From Peptoniphilus vaginalis (GTDB lineage Bacteria; Bacillota; Clostridia; Tissierellales; Peptoniphilaceae): a stretch of 64,000 bases of DNA. Each line of letters opens with the position of its first letter. Position 1 is the stretch's first letter. The DNA lies in NCBI RefSeq assembly GCF_900176605.1, contig NZ_FXLP01000005.1:310001-374000 (forward strand), in the 5' to 3' direction. Below, in pieces: positions 1 through 64,000 of the stretch. The notes below the pieces were generated by a model, which was not told where the DNA came from, ran no database searches, and saw only the letters and a list, made by a program, of their open reading frames with translations. Position numbers and translations under genes: made by a program.

Positions 1-1502
1 TTAAACACACAAAAGGTAGATGGGCAGGTAAAGACTTCAAGCTTATTGACTGGCAAGAAGAAATAATTAGAGACTTATTTGGAATTGTAAAAGATACAGG
101 ATACCGACAATTTAATACAGCCTATATTGAAATACCAAAGAAGATGGGAAAGTCTGAACTTGCAGCTGCCATAGCACTCCTCCTTACTTGTGGTGATGGA
201 GAAGAAAGAGCAGAGGTATATGGATGTGCTGCCGATAGACAGCAAGCAACTATTGTCTTTGATGTTGCAGCTGATATGGTAAGAATGTCTCCAGCCCTTT
301 CTAAAAGAGTAAAGATTCTAGCATCACAAAAGAGAATGATATATAAACCGACAAATTCTTTTTATCAAGTCTTATCTGCAGAGGCTTATTCTAAACACGG
401 ATTTAATATTCATGGTGTGGTCTTTGACGAACTTCATACCCAACCTAACAGAAAGTTATTTGATGTCATGACAAAAGGGTCTGGTGATGCGAGAACCCAA
501 CCCCTATATTTTCTTATAACAACTGCTGGAACAGATACAAAATCAATCTGCTACGAAACACATCAAAAAGCAGTCGACATACTTGAAGGCAGAAAAACTG
601 ATCCAACTTTTTATCCTGTTATTTATGGAGCAGATAGAGAAGACGATTGGACAGATGAAAAAGTATGGCATAAGGCAAATCCGTCTCTTGGAATCACAGT
701 TCCAATAGAAAAAGTAAGACAAGCCTGTGAATCTGCTAAGCAAAATCCAACTGAAGAGAACTCCTTTAGACAGTTAAGATTAAATCAGTGGGTCAAACAA
801 GCAATTAGGTGGATGCCCATGGGAAAATGGGACTTATGTAACTTTGCTGTTAATGAAGAAGAACTAAGAGGAAGAGTTTGTTATGGAGGTCTTGACCTAT
901 CATCAACAACAGATATTACGGCCTTTGTTTTAGTCTTTCCTCCATTAGATGAAGATGATAAATATCAAATATTACCCTACTTTTGGTTGCCAGAAGATAA
1001 TCTTGACCTAAGAGTAAAACGAGACCATGTAAACTATGACATATGGAAAAAACAAGGCTACATTCAGACAACAGAGGGTAATGTAGTCCATTATGGCTTT
1101 ATTGAAAAATTCATAGAAGACTTAGGTGAGACATATAACATCCGAGAAATAGCCTTTGATAGATGGGGAGCAGTTCAGATGGTTCAAAACTTAGAAGGGA
1201 TGGGTTTTACAGTAGTTCCCTTTGGTCAAGGATTTAAAGATATGTCTCCACCAACAAAAGAATTAATGAAACTTACCCTTGAAAGAAAAATAGCCCATGG
1301 AGGACATCCCGTTCTAAGATGGATGATGGATAACATCTTCATACGAACAGATCCTGCTGGAAATATTAAGGCGGACAAGGAAAAATCTACAGAAAAGATT
1401 GATGGTGTAATTGCTACAATTATGGCACTTGACAGGGCTATAAGGTGTGGTAATGATATAAGTGAATCGGTCTATGATGATAGGGGATTACTTCTGATAT
1501 AA
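1..1502 (+). CDS. terL: Phage terminase large subunit (5' end outside window)
   Basis: ATPase-nuclease motor that cuts phage concatemers and pumps DNA into the prohead through the portal. The frame is open from base 3 with no start codon, so the N-terminus lies upstream; about 499 residues are visible. The Walker A motif PKKMGKS lies near visible residue 45, before the first internal ATG at 144, so that ATG is not the true start. Walker B VVFDELH is near residue 141, a coupling-type FLITTAGT near residue 170, and the nuclease entry GGLDLSSTTD near residue 300. It heads the structural operon with portal, protease and capsid following, the usual HK97-type siphovirus order. Only the missing 5' end limits the call. 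Confidence 0.95.
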   Translation, partial: KHTKGRWAGKDFKLIDWQEEIIRDLFGIVKDTGYRQFNTAYIEIPKKMGKSELAAAIALLLTCGDGEERAEVYGCAADRQQATIVFDVAADMVRMSPALSKRVKILASQKRMIYKPTNSFYQVLSAEAYSKHGFNIHGVVFDELHTQPNRKLFDVMTKGSGDARTQPLYFLITTAGTDTKSICYETHQKAVDILEGRKTDPTFYPVIYGADREDDWTDEKVWHKANPSLGITVPIEKVRQACESAKQNPTEENSFRQLRLNQWVKQAIRWMPMGKWDLCNFAVNEEELRGRVCYGGLDLSSTTDITAFVLVFPPLDEDDKYQILPYFWLPEDNLDLRVKRDHVNYDIWKKQGYIQTTEGNVVHYGFIEKFIEDLGETYNIREIAFDRWGAVQMVQNLEGMGFTVVPFGQGFKDMSPPTKELMKLTLERKIAHGGHPVLRWMMDNIFIRTDPAGNIKADKEKSTEKIDGVIATIMALDRAIRCGNDISESVYDDRGLLLI

Positions 1503-1532
1503 CCAAAATAGAGTTTAATAACAATTATGATT

Positions 1533-1541
1533 TGATATAAT
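1533..1541 (+). promoter_or_regulatory. Extended -10 promoter of the ATC-hydrolase cassette
   Basis: TG-A-TATAAT, a perfect extended -10 hexamer, sits in the 79-base gap after the terminase stop and about 40 bases before the next ATG. The -35 (TTTAAT near 1514) is weak, as extended -10 promoters allow. A private promoter inside a late phage operon suggests that the next gene is expressed in the lysogen. Confidence 0.65.
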
Positions 1542-1581
1542 GGAATAAAGATGAAAATACAAAATTCAGGAGGCACAAATC

Positions 1582-2217
1582 ATGAGACCAAAGTTCAGTT
1601 ATTGGATTATTTTATATCCTTTTATTAAAAGTTATTTAAAGTCTCGATTTCCGAAAAACCAAGTTCGTGAGATATTTAAAAATGCAAAGCGAGAGTATAA
1701 AAATTTGATGGTAAAATCTGAGGATATAGGTGAAGATAATCCTATGGCATCAAATTTATATTACTCAATCTTGTTTTTTTCATTCTTGTACGGAAATCCA
1801 TCTTTAATAAACAAAAGCATTCTGGCAGAATTAATGGAGTATGTTATCACTCATCCAATAATAAACAAATTGAATAAAAAGGATTTCAATAATAGTAAAG
1901 ACATGGAAAAGTTTAAAGAAAAGATGATAGAAAATTCGAAATGGGCAGATGAAAACCTAATTAAATATCCAAGTACATGGAAGTTTAACTTTGATGATTC
2001 TCATCAAGACGGTTGTTATTATTATTTTACAAAATGTCCAATTGCTAAATATTTTAAAGATAATGGTTTAGAAGAATATACACATCTATTTTGTGAGCTG
2101 GATTATTTGACTATAAAGGCATGTAAGGGTAAGTTAATTCGACATAATACATTAGCAGATGGTGATGAAATATGTGATTTTTGGATTTTAGGAGACCAAG
2201 CAGATTATCCAAATTAA
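1582..2217 (+). CDS. L-2-amino-thiazoline-4-carboxylic acid hydrolase-family protein (prophage moron)
   Basis: 211 residues. The C-terminal half shows the ATC-hydrolase family pattern: CYYYFTKCPI, then LFCELD, then a Leu..Thr-x-Ala-x-Gly..Cys-Asp block. The family's founding member opens the thiazoline ring of ATC to S-carbamoyl-cysteine in cysteine formation; most relatives have no known substrate. It is inserted between terminase and portal, where phages normally have no gene, with an extended -10 promoter before it, an AGGAGG site at about 1569, and a hairpin terminator right after it. This is a moron-type cassette probably expressed in the lysogen. A paralogue lies at 42794-43420, sharing the DIG-D/E-DNPMA segment and the Cys motifs. 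Substrate is not known. Confidence 0.7.
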   Translation: MRPKFSYWIILYPFIKSYLKSRFPKNQVREIFKNAKREYKNLMVKSEDIGEDNPMASNLYYSILFFSFLYGNPSLINKSILAELMEYVITHPIINKLNKKDFNNSKDMEKFKEKMIENSKWADENLIKYPSTWKFNFDDSHQDGCYYYFTKCPIAKYFKDNGLEEYTHLFCELDYLTIKACKGKLIRHNTLADGDEICDFWILGDQADYPN

Positions 2218-2232
2218 TTTATAATCTTTAGA

Positions 2233-2258
2233 GCATCTACATTAGTAGGTGCTTTTTT
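2233..2258 (+). terminator. Rho-independent terminator of the ATC-hydrolase cassette
   Basis: Stem GCATCTAC / GTAGGTGC (2233-2240 with 2245-2252), loop ATTA, followed by six T. The same stem family recurs at 8238 and 27875 behind other single-gene cassettes. It lies only 27 bases before the portal start region, so late transcription must read through it. Confidence 0.8.
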
Positions 2259-2284
2259 CATACCTACTTTTAGGAGGTGGTAAT

Positions 2285-3544
2285 ATAAACATTTTAAATT
2301 TAATATTCACCCATAAGGGCACAGGTAAGTCGAGAGACAAACCTAAAGACGGGGAGAGGATATCTTCATCGTCTTTTTTATTTGGGAGAACAACGGCAGG
2401 AAGGAATGTAACCGAATTTACTGCTATGCAAATGACGGCAGTTTATTCATGTGTGAGGGTTCTTGCTGAAACCTTAGCAGGACTTCCACTTCATCTATAT
2501 AAAAGGGGAGATTCTAATTCAAAGGAAAAAGCAAAAGACCACGCCATATATTTTCTCTTACACGATGAACCTAATACTGAGATGACTTCATTTGTATTTA
2601 GAGAAACACTAATGACTCATCTTCTTTTATGGGGTAATGCCTATGCTCAAATAATTCGCAATGGAAGAAATGAGGTCATCGGACTTTATCCACTAATGCC
2701 AAATAAGATGACTGTTATGAGAAGTGAAGATGGAGAAATCTTTTATAAATACAATCATAAATCAGAAGAAGTTTATCTTTTAAAAGAAGATGTTCTTCAT
2801 ATACCTGGACTTGGTTTTGATGGTCTTATTGGTTACTCGCCAATTACCATGGCCAAGAATGCAATTGGTATGGCTATGGCTTGTGAAGATTACGGCGCTA
2901 GCTTTTTCCAAAATGGAGCACAACCAGGTGGGGTTTTAGAACATCCAGGCATAATTAAAGACCCAGAGAGAGTAAGGGAGTCATGGAATGCAGCCTTTCA
3001 AGGGCCTAAGAACGCCAACAAAGTGGCTGTACTTGAAGAAGGGATGAAATACCAACCGATTGCTATTGCACCAAGTGAAGCCCAGTTTTTGGAAACTAGA
3101 AAGTTTCAGTTAAATGAGATAGCAAGAATATTTAGAATACCACCTCATATGATTGGTGATTTAGAGAGGTCGTCATTTTCAAATATAGAACAGCAGTCAC
3201 TTGAGTTTGTTAAATACACACTTGATCCTTGGATTGTTCGTTGGGAACAATCTTTGGAAAGAGCACTGCTAACAAAAAAAGAAAAAGAATCCTACTTTAT
3301 TAAATTTAATCTTGATGGACTTCTAAGAGGAGACTATGAATCAAGGATGAATGGATATGCTGTAGGAAGACAGAATGGCTGGATGAGTGCAAACGACATA
3401 AGAGAACTGGAAAATTTAGATAGGATCTCGGCTGAAGAAGGTGGAGACCTATATCTTGTAAATGGAAATATGCTACCACTTGATAAGGCAGGTAGTTTTT
3501 ATCAGCAGAAAGGAGAAGTGATAAGTCCTAATGAAGAACAATAA
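2285..3544 (+). CDS. Phage portal protein, HK97 family
   Basis: Dodecameric ring at the capsid vertex through which DNA enters and to which the tail joins. About 419 residues, with typical HK97-portal blocks: an N-terminal TAVYSCVRVLAETLAGLPLHLY segment, GNAYAQIIRNGR, and IPPHMIGDLERSSFSNIEQQ in the core. Start choice is a problem. The frame is open from a GTG at 2249, but that codon lies inside the terminator stem. A strong AGGAGGTGG at 2272-2280 is correctly spaced from an ATA codon at 2285, exactly where ATG would be expected. I place the start there; it may be a non-standard ATA start or a mutated ATG. Its 3' end overlaps the protease gene by 14 bases. Confidence 0.92.
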   Translation: MNILNLIFTHKGTGKSRDKPKDGERISSSSFLFGRTTAGRNVTEFTAMQMTAVYSCVRVLAETLAGLPLHLYKRGDSNSKEKAKDHAIYFLLHDEPNTEMTSFVFRETLMTHLLLWGNAYAQIIRNGRNEVIGLYPLMPNKMTVMRSEDGEIFYKYNHKSEEVYLLKEDVLHIPGLGFDGLIGYSPITMAKNAIGMAMACEDYGASFFQNGAQPGGVLEHPGIIKDPERVRESWNAAFQGPKNANKVAVLEEGMKYQPIAIAPSEAQFLETRKFQLNEIARIFRIPPHMIGDLERSSFSNIEQQSLEFVKYTLDPWIVRWEQSLERALLTKKEKESYFIKFNLDGLLRGDYESRMNGYAVGRQNGWMSANDIRELENLDRISAEEGGDLYLVNGNMLPLDKAGSFYQQKGEVISPNEEQ

Positions 3545-4217
3545 AATATTTTGGAATTGGAAAAAGGATTCAAATGAACTCTATATAGATGGAGTTATTG
3601 CAGAAGAGTCTTGGTTTGATGATGAAATCACACCAAGGCTCTTTTTTGAAGAATTAAAAAACAAAAGTGGAGATATAACTGTGTGGATCAACTCCCCTGG
3701 TGGTGATTGTATAGCTGCATCGAGAATTTACACCATGCTTTTAGAGCACAAAGGAAATGTGACAATTAAGATTGATGGGCTTGCAGCATCAGCAGCATCT
3801 GTCATTGCAATGGCAGGAACTGAAGTATTGATGAGTCCAACATCATTAATGATGATTCACAACCCTTTAACTGTAGCTATTGGTGACTCAAAAGAAATGC
3901 AAAAAGCCATAGATATGTTAAAGGAAGTTAAGGAGTCAATCATCAATGCCTATGAGATTAAGACAGGTTTATCCAGAGAAGAGATTTCTAATCTAATGGA
4001 TGGAGAGACTTGGTTTGATAAGAATAAGGCCATCGAGATGGGTTTTTGTGATGGAACTCTCACTGACAAAAGAAAAGATGAAAAAGTTACGAACATGGTC
4101 TTTTCAAGGCGAGCAGTTACAAACTCCCTTTTAACAAAGATAAATAAAGAAGTGAAAACTCACTCAATGAGTGAGGTCGAAGGCAGATTAAACAATATTA
4201 AAAATACTTGGAGGTAA
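3531..4217 (+). CDS. ClpP-like prohead maturation protease
   Basis: Serine protease of the ClpP/S14 fold used by HK97-type phages to process the capsid protein and scaffold during prohead maturation. 228 residues. The oxyanion-type NSPGGD segment is near residue 54, the nucleophile is the first Ser of GLAASAAS (about S87), and the catalytic His is in MMIHNP (about H110). Overlaps the portal gene by 14 bases and is followed by the capsid gene, the standard arrangement. Confidence 0.94.
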   Translation: MKNNKIFWNWKKDSNELYIDGVIAEESWFDDEITPRLFFEELKNKSGDITVWINSPGGDCIAASRIYTMLLEHKGNVTIKIDGLAASAASVIAMAGTEVLMSPTSLMMIHNPLTVAIGDSKEMQKAIDMLKEVKESIINAYEIKTGLSREEISNLMDGETWFDKNKAIEMGFCDGTLTDKRKDEKVTNMVFSRRAVTNSLLTKINKEVKTHSMSEVEGRLNNIKNTWR

Positions 4218-4219
4218 TT

Positions 4220-5410
4220 ATGAATATTAAAGAACTTTTAGAAAAGAGAAGTAAAGCTTGGGATGAGGCAAAAGCATTTGCTGAGTCTAAGACAGATGAA
4301 AAGGGTCTAATGTCTGACGAAGATTTCAAGACATATGAAGGGATGGAAAGAACTATCGAGAATTACACTCGTGAAATTGAAAGAAAGAAGAGGGAAGAAG
4401 AAATGGATAAATCCTTGGAAAAACCTACTACTCAAGCACTAACAAATGAACCTGCTACTTTTAATGAAGAAGAAAAGCCAATGAGAGCAAGAAATACCTA
4501 TAAGAAATCCATGATGAAGGCATTAAGAACTAACTTTAGAGATATTTCCAATGAATTAAAAGTTGGTACAGATGAAAGTGGTGGATATTTAGTTCCAGAA
4601 GAAATGGAAGTAGATATTGTAAATGGACTTGAAGATGAAAATATTGTAAGAAAACTAGCTACAAAAGTTCAAACTTCTGGACTTCATAAAATTAACATTG
4701 CTGCTACGAAACCAGCAGCCCTATGGGTAGAAGAAGGTGGTCAACTAACCTTTGGAGATGGCACATTCGATCAAGTATCTCTAGATGCACACAAACTCCA
4801 TGTTGGTATTAAAGTTACTGAAGAACTTTTATATGATTCAGCCTTTAATTTAGAAAAATACATCACTGAAGAATTTACTAGAGCACTAGCAAATGCTGAA
4901 GAGGACGCTTTCTTAAATGGAGATGGAGTAAATAAACCTACAGGAATTTTTGACTCTAAAAAAGGTGGAGAACTTGGGGTAACAACAAAGGCTCAAACAA
5001 TTACTGCAGATGAACTTATTGATTTAGTTTACTCTCTAGATAGACCATATAGAAAGAGAGCAGCCTTCATTTTAAATGATGCAACAGTTGCTCAAATTAG
5101 AAAGCTTAAAGATGTTAATGGTGCATATATTTGGCAACCTTCACTTAAGGATGGAGAACCAGATAGACTTTTAGGATATCCTGCTTATACATCAGCCTTT
5201 GCTCCAAAAGCTGAAAAAGGAAAACTTGCAGTAGCCTTTGGCGATTTTTCTTATTACAAGATTGGAGATAGAGGAAATAGATCTTTCCAAGACTTAAAGG
5301 AACTATTTGCTGGTAATGGAATGGTTGGTTTCTTAGGTAAAGAAAGAGTAGATGGAATCCTTGTATTAAGAGAGGCAGTTAAACTATTAAAAATTGGTGC
5401 TACTGCCTAA
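4220..5410 (+). CDS. Phage major capsid protein, HK97 fold
   Basis: Shell subunit of the head, about 396 residues. The N-terminal ~70 residues are a charged coiled coil rich in Glu/Lys, the delta-type scaffold domain that the upstream protease would remove. The HK97-fold core begins around GTDESGGYLVPEEM and includes a KVTEELLYDS segment. The ATG at 4220 is preferred over an upstream TTG at 4208 because GGAGG at 4210-4214 sits just before it. Confidence 0.95.
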   Translation: MNIKELLEKRSKAWDEAKAFAESKTDEKGLMSDEDFKTYEGMERTIENYTREIERKKREEEMDKSLEKPTTQALTNEPATFNEEEKPMRARNTYKKSMMKALRTNFRDISNELKVGTDESGGYLVPEEMEVDIVNGLEDENIVRKLATKVQTSGLHKINIAATKPAALWVEEGGQLTFGDGTFDQVSLDAHKLHVGIKVTEELLYDSAFNLEKYITEEFTRALANAEEDAFLNGDGVNKPTGIFDSKKGGELGVTTKAQTITADELIDLVYSLDRPYRKRAAFILNDATVAQIRKLKDVNGAYIWQPSLKDGEPDRLLGYPAYTSAFAPKAEKGKLAVAFGDFSYYKIGDRGNRSFQDLKELFAGNGMVGFLGKERVDGILVLREAVKLLKIGATA

Positions 5411-5420
5411 GGAGTAGATT

Positions 5421-5693
5421 ATGATTACTCTTGAGGAGGCAAAGTCATATTTAAGGGTGGATTTTGATGATGAGGATGAGATGATTAATTCTTTCATCCA
5501 ATCATCAATAAAGCACTCCATGGATGTAGCCAGGGTTGATAGTGAAGAAGAACTTTCTAAAAATCCAAATGGAAAGATAGCTGTCCTCTATATGACCGCT
5601 TATCTTTATGAACACAGAGAAGAGGCAGATTATTCTGAACTAAACTTAACTCTAAGGGCTTTATTATTTGGAATGAGAAAGGCTGAGTTCTAA
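5421..5693 (+). CDS. Head-tail connector protein (gp6-like)
   Basis: 90 residues beginning ITLEEAKSYLRVD, the hallmark opening of phage gp6-like/QLRG connectors that form a ring under the portal. Good AAGGAG ribosome site; 10 bases after the capsid gene; abuts the next gene. Confidence 0.85.
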   Translation: MITLEEAKSYLRVDFDDEDEMINSFIQSSIKHSMDVARVDSEEELSKNPNGKIAVLYMTAYLYEHREEADYSELNLTLRALLFGMRKAEF

Positions 5694-6025
5694 TGAAGAT
5701 ATCGGATTTAAATAGAAAAATAATCTTTCAAAATAAAAATGTTGAGGTGGATGGAATTGGTAACCATAAATCAGTATGGATGGACTATCTAACAACATCA
5801 GCCTATATTTCCTTTCAAGGAAAAGGTGAAGAGGTTTTTTTAGGAATGGAAGTAGACAGGTCAGACATTTCTTTTACTGTAAGATTTCAAAATAGGTTAA
5901 AGAATATTAACACTTCAGAATACAGAATTCTATTTGATGATGAAATGTACAATATCATATCAATTGACTTTATGAACTATAAAAATAGACTTATAAAGTT
6001 TAGAAGTAGGAAGGTGAGTAGATGA
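5693..6025 (+). CDS. Phage head closure / head-tail adaptor protein
   Basis: 110 residues, SPP1 gp16-like family by size, position and the DLNRKIIFQ opening common to head-tail joining proteins. Start overlaps the preceding stop (TAATG), indicating translational coupling. It would close the connector after DNA packaging. Confidence 0.75.
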   Translation: MKISDLNRKIIFQNKNVEVDGIGNHKSVWMDYLTTSAYISFQGKGEEVFLGMEVDRSDISFTVRFQNRLKNINTSEYRILFDDEMYNIISIDFMNYKNRLIKFRSRKVSR

Positions 6026-6402
6026 ATGTAAAAATTGAAAACCTCGCCAGTGAAATAATGAAAGGCTTAGAAGAATATTCTGATATGGCAACAGACGAAG
6101 TCAAAAAGGAAGTTAAAAAGACTGGTAGTAATATTAGAAAAGACATACAAGAAAATGCACCTGTAGGAGAAACAAGGAAATATTCTAAGTCCTGGTCTGT
6201 AAAAACTATGAAAGAAACTTCAAATTCAATAGAACTTGTGGTTCACTCAAGAAATAGATATCAACTGGCTCATCTACTTGAAAAAGGTCATGTTCTTAGG
6301 CAGGGAGGAAGAGTATCTGCTAAGCCACACATTGGACCAGCTGAAGAGAAAGGAGTAAGAGAATTGGAAGAAAATATAATGAGGAAATTACAAGATGGAT
6401 AG
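6022..6402 (+). CDS. HK97 gp10-family tail-joining protein
   Basis: 126 residues with the gp10-type pattern: an N-terminal helix, APVGETRKYSKSW, then HLLEKGHVLRQGG. This family sits between the head adaptor and the tail terminator. Overlaps the previous gene by 4 bases and the next by 8. Confidence 0.85.
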   Translation: MNVKIENLASEIMKGLEEYSDMATDEVKKEVKKTGSNIRKDIQENAPVGETRKYSKSWSVKTMKETSNSIELVVHSRNRYQLAHLLEKGHVLRQGGRVSAKPHIGPAEEKGVRELEENIMRKLQDG

Positions 6403-6739
6403 GCTATTAAAAATAATTGAAAAGATAGGACTCCCATTTGCATACTCTCACTTTGCTGAAGGAGAAAGTCCAGACCCACCATTTTTGGTTTATCTATTTC
6501 CAAAAAATAAACACTTTGGTGCAGATGGAGTGGTTTTTTATAAAAACACACAGATAGACTTAGAACTTTATACTGATAAGAAAGATTTAAAACTAGAAGA
6601 AAAAATAGAAGAGATACTTGATAGAGAAGAAGTCTATTATGAAAAATCTGAAGTTTGGATTGAATCAGAAAGACTCTATGAAGTTTTGTATGAATTCACA
6701 CTTAATTTAAAAATTACGGAGGTAAATAATAATGGCTAA
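6395..6739 (+). CDS. Phage tail terminator/completion-type protein
   Basis: 114 residues, acidic, no clear motif. Position between the gp10-type protein and the major tail protein, plus its length, matches the tail terminator (gpU/gp17-like) slot. The function rests on synteny, not on residues. Confidence 0.6.
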   Translation: MDRLLKIIEKIGLPFAYSHFAEGESPDPPFLVYLFPKNKHFGADGVVFYKNTQIDLELYTDKKDLKLEEKIEEILDREEVYYEKSEVWIESERLYEVLYEFTLNLKITEVNNNG

Positions 6740-7328
6740 TAAGGTTAAATTTAATATTTGTAATGTACACTACGCTCTCTTCGATAAAGCCGAAGAGGGC
6801 GTTATTAAATATAAGACACCAGTGCCAATGCCTGGTGCTGTTTCAATTTCATTGGATCCTAATGGAGAGCCTGAAAGCTTTTATGCAGATGGAATTGAAT
6901 ACTACACTATTTCAAACAATATGGGATATGACGGAGATTTGGAAATCGCTCTTATTCCAGAATCCTTTAGGACTGATGTTTTGATGGAAAGATCAGATTC
7001 AAATAAAGTTCTTATTGAGTCTTCAAATTCCGAAACTGCAAACTTTGCACTGTTATTTGAGTTTGATGGTGACCAAAAGAAAATCCGTCACGTCATGTAT
7101 AACTGCTCAGCAGCAAGACCTACTCTTGAAGGAGAAACCAACGAGGAATCAAGAGAAGTCCAACCAGAAACCTTGTCTATTCAAGCAAGACCACTTCCAA
7201 ATGGAAATGTAAAGGCTAGAACAGGCGAAGAGACTACAAAGGAAACTTATGATGGTTGGTACAAGTCAGTCTATATGCCAACAGAAAATACAGTAACACC
7301 TTCAAGAGCAAGTGTTGGAGGTAAATAA
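6732..7328 (+). CDS. Phage major tail tube protein (phi13-type)
   Basis: 198 residues with the major-tail pattern: VHYALFDKAEEG near the start, GYDGDLEIALIPE in the centre, and a C-terminal ARPLPNG-type stretch. It polymerises around the tape measure to form the tail tube. Overlaps the previous gene by 8 bases and has GGAGG upstream. Confidence 0.88.
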   Translation: MANKVKFNICNVHYALFDKAEEGVIKYKTPVPMPGAVSISLDPNGEPESFYADGIEYYTISNNMGYDGDLEIALIPESFRTDVLMERSDSNKVLIESSNSETANFALLFEFDGDQKKIRHVMYNCSAARPTLEGETNEESREVQPETLSIQARPLPNGNVKARTGEETTKETYDGWYKSVYMPTENTVTPSRASVGGK

Positions 7329-7330
7329 AT

Positions 7331-7687
7331 ATGGCACTAACCAAGAAAATTCAAATCGATGGGAAAGAAGTTGTTTTCCGTGCATCAGCAGCAATCCCAA
7401 GAATCTATAGACTTAAATTTGGAAGAGATATCTTCAAAGACTTAATGGAACTTGAAAAATCCATGAAGAAAAATGATGAAGATAAATCTAATCTTGATAT
7501 AGGTTCACTTGAGTTATTTGAAAATATAGCCTATGTAATGGCAAAGCATGGAGATAAATCTGTGCCAGATAGCCCAGAGGAATGGTTAGATAATTTCTCA
7601 ACCTTTTCAATTTATCAAATTCTACCTCAGCTAATTGAGTTGTGGGGACTTAATATAAAATCGGAAGAAGTTCCTAAAAAAAAGTAA
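7331..7687 (+). CDS. Tail assembly chaperone (gpG-like)
   Basis: 118 residues, starting 2 bases after the tail-tube gene. Proteins in this position coat the tape measure during tail assembly. The last codons are CCT AAA AAA AAG TAA, forming the slippery heptamer A-AAA-AAG next to the stop. This is the in-frame (unshifted) product; a -1 shift gives the longer protein described separately. Confidence 0.85.
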   Translation: MALTKKIQIDGKEVVFRASAAIPRIYRLKFGRDIFKDLMELEKSMKKNDEDKSNLDIGSLELFENIAYVMAKHGDKSVPDSPEEWLDNFSTFSIYQILPQLIELWGLNIKSEEVPKKK

Positions 7688-7869
7688 GGCCAACAGAAAG
7701 ACTAATGACCACACCCTTGTTTCTATTAAGGGCTGTAGAATTGGGTCTTTCTGTTTCTGATTTATCCCTATTAACAATTGGACTTGTAAATGATATGTTC
7801 ACAGAAAAGAATAATGACGACTATAAATACAAAGAAGTAGCTACACAAGAAGACTTTGATAAATTTTAA
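7331..7869 (+). CDS. Tail assembly chaperone gpGT, -1 frameshift product
   Basis: Slippage by -1 on A-AAA-AAG at 7678-7684 bypasses the TAA at 7685 and continues into an open frame to TAA at 7867-7869. The shifted part encodes about 61 residues, beginning VRPTERLMTTPLF and ending EDFDKF. Such G and G-T products in a set ratio are established for siphophage tails (lambda gpG/gpGT). The heptamer equals the efficient E. coli dnaX site. The T region has no ribosome site of its own, which supports translation by shifting only. Confidence 0.85.
7678..7684 (+). promoter_or_regulatory. Programmed -1 ribosomal frameshift site A-AAA-AAG
   Basis: Eight A then G; in the zero frame it reads AAA AAG immediately before TAA. 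Re-pairing one base upstream gives AAA AAA, then GTA. This links gpG to the downstream T frame. Confidence 0.85.
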
Positions 7870-7877
7870 TCTACTTA

Positions 7878-7886
7878 TGGTATAAT
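7878..7886 (+). promoter_or_regulatory. Extended -10 promoter of the 107-aa cassette
   Basis: TG-G-TATAAT, 9 bases after the gpGT stop and 21 bases before the GTG start at 7908. Same design as the promoter at 1533. Confidence 0.7.
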
Positions 7887-7907
7887 CACTGTAATAGAGG
7901 TGATACA

Positions 7908-8231
7908 GTGGGTAAAAAGAATAGAGGAAGAGCACCTAAGGTTCGTTTAGACCAAATTCCAAAATTAATTAGATTAGAGGCAGTTGAAAAATATAATAAA
8001 TCTCCAGAGACTGTAAGAATTTATTTTAATCAACTGGAAATGACCTTAATTGCTCTCGACAGCAGATATGAAAATTACGAAGTCAATACAGCTGATGATA
8101 ACATAATGTTTATCATAGGTGGTAGGAAAAATAAAAAGAATAAATTAACTCAAGCTGATGTACAAAAAGCTATAAATGATGAATTAGAGTTAAGATTTTA
8201 TATGGACGAAGAATTTTATGACGAATATTAA
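7908..8231 (+). CDS. Hypothetical 107-aa prophage moron protein
   Basis: Unrecognised protein. GTG start with AGAGGTGAT just upstream. The N-terminus is strongly basic (KKNRGRAPKVR), the middle has a KYNKSPETVRIYFNQLE helix-like stretch, and the C-terminus is acidic (ELELRFYMDEEFYDEY). No catalytic or membrane motif is visible. It sits between the tail chaperones and the tape measure, normally adjacent in siphophages, and is framed by an extended -10 promoter and a terminator, so it behaves as an independent lysogen-expressed cassette. The basic N-terminus would allow nucleic-acid binding, but that is a guess. Confidence 0.7.
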   Translation: MGKKNRGRAPKVRLDQIPKLIRLEAVEKYNKSPETVRIYFNQLEMTLIALDSRYENYEVNTADDNIMFIIGGRKNKKNKLTQADVQKAINDELELRFYMDEEFYDEY

Positions 8232-8237
8232 TTTTTA

Positions 8238-8266
8238 GCATCTATCAAAATGGTAGGTGCTTTTTT
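8238..8266 (+). terminator. Rho-independent terminator of the 107-aa cassette
   Basis: Stem GCATCTATC / GGTAGGTGC, loop AAAAT, then six T. The 30 bases from 8238 to 8267 are identical to 27875-27904, behind an unrelated AraC-type gene. Confidence 0.85.
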
Positions 8267-8292
8267 GTGCTTAAAATTAAGGAGGTGAGATA

Positions 8293-11200
8293 TTGGCAAA
8301 TAGAATAAAAGGGATAACTGTTGAGATTGGTGGGGACACTACCAAATTACAGACTGCACTAAAACAAGTAAATACGGAGATTAAACATACTCAATCTGAA
8401 CTTCGTGATGTCAATAAACTTCTAAAACTTGATCCTGGCAACACTGAACTTATCTCACAAAAACATAAACTGTTAGGTCAGACATTAGAAGAAACAAAGA
8501 ATAAACTAAAATCATTAAAAGAGGCACAAAAACAAGCTGAACAGGCTCTTGCAGAAGGTAAAATTTCACAAGAGCAATATGATGCTCTTAAACGAGAGAT
8601 TATTGAAACAGAACAAGCCCTAAAGTCTCTAGAAAGACAAGGGGCAACCACTAATCAAACCCTGCAAAACATAGCTATTACTGGGGAAAAATGGCAAAAC
8701 ACAGGACAAAATATAGAAAACGTGGGAAGAAAAATGATGCCAGTATCTCTTGCAGTAGCAGGTCTTGGAGTAGCAGCTGTAAAGACTGCGTCAGATTTTG
8801 ACTCTGGTATGTCAAAGGTAAAAGCAGTATCTGGTGCAACAGGGTCCGACTTTGATGCCCTAAGAGAAAAGGCTCGTGAAATGGGAGCCAAGACAAAGTT
8901 CTCAGCATCTGAAGCGGCAGAGGCTATGAACTACATGGCCATGGCTGGTTGGAAAAGTAAAGATATGATTAGTGGTATTGAAGGAGTCATGAACCTTGCT
9001 GCAGCTAGTGGTGAGGATCTAGCTACTACTTCAGATATCGTTACAGATGCCCTTACAGCCTTTGGTTTAAAAGCTGAAGACTCTTCTCACTTTGCTGATG
9101 TTCTTGCTGCTGCATCATCTAATGCAAATACCAATGTTTCATTAATGGGTGAAACCTTTAAATATGCTGCACCTATTGCTGGTACACTTGGCTATTCAGT
9201 TGAAGATACAGCAGTAGCTATAGGTTTAATGGCTAACGCAGGAATAAAAGGTTCACAAGCAGGGACAGCTTTAAGGTCTGGACTAACAAGACTCGCATCA
9301 CCAACTAAAGAAGTTATTAATGGAATGTACATGTTGGGCTTATCTATTGAAGATGTGCAGGACCTTTCACTTGATGAGACTCTAAGCACCTTTAGAGTTG
9401 CCTTTGCTAATTTAGATGGAACTCAAAAAGCACAAGCAGCATCCATGATATTTGGTAAAAATGCCATGTCTGGAATGCTGGCAATTATAAATGCCAGTGA
9501 AAAAGACTATAACAGTTTAAGTGATGCCATATATAACGCAGATGGAACAGCAGAAAAAATGGCTGCTACTATGCAGGATAACCTAGCTGGTCAATTAAAA
9601 ATCCTACAATCTGCCTTAGAAGAATTAGCCATATCCTTTGGAGAACTTTTAATGCCTGCTGTTAGAAAAGCAGTAGATATATTAACAAAACTGGTAAATG
9701 GACTTAATGCACTTCCAGGTCCAGTAAAAGGCATTATTGCAGGTATCGGTCTTTTCATAGCTGCTCTTGGTCCTGTACTAATGATTGTAGGAAAACTTAT
9801 CTGGTCAATAGGAACTATTATGACTAAAGGTCCTCTAATAGTAGGAGGAATAACTAAGATAGTTGGAATCTTTACAGGTACACTTATACCAGCAATCACT
9901 GCAGTAGTATCAGCCATAGGTATTGTTCCTATTGCTATTGGTGCAGTAATAGCTGGTCTTGTTCTTTTATGGAAGAAGTGCGACTGGTTTAGAGAAGGGG
10001 TCATCTCCATATGGGAAACTATTAAGGAATCAACTGTTGCCATTTGGAATGGAATAAAAGAATTCTTCGTAAACTTATGGCAGGGGATATCTGATTCATG
10101 GACAAGTACCTGGACTGAAATCACAAGTTTTCTATCAGAATTTTGGACTGGATTTATTGAAAGAGTGAAAAATACTTGGAACGGCATCAAGGACTTCTTC
10201 GCCAATCTATGGAATGGACTTTCTGAAGGCTGGAATACTATCTGGACATCTATAACAACTTTTCTAACTGAATCTTGGAATACCTTTATCGAGGGAGCCA
10301 AGAGTTTATGGCAAAGTTTAGGAGAATTCTTTACAAGCCTCTGGACGGGAATTCAAACTACTTTTACCAATATATGGACAGCTATTTCAACTACAACTAC
10401 AGAAATATTTACAGCAGTTGGTGAGTTTATCAGAACTACTTGGGAAGGTATTAAGACTTTAATTTCAACAGTTCTTGATGCAATCAAAGTAAAAGTAGAG
10501 ACTATTTGGAATGGACTAAAAGAATTTTTAACAACAGTCATTACTGCTATTGGAGAATTTATTTCTACATCCTGGACAAACATAAAAACAACAATTGAGA
10601 CTATCTTGACTTCTATTAAGACAGTCCTTGAATCAATCTGGAATGGGATAAAGACCTTTATCTCATCAACAATGAATAACATTAAGTCCTTAGTTTCATC
10701 TGCTTGGAACTCCATAAAGTCGACTATTTCCTCTGCAGTAAATACTGCGAAGTCAGCCGTATCGTCTGCCTTTAATTCTATGAGATCAAGCATTTCATCG
10801 ACCATGTCAAATATTCAGTCCACTATTAGAAATGGATTTAATAATGCAGTTAATCACATTAAGAATTTGGCATCACAAGCCTATACATGGGGAGCTGATA
10901 TGATTAACGGAATTGCTAGAGGGATTAGAAGTGCAATTAGCAATGTGACATCTGCTGTTTCTAATGTAGCATCAACTATTAGGTCCTACCTGCACTTCTC
11001 TGTTCCAGATGTTGGCCCACTTACCGACTATGAATCTTGGATGCCAGACTTCATGGAAGGTCTATCTAAGGGGATAGAAAAGAGCAGAAGATTAGTACAA
11101 TCTTCAATGAAAAATGTCGCAAGTGATTTGGTTTTAAGCCCAAATATATCAGCTGTTGGCATAGGTGGACATGATAAAGAATCAGCTATAAATGGAATTG

Positions 11201-11358
11201 ATATAGGAAGACAAATATCCGATGCACTTGCAAACATTAATTTAAAATCAGAAAATACTGGAGATATAGTTATCCCAGTTTATCTTGGAGGCACACTCCT
11301 TGATGAAGTTATTGTTAATGCATCTATGCGTAAGAATTTAAGAAGTGGAGGAAGGTAA
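8293..11358 (+). CDS. Phage tail tape measure protein
   Basis: 1021 residues; sets tail length and is ejected during infection. TTG start chosen because GGAGGTGA sits at 8281-8288. N-terminal ~120 residues are coiled coil (TEIKHTQSELRDVNKLLKLD). A conserved TMP core follows with TKFSASEAAEAMNYMAMAGW near residue 200. Hydrophobic segments lie at about 470-560. Residues about 570-830 are Trp-spaced repeats (WNGIKEF, WTSTWTEITSFL and similar), and a C-terminal DYESWMPDFMEGLSKGIE block closes the protein. Length predicts a tail on the order of 150 nm if the usual ~0.15 nm per residue holds. Confidence 0.95.
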   Translation: MANRIKGITVEIGGDTTKLQTALKQVNTEIKHTQSELRDVNKLLKLDPGNTELISQKHKLLGQTLEETKNKLKSLKEAQKQAEQALAEGKISQEQYDALKREIIETEQALKSLERQGATTNQTLQNIAITGEKWQNTGQNIENVGRKMMPVSLAVAGLGVAAVKTASDFDSGMSKVKAVSGATGSDFDALREKAREMGAKTKFSASEAAEAMNYMAMAGWKSKDMISGIEGVMNLAAASGEDLATTSDIVTDALTAFGLKAEDSSHFADVLAAASSNANTNVSLMGETFKYAAPIAGTLGYSVEDTAVAIGLMANAGIKGSQAGTALRSGLTRLASPTKEVINGMYMLGLSIEDVQDLSLDETLSTFRVAFANLDGTQKAQAASMIFGKNAMSGMLAIINASEKDYNSLSDAIYNADGTAEKMAATMQDNLAGQLKILQSALEELAISFGELLMPAVRKAVDILTKLVNGLNALPGPVKGIIAGIGLFIAALGPVLMIVGKLIWSIGTIMTKGPLIVGGITKIVGIFTGTLIPAITAVVSAIGIVPIAIGAVIAGLVLLWKKCDWFREGVISIWETIKESTVAIWNGIKEFFVNLWQGISDSWTSTWTEITSFLSEFWTGFIERVKNTWNGIKDFFANLWNGLSEGWNTIWTSITTFLTESWNTFIEGAKSLWQSLGEFFTSLWTGIQTTFTNIWTAISTTTTEIFTAVGEFIRTTWEGIKTLISTVLDAIKVKVETIWNGLKEFLTTVITAIGEFISTSWTNIKTTIETILTSIKTVLESIWNGIKTFISSTMNNIKSLVSSAWNSIKSTISSAVNTAKSAVSSAFNSMRSSISSTMSNIQSTIRNGFNNAVNHIKNLASQAYTWGADMINGIARGIRSAISNVTSAVSNVASTIRSYLHFSVPDVGPLTDYESWMPDFMEGLSKGIEKSRRLVQSSMKNVASDLVLSPNISAVGIGGHDKESAINGIDIGRQISDALANINLKSENTGDIVIPVYLGGTLLDEVIVNASMRKNLRSGGR

Positions 11359-11720
11359 TGAAATATCAATCATATTTAATTATTGAAGGAGTAGACCTAC
11401 CACTACCAAATTCTTATGATTTGGAGTTTAGAGATATTGAGGCAGATACTGGAGGAGAAACAGAGGCAGGTACAATTCAGAGGGATATTGTTAGAAATAA
11501 AGTAGCGAGTATTTCTGTAAGTTTTTCTTGTAGTCCTAAGCTTGTAAAGAGATTGAGTAGTCTTACTAACAAGTCTAACCTTAAAGTTAAATTCTTAGAT
11601 ACAGAAACATTGGAACTTAAAGAGACACAAATGTATATAGACAAGTTTCAAGTCAAATTAATAAAAGATACTTCTTATAAGGGATTGTGGGAAGTATCTT
11701 TTTCATTGGAGGAGTATTGA
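11358..11720 (+). CDS. Phage tail protein, small distal-tail-region component
   Basis: 120 residues; overlaps the tape measure stop by one base (TAATG). No sharp motif. Its place between the tape measure and the large tail protein is where distal tail or adaptor proteins lie, but it is shorter than typical Dit proteins, so only a general tail role is claimed. Confidence 0.6.
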   Translation: MKYQSYLIIEGVDLPLPNSYDLEFRDIEADTGGETEAGTIQRDIVRNKVASISVSFSCSPKLVKRLSSLTNKSNLKVKFLDTETLELKETQMYIDKFQVKLIKDTSYKGLWEVSFSLEEY

Positions 11721-13609
11721 TGTATCCAATAAGCAATGAATATAAAAAAGCAATCAAAAAGAATTCTCGTAAATTTTACTGGACGGGAAATATCATCTTA
11801 AAAGATGAAACAATCATTCCATTTACCAATAAAGATATTCTTAAAGGGTCTGGATACATTCATCGTTCATGCTCTGGATCTTCTGAACTTGAAATAGGGA
11901 CAGTTTATGCTGGAGAGTTTGGAATTAGCCTTTTTTCAAATATAGATAGGTATTCTCTAGAGGATTCAAAGCTAGAACTTTTTTATAATCAAGAACTAGA
12001 AAATAAAAAGATAGAAACTATACCAATGGGAATATTTGATGTTACTGAGGCAAATAGGTCTAAGAAGATTTTAGAATTAAAAGGCTATGATTATATGCTT
12101 AGGTTTGATAAGAACTTCCCAGTTACAGATACCTTTGGCACAGCCTTTGAACTACTAAGTCTTTCATGTGAGAAGTGTAAGGTAGAATTAGGTATGACAG
12201 AAGATGAGGTAAGAACTTTTGTAAATGGTGAGGAAGTTTTGGCAATTTATCAAGACCATGATATAGAAACCTACAGGGACTTTATTCACTATATAGCATC
12301 GACTCTTGGTGCTTTTGCTGGGGTTTCTCGTGATGGTAAGTTGGTTTTAAAGAAGTATGCAGAAAGCATATCAACTGAAATTAAAACAAGAGAAAGATTT
12401 TCTTCATCAATATCAGATTTTAAGACAAGATATACAGCCATCAACTCAACAAATGCCAAGACTAAAATAGCTGAATATTACTCTTTAGAAAATGATGATG
12501 GACTAACTATGAATCTTGGGATAAATCCACTGATGCAGTTAGGACTTCCAGAAAAAAGAAAAAGGATGTGTGAGGCACTTCTTACTGAAATTTGCAAAAT
12601 TCATCACACACCTTTTGATATGGTAACAATAGGAGACCCAAGTCTTGATGTAGGAGACAGAATAGCTATTTCTTATGAAGAAGAAAAGATTGAAGGACTT
12701 ATCACTGACATAGAATATAAAATAAATAGCAAGCATAGAATTCTTGGTGTAGGAAAAAATCCCTATTTATCTAAAGCTAAGAGTAAGAATGATAAGAATA
12801 TAGTAGGACTGTTAAATCAAATTGAATCTGAAAAGTTAGTAGTTCATGCTTACTCAAATTACTCTGCTTTTAATCTTTCCACAACAGACACGCCGATAAT
12901 TCGTATAGAATTTGCCTCCAATAAAGAAACGGAGGCAATTTTTAATGCATCTATCTTGTTAAATATCATCTGTGATACTGAAGAAAAAACTAGAAAGATA
13001 TCAAGAAAGGTTAAGAAACAAGTAGAGGTTTTAAATAATGATGGAAAATCCTATGATCCTCCAAAGTTTGATACCCAAGAGGGCACAAGCGAAAAAGAGG
13101 AAGTAGAAGAATTAGACTTTATTGAAAACATAGAAATACCAACAAGGATTATTGTTACCTATGTTTTTAATGATACGAAAATAGAACATCATATTCCAAA
13201 AGAAACCTACTTAAGTGGTGACCATATTTTAAATCTTTTTTATCCGTTAACTAAACTTCAGGAAAAGACGATGAACAACTTCTCGGTATTAATTAGGCTT
13301 GAGTCTGGTCAAGCAATGATTGGAAAAGATAATGCTATCGCAGCTATATCTGGTCAATCTCTAGGTTCTACAGAGGCTTGGGATGGAAAGCTTAAGATTG
13401 ATGAGTCTTGGAAGAGAATAGAACTTAGTCATTCATTCTTGCTTAGGAAACTTAAAGCAGACTACAAAGTAGAAAGACAAATACCAACACCGATTATATT
13501 TAATGAAAAGGTAGGAAGATTCAAATATCAAGGATTAATGCTTGGAAAATATAAGGAAGAAATTACTACAGAATTTAAAGATAAGGAGGAAGGAAATGCT
13601 AAAAGGTAA
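11720..13609 (+). CDS. Phage tail-tip/baseplate protein (endopeptidase-like tail protein)
   Basis: 629 residues. The ATG at 11720 overlaps the previous stop (TGATG) and has GGAGGAG before it; the frame opens further upstream, but a TTG there has no ribosome site. The first ~370 residues resemble tail-associated hub proteins: a MYPISNEYKKAI start and a region that reads like baseplate-hub folds (GDRIAISYEEEKIEGLITDIEY). The C-terminal ~250 residues are divergent and may carry an adhesin-type domain. Exact enzymatic role cannot be shown. Confidence 0.65.
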   Translation: MYPISNEYKKAIKKNSRKFYWTGNIILKDETIIPFTNKDILKGSGYIHRSCSGSSELEIGTVYAGEFGISLFSNIDRYSLEDSKLELFYNQELENKKIETIPMGIFDVTEANRSKKILELKGYDYMLRFDKNFPVTDTFGTAFELLSLSCEKCKVELGMTEDEVRTFVNGEEVLAIYQDHDIETYRDFIHYIASTLGAFAGVSRDGKLVLKKYAESISTEIKTRERFSSSISDFKTRYTAINSTNAKTKIAEYYSLENDDGLTMNLGINPLMQLGLPEKRKRMCEALLTEICKIHHTPFDMVTIGDPSLDVGDRIAISYEEEKIEGLITDIEYKINSKHRILGVGKNPYLSKAKSKNDKNIVGLLNQIESEKLVVHAYSNYSAFNLSTTDTPIIRIEFASNKETEAIFNASILLNIICDTEEKTRKISRKVKKQVEVLNNDGKSYDPPKFDTQEGTSEKEEVEELDFIENIEIPTRIIVTYVFNDTKIEHHIPKETYLSGDHILNLFYPLTKLQEKTMNNFSVLIRLESGQAMIGKDNAIAAISGQSLGSTEAWDGKLKIDESWKRIELSHSFLLRKLKADYKVERQIPTPIIFNEKVGRFKYQGLMLGKYKEEITTEFKDKEEGNAKR

Positions 13610-14987
13610 ATCAGTTATTGAACTAACTGATGTGAGGACAAATAAGAAAGAGATATATGAAGATGAAAACTTAATAACTAATGCAGTCCCAGATTTATTA
13701 AGACTGAATCCATCGGGTCTTATGTATCCATTAGATAATGGAACAGTTCAGTTTAAAGATGAAATATTTCCCATAGCTAATAAATGTTATGGTGGAATAT
13801 TATTATTTGAAAATCCCTTGGAGGAGGATCCAAATAAAATAATTGCACCTTCAGACAATCCAATTATTGGTTATGCATCAAATGATGTTAATGATACTGA
13901 CAATTCCAAAAGAGGATCTGCGAACCTGACGGAATCCAAACCAATAGATAGAGGATATAAATTTGTATGGGACTTTTCAACTTCACAAGGAAATGGAAGG
14001 ATTTCATCCTTAGCTTTAACTCATTATAGAGGAGGCAAAAGCTTTTATGGGAACTCTTATGACAGAGAATCTGGAATTCTTATGTTAAACAAGGTTAGTA
14101 CAAAAACGGACAAAGCTGTTCTATCTTATTATGCAGGTCTTGTTGAAGTAAACTTAAAAGACCAAAGTTTTTATTCTATTTGGCCTATGCCCGATAGACA
14201 AATTCAAATAGCTAAAATTAAAGAGTCATTTTTCAATATAGGACTTAATGATACGATTTTAGGTATGCCTACACAAGATGTTGAAGTAAATTATATTAAA
14301 CCTGAAAAATTTTTCCCAAGTAGATATAGCATTAACTGTTCCTTCCATGATGGGGAAGATGGATATTGGTATGGATTTTCAACGGAAGGGGAAACGAACA
14401 GCAGGGGAAATGCTGAAATATATACAATAAAGATTAAGAAGGAAGATTTTTCATTTACAGAAGATAAGTGGGTGTTAGAAAATGTACAACTGCAAAGTAT
14501 AGGTAGATATCCAAGTTCTGAAAATGAAAGCCATTACAGGACGATAGGAAGTGTGGTTAGAGGTAAATATTTGTATTGTTTAAATTACAAAAAAAATGGT
14601 GTTTATAAAATAAATATTAATAATCCAGTGGACATTACATTGATTAATCTTGAAAATGAAGTTGATATTCTAAGAGGAGAATATACAAATCAGTATTTTT
14701 ACAAATATGGAGATTATGTAGCAACCAGACAGTTTTTAATTGATAAAAATGACAATGTTATTTATACAGCTAATGTTGATATGAAGTTTTTAACTACACC
14801 TTTAATTAATATTGGTCCATTTATGATTGGTTACGATACCGATGCAGGCTATGGAAATTATACTCTTTATAAACTTCTATTCCTTCAAACGCAATATCTT
14901 GGAACAATTAATAACCTTTCAAGCCCAATATTAAAAACGGCAGATAAGACAATGAAAATAACTTACACACTAACAGAGGAGGAATAA
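13596..14987 (+). CDS. Putative receptor-binding / minor tail fibre protein
   Basis: 463 residues. Start at ATG 13596 behind AAGGAGGAAGG; overlaps the upstream gene by 14 bases. The N-terminus (LKGKSVIELTDVRTNKKE) resembles the attachment part of minor structural proteins. The rest is beta-rich with repeated Tyr/Gly/Asn blades, some similar in tone to propeller-like proteins. It is the last structural gene before the holin, the usual slot for the receptor-binding protein. Function inferred from position. Confidence 0.6.
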   Translation: MLKGKSVIELTDVRTNKKEIYEDENLITNAVPDLLRLNPSGLMYPLDNGTVQFKDEIFPIANKCYGGILLFENPLEEDPNKIIAPSDNPIIGYASNDVNDTDNSKRGSANLTESKPIDRGYKFVWDFSTSQGNGRISSLALTHYRGGKSFYGNSYDRESGILMLNKVSTKTDKAVLSYYAGLVEVNLKDQSFYSIWPMPDRQIQIAKIKESFFNIGLNDTILGMPTQDVEVNYIKPEKFFPSRYSINCSFHDGEDGYWYGFSTEGETNSRGNAEIYTIKIKKEDFSFTEDKWVLENVQLQSIGRYPSSENESHYRTIGSVVRGKYLYCLNYKKNGVYKININNPVDITLINLENEVDILRGEYTNQYFYKYGDYVATRQFLIDKNDNVIYTANVDMKFLTTPLINIGPFMIGYDTDAGYGNYTLYKLLFLQTQYLGTINNLSSPILKTADKTMKITYTLTEEE

Positions 14988-14988
14988 A

Positions 14989-15390
14989 ATGAATAAGTTT
15001 TTAGAAATATTAAAAGTATGCTTTACAGCCATTGGAGGATGGTTGGGATTTTATCTTGGAAGTGTAGATGCTTTTATCTACACACTTCTTGCTTTTGTAA
15101 TAGCTGACTATTTAACAGGGGTTTTAAGAGCAGGGGTCGAAAGAAAGCTATCCTCATCCATAGGATTTAAAGGGATAGCTAAAAAGATTATGATTTTTAT
15201 AGTTGTAGGTATCGCAAACCTATGTGATGTAAATTTAATTAAAGGTGATGGAACAATGATAAGAACAGCCATCATCTTTTTTTATATAGCAAATGAAGGG
15301 CTCTCTATCTTGGAAAACTCTGTAGCACTAGGCTTGCCAGTACCAGAAAAACTAAAGGCGATTTTAAAACAATTCAAGGAGGAAAAATAA
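14989..15390 (+). CDS. Phage holin (phi29/Cph1-type holin family)
   Basis: 133 residues with about three membrane segments: AIGGWLGFYLGSVDAFIYTLLAFVIADYL near the N-terminus, then one near residue 65 (IMIFIVVGIANL). The D-Y-L-T-G-V-L-R-A motif is the signature of toxin-secretion/phage-lysis holins. Forms the membrane lesion that releases or activates the adjacent amidase. Confidence 0.9.
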   Translation: MNKFLEILKVCFTAIGGWLGFYLGSVDAFIYTLLAFVIADYLTGVLRAGVERKLSSSIGFKGIAKKIMIFIVVGIANLCDVNLIKGDGTMIRTAIIFFYIANEGLSILENSVALGLPVPEKLKAILKQFKEEK

Positions 15391-16215
15391 ATGAGTAATA
15401 GTCCATTAGTACAAGCAAGAATTCTCTCACCTAACCATAGCGGTAGAAGAAATCAAAAGATAACTAAAATAGCAATCCACCACGCAGCTGGAGTTATAAA
15501 TGGTAGAAATCTTGCTGGAGTATTTGTGCCAAAGTCAAGGCGAGCATCAGCGAACTACAACTTAGGATCCGATGGAGTCATTGTTTTAGGAGTAGATGAA
15601 TCCAACAGAGCGTGGACAACTTCATCTTCCTGGTGTGACAATCGAGCAGTAACAATTGAAGTAGGGAACTCTACGAGAGGACCTCAGTGGTTAGTTTCTG
15701 ATTACGTTTTAAATAGACTAATTGATTTAGTAACAGACATCTGTAGAAGAAATGGAATCTATCCTTGTACCTATACTGGAGGTAAGGATGGTGTTCTTCA
15801 AAAACACGAATGGTATAAAAGTACTAACTGTCCTGGTCCATATCTTGGCAGCAAGTTTCCATATATAGCAAATGAAGTAAATAAAAGACTAAGATGCAAT
15901 AAGACTGTTAGCAAACCAACAGGTGGACTATATAGAGTTAGAAAATCCTGGTCTGATGTAAAAAGCCAGAAAGGAGCATTTAAGAATTTAGAAAATGCTA
16001 AAAAGTGTGTCAATGCAAATCCAGGATATGCTGTCTATGATGCAAATGGTAGATCTCTTTATCCGGTAGCAAGTGCTCCATCAAAGAGTGTTGATACCTT
16101 AGCAAGAGAGGTAATTGCAGGAAATTGGGGAAATGGAGAAGAAAGAAAAAGAAGGTTAACTAACGCTGGATACGATTATTATGCTATTCAGAGGAGAGTA
16201 AACGAATTAATTTAA
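15391..16215 (+). CDS. Endolysin: N-acetylmuramoyl-L-alanine amidase with C-terminal CW_7-like domain
   Basis: 274 residues. N-terminal zinc amidase_2 domain (about 1-170): KIAIHHAAG supplies the first ligands, and HEWYKSTNCPGPY the later His and Cys. Residues about 180-230 (YRVRKSWSDVKSQKGAF...) look like a SPOR-type repeat. The last ~42 residues (LAREVIAGNWGNGEERKRRL...) match the Cpl-7/CW_7 cell-wall-binding repeat. Cleaves the MurNAc-Ala bond at the end of infection. Directly follows the holin (1-base gap) and ends the late operon before a terminator. Confidence 0.93.
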   Translation: MSNSPLVQARILSPNHSGRRNQKITKIAIHHAAGVINGRNLAGVFVPKSRRASANYNLGSDGVIVLGVDESNRAWTTSSSWCDNRAVTIEVGNSTRGPQWLVSDYVLNRLIDLVTDICRRNGIYPCTYTGGKDGVLQKHEWYKSTNCPGPYLGSKFPYIANEVNKRLRCNKTVSKPTGGLYRVRKSWSDVKSQKGAFKNLENAKKCVNANPGYAVYDANGRSLYPVASAPSKSVDTLAREVIAGNWGNGEERKRRLTNAGYDYYAIQRRVNELI

Positions 16216-16257
16216 TATATCAATTAAATCCTGATATACTTCTAATTTAGAAGTTTG

Positions 16258-16284
16258 AACTGACATCCTTCAGTTATTTTTTTT
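16258..16284 (+). terminator. Terminator at the end of the phage late operon
   Basis: AACTGA / TCAGTT stem (16258-16263 with 16270-16275), loop CATCCT, then A and eight T. Confidence 0.75.
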
Positions 16285-16310
16285 GTCTAACTTTTGGGGG
16301 TCAGTTCAAT

Positions 16311-16667
16311 ATCATCATTCAACTGTTTTTAGAAAATAACAAACTGAAAGGCTTGCTTCCTGATGTAAGTTTTAACAATCCGGAAGAGCTTGGTAAAGGC
16401 AAGGAACTGGTTGATAAGGTTTCAGGCCATATTAAAGTATTTCAAGACCCTGCTATTGATTTCAAAAGCAACATGGCAAGTGGCGATGACATTATCGGAG
16501 ATGCTTATGAGTACTTTATGATGAAACTTGCTCAAGAATCAGGTAAGAGCAAAGGGCAATCCTATACACCAAGTGAAGTGTCTCGAACAATAGCAAGGCT
16601 AATTGGCATCGGTAATATATATGTTAACGTACAAAGACCTTATACCCTGCACGATAGATGTACATGA
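16311..16667 (+). pseudogene. HsdM (type I restriction methylase) fragment
   Basis: About 115 codons, without a convincing start, of the N-terminal and linker part of a type I DNA methylase. The segment FENP-like DVSFNNPEELGKG, then GDDIIGDAYEYFMMKLAQES and SKGQSYTPSEVSRTIARLIG, are highly typical of HsdM just before the methylase core. After IGIGNI the text degrades (PYTLHDRCT in place of a PYTLYDPACGSGSL-type SAM motif) and stops. No HsdS or HsdR is nearby. It is a fossil of a restriction locus, with no expected activity. Confidence 0.8.
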
Positions 16668-16683
16668 TATTCTTGAAATGAAT

Positions 16684-17865
16684 TCAATTCTTTCTAACTT
16701 CTAAATCACGATGTTTTAAAAATGTCAACCATTGCAGTATCACATCTAAAGCCAGTTTGGCATTTCCTAAATTGCAATGATTTCCCGCATTTTCTTTTTC
16801 AGTAAAAAGGCGAAATGTGAGAGAGTTCGCATTGGTAAGTGCGTTGATTTCTTTGCCGATCATTCGGTAATCAACGAGGTGGTCTTGGTTGGCACCAAGA
16901 ATCAATACATCTTGTTCAATCATGGAGGCCACATCCATAATCTGATATTTACTCACTTTCTTCAGATAATCATAAATGCTGTCAGCTCCATAGGCGTACA
17001 TTCCATGATTGACACCCCATTGAAATAATGGGTCATTCTTACGTATCAATTTCATCATGCAAAGAATAGGGCTGAGAACGATGCTGAGATTATGTTTCAA
17101 CATAAACCTAACAATACCGCCTACATTTTTTGGTATTTGGTCGAGAACCACGTCTAGAAAGTCCGGTAAAACAGACCAAGATACAACCCTTGTAATTCTT
17201 TTGTCAAATGCAGCAGCACGCAGGGCCAGCATAGCTCCCAAAGAAACACCAATAATAATGACGTTATTCAAGTGAAAGAAATCTAATATTTCTTTGACTG
17301 GATGTTCCCAAGCATATGTAAAGTGTTTCCCTTGAACACGAATAACGTTGCCTTGTCCAGGACCTTCAAATAGATATACATCATACCCTTGTTCAGAAAG
17401 ATATAACATCGGCAAAAACATTTCCTCAAAGCATGAATCGTTACCACCGTGTAAAAGAATGGTGCCCTTACATTGTTTTTGAGCTTTTGCAACCATGATT
17501 GGCAGCATAACATCTTCATATGGAACTTGAATTTTCTGGACACGTCCCTCATCGAAATAAGAATGGTAATACTCATAAAACAGTTCCGTGGCTTTTATAT
17601 AGTATTCCTTGTTGCCAGGATTTACATCAAAAAATTCGCTCATTCGGTAATATGAAATTGCCTGAGGGATTCTGTTTTGAGAGAGTGCATGATCCCCAAG
17701 GTAAATCATTTCCTTCTTCCAGCTTGTGCTGTCTGTAATCTTTTTGGCAGACTGCATCACATCGTTTAAATTCCCGCCATTCCAAAGAATGACGCGGTTA
17801 AGCTGAAAGTTAAAATTAGGATCAGGATTTAGGTGATACATACCTTGTTTAAATTTCAACTCCAT
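16684..17865 (-). CDS. Alpha/beta hydrolase family protein
   Basis: 393 residues. The N-terminal ~120 residues form a helical cap-like region; the hydrolase core follows with an HGGND oxyanion-type motif (LLHGGNDSC) and the nucleophile elbow GVSLGA (Gly-x-Ser-x-Gly). A late Asp in LGANQDHLVD and a His in GNHCNLG complete a plausible triad. FrsA/dienelactone-type cytosolic esterase; substrate unknown. AAGGAGG precedes the start. Forms a minus-strand pair with the HXXEE membrane gene and is divergent from a TetR gene, which probably controls both. Codon use is less AT-rich than in the phage genes, suggesting transfer. Confidence 0.8.
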   Translation of the reverse strand: MELKFKQGMYHLNPDPNFNFQLNRVILWNGGNLNDVMQSAKKITDSTSWKKEMIYLGDHALSQNRIPQAISYYRMSEFFDVNPGNKEYYIKATELFYEYYHSYFDEGRVQKIQVPYEDVMLPIMVAKAQKQCKGTILLHGGNDSCFEEMFLPMLYLSEQGYDVYLFEGPGQGNVIRVQGKHFTYAWEHPVKEILDFFHLNNVIIIGVSLGAMLALRAAAFDKRITRVVSWSVLPDFLDVVLDQIPKNVGGIVRFMLKHNLSIVLSPILCMMKLIRKNDPLFQWGVNHGMYAYGADSIYDYLKKVSKYQIMDVASMIEQDVLILGANQDHLVDYRMIGKEINALTNANSLTFRLFTEKENAGNHCNLGNAKLALDVILQWLTFLKHRDLEVRKN

Positions 17866-17903
17866 GCAAAAGACCTCCTTAAAAATTTGCTATTTGTGTG
17901 TAA

Positions 17904-18425
17904 TTAAATTTCCCACTTTTTGATAAAAGTTTCAAAAGATTTCATACATCTATGCAAAATAGCCACCATTAAGAGCATCAAAATAGCGCCTACTACACAA
18001 CTGATCCATAATTGAGCTGTGGTAAAAGAAAGGAATTTATTTGAAACCCAAATGATATAAAAGCATAACGGAAGGAACGGGATTGCGGTGACCACTCCGG
18101 GTACATAGCCATTAAATTGCAACGCCAACATACAATGCACAATAAGGTGAAAGGTAAATCCAAAAAATAATCCCAGCCACAAAAAGTACCAATCAAAGAT
18201 ACAAGCAGAGAGGGATAAAGCTGAAATAATGAAAAATTCAATCAATACACCAATGGAAAATGACGGTGTGCTTCCCAAATCGGCAAATGGAATCTTCTTC
18301 ATTTTTGTTGTTTGTATTTTTCTTTTATATTTCTGTTTCCATGCCTCCACAAAAATAATCTCCTCGAAGTCATGCAGCATAAAAATAACAGGGAACAGCC
18401 AAACAATCGTATTTATTGTATTCAT
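17904..18425 (-). CDS. HXXEE domain-containing membrane protein
   Basis: 173 residues with the defining motif: an early helix ending in MLHDFEEIIFVEAW (His-x-x-Glu-Glu). About four membrane helices follow (for example near residues 55-75, 80-100, 105-125 and 130-152). Conserved acidic and His residues in such proteins suggest a metal-bound membrane enzyme, but the biochemical role is unknown. It lies 38 bases upstream of the hydrolase on the same strand and probably forms an operon with it. Confidence 0.82.
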   Translation of the reverse strand: MNTINTIVWLFPVIFMLHDFEEIIFVEAWKQKYKRKIQTTKMKKIPFADLGSTPSFSIGVLIEFFIISALSLSACIFDWYFLWLGLFFGFTFHLIVHCMLALQFNGYVPGVVTAIPFLPLCFYIIWVSNKFLSFTTAQLWISCVVGAILMLLMVAILHRCMKSFETFIKKWEI

Positions 18426-18554
18426 AAAATTGAGCCTCCTTTATCTGTCTCACTTGTGTCACTTTCTAATTTATAGTATACTCAATAAGACATGATTGTC
18501 AATATAAGCGGTTCAAGTGCTACAATCCCGAAAAAGTGTGACAGGAGGAACAAA
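18426..18554. promoter_or_regulatory. Divergent promoter region between HXXEE gene and TetR regulator
   Basis: 129-base gap serving both directions. It has a GTATACT -10-like hexamer around 18476 and a short near-palindromic TCACTTGTGTCACTT stretch near 18449 that could be a regulator site. The TetR-type gene next to it most likely binds here; no operator was proven. Confidence 0.4.
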
Positions 18555-19112
18555 ATGAGGTTGGTAAAAAAGGAAAAGAATCCCATCGCTGAGCAATCCC
18601 GTCAATGGTTTATGCAGTCCTTGTTGGATCTTATGAGCCAAAAAGACTACGCTCGTATTACCGTAACAGAAATCGCCGAACATGCGCTTTTATCAAGAAG
18701 AACTTTTTATAGGATCTTTGATTCGAAGGAGCAGGTATTACAGCAATGCTTCTTAGAAAGATGTGAGGACTACATTACTTATTTTCAAAAAGACAGGCAC
18801 TATACACTGGAGCAGATTGTGGAAGTGTTTTTTACCTTTTGGGAGAAACAAATCGACTTTTTGCGTCTTTTGCAACAGAATCATCTATTCTATTATCTGC
18901 TGGAAGAATTCAATCAGGCCTTACCTGTGATTCATGATACCGTTCGTGGAAATCAAAATTTGTACGACAGCATCTTTGAAAGGAAAGCTGCACTGCTCGT
19001 CAGTGCCGGTGCACTTTGGAATCTTCTTTCCGAATGGATTCAAATGGAAAATCGTCCGTCTCCAAAAGAAATATCTAAAATGATGCTACAAATAATTGCA
19101 TCTAATTCTTGA
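18555..19112 (+). CDS. TetR/AcrR-family transcriptional regulator
   Basis: 185 residues. ATG at 18555 preferred because AGGAGG lies at 18543-18548; the frame opens earlier without a ribosome site. Helix-turn-helix in the first 55 residues (YARITVTEIAEHALLSRRTFYRIF). The C-terminal helical domain would sense a ligand. Divergent from the HXXEE/hydrolase pair and likely their repressor. Confidence 0.87.
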   Translation: MRLVKKEKNPIAEQSRQWFMQSLLDLMSQKDYARITVTEIAEHALLSRRTFYRIFDSKEQVLQQCFLERCEDYITYFQKDRHYTLEQIVEVFFTFWEKQIDFLRLLQQNHLFYYLLEEFNQALPVIHDTVRGNQNLYDSIFERKAALLVSAGALWNLLSEWIQMENRPSPKEISKMMLQIIASNS

Positions 19113-19299
19113 AAAGCACCCTGGTGTTTTTAAATCATGCGTAAAAGCTTCCACCCTTCCTGAACGTTCCTGCGTCATCTTCCACTGTGCTGAAAGTGAT
19201 ATTTTTAAATTCCTCCTACATTTCCATAAAGGTAGTGCAGCGTGTGCCCAATTCATTATATGTATCACAATGAATCTCAAAATAGTAAATACCGGCAAG

Positions 19300-20086
19300 A
19301 AATGCTCAAGGATAGCTGCGGCTCCCTTGCGCTGCCATTGTTCCAGCAGTTTGATGATGGTTTCCTCCATGCGCTGGACCTTAGAGAGAATGGGTGACCT
19401 GCTCATAATCCATCGTTTCTAAAAGCATCTGCTGTTCCTCTGGTTTGAGAAAAGACACCTCATAGGCCGGATTAAAGGCGATTTTCTTCTCGTCCACCAT
19501 GTTCAATAGTTCGGGAATTAACTCTGTCAGGCGAATGTATTTTGAATCTGAGTTTTACTTTGTCCGATCTGCTCCGCCAAAATATCCCTGGATTTCTTTC
19601 CATTGGACTTGTGCCCAAGTTTTGCACAAGTTAAATCCATACGTTCACCCTGATGTTTCATAGCCTCCAACTTCATCTTGTAGGCAAAAGCCCTTTCACT
19701 GGGGAGGAGTTCTTCTCACTGCAAGTTGCTGTCAACCAGGATGATGGTGGCGACGTCATCGTCAAATCCCGGACAATGACCGGCATTGTCTCTTTCTCCG
19801 CCAGATGGCTGGCCCGATGCCGCCTGTGTCCGGTTACCAGTTAATAACCGCCATTGGGGTCAGAGCGGGCAATCTCCGGAACCAGCACCCCATACTGCAG
19901 GATACTGTCGGCAGTTTTCATCATGGCCTCATAGTCCTTGACCTTAAAGGGGTGGTCCTTGAACGGGTGCATCTCGATCAGAAGGATTTCCACCATCTTT
20001 TCCCGCCCCGCGTCGGTGTGATTTTCCTCTGTGGAGAACAGGTCATCTACTGATGCCAGTTCTACTTTTTTCGCACTGCTGTTCAA
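19300..20086 (-). pseudogene. Degraded ParB/Spo0J-type partition protein of a Tn1549-like element
   Basis: On the minus strand the beginning is well preserved: VELASVDDLFSTEEN, then EIL-LIEMHPFKDHPFKV and QYGVLVPEIARSDPNGGY, the ParB N-domain of Tn1549-family ICEs. Downstream pieces appear in different frames: KLEAMKHQGERMDLTCA, then LTELIPELLNMVDEKKIAF and SFLKPEEQQMLLETMDYEQ. The C-terminal MEETIIKLLEQWQRKG follows after a deletion near 19385. Several frameshifts and deletions rule out function. GC content is visibly higher than that of its neighbours. Plus-strand frames over this stretch are shadows. Confidence 0.8.
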
Positions 20087-20270
20087 GTTTCAACACCTCC
20101 TTGATCAGATTTGCATAACCTTCCGCCACTTTGCCACCCGGATCGTGGGCGAAGATGCTCTTGCCCTCGGCTGCATGGGCGTTGACCGTAAGCATACCCA
20201 GGGAGGGCTGTCAGTCAATGAGAAGCACCTTTTTTCCGGCCTGCGCCAGCCCGACCCTCCTTAAAGAACA
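20043..20270 (-). pseudogene. ParA ATPase remnant with internal deletions
   Basis: Minus strand reads LAQAGKKVLLID, then an in-frame TGA, then QPSLGMLTVNAHA, then AEGKSIFAHDPGGKVAEGY-type C-terminus and KEVLKLE. In full ParA these blocks are separated by roughly 100 residues each, so two large deletions have joined them; the first seems to have occurred between the two similar LLID/LIDCQ segments. Lies directly upstream of the ParB remnant, with the TTG of ParB overlapping its end, the normal parA-parB coupling. Confidence 0.8.
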
Positions 20271-20301
20271 GTATCATTACATAAAAATCTAATATTATAT
20301 T

Positions 20302-20346
20302 AGACCTATTGGTATTCGCACATAAATGCTGATAGGTCTTTTTTTA
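20302..20346 (+). terminator. Terminator-like hairpin before the recombinase module
   Basis: AGACCTAT / ATAGGTCT arms (20302-20309 with 20332-20339) followed by a T run. It closes off the par debris from the recombinase genes. Between it and the next gene (20347-20470) there is only a short open stretch with no start codon, perhaps the tail of a lost gene. Confidence 0.65.
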
Positions 20347-20470
20347 TCTAAACTTTTAATTATTTAATTTTTACTCAAAGTCACTCCATATGTCCTAAGG
20401 AATATAGAGGAAAGAAAATTAAGGTTAAAAATAGAACTGATTTCTTTGACTGTGATATAGGAGGTGGAGT

Positions 20471-20680
20471 ATGAGAGTAGAAAAGTTTGAAGGTAGAAAA
20501 GAAACTTTAAAAACCGAATACACTGAAAGGGATTTAAAGGCAGAGCTTAATTTCTATCTATCGGATAAGTTCATCCAAGATCTATTTCTGTTAGACGAAA
20601 TCAGCCTTGAAGAATACAGGAAAATTAGGAGAGAAAACATTAAAAAATTCAGACCTATTCTTTCAGAATTATTGCTATAA
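20471..20680 (+). CDS. SHOCT-type small protein of the recombinase module
   Basis: 69 residues, GGAGGTGG ribosome site. The pattern LKAELNFYLSDKFIQDLFLLDEISLEEYRKI is that of short SHOCT-like proteins that regularly precede serine-recombinase pairs in clostridial elements. It is thought to be an accessory or oligomerisation protein; biochemical role unknown. 60 bases upstream of the first recombinase and probably cotranscribed. Confidence 0.75.
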   Translation: MRVEKFEGRKETLKTEYTERDLKAELNFYLSDKFIQDLFLLDEISLEEYRKIRRENIKKFRPILSELLL

Positions 20681-20739
20681 GACTTGATAAATACTCACTT
20701 GTACGGGAACATAGCACTAGCAGAAAGGAGGTTGAATGG

Positions 20740-22302
20740 ATGAAAAAGATAACAAAAATAGAAGCTAATCAAAAAGAAGAATCTACATTAAGAGTTGCTG
20801 CTTATGCCAGAGTATCGACTGATGAAGACGCTCAGCTTGTAAGCCTTAAGACACAAAAAGCGCACTACGAAAAGGTTATATCTGAAAACAAGTCATATAC
20901 TTTTGCAGGTCTATACTTTGACGAAGGCATTACTGGAACAAAGAAAGAATGCAGAGACGGTCTTTTAAAAATGCTAAAAAATTGTGAGAATGGGAAGATA
21001 GATTTTATCCTAACCAAATCAATATCTAGGCTTGCAAGAAATACGACAGACTGTTTGGAAATCGTAAGAAGACTCCTTGACCTAAATATTGGTATCTATT
21101 TTGAAAAAGAAAACATTGATACCAGGACAATGGAAAGCGAGTTGATGTTATCCATACTTTCATCCCTTGCAGAAAGTGAATCCAGGTCTATTTCAGAAAA
21201 TAACAAATGGTCCATAAAGAAAAGATTTCAGAATGGAACTTTTATCATATCAAGCCCACCCTATGGCTATGAGAATATAGACGGAAAGATGGTAGTGAAT
21301 GAAGAAGAAGGAAAAATAATAAAAGAAATATTTGAAGAGTATCTTTCAGGTAAGGGAACGCACAAAATAGCAGAAGGCTTAAATAAGAGAAAGATCAAAG
21401 GACAAAGAGGAGCAAGCTGGCATGGGTCGACTATAAACGGCATCTTAAAAAATGAAAAATATACAGGGGATGTCATCTACCAAAAGACCTATACAGACGA
21501 TAGTTATAAGAGACACAAGAATAAGGGAGAAGAAGACCAGTATAAGATAATAGATAACCATGAAGCTATAGTAAGTAGAGAGGACTTTGAAAAAGTACAA
21601 GAATTAATAAGACTTAGAGCCATAGCAAAAGGAAATGGAGAAAACACTAAAAGATATCAAAATAGATATGGTCTATCTGGAAAAATCAAGTGTGGAGAAT
21701 GTGGCTCAAGCTTTAAAAGAAGACATCACTATAATGGCAAAGATAAATATATAGCTTGGACTTGCAGTGAGCACCTAAAAGATATAAATAAGTGCTCCAT
21801 GAAGTTTATTAAGGACAAGGACATAAAACTAGCTTTTGTAACTTTAGTCAATAAGCTAATCTTTGGAAAAGATAATATCCTTACACCACTCTTAGAATCT
21901 ATAAAGAGAATAGACAGCAAGGAAGAAGTAGAGAAGATAGAAAAAATAGAAGAAAGCTTAGAAAAAATAAAGGAAAGAAAAGAGGTCCTAAACAAACTGA
22001 TAACATCAGGAGTTTTAGATGCAAGTATTTACACAAAAGAAAGCAGTGAGATTTCAAGCGAAGAAAGAAACTTACTTAAGGAAAAGGAGAGAAGTCAAAA
22101 AGCCATCCTTGGAAACGATGAAGAAATAAGAGAGCTTGAAAAACTAATAGGAATCTTAGGAAAAAGTGAAATGATAGATCACTTTGAAGGGGACTTGTTT
22201 GAAGAAATCATTGACCAAATTCAAGTTGTCAATAGAGAGACCTTTGAGTTTCATTTAAAGTGTGGACTTGTATTAAGAGAGGAAGTAAAAAATAATGTCT
22301 AG
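20740..22302 (+). CDS. Large serine recombinase (site-specific integrase)
   Basis: 520 residues. Resolvase catalytic domain about 15-155 with the nucleophile Ser in [11 protein letters not shown], plus YFDEGITGT and SISRLARNT. A recombinase domain follows (KYTGDVIYQKT). A zinc ribbon near residue 312 has CGECGSSF and a later Cys-x-x-His. The last ~120 residues are a coiled coil. Catalyses integration/excision between att sites, here probably for the prophage or the adjacent element. The only one of the three recombinase genes that looks fully intact. Its 3' end overlaps the next gene by 8 bases. Confidence 0.93.
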   Translation: MKKITKIEANQKEESTLRVAAYARVSTDEDAQLVSLKTQKAHYEKVISENKSYTFAGLYFDEGITGTKKECRDGLLKMLKNCENGKIDFILTKSISRLARNTTDCLEIVRRLLDLNIGIYFEKENIDTRTMESELMLSILSSLAESESRSISENNKWSIKKRFQNGTFIISSPPYGYENIDGKMVVNEEEGKIIKEIFEEYLSGKGTHKIAEGLNKRKIKGQRGASWHGSTINGILKNEKYTGDVIYQKTYTDDSYKRHKNKGEEDQYKIIDNHEAIVSREDFEKVQELIRLRAIAKGNGENTKRYQNRYGLSGKIKCGECGSSFKRRHHYNGKDKYIAWTCSEHLKDINKCSMKFIKDKDIKLAFVTLVNKLIFGKDNILTPLLESIKRIDSKEEVEKIEKIEESLEKIKERKEVLNKLITSGVLDASIYTKESSEISSEERNLLKEKERSQKAILGNDEEIRELEKLIGILGKSEMIDHFEGDLFEEIIDQIQVVNRETFEFHLKCGLVLREEVKNNV

Positions 22303-22711
22303 GTTATGCTATGGCTATACCATAAGAGACGGAAGATTAGAAATTCAAGAAAAAGAAGCGGAGAATATAAGAAAAATCTTTAAAAACTATCTTGCTGGCA
22401 ATGCCCTTATAAAGTCGGCAGACCTTGCAGGCTTAAAGAAAAACAGCTCAAGTGTAAAAAGAATCCTCACCAATAAAAATTATTTAGGAAATGATATCTA
22501 TCCCAAGATAATAGATAGAGGGAGCTTTGATAAGGCAGGTCAAATGTTAAAGGAAAGGGCAGTGGCCATGGGACGAGTTTGGGAAAAGGAAGAAGAGATT
22601 ATTAGAGCTCCTTGTAAGTTTAGATATAAAGAGGAAGTGGCTTTACCTATAGATCCCCTTGAACGAGCAAGCCACCAGTACAATTTAATCGAGGTGATAG
22701 ATGATGAATAG
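22295..22711 (+). CDS. Short recombinase-family protein lacking the catalytic domain
   Basis: 138 residues. It matches only the recombinase domain (EAENIRKIFKNYLAGN..., VKRILTNKNYLGNDIY) and has no resolvase domain and no catalytic Ser. Small proteins like this are common as the middle gene of three-recombinase modules, so it may be an accessory DNA-binding factor and not a decayed gene. Start and stop overlap both neighbours, indicating tight translational coupling. Confidence 0.75.
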   Translation: MSRLCYGYTIRDGRLEIQEKEAENIRKIFKNYLAGNALIKSADLAGLKKNSSSVKRILTNKNYLGNDIYPKIIDRGSFDKAGQMLKERAVAMGRVWEKEEEIIRAPCKFRYKEEVALPIDPLERASHQYNLIEVIDDE

Positions 22712-24267
22712 TAAGGTCATAGTCATACCAGCTAAAAAGAAAAAAGGAAACTCCATCAAGGAATCAGAAAAGAAGAAGTTAAGAGTAGCCGCCTATGCAA
22801 GGGTATCGACAGACAGCGATGAACAAGCAACTTTCTTATGACACTCAAGTAGACCACTACACAAATTATATTAAGAAAAATCCAGACTGGGAATTTGCAG
22901 GAGTATTTTCTGATGAGGGTGTTAGTGGAACTTATACCAAGAAAAGAGATGGCTTCAACAAAATGATTGAAGAAGCCATGGAAGGAAATATCGACTACAT
23001 CATCACAAAGTCCATATCGAGGTTTGCTAGAAACACACTAGACTGCTTAAAGTATATTAGAAAACTTAAAGAAAACAACATCCCAGTCTATTTTGAAAAA
23101 GAAAACATCAACACCATGGATGCCAAGGGAGAAGTCCTCCTTACCATTATGGCATCTTTTGCACAACAGGAAAGTCAGTCCTTGTCACAAAATGTGAAGT
23201 TAGGCTTTCAATATAGATTTCAACAAGGCCAAGTCCAAGTAAATCATAATAGGTTCTTAGGCTACACAAAAGACGAAGAGGGAAAACTTGTCATCGTTAC
23301 TGAAGAAGCAAAAATTATAAAAAGGATCTACAGAGAATACTTGGAAGGAGCAAGCCTACGAGATATAAAAGAAGGACTTGAAAAAGATAAGATAATAAAT
23401 GGAGCAGGAAATAAGAAATGGCATGTATCAAACCTCAATCAAATTTTAACTAATGAAAAATATATGGGAGATGCACTCTTACAAAAAACATATACGGTAG
23501 ATTTTCTAAATAAGAAAAGAGTAAAGAATGATGGAATTGCACCTCAATATTATGTAGAAAACAGCCACGAAGCCATTATACCTAAAGAAATCTTCATGCG
23601 AGTCGGAGAAGAAATGTACAGACGAGTTAATATGGTAAGTGGCAAGGGGAAAAGAAGAATTTATTCCAGCAAATATGCCCTTTCAAGTATTGTCTATTGC
23701 TCTAAATGTGGGGATATTTACAGAAGAATAGCATGGAATAACAGGGGGAAAAAGTACACCGTTTGGAGGTGTTGTACAAGAGTAACCCATGGACCAGATG
23801 CCTGCCATGCTAGAACCATTAAAGAAGAAGACCTACAAGAGGCAGTTGTAGAAGCCATCAATCAACTTATATCTGAAAGCAGTGAATTAAAAGAAATAAT
23901 AAAAGAGAACATTAAAAATGCCATCACAGGTGATGGAAGTAGACAGATAGAAACAATAGACAAAGAAATGCTGAATGTTCAAGAAGAGCTTTTAAAAGTA
24001 GCTAATGCCAAGAAAGACTACACTGACCTTGCAGACAGGGTGGAAGAATTAAGGAATGAAAAAGAAAAGATACTCCTAACTATGGCAGAAGAGAAAAATG
24101 AACAAAGCAGGCTAATGGAATTAGAAGAATTTTTAAATAATCAAGAATTAGAAATAGAAAGCTATGATGAAGAATTGGTAAGGAGACTGATAGAGAAGAT
24201 AGTGGTTTATGAAGAAAAACTTAAAGTAATATTTAAATCAGGATTGGAATTCGAGATTAGCAAATAG
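22701..24267 (+). pseudogene. Second large serine recombinase, frameshifted after the catalytic Ser
   Basis: Translation begins at ATG 22701/22704 (GAGGTGAT upstream): [20 protein letters not shown] carries the catalytic Ser, then runs into TGA. One surplus T in the TTT at 22832-22834 explains this; removing it restores [21 protein letters not shown] and an open frame to 24267. The main downstream frame (from about 22795) has the rest of the resolvase domain, the recombinase domain, a zinc ribbon ([10 protein letters not shown]) and a C-terminal coiled coil, but no nucleophile. Either a true null mutation or a homopolymer sequencing error. Confidence 0.82.
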
Positions 24268-24268
24268 A

Positions 24269-24293
24269 CAGCTCTAGATATAGGGCTGTTTTT
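24269..24293 (+). terminator. Terminator after the recombinase module
   Basis: CAGCTCTA / TAGGGCTG stem (24269-24276 with 24281-24288) followed by five T. It starts two bases after the recombinase stop. Confidence 0.75.
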
Positions 24294-24306
24294 CTTTGCC
24301 TACAAA

Positions 24307-24315
24307 TGGTATACT
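24307..24315 (+). promoter_or_regulatory. Extended -10 promoter of the TOPRIM gene
   Basis: TG-G-TATACT, 18 bases before the GTG start at 24333. Same extended -10 style as the phage morons. Confidence 0.6.
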
Positions 24316-24332
24316 AATAATGGTGATTAAAA

Positions 24333-25865
24333 GTGAAAATATATAATAATTTAGAATCAGATTTTGGTTATGAAAAAATTGAAAAAGATAAATTGTTACA
24401 ATTATTACCAAATCTTAAAAACTCTTGGATAAAAATCAAGATTATAAGTAATTATAGTAGTCAATGTATACTGAATGAATTATTTTCAACTGAGTTTTCA
24501 TTCAAAGTGAAAAATGTTGATGCAGTATCAGATGAAGATTTTGTATATATTTATGGTTATAAAGAAGAAGAACGCTTGATACTTGATTTAGGCACGTTGT
24601 CTCAGTCTGAATGTAAAGAAGGTAAATCATTTCATTTAATAATAACAAAGGATATTTATTGGTCAGAATTATATATTTCAAAATTTATTCCAGATTTCGA
24701 AGTGAGAGGGCTACTTCAAGACATAGTTGACTCTGAAGAGAACATAGTTGTTACAGAAGGAAAGACCGATTGGAAACATCTAAAAGCTGCCTTAAAAAGA
24801 TTTCAAAGGGCTGGCATATACAATGATTTGGACTTCAAATTTTTAGAATATGAAACAGGTTTAGAAGAACAAAATATAAATTTATTAGATAAAAAGTTAC
24901 AGGGTAATTCAACTCTTAAAACTATTTGTATTTACAATGCATTATTTAAAAACAATAAGAAAAAAATATTTATTTTTGATAGTGACACAAAGAACATATT
25001 AGATGAGTTTTCAGACGAAAAAGGATATAAATATTTAGGTAATAACGTTTATGCCATAGTTATTCCAGATCCATCAAATAAATCGTCAGTTAATGGTTTC
25101 GAGATAGAGAATTACTATGATGATAAAGATATAAAAGCTAAAGATAAGCAAGGTAGAAGGTTATTTTTGAGTAAAGAATTCAAGTTTGATGAAGATGTTC
25201 ATAAATATTATTCTAGAAAAATGAACGCAGATAGACCTTATTTGATAATAGATTCGGATGTTTATGAAAATTTAACAGATGAAGCTATAAAAAGCAAAGA
25301 AGAACTATCAAATTTAATTAATTCAAAAAACAAAAATATTAGAAAGGTTAAAACTTTATCGAAAAATGATTTTGCAGAAAATGTTCTTAAAGAAGTTGAT
25401 GGTTTTGATAAATTGAATATAGTTGAATTTAAAAAAATATTTGACATTATTGAACAAATATTGATTGAAGATTTTTATAGTGAAGATAAAATACCAAATA
25501 ATCAATATGTTATAAGTGATAATTCTGTTATACTAGAATTCAATGAACATAAAGAGCTCTATATTAACGCAAAAGTGGATTATAAAAAATTAACTAGTAA
25601 TAATAAAACTATATGTTCTGAAATTTATAAAAATGAAGATGAAACAATAGAGATAAATATAGGGAACTTTAAATTTGGATTTTATACAATAGCAAAAATA
25701 AATTTTTGTCAAGAAATTAATTTGTTTATAATAAATAAATTAAATGACGCTAGCAATAGGATTTATGTTAATTTTTTTAATGAGAAAGAGGAGTATGTGT
25801 GTACAATTGAAATCTTAAAAGGTGAATCATTCGATATACTGGGAAGAAGGGTGTTAGAAAATTAA
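24333..25865 (+). CDS. TOPRIM-domain protein of unknown function (possible defence nuclease)
   Basis: 510 residues, GTG start behind GGTGAT. The middle carries a TOPRIM-like core: NIVVTEGKTDWKHL near residue 138 (the invariant Glu) and KKIFIFDSDT near residue 211 (the DxD pair), followed by a possible third acidic element in GFEIENYY near residue 255. This is the layout of OLD/DUF4435-type metal-dependent nucleases. No ATPase motif is present, and no partner ATPase lies next to it. The first ~130 residues and the last ~150 are unassigned. Very AT-rich, single-gene unit with own promoter, immediately beside the recombinases, a typical spot for phage-carried defence genes. The function as defence is an inference. 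Confidence 0.65.
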   Translation: MKIYNNLESDFGYEKIEKDKLLQLLPNLKNSWIKIKIISNYSSQCILNELFSTEFSFKVKNVDAVSDEDFVYIYGYKEEERLILDLGTLSQSECKEGKSFHLIITKDIYWSELYISKFIPDFEVRGLLQDIVDSEENIVVTEGKTDWKHLKAALKRFQRAGIYNDLDFKFLEYETGLEEQNINLLDKKLQGNSTLKTICIYNALFKNNKKKIFIFDSDTKNILDEFSDEKGYKYLGNNVYAIVIPDPSNKSSVNGFEIENYYDDKDIKAKDKQGRRLFLSKEFKFDEDVHKYYSRKMNADRPYLIIDSDVYENLTDEAIKSKEELSNLINSKNKNIRKVKTLSKNDFAENVLKEVDGFDKLNIVEFKKIFDIIEQILIEDFYSEDKIPNNQYVISDNSVILEFNEHKELYINAKVDYKKLTSNNKTICSEIYKNEDETIEINIGNFKFGFYTIAKINFCQEINLFIINKLNDASNRIYVNFFNEKEEYVCTIEILKGESFDILGRRVLEN

Positions 25866-25939
25866 TATATTCCCACATACGAGGCTTTTGAGAAATATGA
25901 AATTTTATCCATACTGACCACTCAAGCCATGTGGAGACG

Positions 25940-26056
25940 GTAGCGTTGATACAAATGATGTAAATTTAGATATCTTGTATTTTAAGCAGTTTTATAAGCA
26001 TTTTGTCTTTGAAAAAGATGAAGAAGGATAGGTCAAAAAGACTCAAAAAAACTACA
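25940..26056 (+). repeat. Left copy of a ~117-bp diverged direct repeat
   Basis: By eye about 85-88% identical to 40577-40693. Both copies preserve a fragment of the same reading frame (SVDTNDVNLDI...FYKHFVFEKDEEG), each broken by a stop (TAG at 26029 here). It is the remnant of an unidentified gene. The 14.6 kb between the copies holds the mobile-element mosaic. The gap from 25866 to 26274 otherwise contains only a terminator and no gene. Confidence 0.75.
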
Positions 26057-26130
26057 TGGATGTAAGAGTAGTTTTACAACTGGTATGAGGAAACACAAAA
26101 AATATAATTAACTCATTTTGTACTTTCTAC

Positions 26131-26158
26131 AAGAGTAGCTTAAAAGGCTGCTCTTTTT
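26131..26158 (+). terminator. Terminator-like hairpin
   Basis: AAGAGTAGC / GCTGCTCTT arms with loop TTAAAAG, running into a T run at 26154-26158. Confidence 0.65.
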
Positions 26159-26274
26159 CATTGTATATAAGAAATCGGTGCATTCTTTTTCAAAAATATA
26201 AAACAATCATAGCCTAACTTCACATCTTCGCTTTTATAACATATAATAAAAGCGTAAACGAGAGGTGGGCGACT

Positions 26275-26862
26275 ATAAATACACTTAAAGAATACATACA
26301 AGAAAATTTAATAATCACCAACAAAGAAGCAGAAGAGCTTGGATATAGTAGGCATAATCTATCAGAATTAACAAAGAGCGGAAAATTAGAAAGATTAAGA
26401 CCGGGACTATATCAATTAAAAGGAAAAGTAATAGATGATTTTGTTTTAATATCATCCAATAGTAATCGAATTATATTTTCACATCAAACAGCCCTATACC
26501 TCCACGACCTATCCGACAGAACTCCAAATGTATTTTATATATCTGTACCCCAAGGCTATAATGCAAGTCATATCAAAAATAGATATAAAGACCTCCAAGT
26601 TCACTATGTAAAAAAAGACTTGTACGAGATTGGCAAGACAGAAATAAAATCACCACAAGGCAACCTTATCCCAGTTTATGATATTGAAAGAACAATTTGC
26701 GATATCATAATCGACAGAGAAAAAATAGATAAGCAGATTTTCACAGAAGCCATAAAAAGATACTTTAAATCACAAAATAAGAATCTAAGACGACTAATAA
26801 AATACAGTAGACTATTTAAAATAGAATCTGAAATTAGAAAATATATGGAGGTATTATCGTGA
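26275..26862 (+). CDS. abiEi: AbiEi-type antitoxin (type IV TA), start codon ATA
   Basis: 195 residues if read from 26275. N-terminal winged HTH (TNKEAEELGYSRHNLSELTK), then RLRPGLYQLKG and the AbiEi core (FSHQTALYLHDLSDRTPNVFYISVPQGYN...), and YDIERTICDII near the end. AbiEi represses its promoter and neutralises the AbiEii nucleotidyltransferase. A good GAGAGGTGGG site is followed at the right spacing by ATA, not ATG. The first ATG is at 26620, deep in the protein and without a ribosome site. Translation may therefore be weak or lost. Overlaps the toxin start by 4 bases (GTGA), the normal coupling; the toxin itself is broken. Confidence 0.8.
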   Translation: MNTLKEYIQENLIITNKEAEELGYSRHNLSELTKSGKLERLRPGLYQLKGKVIDDFVLISSNSNRIIFSHQTALYLHDLSDRTPNVFYISVPQGYNASHIKNRYKDLQVHYVKKDLYEIGKTEIKSPQGNLIPVYDIERTICDIIIDREKIDKQIFTEAIKRYFKSQNKNLRRLIKYSRLFKIESEIRKYMEVLS

Positions 26863-26930
26863 TTAATATCGAGAGTATAAAGGGCAAGATAAGAAGCTTA
26901 GCAGAGAAGAAAAATATTATAAACATGTGA
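26859..26930 (+). pseudogene. abiEii: AbiEii toxin, 5' fragment
   Basis: GTG start overlapping the antitoxin stop, then 23 codons (INIESIKGKIRSLAEKKNI) typical of the AbiEii N-terminus, then TGA. The nucleotidyltransferase core is absent; the C-terminal part reappears after 27943. An AraC-family cassette lies between. Confidence 0.75.
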
Positions 26931-27008
26931 TGCTATAATATTTGTATTAACATTATCGGGTATAATTTTATAAATCCTTGTACAATTTAAATGAAAGGTG
27001 GTGGGAAT

Positions 27009-27857
27009 ATGGATATAATGAGATCTTTTAATTTAGCAATAGACTATATTGAAGAAAACTTAACTGATGAACTTGATGAAAAGGAAATAACACGGATAAC
27101 AGGATATTCATTTCCAATGTTTTCAAGAATATTTTCAATCATATCAGGATATTCATTATCTGAATATATAAGGTTAAGAAAGATGACAAATGCTGCAATT
27201 GATTTAAAAAATTCAGATAAAAGAATTATAGATATCGCAATAAAATATGGCTATAATTCTCAAGATTCTTTTGCCTTAGCTTTTAAAAATTTTCATAAGC
27301 TAACTCCAGGACAAGTAAAAAGAGGACAAAAGTATCAATATTTCCCAAGAATCTACTTTTCAATTTCAGTTCAAGGAGGAAATCAAATGGATATTAAGAT
27401 TGAGAAAAAGAAAGCGTTTAAAGTAGCTGGAATTAAATCAGATGTAACTAAAAGTTCAAATTTCCAAAAAGTTTGGGATAGACTGGTTGAAAAAGTACCA
27501 AGAGAAAAATTTGAAGAGTTTGGTAATGGTCAAATCTTTGGCGTAGGATATGACTATATAATGGATGAAGAAGATTCATTTATATACTTAGCTGGTTTTG
27601 ATTTAACGGATGAAGTAAAAGCCGAGGAGTTAGGTTTAGATATACTCAGCATTCCTGAAAAAGAGTATGCTATTGTAAGCTTACAAGGACCTATACCTAA
27701 GTGCATTCACGAAGGATGGAAGTATATTATTTCATATTTCTTCCCAAAAGAAGGATATAGACATGATGAAAGTCCTGATTTTGAAGTATATGGAGATGGA
27801 GACCCTAATTCAGAAGATTATAAAATGGAATTATGGGTTCCTATAGTAAAAGAATAA
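27009..27857 (+). CDS. AraC-family regulator with GyrI-like ligand-binding domain
   Basis: 282 residues. Two HTH motifs in the first ~110 residues (ITGYSFPMFSRIFSIISGYS and IIDIAIKYGYNSQDSFALAFKNF), then a GyrI/SbmC-like small-molecule-binding domain from about residue 125 (IEKKKAFKVAGIKSD... to the end). Rob/SoxS-type sensors of this form respond to drugs or amphipathic compounds. Start at 27009 follows AAAGGTGGTGG. A promoter-like TATAAT lies at 26961 and a terminator follows. It sits where the middle of the AbiEii gene should be, so it arrived with, or after, a deletion. Target genes unknown. Confidence 0.88.
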   Translation: MDIMRSFNLAIDYIEENLTDELDEKEITRITGYSFPMFSRIFSIISGYSLSEYIRLRKMTNAAIDLKNSDKRIIDIAIKYGYNSQDSFALAFKNFHKLTPGQVKRGQKYQYFPRIYFSISVQGGNQMDIKIEKKKAFKVAGIKSDVTKSSNFQKVWDRLVEKVPREKFEEFGNGQIFGVGYDYIMDEEDSFIYLAGFDLTDEVKAEELGLDILSIPEKEYAIVSLQGPIPKCIHEGWKYIISYFFPKEGYRHDESPDFEVYGDGDPNSEDYKMELWVPIVKE

Positions 27858-27874
27858 TTTAAATTTGTTTAACG

Positions 27875-27903
27875 GCATCTATCAAAATGGTAGGTGCTTT
27901 TTT
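27875..27903 (+). terminator. Terminator of the AraC cassette
   Basis: GCATCTATC / GGTAGGTGC stem, loop AAAAT, then six T: identical over 30 bases to the prophage terminator at 8238-8267. Confidence 0.87.
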
Positions 27904-27942
27904 GATGGCTATTAATAAAAATAGGAAGGAATAAAAAATTCT

Positions 27943-28380
27943 ATGAAACTTGACCTAACAACAGGAGATGCAATAACACCAAGAGAAATAGAATACACAT
28001 ATCCATGTATCTTTAGCACAGAAGCTATAAAAATAATGGCATATCCATTAGAAACAATATTAGCAGAAAAATACGAAACCATAATCAGAAGAAATATAAC
28101 AACAACACGAATGAGAGACTTCTACGACCTATATATCCTCTACAAACTAAAAAAACTATGAAATTTTAAAAAAAAAGCAATACAAAGAACCTCAAACAGA
28201 AGAGGAAGTCAGGAGATAATGCAAGACTATAAGGAAATAATCGAGGACATAAAAGAAGATTCATACCTAAGATCCTTGTGGGAGGTATATCTTAGTGAGA
28301 ATAAGTATATTGGAGATTTGAGCTTTGATAAGGTAGTTGATGTGGTAACAATTTTATCAAATAGGATAAACGAGATATAA
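27943..28380 (+). pseudogene. abiEii: AbiEii toxin, 3' fragment with poly-A frameshifts
   Basis: Begins at KLDLTTGDAITPREIEY, the conserved AbiEii segment, then YPLETILAEKYETII and TTTRMRDFYDLYIL. The frame ends at TGA 28159 beside a run of seven A; a run of nine A follows shortly after. Changing frame in these runs recovers AIQRTSNRRGSQEIMQDYKEII and a natural end ILSNRINEI at 28380. With the first fragment, about 150 central residues are missing, so no toxin can be made. Confidence 0.78.
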
Positions 28381-28459
28381 TTTAACATAGAGTGTTTCGC
28401 AAATCATAGACAAGAAAATATTAAGGACGAGAAGTAGAATTAATCTACTTCTTTTTATT

Positions 28460-28636
28460 TCAAAACATTATATAGAACATGATTTTCCATGTTTTCATGA
28501 ACTGAATGTGTGCAGTAGACGGATGACATTTGAATGAAGATACCAAGATTTTTTCATCAGTTTTTTCACTCTTAGTAATGTAATCTATTGCCAAATTTAG
28601 AGTTGATTTTATAGGATGTATTTTTGTAATTGCCAT
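28460..28636 (-). pseudogene. Truncated MobA/MobL-type relaxase
   Basis: Starts MAITKIHPIKSTLNLAIDYI and continues to KCHPSTAHIQFMKT, the N-terminus of relaxases of Tn1549-like and small mobilizable elements, then departs into unrelated residues and stops at 58 codons. The catalytic Tyr region and the His triad are missing. ATG lies 1 base beyond the MobC stop, the usual mobC-relaxase order. Confidence 0.78.
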
Positions 28637-28637
28637 A

Positions 28638-28994
28638 CTAATCACCAGAACTTTCTTTTGATTTATTAAGAACTAGGGAATGGATCTGCCATATTTCTCT
28701 TGATAATTTTTCTATCTGTTTCTTCATTGATTCAATTTCATTTTTGTAAATAACACCAGTTGTATTAGTTGCTTTTGCAATCTGGTTTATATTATTCGTA
28801 GCATTTGAAAGTAACCATTGTAGATTCCTAAATGGTTCTAAATCTACTACATAAATTTCTTTTTCTAATACACATTTCCTAAGAAAGTGGGACATAGTTT
28901 TGCAATTAGCAAGTTTCATTTTCTTTTCAAAAACTTCTTTTTCTTCATCTGTTAAATATATTTTAAGCTGATTTTTTCTCTTTCTTTTATCCAT
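28638..28994 (-). CDS. mobC: MobC-like relaxosome accessory protein
   Basis: 118 residues from ATG 28994 (AAGGAG upstream). N-terminal KRKNQLKIYLTDEEKEVFEKK resembles a ribbon-helix-helix DNA-binding segment; the C-terminal part (NLQWLLSNATNNINQIAKATN) is the MobC pattern. Binds oriT and helps the relaxase melt and nick it. With the relaxase truncated it could only work in trans with another relaxase. An oriT-like region lies directly upstream. Confidence 0.82.
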   Translation of the reverse strand: MDKRKRKNQLKIYLTDEEKEVFEKKMKLANCKTMSHFLRKCVLEKEIYVVDLEPFRNLQWLLSNATNNINQIAKATNTTGVIYKNEIESMKKQIEKLSREIWQIHSLVLNKSKESSGD

Positions 28995-29125
28995 AGTATA
29001 TCTCCTTATCATAAAATATTGGGGTCTTAGGGTACTCCCTAACAAGCTAAAATTGATAAAAAAAGAAGCAACTCCACGAGGGGCTGCTTCATCGATTTTT
29101 CGTAAGTGGGTACACACTTACTGTG
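28995..29125 (-). other. Candidate oriT region upstream of mobC
   Basis: Three hairpins in 120 bases: TTAGGG/CCCTAA around 29026-29041, GAAGCA..TGCTTC arms around 29065-29090, and a perfect GTAAGTG/CACTTAC pair around 29102-29121. Clustered inverted repeats just 5' of mobC are typical of origins of transfer. The nic site cannot be assigned from the sequence alone. Confidence 0.5.
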
Positions 29126-29236
29126 CTTGCTACAAAAGCTACAAAAAAATGATTTGTAATACAAGCGTTAAGCAAGTTTTAAATATTAAATAAATTATAA
29201 CACAAAAGTAGTGGTTTTTCTACAGCTATCTTGATA

Positions 29237-29278
29237 AATATTGAATTATGATTTATTATTAAATATAAATTCAGTATT
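29237..29278. promoter_or_regulatory. Candidate TetR operator upstream of the TetR gene
   Basis: Half-sites AATATTGAATT (29237-29247) and AATTCAGTATT (29268-29278) are mirror images separated by 20 bases. The same two half-sites, 2 bases apart, occur at 30531-30554 before the transporter operon. This suggests autoregulation plus control of the transporter genes by the TetR product. Confidence 0.55.
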
Positions 29279-29298
29279 AAAATAGAAAGAGGTGTGAT

Positions 29299-29871
29299 AT
29301 GGCACAAGTACTAAAAGAAGAAGTCAGAAATAGAATAATTGATGCAGCAGAAAAAGTATTTTATAAAAATGATTATAGAGGTGCTAAATTAATAGAAATT
29401 GCAAAAGAAGCAGATATTCCTGTGGCACTAATTTATACCTATTTCAAAAATAAGGAAGTTTTGTTTGATGCAGTAGTAAGTTCTGTTTATATAAACTTCG
29501 AGTCAGCTTTTAATGAGGAAGAATCTTTGGAAAAAGGTTCTGCTTCTGAAAGGTTTGATGAAGTTGGAGAAAATTATATTCATGAACTTTTAAAAGATCG
29601 TAAGAAGTTAATTATTTTAATGGATAAAAGCTCAGGTACAAAGCATACAGAAGCAAAACAAAAACTCATATCGCAAATGCAGGTTCATATTGAAGTAAGT
29701 TTAAAAAGACAATCGAAACAGGAATATGATCCAATGCTTGCCCATATTTTAGCCAGTAACTTTACAGAGGGACTTCTTGAAATAGCAAGGCATTATCAAA
29801 GTGAAAAGTGGGCAAAAGATATGCTAAAACTTATTGCAAAGTGTTATTACAAGGGAGTGGAATCATTGTAA
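29299..29871 (+). CDS. TetR/AcrR-family transcriptional regulator
   Basis: 190 residues. HTH in the first 50 (KVFYKNDYRGAKLIEIAKEADIPVALIYTYFKNK). The rest is an all-helical ligand domain. GAAAGAGGTG ribosome site. Likely represses itself and the ABC/ECF operon that begins 700 bases downstream, since matching inverted half-sites are found at both promoters. Confidence 0.9.
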   Translation: MAQVLKEEVRNRIIDAAEKVFYKNDYRGAKLIEIAKEADIPVALIYTYFKNKEVLFDAVVSSVYINFESAFNEEESLEKGSASERFDEVGENYIHELLKDRKKLIILMDKSSGTKHTEAKQKLISQMQVHIEVSLKRQSKQEYDPMLAHILASNFTEGLLEIARHYQSEKWAKDMLKLIAKCYYKGVESL

Positions 29872-29921
29872 GTTGATTTGATATTTAAATGCGATAAATT
29901 TAAATTTTTGGAGGAGATATT

Positions 29922-30440
29922 TTGAAGATATATAAAGATAAAGAAGAACTGAAATCTGAGATAAATAAAAGTTTTGAAAAGTATATTTCTGAATTTGATA
30001 TTATTCCTGAATCTCTCAAAGATAAGAGAGTCCCTGAAGTTGACAGAACACCAGCAGAAAATCTTGCTTATCAACTCGGATGGACAACATTAGTTTTGAA
30101 ATGGGAAAAAGATGAGAAAAACGGTTTTGAAGTAAAGACACCGTCGGATATGTTTAAATGGAATCAACTTGGAGAATTATATCAGTGGTTTACCGATACT
30201 TATGCTCATTTATCGATAGAAGAATTAAAGAAACGATTGAAAGAAAATATTATATCTATCTATACAATGATTGATACACTAAGTGAAGAAGAATTATTTC
30301 AACCGCATATGAGAAAATGGGCTGATGAAGCTACTAAAACAGCGACATGGGAAGTTTATAAGTTTATTCATGTTAATACGGTTGCCCCTTTTGGAACGTT
30401 TAGAACTAAGATTAGAAAATGGAAAAAGATTGTGCTATAA
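29922..30440 (+). CDS. ClbS/DfsB-family four-helix protein
   Basis: 172 residues; TTG start behind GGAGGAGAT. The pattern RTPAENLAYQLGWTTLVLKWE, then YQWFTDTYAHLSIEEL and AKTATWEVYKFIHVNTVAPFGTFR-type end is the ClbS/DfsB (DUF1706) family. Known relatives protect producers against colibactin-type or other reactive natural products, but most members are uncharacterised. It lies between the TetR gene and the transporters, suggesting a shared toxin/xenobiotic response. Confidence 0.85.
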   Translation: MKIYKDKEELKSEINKSFEKYISEFDIIPESLKDKRVPEVDRTPAENLAYQLGWTTLVLKWEKDEKNGFEVKTPSDMFKWNQLGELYQWFTDTYAHLSIEELKKRLKENIISIYTMIDTLSEEELFQPHMRKWADEATKTATWEVYKFIHVNTVAPFGTFRTKIRKWKKIVL

Positions 30441-30492
30441 TTTTTGATTTGCTGATACAGTAATTTAAAAAAATATAGTGATCGGATAAAAT

Positions 30493-30517
30493 AGACTTTG
30501 CGTAATCAGCAAAGTCT
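30493..30517 (+). terminator. Hairpin between ClbS-like gene and ABC operon
   Basis: Perfect AGACTTTGC / GCAAAGTCT stem, loop GTAATCA. The T run after it is poor (TACTTT), so it may attenuate more than terminate. Confidence 0.45.
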
Positions 30518-30530
30518 TACTTTAAACCTT

Positions 30531-30554
30531 AATACTGAATTAAAATTCAATATT
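30531..30554. promoter_or_regulatory. Candidate TetR operator before the ABC/ECF operon
   Basis: AATACTGAATT and AATTCAATATT facing each other around a 2-base centre, 27 bases before the first transporter start. Same half-sites as at 29237-29278. Confidence 0.6.
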
Positions 30555-30580
30555 ATTCAATTTTGAAAGGAGAGTTGTTC

Positions 30581-32320
30581 ATGCCGGAAAAAGAATTAAG
30601 GAAAAAAGTGATTGGGAAAAATAGTTTATCCAATTCACTTCTTGCTTTAAAAATAGTATTTGATTTGATACCACAAATCTTACTTGTATATTTGATTAGT
30701 TCTTTAATCACAAACAATATTAACGAAGGTAATTTAAAGTATATATTCTTGGGAATCTTTATATCGTTTGTATTAAAAGGAGTGTTTTATTATTTTGCAA
30801 CAAAGGTTGCCCATGAGAAAGCATACGAAAAATTAACAGAACTTAGGTTAGATATTATCGGTCATCTGAAAAAACTAAGTTTGGGATTCTTTAAAGAACA
30901 TAATACAGGAGAGCTTACCAACATTGTTCAACATGATGTAGAGCAAGTGGAAGTATACCTTGCCCATGGTCTTCCTGAAATAATGGCAGTTACACTTCTG
31001 CCTACCATTATTTTTGTAGCTATGATTTTTGTTGATTGGCGTCTTGCTCTTGGAATGATTGCTGGAGTTCCACTCATGTATTTGGTAAAAGTTCTTTCAC
31101 AGAAAACAATGGATAAAAACTTTGCTATTTACTTTAACCATGAAAATAAGATGAGAGAAGAGCTAATGGAATATGTAAAAAATATTTCTGTGATTAAGGC
31201 TTTTGCTAAAGAAGAGGAGATTAGTGAAAGAACATTAAAAACGGCAAGAGAATATATTTACTGGGTTAAAAAGAGCATGGGAGCAATTACAATTCCAATG
31301 GGACTCATTGACATATTTATGGAAATTGGAGTAGTTATTGTCATGATTTTGGGAAGTATATTTCTTTACTATGGAAATATTACAACCCCTAATTTTATAC
31401 TTGCCATTATTTTATCGTCTGCTTTTACTGCATCTATAAGTAAGACGGCTACATTGCAACATTTTTCTATTGTGTTTAAGGAAGCACTAAAGGCGATTGG
31501 AAAAGTTTTAACAGTTCCGCTTCCAAAGAAAAAGACAGAACAAGGTTTAGAATTTGGAAATATAGAATTTAAAGATGTGAATTTTGCATACGGAAAAGAT
31601 AGCTTTGAGCTTAAAAATATCAATTTGAATTTTAAGAAAAATAGTTTGAACGCCTTTGTAGGAGCAAGTGGTTGTGGGAAAAGTACTGTATCTAATTTGC
31701 TTATGGGATTTTGGGATGCAGATGAAGGACAAATACTGATAAATGGAAAAGATATAAAAGAATATAGTCAAGAAAATATCTCAATGCTGATTGGTAGTGT
31801 GCAACAAGAAGTTATCCTTTTTGATTTAAGTATTTTTGAAAATATAGCAATTGGAAAACTAAATGCAACAAAAGAAGAAGTCATAGAAGCTGCTAAAAAA
31901 GCAAGATGCCATGATTTTATTTCAGCATTGCCAAATGGATATGAAACACGAGTAGGTGAAATGGGAGTTAAGTTATCTGGTGGAGAAAAACAAAGAATCT
32001 CCATAGCAAGAATGATACTGAAAAATGCACCGATTTTAATATTAGATGAAGCAATGGCAGCTGTTGATAGTGAAAATGAAAGACTAATCGGCGAAGCAAT
32101 TGACGATTTAAGCAAGGATAAAACCATTATTACAATTGCTCATCATCTAAACACAATTAGAGATTCAGACCAAATTATAGTTATGGATAAGGGTGTTGTT
32201 CTTGATGCAGGAAGCCATGAAGAGTTGATGAAAAGATGTGAGTTCTATAAGGATATGGTTGAAGCACAGAACAAGGTAGATAGATGGAATTTGAAAGAGG
32301 TGGTAACAGAAAATGTTTAG
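30581..32320 (+). CDS. ABC transporter, fused permease-ATPase (first half of heterodimer)
   Basis: 579 residues. ATG 30581 follows GAAAGGAGAG. Six-helix membrane domain in about 1-310, ATPase in the remainder: Walker A GASGCGKST, signature KLSGGEKQR, Walker B ILILDEAMA, then an intact-looking H-loop His (IAHHL). Exporter-type fold (MsbA/YbtP-like). Overlaps the next gene by 8 bases, so the two are probably a heterodimer. In operons with ECF parts, as here, such pairs have been linked to siderophore or metallophore uptake (YbtPQ-like) or to drug export; the direction cannot be told from sequence. Confidence 0.92.
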   Translation: MPEKELRKKVIGKNSLSNSLLALKIVFDLIPQILLVYLISSLITNNINEGNLKYIFLGIFISFVLKGVFYYFATKVAHEKAYEKLTELRLDIIGHLKKLSLGFFKEHNTGELTNIVQHDVEQVEVYLAHGLPEIMAVTLLPTIIFVAMIFVDWRLALGMIAGVPLMYLVKVLSQKTMDKNFAIYFNHENKMREELMEYVKNISVIKAFAKEEEISERTLKTAREYIYWVKKSMGAITIPMGLIDIFMEIGVVIVMILGSIFLYYGNITTPNFILAIILSSAFTASISKTATLQHFSIVFKEALKAIGKVLTVPLPKKKTEQGLEFGNIEFKDVNFAYGKDSFELKNINLNFKKNSLNAFVGASGCGKSTVSNLLMGFWDADEGQILINGKDIKEYSQENISMLIGSVQQEVILFDLSIFENIAIGKLNATKEEVIEAAKKARCHDFISALPNGYETRVGEMGVKLSGGEKQRISIARMILKNAPILILDEAMAAVDSENERLIGEAIDDLSKDKTIITIAHHLNTIRDSDQIIVMDKGVVLDAGSHEELMKRCEFYKDMVEAQNKVDRWNLKEVVTENV

Positions 32321-34022
32321 AGAAATGTTAAAGCTGCTTACAAAAACCGGCAAGAGAGATTTGATTATATCAAGTGTATTCTTTGCCCTTTATGGACTAA
32401 GCTCCATAGCCATGATTGTTATCGTATTTTCTATACTGTTTCAGATATTTGATGGGACGAGTTTAGCAAGTTTATATAAAGGTTTTATTGCAATTGGGTT
32501 ACTTGTAGTATTCAAAGGCATTTGTAATATGGTTGCAGATATGAAAAAGCATAGTGCAGGTTTTGATATTGTTCAGCAAATCAGAGAACGCATGATTATT
32601 AAATTGAAAAAATTCAGTTTGGGATTTTATACCAATGAAAGACTGGGAGAGATCAATACAATTTTACACAAAGATGTTGATAATATGTCTCTTGTTGTAG
32701 GACACATGTGGTCGAGAATGTTTGGCGATTTTTTGATAGGTGCAGTCGTATTTATCGGTCTTGCAAGTATTGATTTCAAACTTGCTATTCTAATGGCTGT
32801 ATCTGTTCCGATTGCACTTGTCTTTCTATATCTGACAATTAAGCAATCTGAAAGAATAGAGAATCAGAATAATTCAGCACTTCTTGATATGGTTAGCTTA
32901 TTTGTTGAATATGTTAGAGGAATACCTGTACTAAAGAGTTTTTCAAACAATAAAAGCTTGGATAATGAGCTTATGAACAAGACAAAAAAGTTTGGAGAAA
33001 CAAGCAAAGTAGCTTCAAGATTCAAGGCAAAACAGCTATCTATATTTGGGTTTTTACTGGATATTGGATATTTAGTTCTTTTAATTGCAGGAGCAATACT
33101 TGTTATAAAGGGAAGTCTTGATGTACTTAATTTTATTATCTTTGCAGTAATTTCAAAAGAGTTTTATAAGCCGTTCGCTTCTATGGAACAACACTATATG
33201 AACTATGTTTCGGCGGTAGATAGTTACGAAAGACTTTCAAGAATTTTATATGCAGATGTAATCCCGGATAAAGTGAATGGAATTGTTCCGATGGATAATG
33301 ATATAGCTTTTGAAAACATAGATTTTTCCTATGAAAAAGATGAATTTAAAATGGAAAAATTGAGCTTTTCTATTGCTGAAAAAACTATGACAGCCTTAGT
33401 TGGAGAATCAGGTAGTGGAAAGACTACTATAACCAACTTGCTTTTAAGATTTTATGATGTGCATAAAGGAAAAATTACCCTCGGAGGAACTGATATAAGG
33501 GATATTCCTTATGATGAGCTTTTAGATCGTATTAGTATTGTCATGCAAAATGTTCAGTTGTTTGATAATACCATTGAAGAAAACATCAAGGTAGGTAAAA
33601 AAGGAGCAACGAAAGAAGAAATCATTGAAGCTGCAAAGAAAGCGAGGATACATGATTTCATTATGAGTTTACCAAAAGGTTATGAAACTGATATTGGAGA
33701 AAATGGTGGGATTTTATCAGGTGGACAGAGACAAAGAATATCTATTGCAAGAGCTTTTCTAAAGGATGCACCTATTTTAATTCTTGATGAAATGACAAGT
33801 AATGTTGATCCTGTAAATGAATCTTTGATACAAGATGCTATTACAGAACTTGCAAAGAATAGAACTGTACTTGTAGTGGCTCATCATTTAAAAACCATTC
33901 AAAAAGCTGACCAAATTCTCGTATTTCAAAAAGGAAATTTACTTGAAAAAGGAAAGCATGGGGAACTTCTTGAGAAAGATGGTTACTACACAAAATTATG
34001 GAAAGCTCAGTACGAGGTATAA
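32313..34022 (+). CDS. ABC transporter, fused permease-ATPase (second half of heterodimer)
   Basis: 569 residues; membrane domain about 1-320, ATPase after: Walker A GESGSGKTT, signature ILSGGQRQR, Walker B ILILDEMTS and a VAHHL switch His. At the post-Walker B position it has Met where Glu+Pro is normal (DEMTS), while the partner has DEAMA; the catalytic Glu is present in both. Coupled by overlap to both neighbours. Confidence 0.92.
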   Translation: MFREMLKLLTKTGKRDLIISSVFFALYGLSSIAMIVIVFSILFQIFDGTSLASLYKGFIAIGLLVVFKGICNMVADMKKHSAGFDIVQQIRERMIIKLKKFSLGFYTNERLGEINTILHKDVDNMSLVVGHMWSRMFGDFLIGAVVFIGLASIDFKLAILMAVSVPIALVFLYLTIKQSERIENQNNSALLDMVSLFVEYVRGIPVLKSFSNNKSLDNELMNKTKKFGETSKVASRFKAKQLSIFGFLLDIGYLVLLIAGAILVIKGSLDVLNFIIFAVISKEFYKPFASMEQHYMNYVSAVDSYERLSRILYADVIPDKVNGIVPMDNDIAFENIDFSYEKDEFKMEKLSFSIAEKTMTALVGESGSGKTTITNLLLRFYDVHKGKITLGGTDIRDIPYDELLDRISIVMQNVQLFDNTIEENIKVGKKGATKEEIIEAAKKARIHDFIMSLPKGYETDIGENGGILSGGQRQRISIARAFLKDAPILILDEMTSNVDPVNESLIQDAITELAKNRTVLVVAHHLKTIQKADQILVFQKGNLLEKGKHGELLEKDGYYTKLWKAQYEV

Positions 34023-34024
34023 TC

Positions 34025-35542
34025 ATGATTTTGTTAAAAAATGTTTCTTATGAATGGGAAGATGGGCGAACTGCTTTAAAAAATATCAATCTTGAAATTA
34101 AAAAAGGTGAATTTGTTTTAATTTCAGGGAAAAGTGGAAGTGGTAAAAGCACTCTTGGAAGTGTAATGAATGGTCTTATACCACATTATTACAAAGGCAA
34201 AATGAAAGGAGAAGCCTTTGTGTCCGGAAAAGATATAAGCAAATTATTACTTCATGAAATAGGGCATATTGTAGGGACTGTATTTCAAGATCCAAGAAGT
34301 CAGTTTTTTACAACAACTACAGATGAAGAAATAGCTTTTGGGCTTCAAACGATCTGCAAATCAAGATATGAAATCAAACAGAGAGTAGAAGAAGTATATG
34401 CAGAACTGGATATTGAGGAACTGAAAGGAAAATCTGTTTTTGAATTATCAAGCGGACAGAAACAAAAGATAGCTATTGCAAGCATCTATGCGATGAATCC
34501 GAAAGTTTTAATTTTGGATGAACCTTCAGCAAATTTGGATATGAAAGCAACATTTGACCTGTTTTTAATTTTGGAGAAATTAAAGAAAAAAGGAACAACA
34601 GTTGTTCTAATTGAGCATCGTTTGTACTATGTAAAATCTTTATTTGACCGTTTTCTTTTGGTGAAAGATGGAGAGATTGCACAGGACTTGAGTCGGGAAG
34701 AAGTTATCCGTCTTGAAGGGGAGTTTTGGGATGAAAATGGGCTAAGAACTCTTGAATTAGAAGAATACAGGATAAGTGAGAAGAAAGATTCATATCAATT
34801 AAATGATGAAAGTATCAACGGAAAAGGCTTGAGATTTTGCTATCCGAATGTAGCTAAGGATGGAAAGAAACAAAACAAGTACATCTTAAATCATCTTGAT
34901 TTCAATATGGAGTGTGGAAAAGCCATTGGTCTTATAGGCTTAAATGGTACCGGGAAAACCACCTTTGCAAGAGTGATTTCAGGACTTGAGAAGATAAAAG
35001 AGGGAACAATATGGGCTGGAAAAGATAAGTCGCTTAATCATAAAGATTTAATGGATATGTCATATTTTGTCTTTCAAGATTCAGACTATCAGTTGTTTTC
35101 GGAAAGTGTACTTGATGAAATGCTACTTGGTATTTCAAGTAAAGATAAAAAAGAAAATACTCAAAAGGCAAAGTCTATTTTGAGTGTACTTGGCTTAGAC
35201 AAATACATTGATAAGCATCCGTTTGCTTTATCAAGAGGAGAAAAACAAAGACTGACAATAGCTTGTGGAATGATGAAACAGGCAAAAGTTTTTATCTATG
35301 ATGAACCAACATCAGGTTGTGATAAAGACTCAATGCTTTCGGTGGCAAAATTGATTGAAGAACAATTAAAAAATGGGACAACAGTCTTGGTAATAAGTCA
35401 TGATTTTGAGTTTTTAGCAAACACAGTAAGCGATCTGTGGGTAATGGGAGATGGAAAAATAGAAACTGTTTTAGATATGAGTGAAAGTAACAAATTTCTC
35501 ATATTAGACAAGATGAGAGGAGGTAGAGAACTTGATAGATAG
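34025..35542 (+). CDS. ECF transporter ATPase with two fused ABC domains
   Basis: 505 residues. First ATPase: GKSGSGKST, ELSSGQKQK, VLILDEPSA (about 30-170). Second: GLNGTGKTT, ALSRGEKQR, VFIYDEPTS (about 300-450). This is the EcfA/A' pair joined in one chain. ATG 34025 is preferred over 33998 because GAGG sits before it. Powers vitamin/metal uptake with the T and S subunits encoded next. The overlap with the next gene is 11 bases. Confidence 0.92.
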   Translation: MILLKNVSYEWEDGRTALKNINLEIKKGEFVLISGKSGSGKSTLGSVMNGLIPHYYKGKMKGEAFVSGKDISKLLLHEIGHIVGTVFQDPRSQFFTTTTDEEIAFGLQTICKSRYEIKQRVEEVYAELDIEELKGKSVFELSSGQKQKIAIASIYAMNPKVLILDEPSANLDMKATFDLFLILEKLKKKGTTVVLIEHRLYYVKSLFDRFLLVKDGEIAQDLSREEVIRLEGEFWDENGLRTLELEEYRISEKKDSYQLNDESINGKGLRFCYPNVAKDGKKQNKYILNHLDFNMECGKAIGLIGLNGTGKTTFARVISGLEKIKEGTIWAGKDKSLNHKDLMDMSYFVFQDSDYQLFSESVLDEMLLGISSKDKKENTQKAKSILSVLGLDKYIDKHPFALSRGEKQRLTIACGMMKQAKVFIYDEPTSGCDKDSMLSVAKLIEEQLKNGTTVLVISHDFEFLANTVSDLWVMGDGKIETVLDMSESNKFLILDKMRGGRELDR

Positions 35543-36236
35543 AAAAACAGTCGATCCGAGAATAAAACTTATTCTACTTCCAATTGCCTCCTTTACCAGC
35601 TTTTTTATAAGCGATACAATCCTACTTTTCGGACTGATTGTCTTTGCCTTTTTTCTGTATGTATACAGTAGTATGTGGAAAAGAGCATTACGCTTTATTT
35701 TGTTTTTTGTGCTTTTATACTGCATAGAGTTAGGGCTTGGAAAGTTTCGTGAAGCAAGTATCGTATTTGCAATATATATGTTTATTTACTTTGCATCAAG
35801 GATGACCTTAATTGCTATGTTTGGTGGATATATAACAAAGACTACAAGTGTAAGTGAAATGCTTGAAGCATTAAATAGAATGAAAGTACCAAGAAGCATT
35901 GGTATACCTTTTAGTGTTTTGCTTAGGTTTGTACCAACTATAAGAATAGAACTCAAGGCATTAAAAGAGAATATGAAGATTCGAGGAATCGTAACAAGTA
36001 GATTTTTCCCGTTGCTACATCCATTTAAATATATTGAATATACGCTTGTTCCACTTTTAATGAGGATGATTAAGATTTCAGATGAACTGTCAGCTTCAGC
36101 ACTCATTAGAGGACTTGATAGTGATGAGAACAGGGTTACATTGACAAAATTGAGGTTTAGATGGGCGGATTTGTTGATTGGACTATTAGGAGCTTTGATG
36201 ATTGCTCTTGTGATAGTAATACAGAAAATTTATTAG
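35532..36236 (+). CDS. ecfT: ECF transporter T component (EcfT/CbiQ-like)
   Basis: 234 residues, TTG start (AGAGGAGG upstream). About five membrane helices; coupling region shows ALKENMKIRGI and SASALIRGLDS, the two Ala-Arg-Gly motifs that seat the ATPases. Links ATPase movement to the S component. Confidence 0.9.
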   Translation: MIDRKTVDPRIKLILLPIASFTSFFISDTILLFGLIVFAFFLYVYSSMWKRALRFILFFVLLYCIELGLGKFREASIVFAIYMFIYFASRMTLIAMFGGYITKTTSVSEMLEALNRMKVPRSIGIPFSVLLRFVPTIRIELKALKENMKIRGIVTSRFFPLLHPFKYIEYTLVPLLMRMIKISDELSASALIRGLDSDENRVTLTKLRFRWADLLIGLLGALMIALVIVIQKIY

Positions 36237-36246
36237 GAGGACTTTT

Positions 36247-36831
36247 ATGAAAAACAAATTAAATGGTCGTGATTTTATTACAATCGGAATCTTTAATGCA
36301 ATTGGAATTGTCATATACATGGTGGTTGCATTTGCTATGGCAACAACAGTGATTGGAGGATTTATTGCTTCAGGAGTTAGCTTTATGGTAGCTGCTACCG
36401 TTTATATACTTATGGCTTTGAAAGTTAAAAAGAAGGGCGTATTTACAATATCAGGAACGCTTCTTGGTTTAATTGCATTGTCAGGAGGACATTTGCCTCA
36501 TGCAGTCTTTGCTGTAATCGGTGGAATTATATGTGATTTGATTATAGGAAATTATGAGAGCAAGGGACGAATGATTATTGGATATGGGATATTTGCATTA
36601 GCAGATTTTTTAGGAACAGTAATTCCTGTGATTTTATTCGGGACAGCTTCTTTTGTGGAAAGAGCATCAAAATGGAAAATGAGCGAAGCACAAATAAATG
36701 AAGCATTATCTTATTTCAAAGTTTCGTGGGCAGTAGGATTTGGCTTGATAACTTTTGTTCTTGCTTGCATAGGAGCATTCGTTGCAACAAAGATACTCAA
36801 AAAACATTTTGAAAAAGCAGGAGTGATTTAA
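36247..36831 (+). CDS. ECF transporter S component, MptD/Trep_Strep family
   Basis: 194 residues, about six membrane helices. Opens LNGRDFITIGIFNAIGIVIY, typical of the MptD (Trep_Strep) family of putative substrate-binding S subunits. Substrate not established. Last gene of the TetR-controlled operon; a terminator follows after 170 bases. Confidence 0.87.
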   Translation: MKNKLNGRDFITIGIFNAIGIVIYMVVAFAMATTVIGGFIASGVSFMVAATVYILMALKVKKKGVFTISGTLLGLIALSGGHLPHAVFAVIGGIICDLIIGNYESKGRMIIGYGIFALADFLGTVIPVILFGTASFVERASKWKMSEAQINEALSYFKVSWAVGFGLITFVLACIGAFVATKILKKHFEKAGVI

Positions 36832-37000
36832 TCAATATTTATTTGTGAGGGAAAAATGGATTAAATAATGGAGGTAATTGCTATGTATTATTTAGGGTCT
36901 GTTATTCATATAGAAAAAAAATAGACCTTTTTGATACTGGTAATTATCATAAAAAATCAAATTTAAATTATAGGTAAAAAACAAATTTATTTCTCTTAAG

Positions 37001-37036
37001 AGGATTTATGCCTAATAGCATAAGTCCTCATTTTTT
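37001..37036 (+). terminator. Terminator after the ABC/ECF operon
   Basis: AGGATTTATGC / GCATAAGTCCT stem (37001-37011 with 37018-37028), then CA and six T. The gap 36832-37000 holds only a 13-codon frame (from 36883) with a ribosome site and nothing recognisable. Confidence 0.75.
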
Positions 37037-37190
37037 GTCCACTTAAGTGAGTTGAGCGAACGAAAGAGAGCGAAACAAAAAACCACCTGCTATGCAGGTG
37101 GAGGAAATTAGCTTTAGCTTCAAGCACCAAGAAAACCTCCTTAAAGTATAATTGTGATAGTCACATGCACAATTAAACAAGGAGGTAATC

Positions 37191-37601
37191 ATGGATAAAA
37201 ATACTTTATCGCATACAAGCTGGAGATGCAAATATCATATAGTTTTCGCACCAAAATATAGAAGACAAGTAATATATAGACAATTAAGAAAAGATATAGG
37301 AAGTATACTTCGAGAATTATGTTCAAGAAAAGGAATAACAATAATAGAAGCAGAACTATGTCCAGATCATGTTCATATGTTGGTAGAAATTCCAACGAAA
37401 TACTCAATATCACAAATAATGGGATATTTAAAAGGAAAAAGTTCGTTAATGATATTTGATAGATACGCCAACTTAAAATATAAACATGGAAACAGACACT
37501 TTTCGTGTAGAGGATATTATGTAGATACAGTGGGAAGAAATGAAAAGAAAATAAAAGAATATATACAAAATCAATTAAAAGAAGACTATTACACAGACTA
37601 A
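37191..37601 (+). CDS. tnpA: IS200-type Y1 transposase TnpA, prematurely stopped
   Basis: 136 residues, AAGGAGG ribosome site. HUH motif CPDHVHMLVEIP holds the His pair; the catalytic Tyr is in KIKEYIQNQLKED near residue 124. Single-strand cut-and-paste enzyme. After TAA at 37599 the same frame continues ISIKEYYDPFTGEEVK to a second stop at about 37650, the usual family C-terminus. A Gln-to-stop change (CAA to TAA) has cut about 17 residues. The catalytic core is intact, so activity is uncertain, not excluded. Confidence 0.88.
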   Translation: MDKNTLSHTSWRCKYHIVFAPKYRRQVIYRQLRKDIGSILRELCSRKGITIIEAELCPDHVHMLVEIPTKYSISQIMGYLKGKSSLMIFDRYANLKYKHGNRHFSCRGYYVDTVGRNEKKIKEYIQNQLKEDYYTD

Positions 37602-37659
37602 ATAAGTATAAAGGAATACTATGACCCGTTTACGGGAGAGGAAGTTAAATAAAAACAAA

Positions 37660-37835
37660 TAAAAAAACTGCTTAAGTAGTAGTTGGGAAAGTGTTGCATG
37701 TGATAGAATACTCGACAGCCCCAATAGAGACGCGCCGGTATTCACGCCTTATAGGCGCACTGTGCAAACTACCAGCTAAGCTGATAGTTTTGATTGGTGT
37801 AGAGACATTGACTTAGGTGTTACAATATAACTAAT
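37660..37835 (+). other. Structured right end of the IS200 element
   Basis: Not coding. At least two stable stem-loops (37732-37758 and 37768-37788) in a stretch of about 100 bases that is less AT-rich than its surroundings. Could be the TnpA recognition end or a relic of a longer IS605 right end with an omega-RNA-like transcript. No protein explains it. Confidence 0.4.
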
Positions 37836-37876
37836 AAGGATAATTTTGTACATCCTATTGAAAGGCGAATTCTATT

Positions 37877-38095
37877 ATAACGAATAATATTGAAGTGGAC
37901 GTAAAAGCAAAGTGTGTTGAATCCGGAAAGACTCAGGTGCAACTTGCAGAAGAGATTGGTATTTCTAGCCAGTATGTTAACCGGATCATTAAGAAAAAAG
38001 ATGGGGTTGTTAATAAAACCTTTGTTTAGATGATTGAAGCCCTGGGCTACGATATAGAAATTACATATGTAAAGAGAAAAAAGCAAGGTGAATAA
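37877..38095 (+). pseudogene. XRE-family HTH regulator with internal stop
   Basis: Reads TNNIEVDVKAKCVESGKTQVQLAEEIGISSQYVNRII: a clean XRE helix-turn-helix; then NKTFV, TAG at 38027, and MIEALGYDIEITYVKRK. Relatives have Gln at the stop position, so CAG has become TAG. The expected start is also ATA, behind GAAAGGCG. Only 1 base separates it from the 794-aa gene, so it was the first gene of that operon. Confidence 0.75.
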
Positions 38096-38096
38096 A

Positions 38097-40481
38097 GTGA
38101 ATGAAATTAATAATATAGAGGTTGAATTATTATCTAATCAAGAAGTATATCCTACAGAAGTTAATGAATTTGAAAGTATTATTTTTAACCTTGATTCTAA
38201 AATTGATATGCTCTCTAGCAAAGTAGATAAATGGGATTGCTTAGTTGCACTTGGATCAGGTGTTGCTTGTGCAATGATGGACATTCTTTGGACTAAGGAG
38301 TTTTCTCTTATTGAAGGGAGAGATATCGCTGATAACAAGATCGAAAATGTTGTAAAAAAAACAGCCCAAATGATGGGATGCGAATCTTATGATTTGAAAA
38401 AGTGTGTTAAGTTCTTAGAGGATAAGTTCCCTATTCCTTCAGATGGGAACACACCAGATTTTGGGGGTGGACTACAGCACCATATCAGAGATTTTGCACA
38501 TCATCCTACCATTGTCGGATTGATTTTTTCTTTATTGACTCAATTCACATATAAGTCATATGGAACCGATGTTAATGGAAATTTTTTGATTGTCGATATT
38601 CCGGAGAAAAGCAGAGTTTTTATAGGAGAAGATACTAGTTTAAAAATAATAAATGGAACTTTTGCTTGGTTTTTTCATTTAATTAGTGATATAGCTGGTT
38701 CGAGTAGCACTGCAGGTCTAAGTGGTGGTACTGGAATTCCAGGACCGATTTTGTCAATCGCCAAAGAGATGTCTTGTCTACCTATATTTAAAAGTATTCA
38801 TAAAAATGGCACGTCTTTGTTTGTGCTTCTATCAAAAATGTTTAACGGAACTCTTTTTGCTAAACACGATGAGAACGGACAAATTATTAGAGATAGTATT
38901 GTAAAATTAGATTTTAGGGGTGAAATGGGCTTTGCGGTGGAGATTGGAAAACAAGCCATCCCGGTTATTGTAAATGAATGTATAGTTAAAACCTTTTATA
39001 TGATTAGGCAACTTGCAAGGCAGATTAAAGAAATTCAAATAACAAGGATTGAAGATTTTAAAAAGATAAACATAAAAGAAATACTTCCTTTTAATTCTCC
39101 GACACTTACAAGGATGCTTACCATATCAACTGGTGTTTTCACTGCACTTGATGTGTCCGAAGCAGTGGTTACTAAAGAATACTGGGTGTCAATTAATTAT
39201 GTGGGAGTAGGAAGATTTACCTTAGCATTAGGCGATGAAATGGTTTGGGCTTTAAAACGCAGAGATATACGTCTAATAAAGGATATGTATGAAGCTATTT
39301 ATAGGAATACATACACCTACACAGATCAAAGGATATATCAAAGAATGGGTGATGGTATGGATTATGATAAGCTTGGATTAAATGAAGAACAAACAGCGAT
39401 TCTTTATAATCTTGAATATTACAAGACCCTTCATGATGCTTATGGATCTAAACTTCCTGTTGGTGGGGAAAAGATTCGTCAAATGAAACTTGAATGGCTT
39501 AATGAGTGGAAAGGATACATGACCAAAGGCTTCAAAGGATTTATGAATAGTATGAATGCTGAACTTAATTGGTATTCTCTTGAAGAACTTCACGAGAAAA
39601 TAAGATTAAATAGTTCAGAGAAACCTTGGTTTAGACTTGTTTTACTTGAGGCAATGCTTTTTGAACCATATTTTCCGCTTAAAACTGAAACAGATAAAAA
39701 GGGTAAAGAAGTACCAAGTAATAAATATTCTTATATAAATGCTCCGATTACGGGATATAAGAAGTCCGAAGGGGATAGGTATCTTGATAGTGAGTTTTCT
39801 GGAAGGCATAAGTTTCCTGGGTATGTTAAACGTCTTAGGAAGTGTTATGACAAGGTTTGTCGTGAAATGAATGAAGTACTTAAGACTGCCATTACATCAA
39901 TCACGATAACAGCAGGAGTCGCAATAGCCACTATAGCAACAGCAGGTGCATTAGCTTCAACTATTGCAGTAGCCTTAGTAGGGTCGAATTTTGCTGGGTT
40001 AAGTGGAGCGGCCTTAACAAGTGCTTGTCTAGCATATTTAGGTGGCGGTGCAATTGCTGCTGGTGGATTTGGCATGGTAGGCGGTACGATTGCTATCGTT
40101 GGAGGTGGAGCAATTCTTGGAATAGGCGTAGGTGCTGGTATAGGTGGTGCAGCTGGTGCTATTAGCCTGATGGGAAAGAAGAATACTATTCTACAGTCTG
40201 CTAAGTTAATGGTATCAGTTAGAGAAGTATTCATGAATGATGAAAAAGATCTTGAATACTCTAAGTCTGTTTATGAAAAGTATGTTCAGAATATAACTGA
40301 AATCGAAAAAGGTTTAATTGAACTAAGATTGAAGGCTAATGTTGCGGACAGTAAAGAAAAGAAAGAACTGAAAACTAAAATTAAGAGCGCCGAAGAATCA
40401 GTGCATGCTATGAAGATTGCTATGAAAACCATGAATAAATTTATCAGTGCATATGAGGTTGGAATGGGAACAACTGAATAA
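38097..40481 (+). CDS. Large glycine-zipper membrane-active protein of unknown function
   Basis: 794 residues from GTG 38097 (AAGGTG upstream). No known enzyme motif. Features: a conserved-looking GGGLQHHIRDFAHHPTI near residue 125; a Ser/Gly-rich GSSSTAGLSGGTGIPG near 205; a long helical middle; and at about 595-695 a strongly hydrophobic Ala/Gly stretch (TITAGVAIATIATAGALAS, then GGGAILGIGVGAGIGGAAG) that is a classic glycine zipper able to insert in membranes. A charged coiled coil ends the protein. It follows a broken XRE regulator and sits at the right end of the mosaic region. A toxin/defence effector is possible; nothing proves it. Confidence 0.6.
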   Translation: MNEINNIEVELLSNQEVYPTEVNEFESIIFNLDSKIDMLSSKVDKWDCLVALGSGVACAMMDILWTKEFSLIEGRDIADNKIENVVKKTAQMMGCESYDLKKCVKFLEDKFPIPSDGNTPDFGGGLQHHIRDFAHHPTIVGLIFSLLTQFTYKSYGTDVNGNFLIVDIPEKSRVFIGEDTSLKIINGTFAWFFHLISDIAGSSSTAGLSGGTGIPGPILSIAKEMSCLPIFKSIHKNGTSLFVLLSKMFNGTLFAKHDENGQIIRDSIVKLDFRGEMGFAVEIGKQAIPVIVNECIVKTFYMIRQLARQIKEIQITRIEDFKKINIKEILPFNSPTLTRMLTISTGVFTALDVSEAVVTKEYWVSINYVGVGRFTLALGDEMVWALKRRDIRLIKDMYEAIYRNTYTYTDQRIYQRMGDGMDYDKLGLNEEQTAILYNLEYYKTLHDAYGSKLPVGGEKIRQMKLEWLNEWKGYMTKGFKGFMNSMNAELNWYSLEELHEKIRLNSSEKPWFRLVLLEAMLFEPYFPLKTETDKKGKEVPSNKYSYINAPITGYKKSEGDRYLDSEFSGRHKFPGYVKRLRKCYDKVCREMNEVLKTAITSITITAGVAIATIATAGALASTIAVALVGSNFAGLSGAALTSACLAYLGGGAIAAGGFGMVGGTIAIVGGGAILGIGVGAGIGGAAGAISLMGKKNTILQSAKLMVSVREVFMNDEKDLEYSKSVYEKYVQNITEIEKGLIELRLKANVADSKEKKELKTKIKSAEESVHAMKIAMKTMNKFISAYEVGMGTTE

Positions 40482-40576
40482 TTGGATTAATTTATAAAGA
40501 TTGATATGTTTTCACTAACTAACAAACAACATAAAAGAGAATTGATATGTTTCCATGAACTATGAAAAGAGAAGCT

Positions 40577-40693
40577 ATAGCGTTGATACAAAAGATGTAA
40601 ACTTAGAAATCCCTCATTTTAAGTAGTTTTATAAGCATTTTGTATTTGAAAAAGACGAAGAAGGATACGTCAAAAAGACTCAAGCAAACTATA
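40577..40693 (+). repeat. Right copy of the ~117-bp diverged direct repeat
   Basis: Counterpart of 25940-26056, same orientation. Carries the same fragment with a TAG at 40624. Just before it (40499-40565) a 20-base unit beginning TTGATATGTTT occurs twice. The gap 40482-40756 has no gene. Confidence 0.75.
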
Positions 40694-40758
40694 TAAGAAA
40701 GCCGGGAATTCTATTGTAATTCATCTTTTAATAGGACTTATTAATGAATTATTGTGGC

Positions 40759-40800
40759 TAGTGTAATTAATACACTAAGGATGATATAATAAGTTCAATT
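40759..40800 (+). promoter_or_regulatory. Promoter with overlapping palindrome for the BAAT-like gene
   Basis: Extended -10 TG-A-TATAAT at 40792-40800. A perfect palindrome TAGTGTA-ATTAA-TACACTA (40759-40777) covers the -35 position, the arrangement expected for a repressor site. The regulator is not identifiable nearby. Confidence 0.6.
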
Positions 40801-40856
40801 AAATTTTTGTTAGGTACTAGAAGAAGCTTCATATTATTACAAAGGAAGGAGATAAA

Positions 40857-41882
40857 ATGAAAAAAATATTTTTTGGAGTCTTTTCAATTGTTATTATTTT
40901 ACTGGCTTTGGTTTTTATTCTTAGAATGTATAATGACCATAAGTACAAAGATAGCAATAACTTGAAGTTACCTGAATATTATAAAGATGTAAATGATATA
41001 AGTCTATATCCCATTGCTACTGACGGAGTTGATGTAACCTATGTTGATGAAGGAAGAATGCAAGGCTTTAGATTTGTACCCAAAGAAAAAATACATAAGG
41101 GCCTTGTAATATGTTTTGGAGGTTCTGACGGAAGTCCAAATTTTGATAATGCAAAAAGATTAGCTGAGGAGGGTTATGAAACTTTTGCCCTATTTATGTA
41201 TGGTATGAAAAATCAAGAACAAACCCTGAGAAAAATTCCCTTAGAACAATTTGAAGATGTTATCAATTATATAAATAAAAATGTAAAAGATAATAAACCA
41301 ATAAGTATTTTGGCGGCGTCAAAAGGATCAGAATATGCACTTAATTTGGCTAGCAAATATCATGAGATAGATAACTTGGTTTTAATAGCACCTTCATCTT
41401 ATAATTTTGCTGGTCTAGATTTTAAAGATTATGGTTCATCATGGACATATAAAGGAAAGGAGCTTCCTTATATAGATATTAAAAAATCATCATTTAAGTC
41501 ATTTTTGAAAAATATTATTGTTCCAGCCATTATAAAAAGTCCTATTAGTTTTAAAGATACTTATAATAGTGCAATAGAGAAAGACTCATCAAGCCAAGAA
41601 AAACTAATCCCAGTAAAAGATGTCAAGGCGAATATATTAATGTTAGTAGGCGAAGATGATTTGATGTGGGATAGTCTTGCCATGGCAAATAAAATAAAAG
41701 AAGAAAATCCAAAGGCAAAGATTTATTCTTATAAAGGTGCAGGGCATATATTTGCTGGCAATGGTATCATTAATGTAAAAAATGTGAGGATTGCAACGGG
41801 TGGAACAGCTGAAGACAATAAAAAAGCAAAAATCGAATCAATAAAAGCTATTGATGCTTTCTTAATTGAAAACCATAAATAG
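40857..41882 (+). CDS. Membrane-anchored acyl-CoA thioesterase/BAAT C-terminal-like hydrolase
   Basis: 341 residues. N-terminal signal anchor (KKIFFGVFSIVIILLALVFIL), hydrolase domain outside the membrane. ICFGGSDGSPN gives the oxyanion site, AASKGSE the nucleophile Ser (BAAT-type x-x-Ser-Lys-Gly elbow), LVGEDDLMWDS a likely acid and GAGHIFAG the His. Related proteins are annotated as acyl-CoA thioester hydrolase/bile-acid acyl transferase C-terminal domain proteins; in bacteria many are lipid hydrolases. AGGAAGGAG site. Single-gene unit with promoter and terminator. Confidence 0.82.
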   Translation: MKKIFFGVFSIVIILLALVFILRMYNDHKYKDSNNLKLPEYYKDVNDISLYPIATDGVDVTYVDEGRMQGFRFVPKEKIHKGLVICFGGSDGSPNFDNAKRLAEEGYETFALFMYGMKNQEQTLRKIPLEQFEDVINYINKNVKDNKPISILAASKGSEYALNLASKYHEIDNLVLIAPSSYNFAGLDFKDYGSSWTYKGKELPYIDIKKSSFKSFLKNIIVPAIIKSPISFKDTYNSAIEKDSSSQEKLIPVKDVKANILMLVGEDDLMWDSLAMANKIKEENPKAKIYSYKGAGHIFAGNGIINVKNVRIATGGTAEDNKKAKIESIKAIDAFLIENHK

Positions 41883-41900
41883 AAAATTCTTAGATATTTA

Positions 41901-41934
41901 AAGACGGTAGAAATTATAATCTATCGTCTTTTTT
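41901..41934 (+). terminator. Terminator of the BAAT-like gene
   Basis: AAGACGGTAGA / TCTATCGTCTT stem (41901-41911 with 41920-41930) and T run. Confidence 0.85.
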
Positions 41935-42111
41935 AGTGTCAAAAATGGAAGGAAAAGGAAATGTAAGTAAATGTTTTTAAAATAAAGAAATACTAATAGA
42001 TTATGATTTTTGCAAATATTTCGATTAAAAACGCAAAATCAATGAGGTCATTATTTTATTTTCCTTTAATTAATTAATATAAATAGTATTTGTGTTTAAA
42101 ATAATGAAAAG

Positions 42112-42120
42112 TGATATAAT
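42112..42120 (+). promoter_or_regulatory. Extended -10 promoter of the methyltransferase/ATC-hydrolase pair
   Basis: TG-A-TATAAT 33 bases before the ATG at 42154. No other promoter is evident between 41935 and 42153, a strongly AT-rich gap without genes. Confidence 0.65.
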
Positions 42121-42153
42121 ACAAGTGATAATTAGTATCAATAGGAGGGTGAA

Positions 42154-42762
42154 ATGTTTAAGAGTTTCTTAGAAAATTTTAAAAAACCAAAAGATAATTT
42201 TGGAGGAAGATTTATTTTAAAAAGTATGAATAGGGGACATGAAAAATTAGCAAAGTGGGGAAGGTCTTACTTAAATATTGATGAAGCTTATACTGTCCTA
42301 GATTTGGGATGTGGTGGAGGACGAAACATAGAATATTTTTTAACTAAAGCTAATAAAGTCTATGGCCTTGACCATTCAGAGGCAAGTGTAAAGATGGCAA
42401 GTGAAATTAATAAAGAGGCAATAAAGTCTGGTAGATGTAAAATATTAGTTGGAGATGCAAAGAGCCTTCCCTTAAAAGATGAATCCATGGATATTATAAC
42501 AGTTTTTGAAACTATTTACTTTTGGAATGATATAGATGAATGCTTTAAAGAAATTTATAGAGTGTTAAAGAAAGATGGAAAATTTTTAATATGCAATGAA
42601 GCCTCATCTAATAAAAGAAAAGATGTGAGGAAACTATCGAGTGTTATAGGATTCGAAGTTTATACACCCCAAGACCTAACAAAAATGCTCACAGATGTTG
42701 GTTTTAAATGTGAGTATTACTTAGATAAAAAGGAACAAATCTTATTTATTGCAACAAAGTAA
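42154..42762 (+). CDS. Class I SAM-dependent methyltransferase
   Basis: 202 residues. SAM-binding motif I VLDLGCGGGRNIEYF near residue 50, motif II acid in YGLDHSEASVKMA, and GDAKSLPLKDESMDIITVFE further on. UbiE/Methyltransf_11-type; substrate unknown. AGGAGG site. It is followed 31 bases later by an ATC-hydrolase-family gene, likely cotranscribed; the pair may act on the same sulfur or amino-acid-derived small molecule (inference). Confidence 0.85.
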   Translation: MFKSFLENFKKPKDNFGGRFILKSMNRGHEKLAKWGRSYLNIDEAYTVLDLGCGGGRNIEYFLTKANKVYGLDHSEASVKMASEINKEAIKSGRCKILVGDAKSLPLKDESMDIITVFETIYFWNDIDECFKEIYRVLKKDGKFLICNEASSNKRKDVRKLSSVIGFEVYTPQDLTKMLTDVGFKCEYYLDKKEQILFIATK

Positions 42763-42793
42763 ATAATTTAAAGAAAGGTGCAAGGGATAAATT

Positions 42794-43420
42794 ATGAAAT
42801 ATCATAGTTTTTATTTCAATCTATTTAAATATCCTATGAAAAAAGTCTTACTAGAAAATTATGGACATGATTATGCTAGAGAAATTATCACAAAAAGCAA
42901 AATAGTTTATAAAAAATTAATAGAAGAAGCTGACGATATCGGCGATGACAATCCCATGGCATACAATGAGATGTTCGCCCTTGCCTTTGTTGCTCCCTAT
43001 ATAGCAAGTGAGAAAAGTATTCCCCCTGAGATAGTACAAGAAATGATGAGGAGAGCCCTTTATTCACTTAGATGGTATTTTTCCTTAACTAATCTTAATA
43101 CTAAAAGGGGAAAAAAGACGAATAAGAAAAATATACTTAAGTATTACAAGTGGTACACAGAGGAAAAAGAAAAGCTATATCCTACTTCCTTTAAAATTGA
43201 TTTTGAGGGAGAACCTTATGAGGGAGCCTGTTATTATAGAATTACTCGTTGCCCTATTTGTGCTTACACAAAGAAGCTAGGAGTAGCTGAATTAATGCCT
43301 TTATTCTGTGAATTGGATGATCTAATGATAAGTCTTCAACATGGAGTACTTCACAGAAAAGATACCATAGCAAATGGAGCAGATTGTTGCGATTATTTTA
43401 TAAGAGGCGATAGGGAGTGA
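42794..43420 (+). CDS. L-2-amino-thiazoline-4-carboxylic acid hydrolase-family protein
   Basis: 208 residues. Shares with the prophage copy at 1582-2217 the motifs DIGDDNPMA, ACYYRITRCPI, LFCELDDL and a final TIANGADCCDYF. Family reaction: hydrolysis of the ATC thiazoline ring towards cysteine; actual substrate here unknown. Downstream of a SAM methyltransferase. AGAAAGGTG site. Confidence 0.75.
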   Translation: MKYHSFYFNLFKYPMKKVLLENYGHDYAREIITKSKIVYKKLIEEADDIGDDNPMAYNEMFALAFVAPYIASEKSIPPEIVQEMMRRALYSLRWYFSLTNLNTKRGKKTNKKNILKYYKWYTEEKEKLYPTSFKIDFEGEPYEGACYYRITRCPICAYTKKLGVAELMPLFCELDDLMISLQHGVLHRKDTIANGADCCDYFIRGDRE

Positions 43421-43524
43421 ACTAAATAAAAGATTTTTTTAAAGAAGCTTTACTTCGTTAATATCAATTTACATAGTGGAACAAATGAAAATATTAAATT
43501 TATAATAATAACTGAGGTTTGAAA

Positions 43525-44022
43525 ATGAAATCACAAGATTTTAAAATGCCAGTTTTTGGAGTTGGTCCAATCTATGTCCTAACTTGTTTGTTTTTAACAA
43601 TGCTAGGGATATATCTACATATCAAAGGATATTTATATGGAGGAGAATTCATCAAGGGGAAAATATATTTTATTATTTTTGGAATTCTCTTTATACTTTT
43701 TGGTATATATTTATGGATAGAGGCAGTTATTGTTCAAAAAATAAATATGAAAGTTAAAGAGAAAAAGTTGATTACAAGTGGAGTTTATAGTTTTGTAAGA
43801 AATCCTGTGTATTCAGTATTTTTATTTATCTTTACAGGCATTTTATTACTTATGACAAACTATATTTTATTAGTTTTGCCATTTATTTTCTGGCTACTCT
43901 TAACAGTATTAATTAAGACTACAGAAGAAAAATGGTTAAAAAATGAATTTGGAAAAGAATATGAAATATACTTAAGAGAAGTAAATAGAGTAATACCTTG
44001 GTTTAGGAGGAAAAGTAAATGA
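43525..44022 (+). CDS. Isoprenylcysteine carboxyl methyltransferase-like (PEMT/ICMT) membrane protein
   Basis: 165 residues from ATG 43525 (CTGAGG before it). About four membrane helices; LITSGVYSFVRNPVYS is the signature Gly-x-Tyr-x-x-x-Arg-Asn-Pro-x-Tyr, and EEKWLKNEFGKEYEIYLREVNR the C-terminal Glu-Tyr-x-x-Tyr block of the family. Methylates a lipid or cysteine-type acceptor using SAM. Followed by a terminator. Confidence 0.85.
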   Translation: MKSQDFKMPVFGVGPIYVLTCLFLTMLGIYLHIKGYLYGGEFIKGKIYFIIFGILFILFGIYLWIEAVIVQKINMKVKEKKLITSGVYSFVRNPVYSVFLFIFTGILLLMTNYILLVLPFIFWLLLTVLIKTTEEKWLKNEFGKEYEIYLREVNRVIPWFRRKSK

Positions 44023-44029
44023 ATTAAGA

Positions 44030-44074
44030 AAGCATCTAGCCTTATGAATTCATCATAAAGTTAGATGCTTTTGT
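44030..44074 (+). terminator. Terminator after the ICMT-like gene
   Basis: Outer arms AAGCATCTA / TAGATGCTT (44030-44038 with 44062-44070) around an inner TTATGA/TCATAA stem, then a T-rich run. The outer stem resembles the GCATCTA type found at 2233, 8238 and 27875. Confidence 0.75.
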
Positions 44075-44153
44075 TTTATTACAAAATAAAAATTGTGTTG
44101 GATACTTGTAAAATAATTTTTAATATCTAAAAAAATTTTTTATACTACGCAAT

Positions 44154-45053
44154 TTAATTCTCTGCATCATCATCCTTAACTGATAAAAAGACAGTCAACA
44201 ATATACAGAAAAATCCTCCTAACTCTACTAAGGAAAATCTCATTCCTAAGAATATAGCAGCAAACAAAGTAGCTGAAGCTGGTTCTAGACATCCTATTAG
44301 GGTTGCCTTAACTGGTCCAATATGTTTTACCCCTTCAAGGAAGATGGAGAAGCCACCAGCAGTTCCCACTAGGATTATAATTGCTATCATTAACCATGCT
44401 ATGAAGTCTAGATCCCTTGGTATAATCCAAGCCTTAGTAATTATGGATATTACAAGACCACCGATGAGCATACCCCATCCAGTTACAAGTATGTTGCCCC
44501 ATTTAAGTATAATAGGTCTAGAAAAAAGTGTGTATGTGATAACGCCTAATGCTGATAACAATCCAAAGACAAGTCCTGCTGTGGAAATTGTCATATTACC
44601 AGGATTTCCACCAGTTGAGATTAAATAAGTTCCAAAGACAGCTAGAAAAACAGCTATAACTTGTGAGAGTTTCATTCTTGTTCTTGTAACTATGGACATA
44701 AAGACAATCATTATTACTACGTTAAGACTTTGAAGGACTGTCGCAGTCGCTGAGTCAGAATATTTTATAGCACTTACAAAGGTGTACTGACACATTAAAA
44801 GTCCTAAGATAGCAAAGGCAAAAAGCCAGCATACATCCTTTGGGACTGTCCAAATTTTTATAACTTTATCCTTATCTTTAAAGGCTGCTAAAATTAAAAG
44901 TACAATGCCTGATAAGACCATACGAACTGCTGTTAACCAAGATGAATCAATAACATAATTCATAAAAAGATACTGACTACAAACACCAGAAATTCCCCAG
45001 CTCAAAGCACCCATAGATGCAAAAAACAAACCTCTCAGATTCTTATTCTTCAA
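44154..45053 (-). CDS. DMT-superfamily transporter (EamA, ten helices)
   Basis: 299 residues with two EamA repeats: first ends near VLQSLNVVIMIVFMSIVTR, second begins near STAGLVFGLLSALGVITYT. Inner-membrane metabolite exporter or importer; substrate unknown. N-terminal GALSWGISGVCSQYLF is the usual EamA opening. AGGAAG ribosome site on the minus strand near 45065. Confidence 0.87.
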   Translation of the reverse strand: MKNKNLRGLFFASMGALSWGISGVCSQYLFMNYVIDSSWLTAVRMVLSGIVLLILAAFKDKDKVIKIWTVPKDVCWLFAFAILGLLMCQYTFVSAIKYSDSATATVLQSLNVVIMIVFMSIVTRTRMKLSQVIAVFLAVFGTYLISTGGNPGNMTISTAGLVFGLLSALGVITYTLFSRPIILKWGNILVTGWGMLIGGLVISIITKAWIIPRDLDFIAWLMIAIIILVGTAGGFSIFLEGVKHIGPVKATLIGCLEPASATLFAAIFLGMRFSLVELGGFFCILLTVFLSVKDDDAEN

Positions 45054-45093
45054 TCAATCTTCCTCCTATAATGTCAAAATTCATATATAAATG

Positions 45094-45270
45094 TTACTTT
45101 ATTTCATCTCCTAAATTCCTAAGTTTATCAACTTGTTCTTCTCTTCCAAGTATTATAAGGACAAATCCAATCTTAAAAGTATAATCAATTGGAGGGTTAA
45201 AGAGCATCTTTTCATCTTCAATCTTTTTTATTGCTAAAACAGTGAGACCAGTTTTTCTTGGTATTTCTGC
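45094..45270 (-). pseudogene. Orphaned RCK/TrkA-C remnant of the K+ channel
   Basis: Minus strand reads AEIPRKTGLTVLAIKKIEDEKMLFNPP... to IILGREEQVDKLRNLGDEIK, the TrkA_C module that normally ends channel regulators. It is out of frame with the channel part and lacks start and TrkA_N. It directly abuts the channel coding end, so an internal deletion removed the NAD-binding RCK_N domain. Confidence 0.72.
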
Positions 45271-45563
45271 TTACTTTCCTTCCATAAATCAGAAACCTTA
45301 CCTTCAACAAAAATAGCAACAATACTTGCATTGGCATAACCAACAATACCAACACCCAAAAATATCATGATAACTGAAAATATTTCAGATGTATTGCTCG
45401 TGGTACCAACTTCACCAAAGCCAACAGTAGATACAGTTATAACTGTCATATACAAGGCATCGACAATATCTACATCTAGTAGAATCCTAAAACCCACTGT
45501 TCCTAAAATAAGTAAGAGAGAAAAAGCATATAAAATAAATTTAAGTCTTCTTTTCTCGTCCAT
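45234..45563 (-). CDS. Two-helix potassium channel pore, truncated
   Basis: 109 residues. First helix FILYAFSLLLILGTVGF, pore helix and filter TVITVSTVGFGEVG (TVGFG selectivity filter), second helix FSVIMIFLGVGIVGYANAS. The frame then runs a few residues past KVSDLWKESK and stops. Related bacterial channels of the MthK type continue with TrkA_N and TrkA_C domains; here the former is gone and the latter is out of frame. It may make an ungated pore or be a null allele. Confidence 0.78.
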   Translation of the reverse strand: MDEKRRLKFILYAFSLLLILGTVGFRILLDVDIVDALYMTVITVSTVGFGEVGTTSNTSEIFSVIMIFLGVGIVGYANASIVAIFVEGKVSDLWKESKQKYQEKLVSLF

Positions 45564-45709
45564 AAGCCTCTCCTATACTTGAGATTATATTATAATACAG
45601 GATAAAAGACTAGACGTTTAAGTCTTATAATAATATTCTAATTTATCTATTTAATATTATATAAAAATTAGGATTAAAAAATTAAATAGCCGATAATATT
45701 AAAATTGGT

Positions 45710-45753
45710 GATGTTGCAGAATAGATGATTCTACTCTGCGACATCATTTTTTT
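45710..45753 (+). terminator. Hairpin at the left IS1182 end (bidirectional terminator)
   Basis: GATGTTGCAGA / TCTGCGACATC (45710-45720 with 45735-45745), inner AGAAT/ATTCT pairs, then seven T on the plus strand. Confidence 0.65.
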
Positions 45754-45875
45754 ATCAAATATTTAAGTTTAGCCATTATGTTTTTTGCTTTTAAGTTATT
45801 TTCTGGATAGATTTATCTTGTTTCATATAAAAATGGGTGCACTTAATAAAGTTGGCTTTAATGAATATTTTTTTC

Positions 45876-47435
45876 TTAAGCAGCTTTGTATTTTATGATT
45901 TCTAGGTTATTATTTTCTATTTTTGATGTCAGTTTATTTAAGTTTAGTGCTATTGATATGAGGCATATCTCACTTTTTATATTTTCTTTTCCTCTGTGGT
46001 GGAATCTGTTGTAGTTTAAGCCTGATTTTATTTTGGAGAATGCTCCTTCGGCTTGTATTGATCTATTTATTCTTTCTTCTATTCCTTGGTCGGATTTTAT
46101 GTTTTTTAAGGATTCTTCTCTATATTTTTGAAATGTTTCTGATATGTAGATTCCTTTGGTTTTTTGTCCTTCTTTGTTCCAATCGAAGCATCTGTAGACT
46201 TTTGTTGTTGTTACGTATCCACTTTTTCTTTTTCTGTATCTGTCACTGCATCTTATGAATTCTTTGCCTTCTTGTGATGTGTATTTGTCTTGTCTTTCAT
46301 CGTATTTTAAGCTTTTCTTAAATTCTTGCTCTTTTTTATATTTTCGTGTTTTTGACTTTTCATAGTTTGATGGTTTTATGTAGGATGTTAAATTATTTTC
46401 TGCTAGATATACATAGTTTTCTTCGCTTTCGTATCCTGCATCTGCTACTATCTTGTTTAGCTTGTTTGGATTTTTTTCTAGAAGGTCTTTTAAGAATGGT
46501 TTTAGGGTGTACATATCAGATGGATGGTGGGATATGTTTTCTCCTATGATGAAGCCTGATGCACTTGCTAATTGGATATTGTAGGCTGGTTTTAGTTGAC
46601 CATTTTTCATGTGGTCTTCTTTCATTCTCATGAAGGTTGCATCATGGTCTGTTTTTGAGTAGGAGTTTCTGTTGTCTCCCATTATTTCTAGATGTTTCTT
46701 GTAGCTTTCTAGTTTTTCTTTCCATTCTTTTAAATGTTCATAGTCTCTTTGTTCTTTTGTTTTTCTTTTTCCTTTTCCATAAACGAATTTTATTTTTTTC
46801 TCTTTGCAGTATTTTCTCAATTGCTTAAAGATTGTTGTTACTGCTTGAAGTACTTGGCCTGGAATTAGACTTTTACTTAGTCCTAGTTCTTCTTTTATTT
46901 TTTCTATTAATTTTTCTTGCCATTTTTCTATACTTCCTCTCCATACAAAACTATATCTGTTGGCATAGGCTTCTATCTTTGTTCCATCTATATAGATGCT
47001 TGATAGGTCTATCTGTTTTTCTTCTATCAGTATTTGTACCATTTGATTTAGTAGTTCTGGTGTTAGTTCTTGTATTTTCTGTCTAAATCTATTTATTGTG
47101 CTATGGTCTGGTGGTTGTTCTGTATCGAGTAGGTACTTAATTCTTAAATCATATTTGCATGATTTTTCTATTTCTCTTGATGAAAATATTCCTTCTGAAT
47201 AGCAGAATATTATTATTTGAAGCATGGTTACTGGATTTACAGTAGGTTTTCTTCCAAGTGATGAGTAGACTTTTCTTAGTTCTGATAGATTCATCCTTTC
47301 AATTATATTTTTTACAAGCCTTAGTTTAACATCATCTTTTATATATATTTCTGTATTAAAGTTTAATCTTAGTTGAATTGTATCATTAACTAGTGTATAG
47401 TTAGTTAATGATGATGTATTTTTAGTTCTTTTCAT
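45876..47435 (-). CDS. IS1182-family DDE transposase
   Basis: 519 residues, full length for the family. N-terminal DUF772-type region (SLGRKPTVNPVTMLQIIIFCYSEG; KYDLRIKYLLDTEQPPDHSTINRFR), first Asp in SSIYIDGTKIEAYANRYSF, second Asp in KIVADAGYESEENYVYL, last Glu in SIQAEGAFSKIKSGLNYNRFHHRG. No internal stops, so probably active. Many plus-strand frames over this gene are shadows. Confidence 0.93.
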   Translation of the reverse strand: MKRTKNTSSLTNYTLVNDTIQLRLNFNTEIYIKDDVKLRLVKNIIERMNLSELRKVYSSLGRKPTVNPVTMLQIIIFCYSEGIFSSREIEKSCKYDLRIKYLLDTEQPPDHSTINRFRQKIQELTPELLNQMVQILIEEKQIDLSSIYIDGTKIEAYANRYSFVWRGSIEKWQEKLIEKIKEELGLSKSLIPGQVLQAVTTIFKQLRKYCKEKKIKFVYGKGKRKTKEQRDYEHLKEWKEKLESYKKHLEIMGDNRNSYSKTDHDATFMRMKEDHMKNGQLKPAYNIQLASASGFIIGENISHHPSDMYTLKPFLKDLLEKNPNKLNKIVADAGYESEENYVYLAENNLTSYIKPSNYEKSKTRKYKKEQEFKKSLKYDERQDKYTSQEGKEFIRCSDRYRKRKSGYVTTTKVYRCFDWNKEGQKTKGIYISETFQKYREESLKNIKSDQGIEERINRSIQAEGAFSKIKSGLNYNRFHHRGKENIKSEICLISIALNLNKLTSKIENNNLEIIKYKAA

Positions 47436-47591
47436 AAATACATTGTATCAAAAAAGACGAGGATTTTTATGTTTCCTCGTCTTTTTTCTATGATGGGACT
47501 TTTGCAACAGCCCCATTTTTTTGCGAAATTTATATTATAATTAAGTTAACTAATAATTAATTAGGCTTAAGTAAGCTGGGGGTGAAATAGT

Positions 47592-49109
47592 GTGACTGAC
47601 TTCAAAAAAATTTGTGCATTTTCAGATAAGTGGTTGAAAAAATTTTCGGATAAAGAGCCGAAACTTTTTGATTTAATGGATGGTTCAATGGCAGATGATT
47701 GTTTAGGACTTGGCTTTTCACTAGAAAGTGGACATGAATTTATACGAAAATATGGACAAGCTTCTGGAAAGTTAGCTAACTTAAAAGAAATTATTGAAGA
47801 TATAAATGAAATTAATCTTTTAGGTTCTGTTATTTTTCTAAAATGGAGATATTTTAATCACTGGTCTTATGATCAAAGTGAAATATTAAAAGAAGATAAT
47901 ATTAATTGGTTTATCTTAGCACTAAGTCATTTAGAACGCCTTGCAGCAAAGAATGAATTCTTATTCAAGGGTGAAATCAAAAGTATTATTTTAAAATCTG
48001 ATGCTATGGTTTTTGGACTAGGTCCTGAAGAAGGTCAAGTATTTAGTCAGGATATTTACTTAGATATCAAAGGAAGAGTTTCAATTAAGTCTTATAAATA
48101 TACTAGACAAGTAGGGGCAAAAAATAATGTGGAAAAAAGGGACTTTAAAATTGGAATAAGAGAAACTTTTAAAATTTTTTATGAACTTAAAAAATATTTT
48201 GAATCTAAATATGATCCCTTTGAACTTATGATTATGGATGTGGGAAGCTGGGATGCAGTGATAGAAAACACAGCAGGTGAAAAATATACATTTAATGGAC
48301 CTCTGATTAAAAACTATCACAAGAATCTTGACTATTTGTCTACCCTTATCAGGACCTTACTTGGGAGAAGGGACTTATTTGTTTTTAACGGTGATGCTAA
48401 GACTGATAGAATTAAAAAGATTGCTATTGACTACAGTAGAACAACAGAAGACCCAATAAACTACTTTCTATACTATTTGGAACCTTTTAAGATGGTTTAT
48501 GAATACAAGGAATCCCTAGTAATTGATAGGAAAGAAGATACTATTGAGCATATTAAAATAATTGGAGAAGGACGTAAAATTTCTCAAAAATTTGAAGTAG
48601 AGGGCTTAATTGATAATATTCTTGAAGATTTTGAAGAAGACTTGTTTAAAGAAGTCAAAGGGAATCCGGATGATGCTGTAGATATACCTGGCGATATAAG
48701 AAAATATAAGATTACTATTGATTATGAGAAAAAGCCACAGCTAATTATTGAAGGAGATTTTGACAAGAGAGGTTTGCCAAAAGACTTTTCTGACTTCGCT
48801 GCAAGACTTCAGGATTCTATAAATTTATGTAACTTTGAAGAAATTTTAAATCCAAGATTTTATAAAAAAGTTAGGAGATTAAAATATCAATATATTTATT
48901 GTAGCTTAACCTTTGGAAGTAGTAAAAAGACCTACTATTACAGGACCGAAGATGACAATATAGAAGAAGGGGATTTGGTAATAGTTCCTGTAGGGTCTGA
49001 CAACCATGAAGCAGAAGCCCTTGTAGTAAAAGTTGAATACTATAACAAGGAGGATGTGCCCTTTCCACTTAATAAGACGAAGTTTATAATTGAAAAGTAT
49101 GATGATTAA
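47592..49109 (+). CDS. Hypothetical 505-aa protein
   Basis: Not recognised. Soluble, acidic, no membrane segment. The first ~130 residues are helical and include LGLGFSLESGHEFIRKYG and LSHLERLAAKNEFLF. The last ~80 (KYQYIYCSLTFGSSKKTYYYRTEDDNIEEGDLV...) are a beta-barrel-like module also seen at the ends of other uncharacterised Firmicutes proteins. GGGGGTG-type ribosome site and GTG start. A TATAAT-like hexamer lies at 47536, just beyond the IS1182 end, so the IS may influence its expression. Confidence 0.6.
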   Translation: MTDFKKICAFSDKWLKKFSDKEPKLFDLMDGSMADDCLGLGFSLESGHEFIRKYGQASGKLANLKEIIEDINEINLLGSVIFLKWRYFNHWSYDQSEILKEDNINWFILALSHLERLAAKNEFLFKGEIKSIILKSDAMVFGLGPEEGQVFSQDIYLDIKGRVSIKSYKYTRQVGAKNNVEKRDFKIGIRETFKIFYELKKYFESKYDPFELMIMDVGSWDAVIENTAGEKYTFNGPLIKNYHKNLDYLSTLIRTLLGRRDLFVFNGDAKTDRIKKIAIDYSRTTEDPINYFLYYLEPFKMVYEYKESLVIDRKEDTIEHIKIIGEGRKISQKFEVEGLIDNILEDFEEDLFKEVKGNPDDAVDIPGDIRKYKITIDYEKKPQLIIEGDFDKRGLPKDFSDFAARLQDSINLCNFEEILNPRFYKKVRRLKYQYIYCSLTFGSSKKTYYYRTEDDNIEEGDLVIVPVGSDNHEAEALVVKVEYYNKEDVPFPLNKTKFIIEKYDD

Positions 49110-49179
49110 AAGAGTTATTAAAATAAAGACTGGAGAGTTCAAAATGTGGTGACCCAATAAAATAAATTTTTATAAATGA

Positions 49180-49185
49180 TATAAT
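49180..49185 (+). promoter_or_regulatory. Extended -10 promoter of the AAA ATPase gene
   Basis: TG-A-TATAAT (TG at 49177-49178), 25 bases before the start at 49211; own transcript for the ATPase. Confidence 0.6.
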
Positions 49186-49210
49186 TGATTAGAGATTGCG
49201 AGGTCATACT

Positions 49211-49945
49211 ATGGAATACTTAAAAGAAGTTTATAAAATAAATTTAGAAGACTTGAAAGAAGACTTGTACCTGAGAAATATTCCTTCATTGAAAATTTTT
49301 CAGGGTTTAAAAATAGAAAAACCAGTAACATTTTTTGTTGGAGAAAATGGTAGTGGTAAATCAACTCTTCTTGAAGCAATAGCTATAGCCCTAGGTCTCA
49401 ACCCAGAAGGTGGATCCAAAAATTTTAATTTTGAAACCAAGAAAACACACTCAGAACTTGGTGACCTATTAGAAATTGCTAGAGGATCAAGAAGAGAAGA
49501 GGATGGATTTTTTCTTAGAGCCGAGTCCTTTTACAATCTTGCAACAGAAGTTGATGAACTTGGAGGATCTGCATCCTCAAGTTTTTATGATGCTTATGGA
49601 GGCAAGTCACTTCATTACCAATCACACGGTGAGAGTTTTAGGTCCCTAATCTTAAATAGGTTTAGACCTAGGGGAATTTACCTTCTCGATGAACCAGAGG
49701 CAGCACTTTCTCCAACTTCACAGATGTCTCTTTTATGTTTAATAGACGAACTGGTAAAAAAAGATTCTCAATTTATAATTGCAAGTCACTCGCCGATTAT
49801 ACTTGCCTATCCTAATGCAGATATTTATGAATTTAGTCAAGCTGGCATAGAAAAGACGTCCTATAGGGAAACACAATCCTATAGTGTGACTAAGACCTTC
49901 TTAGATGAGCCAGAAAGAATGATGAATTTATTATTTGATGACTAA
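49211..49945 (+). CDS. AAA/ABC-type ATPase (AAA_15/AAA_21-like)
   Basis: 244 residues from ATG 49211 (GCGAGG before it). Walker A GENGSGKSTLL near residue 38, Walker B RGIYLLDEPEAALSP near residue 155, and a His switch in IIASHSPIILAYP near 195. Between them a QSHGESFRSL signature-like segment. ABC-like cytosolic ATPase of the kind often annotated as predicted ATPase; no partner nuclease beside it. Role unknown. Confidence 0.82.
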   Translation: MEYLKEVYKINLEDLKEDLYLRNIPSLKIFQGLKIEKPVTFFVGENGSGKSTLLEAIAIALGLNPEGGSKNFNFETKKTHSELGDLLEIARGSRREEDGFFLRAESFYNLATEVDELGGSASSSFYDAYGGKSLHYQSHGESFRSLILNRFRPRGIYLLDEPEAALSPTSQMSLLCLIDELVKKDSQFIIASHSPIILAYPNADIYEFSQAGIEKTSYRETQSYSVTKTFLDEPERMMNLLFDD

Positions 49946-50060
49946 GAAGGATTCCCTTAAGACCCTAATAATAAAAAGTATAAGAAAAGAAAGTTAATTT
50001 ATTGAACAATTAATAAAAAAATATCTTATTATAAAAGAAAAATAAGAAAGGATATATTTT

Positions 50061-51404
50061 ATGGAAATAACTAGAGAATTTTTAGAAGAAAACCGAAAAA
50101 GATTTTTTGAAAATAGAGGAAACAGGATTGCACAAAGAGCAGCGGTAAACAATGGACTTTTAGAAGCCTCCATAGACAGGGTGGAAGATAGGACAAATAG
50201 ACATAGCTTTAACATCGAACTAAAAGAAAAAGAAATTAGAAACCAAAAACAATCTGGAAGATGTTGGATGTTTGCAGCCCTAAATTTAATGGAATACAAA
50301 CTTTGCACCAAGTATAAGCTAAAGGGCTTTGAACTTTCAAAAAATTATACCCTATTCTATGACAAGTTAGAAAGATGCAACTACTTCTTGGATTCAATAA
50401 TAAAGACAGTAGATGAGGATTTAGATGGAAGATTAGTATCACACATCTTGACAGATCCCATGGGCGACGGTGGACAATGGGATATGATAAAAAACATAAT
50501 AAACAAGTATGGACTTGTGCCAGCCTATGCAATGAAGGAATCAGTAAACTCATCTGCAACAGCAAACCTAAACAACTACTTGACAAAGGTATTGAGGATG
50601 TATGCCAAAAACTTGCGTAAGTCTTATGAAAAGGACAAAGATATAGAAACATTAAAAATAATGCAAGAAGAATACATGATAAAAGTATATGACATACTTT
50701 CCATAGCCCTAGGCACACCACCAGAACGCTTCGACTTCGAAGTTAGAAACGAAGATGAAGAATTTATTTCAGACAAAAACTTGACACCACAAGAATTTTT
50801 CAAGAAACATATAGAAGTCAACCTAGATGATTATATTTCTCTAATCAATGCACCAACAAGGGACAAAGAATATTACAAATCATACACAGTGGACTTTCTT
50901 GGCAATGTAATGGAACTTGACAAGGTAAAATATGTAAATGTCCCAGTAGAAGTAATGAAAAGTGGAATACTAAAGCAACTTAAAGATGGAGAACCAGTTT
51001 GGTTTGGTTGCGATGTAGGACAATTTTTCTACAGAAAGGAATCCTATCTTGACCTATCAACAGTAAAGATTTATGACTTATTAGATGTTCAATACGACTT
51101 TTCTAAGGAAGATAGACTTGACTACAAGGAATCACTAATGACCCATGCCATGGTCTTTGTAGGTTGCGATTACGATGAAAAAACTAATAAGATAAATAGG
51201 TACAAGGTAGAAAACTCTTGGGGTAAGGATGCAGGAGATAGGGGTTATCTCGTAATGAGTGACCAGTGGTTTGACGAGTATATGTATCAATGTCTAATCA
51301 ACAAAAAATATTTAGATGAAAGGGTCATAAAGGCCTACGAAGAAGAAGCAAGACACCTAAAACCTTGGGACCCAATGGGTTCACTTGCAAGTATAAAATT
51401 TTAA
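50061..51404 (+). CDS. pepC: Aminopeptidase C (C1B, bleomycin hydrolase family)
   Basis: 447 residues, normal family length. Catalytic Cys in KQSGRCWMFAALN near residue 71, His in MTHAMVFVGCDYD near 365, Asn in YKVENSWGKDAGDRGY near 388. Hexameric cytosolic cysteine aminopeptidase that trims peptides from the N-terminus. AGAAAGGAT site; a terminator follows. Confidence 0.95.
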   Translation: MEITREFLEENRKRFFENRGNRIAQRAAVNNGLLEASIDRVEDRTNRHSFNIELKEKEIRNQKQSGRCWMFAALNLMEYKLCTKYKLKGFELSKNYTLFYDKLERCNYFLDSIIKTVDEDLDGRLVSHILTDPMGDGGQWDMIKNIINKYGLVPAYAMKESVNSSATANLNNYLTKVLRMYAKNLRKSYEKDKDIETLKIMQEEYMIKVYDILSIALGTPPERFDFEVRNEDEEFISDKNLTPQEFFKKHIEVNLDDYISLINAPTRDKEYYKSYTVDFLGNVMELDKVKYVNVPVEVMKSGILKQLKDGEPVWFGCDVGQFFYRKESYLDLSTVKIYDLLDVQYDFSKEDRLDYKESLMTHAMVFVGCDYDEKTNKINRYKVENSWGKDAGDRGYLVMSDQWFDEYMYQCLINKKYLDERVIKAYEEEARHLKPWDPMGSLASIKF

Positions 51405-51420
51405 TTAGAAGAGAAATAAC

Positions 51421-51455
51421 ATCCTCTCTGCTGGAAACAGTAGGGAGGATTTTTT
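51421..51455 (+). terminator. Terminator of pepC
   Basis: 13-pair stem ATCCTCTCTGCTG / CAGTAGGGAGGAT, GAAA tetraloop, then five T. Confidence 0.92.
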
Positions 51456-51814
51456 ATGTTCAAAAATTATTTAGATTTTTTTAAAACACTAAATTAATTG
51501 CACCTAAGAAGTCAGTCATATAACTTAAAAAAGAATAAACATTTAAAAGTGGAAGAAATAAAGAAGTTATCAATAAAGTAAGATCTTAAAACTTATAAAA
51601 ATGATTAGAATAAATTAATATTATAAGAAGTTGAATAAAAATAATAATTTATAAAAACATCAGGATAGAAAAATATTCCCTATGTATCTGCTTAGTAAAG
51701 AATTAGGAGTATATTATTGAAAACCCTTAAAAATGTGTTAATTGATATAGGAAATCAAAAAAGAATAAATTAAGTTGAAATATAAAATAACAAACAATTA
51801 TAAGTTGTAAACGA

Positions 51815-51843
51815 TTGAATAAAAATTATAAGTGGTATACAAT
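51815..51843 (+). promoter_or_regulatory. Promoter of the SLH-domain surface protein
   Basis: TTGAAT, 17-base spacer, TACAAT; 41 bases before the ATG at 51885. The AT-rich stretch 51456-51814 contains no gene or other recognisable feature. Confidence 0.6.
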
Positions 51844-51884
51844 GTAATAGAAAGAATTTTATATATTTGAGAATAGGAGGATTT

Positions 51885-54218
51885 ATGAAAAAAACATTTA
51901 AACGATTTTTTGTAGCTTTATTAGCTACAATGACCATGCTAACATGCGTGGGGGGGGGTATCTACGCTGAAGGAAGTACAGTAGGTCCTATAAGTATCTT
52001 TTCTGGTGACAAGAAACTGGAAAGCACGAAAACTCTTGGCACAAGTAAACCAACTGCAGCAGCAACAACGGTTGGAGAAATTACAGTTGAAGTAGGACAG
52101 ACTGTCAAGGATACTGGTTTTATCAACACCTTTAAGACAGCTGAGGCAGTAGCAGGAGATTTGGAATATGGCACAACAACCTTTTCAACATCCCTTTCAG
52201 GCGTTGTAGTTGATGGACAGTATTATGACATTCAAAACGATACCAGCAATGTCGATAAGATGACGGATTATGTGACTCAAGATGTTCAATCTGCTGTTTC
52301 TGTAAACTATGACATTAAAAACCAAACCGGCGGCAACCCAATCACCTATGCATTTAAAGGAAAGAAATCCACTGAAGGTAAGGATGTCTATGTTTACTAT
52401 CACTATTCTGTAAATGGGAAGGCAGCCAATGGACAAGAGATTACCCGTGGAGGATACCTTGGCTATAAGATTAAGGTAACACCTGGTAAGGGCGGTCTAA
52501 TTTATGATGCCAATGGCGGTACAATCAGGGGACAAGCAACATTTGATGATGTAAAAGGCCGTGTAGAAGGGAAAAAAGCACCGGGTGCATTTCTTCCAAC
52601 GGCAGATGTAGATATTATTAGCGATGTGCCTGTAAGAGATGGCTATACGTTTGCCTTCTGGTATAATAAAGGTCTTTATCCTGATCCTAAAGAAATCTAT
52701 ACAGATCAAACCCTTGGTGCAGGCAACGCATATGAGGGACCGGCAAACCTCACTCATTATGAGATGTCACTTCTATTTGGATACAGCAAAACTGTGACCT
52801 TAACGGCTGTGTGGGATAAGGAATATGAATTAAAATTTGATGCTAATGGCGGAGATGGTATGACTCCAGGAGAAGAGGGATTTCTTGGTATCAACCTTGA
52901 TAATATGACCTTGAAGGAAAAAGAAATTGAACTTGGAGCTGCCGTACGTACAAAAGGTGGAGAATTTAAGTGTTGGAGAGATGGGAATAAAGATTACGCT
53001 CCAGGTGCTAAAATTACACTTACTGAAAAAAAGTCAAAGATAACCTTAAAAGCGATTTGGAATATTACAACTGAATATGTGGACAATAAGGGCAATAAAT
53101 TACAAGACCCGGTTGTCGCAGAAGAAGTAGGCGAACAAAAGACTTTTCCTGGTTATAGCTTTGTAAAAAAAGAAGACACAGCGAAGGGTGTCAAGTATAT
53201 TTATGAAAAAAACAAGATTACAACCCAATATGTAGACGATAAGGGTAATAAAATAAAAGAGCCGGTTGTCGGCGAAGAAAAGGGACCTAAGGAAATTGAA
53301 GGTTATAAATTCTTAAGAGAAGAAGCCACAGACAATGGCGTTAAGTATATTTATGAAAAAATAAATGCACCACAACCTGATCCAAATCCACAACCTCAAC
53401 CTGAACCACAACCTCAACCTGAACCAGAAGTAAATCATGATTGGGAATATATAACATTTAGACATCATGATTCTACTCCAAGCACACCAGTTTATGTAAG
53501 TGTAAGCAGGAGAGATGAAGATAAGAAAGAAACTAAAACAGTTAAGGAAGAAAATACTAAAGTAGTTAAGGAAGCCCACATTGCATATATCATGGGTTAT
53601 CCTGACAATACAGTTCGTCCAAATAATACTTTAACTAGAGCAGAAGCAGTAGCTATGGTTACTCGTCTTTCTAAATTAGATCTATCTAATAAGTCAAGAG
53701 CACCTTATGCAGACTTAAAGGATAAGGCTTGGTATTTACCAAATATCAATGCTGGTTTAAAGGCTGGTATGCTAGATGCTGATGAAAAGGGAAATTTAAG
53801 ACCTAATGAACCAGTGACTACAGGAGAATTTGTAAAGATGGTTGCTGCAATAGATGAGGCTGGAAATGAAAAGGCACCATTTAATGATATTGCAGGTCAT
53901 AAGTATGAAAAAGAAATAAACCAACTTTATAGCAACAAACATATTTTTGGTTATGAAGATGGAAGCTTTAAGCCTGATGCCTTCTTGACAAGAGCAGAAG
54001 CTGCATCTATTTTAAACAGAGTTTTCAATAGGGTAACAAATGCTGAAGCACTTAAGGGCTTTGAAGATAAGATTCATAAGTTTAGTGACTTAGACAAAAA
54101 TGCTTGGTACTATTATGAAATGGTAGAAGCAACAAATAATCATGAATCAGAAACTAGAAATGGAAAAGATTCATTGAATAGTGAACTTGAAAGATGGACA
54201 AAACTTTTAAATGATTAA
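51885..54218 (+). CDS. Secreted S-layer-homology surface protein with MucBP/InlB-type repeats
   Basis: 777 residues from ATG 51885 (AGGAGG upstream). Signal peptide in the first ~30 residues ending near IYAEG. Residues about 30-290 are an N-terminal adhesin-like domain with an InlB-type repeat (LIYDANGGTI, FAFWYN). A second similar repeat is KFDANGGDGM near 320. Two MucBP-like YVD-x-KGNK repeats are near 395 and 450, a short Pro-Gln spacer near 500, and three SLH repeats in the last ~220 residues (IMGYPDNTVRPNNTLTRAEA, YADLKDKAWY, IFGYEDGSFKPDAFLTRAEA). SLH binds cell-wall polymer and displays the protein. A G9 run lies in the signal-peptide coding part. The N-terminal part is less AT-rich than the SLH part, suggesting domain exchange. 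Confidence 0.88.
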   Translation: MKKTFKRFFVALLATMTMLTCVGGGIYAEGSTVGPISIFSGDKKLESTKTLGTSKPTAAATTVGEITVEVGQTVKDTGFINTFKTAEAVAGDLEYGTTTFSTSLSGVVVDGQYYDIQNDTSNVDKMTDYVTQDVQSAVSVNYDIKNQTGGNPITYAFKGKKSTEGKDVYVYYHYSVNGKAANGQEITRGGYLGYKIKVTPGKGGLIYDANGGTIRGQATFDDVKGRVEGKKAPGAFLPTADVDIISDVPVRDGYTFAFWYNKGLYPDPKEIYTDQTLGAGNAYEGPANLTHYEMSLLFGYSKTVTLTAVWDKEYELKFDANGGDGMTPGEEGFLGINLDNMTLKEKEIELGAAVRTKGGEFKCWRDGNKDYAPGAKITLTEKKSKITLKAIWNITTEYVDNKGNKLQDPVVAEEVGEQKTFPGYSFVKKEDTAKGVKYIYEKNKITTQYVDDKGNKIKEPVVGEEKGPKEIEGYKFLREEATDNGVKYIYEKINAPQPDPNPQPQPEPQPQPEPEVNHDWEYITFRHHDSTPSTPVYVSVSRRDEDKKETKTVKEENTKVVKEAHIAYIMGYPDNTVRPNNTLTRAEAVAMVTRLSKLDLSNKSRAPYADLKDKAWYLPNINAGLKAGMLDADEKGNLRPNEPVTTGEFVKMVAAIDEAGNEKAPFNDIAGHKYEKEINQLYSNKHIFGYEDGSFKPDAFLTRAEAASILNRVFNRVTNAEALKGFEDKIHKFSDLDKNAWYYYEMVEATNNHESETRNGKDSLNSELERWTKLLND
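51950..51958 (+). repeat. G9 homopolymer in the signal-peptide coding region
   Basis: Nine consecutive G inside codons 22-25 (Val-Gly-Gly-Gly). Gain or loss of one G would stop translation early and abolish the surface protein. Such a run is very unlikely in DNA this AT-rich unless maintained, as in contingency loci. Confidence 0.8.
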
Positions 54219-54234
54219 TAACTTTGAGTTTTTG

Positions 54235-54273
54235 AATATCCATTAGGGAGTAATTCCTTAATGGATATTTTTT
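54235..54273 (+). terminator. Terminator of the SLH protein gene
   Basis: AATATCCATTA / TAATGGATATT stem with inner GGA/TCC pairs, then a T run. The gap 54274-54534 is very AT-rich and shows no gene; a promoter for the next gene is not clear. Confidence 0.87.
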
Positions 54274-54534
54274 TATTAAGAAAAAAACAACAATGTCAAA
54301 GAAATGTTAAATTTTTAATTGAGAAAAATATTTTTTATTTACCTTAAAGTAAACTTATGCTAATATTTTCTTGGTATCTTTACATTAAGTTAATTATATT
54401 TTTTTTATTTGTTATTTAGGTAACTTAAGATAAAGTAGTAGGCAATTTATTTTAATTTATTCTGACAAATTTTAAGTTAATTTAATGCTTCTAAGAATTT
54501 ATTAGGGATACCAAAATATAATTTGGAGGAAAAT

Positions 54535-56247
54535 ATGAAAAAAGTTGTAGCAACTACTATGGCTACTTTGTTATTTGGGCTTTCATTTCCGGTTAATACC
54601 TTTGCTTTGCCCGATAATGAGGTTAGTGCAAATTCTCAAGTTCTAGCGAAGGTAAGTCTCCCTAATAGTGGAGATGGGTCTCAAAGTGGAGCTGACGTAG
54701 ATAATAAAGCTAAGGAAGATACAATTGCTAAAAAGATAGAAGGCAAACTAGAGGCTAAGGATATTACTGTATGGGAAGAAGATAAAGTAAATTGGAAAGA
54801 TGGCATCAAGTTAAAAGAACAAAAAGATGAATTCCAAAATTATTTAAAAGATGCTGTTGTTACTGATCTTGATAATCGTAACACTTCTGCTGGTTCAGAA
54901 AAGAATTGGAAGGGAAGACTTAAGGTCAAATTTTCAGATAATTCAGAAGTAATATTAAATGACCAAAACTTACTTGTTATAAACAAGGTTACATCTTCTG
55001 ATAATATTAATGCGCCTAAGGATGCAATTAAGACTAATTTCTTTTTAGGTGAAGGTGTCAAGGTTTCTTTAGATAAGGAAGAAAAGATTGGCAACAAAGA
55101 AAATCCTGTTCCTTATAGGACCTATAAGGTTAAGCCAGGGACTGATGTTTCTGAATACAAGTTATTAGCGACAAAGAAAAATATTTTTGATACTATAAGT
55201 GCTAAACCTATTAATGATAATTACACTGATGTAAAATGGCAACCTAAAAATGGCAAGGTTGGAGAAGATAATAAATCTTTTACAGCTACTGCAAGTAAGT
55301 TATTTACTATGACTTTCAAATTTGTTGGCTATGATAGGAATTCAAAAACAGATATTAGCTCTGATAAGTTACCTAAGGCAATAAAGGATAAGCTACCTCA
55401 AGAGCAAAAAATTAAAGAGGGAGAATCATTTAATCCTGATAAGTTTGAAGATACAATAAATGAAAATAGTGGAGAGAATAAGTACGAGTGGAAATTTAAT
55501 GGTTGGAATCCTACTGGACCTCTATCTATAAATGAAAATAAAAATTTTGAGGGAACTTGGACTAGGAGCAAAGTAGAAGAAAATTCTAATCCAGAAGTAA
55601 AGCCTGATCCTGGTAAAGAAGAGGACAAGAAAGAAAGCCCAGAAAATAAAAATAAACCAAAGGATAATTCAAAGGTAGAGGACAATAAAAACAATAATAA
55701 GTCTAATAATACTTTCCCAAGAATAAAAGCAAATGAAAATAAGTCTTCTTCCAATAAGATTTACACTCGAACTACAAAAAAAGAATCTAAGACAGAATCA
55801 AAGAAAGAGACTTTTTCTAAGACTGCAAAATATACCTTGACTTTAAATAGTGGAGAATATGAAGTTCTTATAAATGGGCAAGTTATTAAAAGACAAATGG
55901 ATGTTAAGCCTCTTATAAAAAATGACAGACTTATGCTTCCACTTAGAAGTCTAGCAGAAATGATTGGTACAAAAGTTGAATGGGATCAAGAAACAAGGAC
56001 AGCAATCTTTACAAACAAGGATATGGTAGCAAAAATCCAAATTGATGGAAATGAAATAGTCCTTTCCAATGGCAAGGTCATCAAGATGGACTCTAAACCA
56101 TTAAACATCAAGGGAAGAATTTTACTTCCAGTATCTAACGTTGCCAATGTATTTGGACTTACAAATGGAAATACAAAAGATGGCGTTGACCATAACATCG
56201 AATGGGATGGCGATACTAAGACAGTGGAAATAAACTTAAATAAATAA
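54535..56247 (+). CDS. Secreted protein with C-terminal copper amine oxidase N-like domain
   Basis: 570 residues from ATG 54535 (TTGGAGGAAAA). Signal peptide (KKVVATTMATLLFGLSFPVNTFA). The middle has beta-rich repeats (KWKGRLKVKF-type; FNGWNPTGPLSINENKNFEGTW, InlB-like). A 90-residue linker rich in Lys/Glu/Asn/Pro follows (about 345-420). The last ~130 residues are a CuAO_N-like/stalk domain (VLINGQVIKRQMDVKP; RLMLPLRSLAEMIGTKVEW; GRILLPVSNVANVFG), a wall-binding type module in this group of bacteria. No SLH or LPXTG, so its anchoring is through the C-terminal domain or it is released. Confidence 0.83.
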   Translation: MKKVVATTMATLLFGLSFPVNTFALPDNEVSANSQVLAKVSLPNSGDGSQSGADVDNKAKEDTIAKKIEGKLEAKDITVWEEDKVNWKDGIKLKEQKDEFQNYLKDAVVTDLDNRNTSAGSEKNWKGRLKVKFSDNSEVILNDQNLLVINKVTSSDNINAPKDAIKTNFFLGEGVKVSLDKEEKIGNKENPVPYRTYKVKPGTDVSEYKLLATKKNIFDTISAKPINDNYTDVKWQPKNGKVGEDNKSFTATASKLFTMTFKFVGYDRNSKTDISSDKLPKAIKDKLPQEQKIKEGESFNPDKFEDTINENSGENKYEWKFNGWNPTGPLSINENKNFEGTWTRSKVEENSNPEVKPDPGKEEDKKESPENKNKPKDNSKVEDNKNNNKSNNTFPRIKANENKSSSNKIYTRTTKKESKTESKKETFSKTAKYTLTLNSGEYEVLINGQVIKRQMDVKPLIKNDRLMLPLRSLAEMIGTKVEWDQETRTAIFTNKDMVAKIQIDGNEIVLSNGKVIKMDSKPLNIKGRILLPVSNVANVFGLTNGNTKDGVDHNIEWDGDTKTVEINLNK

Positions 56248-56257
56248 AAACTTTTAA

Positions 56258-56289
56258 AGGACTTAGTCAAGAACTAAGTTCTTTTTTTT
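56258..56289 (+). terminator. Terminator of the CuAO_N-like gene
   Basis: AGGACTTAGT / ACTAAGTTCT stem (56258-56267 with 56273-56282) and seven T. Confidence 0.87.
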
Positions 56290-56307
56290 ACTTTCTTTAA
56301 GGGATAA

Positions 56308-56347
56308 ATAAAAAACTTCCTCATAAGAAATTAATCTCATGGGGAAG
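56308..56347 (-). terminator. Terminator of the sulfhydrylase gene
   Basis: On the minus strand CTTCCCCATGAG pairs with the distal TGAGGAAG, followed by six T (56308 side). It lies 43 bases after the stop codon. Confidence 0.7.
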
Positions 56348-56389
56348 CTTATGTGAGGGTATTGAAGTAGTTTTATATTTTTATATTTA

Positions 56390-57670
56390 TTATAACTTTG
56401 CTAATGCTTGTTCTACGTCTTTAATGATGTCTTCAGCATCTTCTATGCCCACTGACATTCTTATTAGGTCAGGGCTTATTCCAGCATGAGCAAGTTCTTC
56501 ATCATTCATTTGTCTATGTGTTGTTGATGCAGGGTGAAGGACACAAGTTCTTGAATCAGCAACGTGGGTTACAACTGCAGCAAGTTTTAAGCTATCCATG
56601 AATTTTGTTGCAGCTTCTCTTCCACCCTTAATGCCAAAGGCAATTACTCCGCAGGATCCATCTGGCAAGTATTTTTGTGCAAGTTCATATTGTGAGTCGC
56701 CTTCAAGACCCGGGAAAGTGATCCAAGAAATTTTGTCGTTAGCCTTTAAATATTTTGCAAGTGCAAGTGCATTTTCGTAGTGTCTTGGCATTCTTAGGTG
56801 GAGGGTTTCAAGTCCGATTCCTAAGTAAAAAGAGTTTTGTGGGGAAGGAATACTTCCTAAGTCTCTCATTAAAGTTGTAGTCATCTTAGTTATATAAGCG
56901 CCCTTGCCAAAGGTTTCTGTGTAGACAACACCATGATAAGATTCGTCTGGTTCAGTTAGTCCAGGGAACTTGTCCTTGTGCTTTGACCAATCGAAGTTAC
57001 CTGAGTCAACAACGACACCACCAACTGAGTTAGCAAATCCATTCATGTATTTTGTTGTTGAGTGAGTAACAATATCTGCACCCCATTCAATTGGTCTTAA
57101 GAAAATTGGTGTAGGGAAGGTGTTATCCACAATAAGTGGCACTCCATGGTCGTGTGCTGCTTTAGCAAAAGTTTCAATGTCTAAAACACTTAGGGATGGG
57201 TTTGAAAGAGTTTCACCAAAGACTGCTTTTGTATTTTCTTTAAAGGCCTTATTTAATTCTTCTAGGCTCACATCTGGTTCAACAAAAGTTGCTTCGATGC
57301 CAAGCTTTTTCATTGTATTGGCAATAAGGTTGTATGTTCCACCATAGATTGCTGATGATGCTACTATGTGATCACCTGCATTTACAATGTTAAGTAGGGC
57401 ATAAAAGTTTGCAGCTTGTCCTGATGATGTTAATATTCCAGCAACACCACCTTCAAGTGCTGTAATTTTATTTGCCACTGCATCATTTGTTGGGTTGGCT
57501 AGTCTTGTGTAAAAATATCCAGCTTCCTTTAGGTCAAAAAGATTTGCCATTTGCTGAGATGAATCATATTTAAAGGTTGTGGATTGAACAATTGGCACAA
57601 CTCTTGGTTCGCCATTCTTTGGTTCATATCCTGCTTGCACACATAAGGTTCCTAAATTTTTCTTTGTCAT
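56390..57670 (-). CDS. metY: O-acetylhomoserine aminocarboxypropyltransferase/sulfhydrylase
   Basis: 426 residues, normal length for the MetY class. Cys/Met-metabolism PLP enzyme: the PLP Lys is in VTHSTTKYMNGFANSVGG, with YTRLANPTNDAVANKI near residue 55 and SSGQAANFYALLNI near residue 85. Makes homocysteine from O-acetylhomoserine and sulfide, then methionine. Preceded by a T-box leader on the same strand with a candidate AUG (Met) specifier, so it should be induced when Met-tRNA is uncharged. AGGAGG before the start. Confidence 0.93.
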   Translation of the reverse strand: MTKKNLGTLCVQAGYEPKNGEPRVVPIVQSTTFKYDSSQQMANLFDLKEAGYFYTRLANPTNDAVANKITALEGGVAGILTSSGQAANFYALLNIVNAGDHIVASSAIYGGTYNLIANTMKKLGIEATFVEPDVSLEELNKAFKENTKAVFGETLSNPSLSVLDIETFAKAAHDHGVPLIVDNTFPTPIFLRPIEWGADIVTHSTTKYMNGFANSVGGVVVDSGNFDWSKHKDKFPGLTEPDESYHGVVYTETFGKGAYITKMTTTLMRDLGSIPSPQNSFYLGIGLETLHLRMPRHYENALALAKYLKANDKISWITFPGLEGDSQYELAQKYLPDGSCGVIAFGIKGGREAATKFMDSLKLAAVVTHVADSRTCVLHPASTTHRQMNDEELAHAGISPDLIRMSVGIEDAEDIIKDVEQALAKL

Positions 57671-57744
57671 TTTATCCTCCTAGATTTTATATACTTGTCG
57701 GCAACTCAAAAGATAGTAACTTATATTTAAAGCTTTTATAAAAT

Positions 57745-58010
57745 AAAAAAGCTCCCGTCCATAAAGGACGAAAGCTTGAGCTTCGTGTTACCACCTTTTT
57801 TTATTATTTTATCACTAAAATAACCTCATAGAGTACCAACATACTCCGAACGCTATAACAGGCGTACCTGTCGCAGCCTAAACTTTTGTCTCGGTGCGAT
57901 AACTCCAAGGCCATGTTCCAAAGTATCCATTTTGATTTCTTTCACCAAGCGAAATCTCTCTGTAAAAACTTTTACAATGTACTCTCCTCTTCAAAGTCTA
58001 TGTATTGAAT
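57745..58010 (-). promoter_or_regulatory. T-box riboswitch of metY
   Basis: On the minus strand the T-box core GGTGGTAACACGAAGCT (complement of 57779-57795) precedes a terminator with arms at 57751-57760 and 57766-57775 followed by a T run. Upstream stem I has the usual GGTGAAAG segment, and a candidate specifier ATG in GGAACATGGCC near 57912. Binds uncharged tRNA-Met to favour the antiterminator. Specifier choice inferred from the gene and from local context. Confidence 0.88.
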
Positions 58011-58173
58011 TATAATTTGGGTAAATCTATTTGTCAATAAGATAATAAAAATTTTTTTAAAGAATTTTTTTATAAGTGATCGGTTGTTAAATTAAATTAG
58101 AGAGATAGAAGCTTTTGCTTTTAATATTATTAAATATTTAAAAAATATTTTTGTAAAATTTTTAAAAAATTGC

Positions 58174-58202
58174 TTGACTTTATTTCTTGAAGGTCTTAAT
58201 AT
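58174..58202 (+). promoter_or_regulatory. Promoter of the ilv operon
   Basis: TTGACT, 17-base spacer, TAATAT, just upstream of the T-box leader. The gap from the metY T-box to here is AT-rich and contains nothing else recognisable. Confidence 0.75.
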
Positions 58203-58227
58203 GATATGCAATATAAAAAATATTAGA

Positions 58228-58467
58228 AAAAACGAGTAGACTCATAAAGACTTATAGAGAGTAAGCGTTTGGTGAAAGCTTATAGTTGGAGTGATTTCGA
58301 AAATCCTTTTTCTTATGCAGGGCAGAAATAATAGTAAGTCTTGTCGCAGTGGTAGGCGTTATCATTACCCAGCATTGATTGATGCTTGAGCGCTTATTTT
58401 TTTATAAGAATAAAGGTGGTACCGCGGAACTTTCGTCCTTTGTCATAACTGACAGAGGACTTTTTTT
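58228..58467 (+). promoter_or_regulatory. T-box riboswitch of the ilv operon
   Basis: Contains GGTGAAAG in stem I, the T-box core AAAGGTGGTACCGCG (58412-58426), and a terminator GTCCTTTGTCA / TGACAGAGGAC (58435-58460) plus seven T. The downstream genes make branched-chain amino acids; a candidate specifier ATC (Ile) is at 58303-58305, low confidence. It controls the ABC ATPase remnants and ilvBNCD together. Confidence 0.92.
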
Positions 58468-58491
58468 ATACCTAAAATTATTGGAGGAACC

Positions 58492-58869
58492 ATGATAGAG
58501 TTTAAAAATATAAATTTTATTAGAGATGGTGATTACATCTTGAAAGATATTAATTTAAAAATAAATAAAAATGAAAATTGGTTGGTCTTAGGACCCAATG
58601 GGTCAGGGAAGTCTACCTTGTTTTCTTTGTTAAAGGCTTACACAATTGCCAGTGCCGGAGACATTGAAGTATTTGGTAAAAGCTTTGGCTTTGATAATTG
58701 GAATTGTGTAAAAGAAAAGATAAGAATTGTATCTTCTACTATGGATAAGTTTAAGGATGTTCTTTATAAGGAATCGGTCTATGAGATTGTTTTATCAGGA
58801 TTAAAAAATAAAATTGGGATTTATGAGGAAGAAAGTGAGGATGAAAAAAATCTGGTCGAGAACTTTGAT
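58492..58869 (+). pseudogene. ABC transporter ATPase, 5' part (split by IS3-family element)
   Basis: First ~126 codons: Walker A GPNGSGKSTLF near residue 38 and the Q-loop region; then IS3 sequence begins inside codon ENFD-V and the frame ends at 58881. Joined to the part at 60330 the protein would be about 260 residues, a YlmA-like single ABC ATPase. Signature and Walker B are in the other part, so neither half can hydrolyse ATP normally. First gene after the T-box. Confidence 0.85.
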
Positions 58870-58900
58870 GTGTACCCATAAAACTGGACACAATATTCAA

Positions 58901-59695
58901 TTAACTAATTGTAGTGGATGCTAACCTATACTTTGTAGGTGGCATCCATTTTGTTTTGGATTGAATTCTTTCATTATTGTAATAATCAATATATTCCTCT
59001 ATTGCTCTCGAAAATTCTTCAAAAGAGCTATAGCTCTTTTCATAACCATAATAAATTTCATTTTTTAATCTTCCAAAGAATGTCTCCATAATGGAGTTAT
59101 CATAACAATTTCCCTTCCTTGACATTGATTGTCTTATACCATGTTTTTTAAGCTCATTCACATAATATTTATGTTGGTATTGCCATCCTTGATCTGAATG
59201 CAGTATTAGATTATTTAGTTTTGGAAATTTGTTAAATGCTTTTTCTAGCATATTGGATATTTGTTTTAAATTAGGGTGTAAGGATAAGTCATAAGAGATT
59301 ATCTCATTTGTATACATATCAAGTATTGGAGATATGTAGCATTTACCCCAAGAAAATTTAAACTCTGATACATCAGTGGTCCATTTTTGCAGAGGTCTAT
59401 CTGCCTTGAAATCTCTATTTATTATATTATCAGCTACTTTCCCTATCTTACCCTTATATGAGTGATATTTTTCCTTAGATCTTTTTCCGAATAGTTTTAA
59501 CTCATGCATTATCCTTTGAACTCTTTTATGATTTATGACATAACCTTGACTTAGCAACTCCATATATACTCTTCTTACTCCATATCTTCCTTTGTGTAAG
59601 TTAAATATTTGAGTTATTTTATCTGCCACATGACTATTCTTAATTTTTATTTTATCAATTTTATTTATTTCAAAATAGTATGTTGACCTTGGCAT
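58901..59695 (-). CDS. IS3-family transposase OrfB (DDE integrase)
   Basis: 264 residues. HTH_21 region (GRYGVRRVYMELLSQGY), rve integrase core: first Asp in KWTTDVSEFKF, second Asp in LILHSDQGWQY, Glu in IMETFFGRLKNEI. The open frame extends upstream past this ATG into OrfA (AAIVKELKEKGYRLKYLL), so it is normally made as an OrfAB fusion by -1 shifting. Confidence 0.93.
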   Translation of the reverse strand: MPRSTYYFEINKIDKIKIKNSHVADKITQIFNLHKGRYGVRRVYMELLSQGYVINHKRVQRIMHELKLFGKRSKEKYHSYKGKIGKVADNIINRDFKADRPLQKWTTDVSEFKFSWGKCYISPILDMYTNEIISYDLSLHPNLKQISNMLEKAFNKFPKLNNLILHSDQGWQYQHKYYVNELKKHGIRQSMSRKGNCYDNSIMETFFGRLKNEIYYGYEKSYSSFEEFSRAIEEYIDYYNNERIQSKTKWMPPTKYRLASTTIS

Positions 59696-59718
59696 ATCAA
59701 TAGCTATTAAAAGATATT

Positions 59719-60285
59719 TTAGTCTGTATCCTTTTTCTTTGAGTTCTTTGACAATCGCTGCTTTTTCGCCTTGAGTTGCGCAGCGTAGCGTTCTTCTCTC
59801 AAGGCGATCTCTTTTTTTATTATTTCATTTTCTGCCTTTATATATTCATTTTCTGCTCTAAGTTTTATTAGCTCTTCTCTTTCAGATTCATTAAGTTCTT
59901 TTGCTTTATGGTTATTTTTACTTTTCATGCTTGGATTTTTGGATTTACGACCTTTCTTTTTATTAACAAGACCATTATATCCATAATTTTTATACTTGTT
60001 AACCCATGAATAGAGTTGTCCATCATTAATTCCATATTCAATTGCTATGGACTTTATTGAATTTCCAGCTAACACTTTAGATACCATTTCTAATTTCTCA
60101 TCAGGTGTCCAATTGATATTATTTCCATGTTTTAAAATTTCTGGTCCATGAAGTTCTTCTAACTTAAACCATATTCTAATTGAATTATGAAAGATTTTTT
60201 CTTTTGTTCCTTCAGGTGTATTGGGCCATTTACCTTCTCTATACAACTGTACACATTCTTTTTTGAATTCATAACTATATTTCAT
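59719..60285 (-). CDS. IS3-family transposase OrfA (HTH)
   Basis: 188 residues, two HTH segments (KKECVQLYREGKWPNTPEG; LAGNSIKSIAIEYGINDGQLYSWVNKYK) and a leucine-zipper-like end (ELIKLRAENEYIKAENEIIKKEI). Binds the IS ends. The A-rich stretches AAA-AAG near its 3' end are candidate slippage sites for the -1 fusion with OrfB. Full length, so the element may be active. Confidence 0.92.
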   Translation of the reverse strand: MKYSYEFKKECVQLYREGKWPNTPEGTKEKIFHNSIRIWFKLEELHGPEILKHGNNINWTPDEKLEMVSKVLAGNSIKSIAIEYGINDGQLYSWVNKYKNYGYNGLVNKKKGRKSKNPSMKSKNNHKAKELNESEREELIKLRAENEYIKAENEIIKKEIALREERYAAQLKAKKQRLSKNSKKKDTD

Positions 60286-60329
60286 AAAAAATACCCTCCT
60301 TACTGGTTTGTCCAGTAAAGAGGGTACAT

Positions 60330-60742
60330 ATCACTTTTTGCGAGATTTTGATTTTTATTATATGAAAGATAAGAAGTACAAAGTTTTATCTGCTGGAGAA
60401 AAGCAAAAGGTATTGATCTTAAGAAGTTTAATTGCAAGACCTGAGATATTAGTTTTAGATGAACCCTGTGCAAGTCTAGACTTGTACCAAAAAGAAAAAA
60501 TTTTAAATTTTATTGAGGATATAAAGACTAATTTAATTTATATAAGTCATGACATATCAGAAATATTACCAACCATTACTCACGTTGTCCTAATTAAGGA
60601 TGGAAGAATATTTAAAAAGGGGAAAAGGGAAGAAGTGTTAACAGATAAAAATCTTTCAGAACTTTACGGTTTGAATTTAAATATAGAATTCCCAAGGGAT
60701 GAAAGACCAATAATACATGTGTTAAGGGGTGAAGGAAAATGA
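60330..60742 (+). pseudogene. ABC transporter ATPase, 3' part
   Basis: Second part: YHFLRDFDFYYMKDKK, signature KVLSAGEKQKV, Walker B ILVLDEPCASLD, and H-loop YISHDISEI, to GRIFKKGKREEVL and the stop. An in-frame TTG at 60308 lies inside the IS end and lacks a ribosome site. The stop overlaps ilvB by 4 bases (ATGA), which implies that before the IS came in, ilvB was translationally coupled to this gene. Confidence 0.85.
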
Positions 60743-62400
60743 AAGTTAAAGGCTCGGAGATTATTTTAAAAACTTTAATAGATGAAGGTGTGGATACCCT
60801 TTTTGGTTATCCTGGTGGCTCTGTAATACAAGTTTTTGATTCTCTCTATGACTACAGGGACAAAATAAAATTAATTAGGACAAGTCATGAACAAGGGGCT
60901 GCTCATGCTGCTGATGGTTTTGCAAGATCCACTGGCAAGGTTGGAGTTGTTATTGCAACTTCAGGGCCTGGAGCTACAAATATTGTGACGGGAGTAGCCA
61001 CTGCCTTTATGGATTCAATTCCTCTTGTTTGCATCACAGGAAATGCAAGCAGGAAATTAATTGGAAAGGATTCCTTTCAAGAAATAGACATAGTTGGTAT
61101 TACAATGCCAATTACAAAACACAATTTTATTGTAAGAGATGTATCTCAACTTCAAGAAACAATTAGAAAGGCTTTTAAAATTGCAAACTCTGGAAGGAAG
61201 GGACCTGTACTTATTGATATTCCATCAGATGTAATGGCAGATTTTACTTATTATGAACCAAAAGAAAAATTAAGTGAAAAAAATAACTTCGATATAAAAG
61301 AAGAGGACATATTAAAAGTTGCTAATTATATTAACAACTCAAAGAAACCAATTATTTACTGTGGAGGTGGTGTAACAGCCTCGGGAAGTTTTAAAGAACT
61401 TAGAAAATTAATTCAAGAATCTAACATTCCAGCTTGCAACACAATAATGGGGATTGGCGTTCTTGGATATGAAGATGAATTAAATCTTGGGATGCTTGGA
61501 ATGCATGGGAGGTATAGCACTAACCAGGCCATTGACGAGTGCGATTTACTAATAGCTTGTGGAGTTAGATTTTCTGATAGGGTTGCACTTAATACAGAAA
61601 AATTCGCAAAAAACGCATATATAATTCATATCGACATAGATAAGTCTGAAATAGATAAAAATATTTTTACACATTTTAGCTTAATTGGAGATGTAAAGGA
61701 AATATTAACTAGGCTCTTACCTCATATTAATTCAATGGAGAGAAGAGATTGGATAAGTAGAATTAATGAATTAAGAAAAAACGACTACGTCCCAAAATCT
61801 TCTGAAGACGAGATTAAACCTCATCAAGTAATAAAATATATTTCAAAGACACTTGGGGAAGATTTGATTTTTGTTACTGACGTTGGTCAACATCAAATGT
61901 GGACTGCCCAGTACTGTGGAAGAACACATCCGAGATCTTTTTTGACAAGTGGTGGACTTGGGACTATGGGATTTGGGTATGGTGCAGCCATAGGAGCTAA
62001 AGTTGGAAATCCTAATAGACCTGTGGTTCATATTACAGGAGATGGTTCCTTTAATATGAACTTTAACGAGGTCATAACAGCTGTTAATAATCATGTAAAC
62101 ATCATAACAGTTGTGTTGAATAACAGTGCTCTTGGAATGGTAAGACAGTGGCAGCATATCTTGTATAATGATAGATTTTCAGGAACAAATATGGTAAGTG
62201 GTCTTGACTACGTTAATCTCTCAAAAGCTATGGGTGCAGATGCCTATTCTTGTAAGAGTTTTAATGAATTTAAAATTTCTTTTGAGAAGGCAATAAGGGC
62301 AAATAAACCCGTTGTGATTGAAGTTGAAATAGATAAGGATGAATTAGTATTGCCAATGATACCAGCAGGTGGTTCTGTTGAGGATGTGATAATGGAGTGA
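60739..62400 (+). CDS. ilvB: Acetolactate synthase, large (catalytic) subunit
   Basis: 553 residues, normal length. Thiamine-diphosphate enzyme: joins two pyruvates to 2-acetolactate, or pyruvate with 2-oxobutyrate for isoleucine. N-domain glutamate in SHEQGAAHAADGFARSTGK near residue 50, ThDP/Mg site GDGSFNMNFNEVITAVNN near 437, FAD-domain in the middle. Overlaps the ATPase remnant by 4 bases and is 4 bases before ilvN. Under T-box control. An IS3 element lies in the same transcript upstream and may reduce its expression. Confidence 0.95.
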   Translation: MKVKGSEIILKTLIDEGVDTLFGYPGGSVIQVFDSLYDYRDKIKLIRTSHEQGAAHAADGFARSTGKVGVVIATSGPGATNIVTGVATAFMDSIPLVCITGNASRKLIGKDSFQEIDIVGITMPITKHNFIVRDVSQLQETIRKAFKIANSGRKGPVLIDIPSDVMADFTYYEPKEKLSEKNNFDIKEEDILKVANYINNSKKPIIYCGGGVTASGSFKELRKLIQESNIPACNTIMGIGVLGYEDELNLGMLGMHGRYSTNQAIDECDLLIACGVRFSDRVALNTEKFAKNAYIIHIDIDKSEIDKNIFTHFSLIGDVKEILTRLLPHINSMERRDWISRINELRKNDYVPKSSEDEIKPHQVIKYISKTLGEDLIFVTDVGQHQMWTAQYCGRTHPRSFLTSGGLGTMGFGYGAAIGAKVGNPNRPVVHITGDGSFNMNFNEVITAVNNHVNIITVVLNNSALGMVRQWQHILYNDRFSGTNMVSGLDYVNLSKAMGADAYSCKSFNEFKISFEKAIRANKPVVIEVEIDKDELVLPMIPAGGSVEDVIME

Positions 62401-62404
62401 AGAG

Positions 62405-63894
<1,490 letters not shown>

Positions 63895-63901
63895 GTCAAG
63901 C

Positions 63902-64000
63902 ATGAAGTTAAATAGTGAAGAAGTATTAAAAGGACCAGAGAGAGCGCCAAATAGGTCTCTCTTCTACGCCCTTGGATATACTAAAAAACAACTTGAGAGA
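63902..64000 (+). CDS. ilvD: Dihydroxy-acid dehydratase, N-terminus (cut by window edge)
   Basis: 33 codons to the window end: EEVLKGPERAPNRSLFYALG and YTKKQLER are the usual beginning of IlvD, the [Fe-S] enzyme of the third step. Follows ilvC by 7 bases. The metal-binding residues lie beyond the window. Confidence 0.88.
   Translation, partial: MKLNSEEVLKGPERAPNRSLFYALGYTKKQLER

Follow-up and report, generated by a model that had tools for sequence, protein, structure and literature searches.

The 64,000-nucleotide stretch of Peptoniphilus vaginalis DNA analysed here (the window) encodes, on the integrase side of a prophage, a solitary 510-residue TOPRIM cargo protein that most likely serves as a one-gene defence nuclease. 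Its TOPRIM module belongs to the retron Eco2 type, has an active site that is intact by sequence, and is flanked by a predicted N-terminal barrel and a C-terminal domain. We favour, as rather probable, the explanation that it is a stand-alone defence protein of the abortive-infection type carried as prophage cargo. In the uninfected cell, the barrel and/or the C-terminal domain would keep the nuclease inactive or await a ligand; upon infection, it would be released by the binding of a molecule that the phage supplies or that arises during infection. The freed TOPRIM would then cut RNA, most likely tRNA or mRNA, by a two-metal mechanism, and the ensuing stop in translation would prevent the phage from multiplying. 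That a TOPRIM occurs naturally with no reverse transcriptase (RT), ATPase or known RNA suggests that very different domains can control this nuclease, and the protein is small enough to take sensing and cutting apart in experiments.

The gene and its expression signals

The TOPRIM gene occupies positions 24333..25865 of the + strand (510 codons from a GTG start, TAA stop included). The preliminary description had placed its beginning at 24294, a coordinate that already covers the presumed promoter; no start before the GTG is possible, as a TGA stands in frame at 24324, and the GTG is further supported by the YNSLxxDIR block at the N-terminus of relatives, which lines up with residues 4-12 of the window protein. 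The same description had called the protein very AT-rich, and the 2 kb row 24001-26000 indeed has the lowest GC content of all rows in the window (26.4%, versus 27.3-42.0% for the rest).

Only 65 nt separate the stop codon of the preceding recombinase from the TOPRIM start codon. A terminator-like hairpin lies between the two genes (24266..24291, +), 3' of the recombinase, indicating that the TOPRIM gene is probably transcribed by itself; two terminator-like sites were found in 24200-26300, versus 0.2 expected. The gene likely has its own promoter, as had been proposed: the upstream hairpin and a possible extended -10 element recognised by eye, TGGTATACT (24307..24315, +), speak for it, but the promoter scan did not list this element.

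The TOPRIM module and its active site

The effector module (24687..25487, +; residues about 119-385) was delimited by profile, alignment and predicted fold. The PADLOC model RT-Toprim_I-C matches the window protein with an E-value of 1.7e-27, this best profile being aligned only over its positions 321-525 of 529, and searches with six seeds identified 63 related loci in other genomes; the assignment is therefore not a chance match. The Glu and DxD pattern noted initially, in VTEGKTDWKHL (residues 140-150) and FDSDT (215-219), withstood alignment to the Eco2 protein Ec67. The first catalytic motif, E142-GKT-D146 (24756..24770, +), falls on E374 and D378, which the Eco2 paper lists as catalytic residues, and the DxD motif, D216-S-D218 (24978..24986, +), falls on D460 and D462. 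Lysine K344 of LSKNDF (25362..25364, +) is placed by the profile on an Ec67 lysine that we counted by hand as K546, the lysine named in the Eco2 paper being K562.

In the alignment of relatives, D216 and D218 are each kept in 66 of 67 rows and K344 in 65, and all three positions lie outside the six search seeds. For E142-H149 and E259, part of the invariance comes from the search itself, since the seeds include EGKTDWKH and ENYYDDKD. A profile search independent of the seeds also identified a relative with EGKTD and without WKH (L145), which is ATPase-like by eye. E259 belongs to E257-I-E259 (25101..25109, +), probably the second metal-site motif; it is conserved, and residue 257, a glutamate in the window protein, is serine in the five relatives of alignment A1. 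This stretch lies outside the profile alignment to Ec67, and E257 and E259 may pair with S513 and E515 of Eco2. Residues E142, D146, D216, D218 and E259 would together supply the features of an OLD-style TOPRIM, namely the glutamate, the DxD and the second metal site.

Structure prediction, which had been suggested as a check, returned a TOPRIM fold when a 60-row alignment was used, and Eco2 and PARIS were nearby in the fold search. This model replaced a first one built on the six rows of A1, which had a pLDDT of 58.8 and a poor TOPRIM, and with which the fold search picked up the N-terminal domain almost alone. The general Pfam Toprim profile touched 3 of the 25 modules of alignment A2 (best E 3.2e-4).

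Comparison with known TOPRIM systems

The module had been likened to TOPRIMs of the OLD/DUF4435 kind. The fold and the proximity to PARIS agree with this, but the nearest known kin is the TOPRIM of retron Eco2, and Pfam, which gave no match of the window protein to OLD-type TOPRIM or DUF4435 profiles at E up to 1, does not uphold membership in either family. With Retron-Eco2 (Ec67, type I-C RT-Toprim), the protein shares the TOPRIM profile and fold, the EGKTD and DxD motifs and the nature of a single-protein effector. It differs in having a barrel in place of the RT, and an extra C-terminal domain; Pfam gave no RVT_1 match up to an E-value of 1. Rfam, which covers known RNA families, gave at gathering threshold only two T-boxes in the window and no msr-msd match, and the 65 nt upstream of the gene leave little room for a retron RNA there. 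A hidden retron was ruled out, as the protein has no RT. The two T-box leaders are divergent and stand back to back, at 57761-58003 (-) and 58215-58443 (+).

PARIS AriB, a DUF4435 Toprim tRNase, acts with the AriA ATPase, whereas the window protein has neither a DUF4435 match nor an ATPase gene among the adjoining frames scanned. Members of the OLD family (class 1 OLD, GajA, retron I-B) have the same TOPRIM active-site layout, but the window protein lacks an ABC ATPase domain (no Pfam match). The preliminary description had proposed a single-gene effector of undescribed type: type I-C retrons have already made this TOPRIM family known, and it is the layout, not the effector, that lacks a description in the sources searched. 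The combination of barrel, TOPRIM and C-terminal domain was described neither in the open-licence PubMed Central literature nor in the profile libraries that we searched.

The N- and C-terminal domains

The N-terminal domain (24333..24695, +; residues 1-121) is predicted to fold as a helix and a beta-barrel whose nearest fold is that of B. subtilis YojF (1njh), but at 10% identity; 1njh is moreover a separate 108-residue chain, whereas the barrel is part of a longer protein. A YojF sequence-profile match was not found for this domain, and none of the papers listed in our literature search mentions YojF. Among 329 genomes of the phylum, the domain was found in its own genome alone, and in none of 167 pattern stretches from viral contigs. 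The C-terminal domain (25488..25862, +; residues 386-510) is alpha/beta in the predicted model. It had no match by phmmer, and its best hit among PDB profiles, a mite allergen with an E-value of 0.17, was taken as chance. Both domains may act as sensors, as originally suggested.

Distribution of the layout and neighbourhood of relatives

Spread of the layout is sporadic. Besides the window protein, it is carried by Desulfosporosinus nitroreducens, D. hippei, Cytobacillus praedii, a Lachnospiraceae MAG and Paenibacillus BK033, and by a further genome of the family of the latter (L144, 86% identical to L005). The five relatives in A1 can be aligned end to end with the window protein at 31-37% identity. 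In searches whose genome sets overlap in part, the full-length layout was found in its own genome alone among 101 relatives, 249 genomes of the order and 291 of the class, the class search giving two partial matches in addition. In the families of L003, L005 and L004, it was present in 1 of 193, 2 of 394 and 1 of 397 genomes, respectively, query genomes included, with partial matches in 4, 1 and 4 further genomes. Phage records gave no match at 1e-5; there was one plasmid match, annotated as an RNA-directed DNA polymerase, and one match in the viral library at E <= 0.001, to a 125-aa uncharacterised siphovirus protein.

No partner gene is shared by all seven loci, and a two-gene system was rejected on this ground. 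A rhodanese-like gene is common to L005 and L144 only, and the AraC-type gene of L005 matches that of the window (29% over 97 aa). The adjoining frames scanned in the window contain no ATPase, the nearest being the ABC transporter genes from 30563; together with the relatives, this upholds the earlier statement that the protein has neither an ATPase domain nor an ATPase partner.

The homologue neighbourhood analysis recommended at the outset revealed defence-type neighbours at four relatives (L001, L002, L004 and L005). Ten frames, chosen by eye and with no background rate from the 61 neighbouring frames of at least 80 aa around L001-L005 (none from L003), were compared with PADLOC, and seven matched: PDC-M62A and B at L001, AriA (4.8e-29) and AriB (1.4e-21) at L002, a helicase model (1.7e-168) at L004, and PycC (9.1e-103) and PycTM (8.2e-13) at L005.

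Another possibility considered is a protein that resembles RNase M5 or assists recombination, with an everyday function in maturing RNA or integrating the element. The nuclease of RNase M5 is a TOPRIM too, recombinases adjoin the window gene, and L004 has a resolvase-like gene (by eye) next door. However, no flank of a relative has a recombinase matching those of the window at E 1e-3, presence is patchy, down to the own genome alone among 249 of the order, and NACHT, NB-ARC and retron RT proteins carry homologous modules, all of which makes this role very improbable.

Homologous modules on other partners

In 66 homologous proteins (the 63 related loci in genomes and three viral ones), the module is joined to an ABC ATPase in 38 cases, an RT in 8, the domains of the window's layout in 5, a sacsin-type protein in 4, a NACHT-type protein in 3, a receiver in 2 and NB-ARC-TPR in 1; three have an unidentified partner (L060, L061 and L032) and two are TOPRIM alone or truncated (L014 and L030). 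Layouts were sorted by clustering of the N-terminal part and by motifs, with Pfam run on one protein for each of six kinds (Response_reg, SACS+SLFN_AlbA_2, NACHT, NB-ARC+TPR, AAA_15/21 and RVT_1). L017 was counted as RT by its YxDD motif alone, the sacsin-type L009 is cut short, and L028, whose match spans 13-372, was not counted as a barrel because its N-terminal part clusters with sacsin-type proteins. L068 and L069, which are viral, and the partial matches L071, L072, L140-L143 and L145-L149 stand outside this sorting.

L007 is a full RT-Toprim_I-C retron protein (PADLOC E 5e-173 or better). A response-regulator receiver is fused directly to TOPRIM in L010:2217-3272 (by Pfam) and L013:839-1903 (by clustering), which suggests a phosphorelay-controlled nuclease. 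L011:536-5407, L016 and L028 are sacsin-type proteins of about 1600 aa with a Schlafen AlbA_2 domain and the same TOPRIM at the end; the NACHT-type L048, L049 and L051 also carry it terminally (L048 had no PADLOC match at 1e-5), and in L039 it precedes NB-ARC-TPR-SEC-C.

In a tree built from 65 modules, with the incomplete L056 and L062 taken out beforehand and L144 absent, the window protein and L001-L005 form one clade (100/99), which lies beside ABC fusions from Bacillota (95/68). The partner label changes seven times for ABC, three for RT, twice for NACHT, and once each for barrel, sacsin, receiver and the first unidentified-partner group; the ten labels together need 10 changes, versus a shuffled mean of 27.1. 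These repeated changes indicate that the module moved between very different controllers. We give about even weight to the wider proposal that an Eco2-type TOPRIM is governed here by barrel and C-terminal domain, in one gene and with no ATPase, RT or RNA, and serves as a plug-in effector across retrons, OLD-like ATPases, NACHT, NB-ARC and sacsin-type proteins and receivers. If so, many TOPRIM fusion proteins would be unrecognised defence systems; the fusion set joins retron, OLD-like, NACHT and NB-ARC proteins by one effector and provides a search handle for defence candidates.

The ABC fusions bear on the substrate as well. In the same defence role, the TOPRIM could nick or cut phage or chromosomal DNA in the manner of GajA or OLD: the TOPRIMs of these two work on DNA, ABC-ATPase fusions with the OLD layout account for 38 of the 66 homologues, and the clade of the window protein lies beside such fusions. 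Yet Eco2 and PARIS AriB, the closest solved relatives by fold, are RNases, and the OLD-type Pfam match and ATPase domain are missing, which leaves DNA a possible but distinctly less likely target. The neighbouring ABC-fused clade could also mean that the protein is what remains, decayed or inert, of an ABC-TOPRIM fusion; with frame and catalytic residues intact and the A1 relatives still alignable over their whole length, we regard this as the least credible explanation of all. The preferred reading remains a stand-alone defence RNase.

Repeat R and the cargo slot

Prophage structural genes (terminase, portal, tail and amidase) fill the left 16 kb of the window, followed by a hydrolase/HXXEE/TetR cluster, the serine recombinases and the TOPRIM gene. 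The large serine recombinases are of the integrase type (20740..24267, +; Pfam; phrog_95 integrase), with three Pfam domains each in 20740-22302 and 22795-24267 and the Recombinase domain only in 22295-22711. The TOPRIM gene stands directly beside them, in agreement with the cargo position at the integrase edge described previously. To its right are an AraC/GyrI-like gene, an AbiEii fragment, a MobC-type gene and ABC transporters. Between amidase and recombinases (16684-19112), the hydrolase, HXXEE protein and TetR regulator lie in rows of higher GC (0.37-0.42), and this stretch may be further cargo, to the left of the integrases. The AraC/GyrI-like gene is itself flanked by fragments of an AbiE-type pair, at 26620-26862 (by eye) and 27943-28161 (AbiEii, Pfam).

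At the right edge of the cargo lies a repeat of the genus, R (25861..25940, +; about 75 bp), which starts at the TOPRIM stop codon and has copies in L089-L097, L099-L102, L104 and others. R was lined up at thirty distinct places, window included (31 rows, one place twice, some partial), and all 14 genus genomes have matches to the R region, some spanning only sequence right of R. It reads FPHT, about 45 bp, then HVETV, resembling a split C-terminal motif of an RlmD-type methyltransferase gene, and may be an attachment-site remnant; its RNA fold is unremarkable (z -1.01). Two PF05958 genes are present in the own genome: one, at C1:291913, has an intact end and lies some 18 kb to the left of the window, and the other, at C2:452542, is found 4.5 kb ahead of another R.

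Twelve chosen intervals, running from a recombinase end or R to the next R (for L088, to the right flank that it shares), contain different cargo: Abi_2 in L090, SocA/Panacea and an uncharacterised gene in L096, AAA_14+DUF4143 in L092, two-component/ABC clusters, drug-resistance-like genes (by eye) in L088 and L091, and 234 bp only in L097. Such slots raise the question of a prophage-borne toxin or addiction gene, whose growth arrest would stabilise the element with phage defence a side effect or absent. The TOPRIM gene is the last before the repeat at the element edge, comparable slots carry the SocA/Panacea and Abi_2 genes, and the isolated Eco2 Toprim is toxic, reportedly unlike the full-length Eco2 protein, in which the RT-msDNA assembly presumably keeps it inactive. 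Against this, the seven loci have no antitoxin-like neighbour in common, so that any antitoxin would be internal, and relatives lie near PARIS and Pycsar models; we judge addiction unlikely, and a defence protein remains the favoured reading.

An empty version of the slot may be seen in L089, where 40 bp resembling 24277-24316 (85%) are followed, after 29 bp, by R. L093 and L094 each have three R copies in a row, as if elements had accumulated at a single target.
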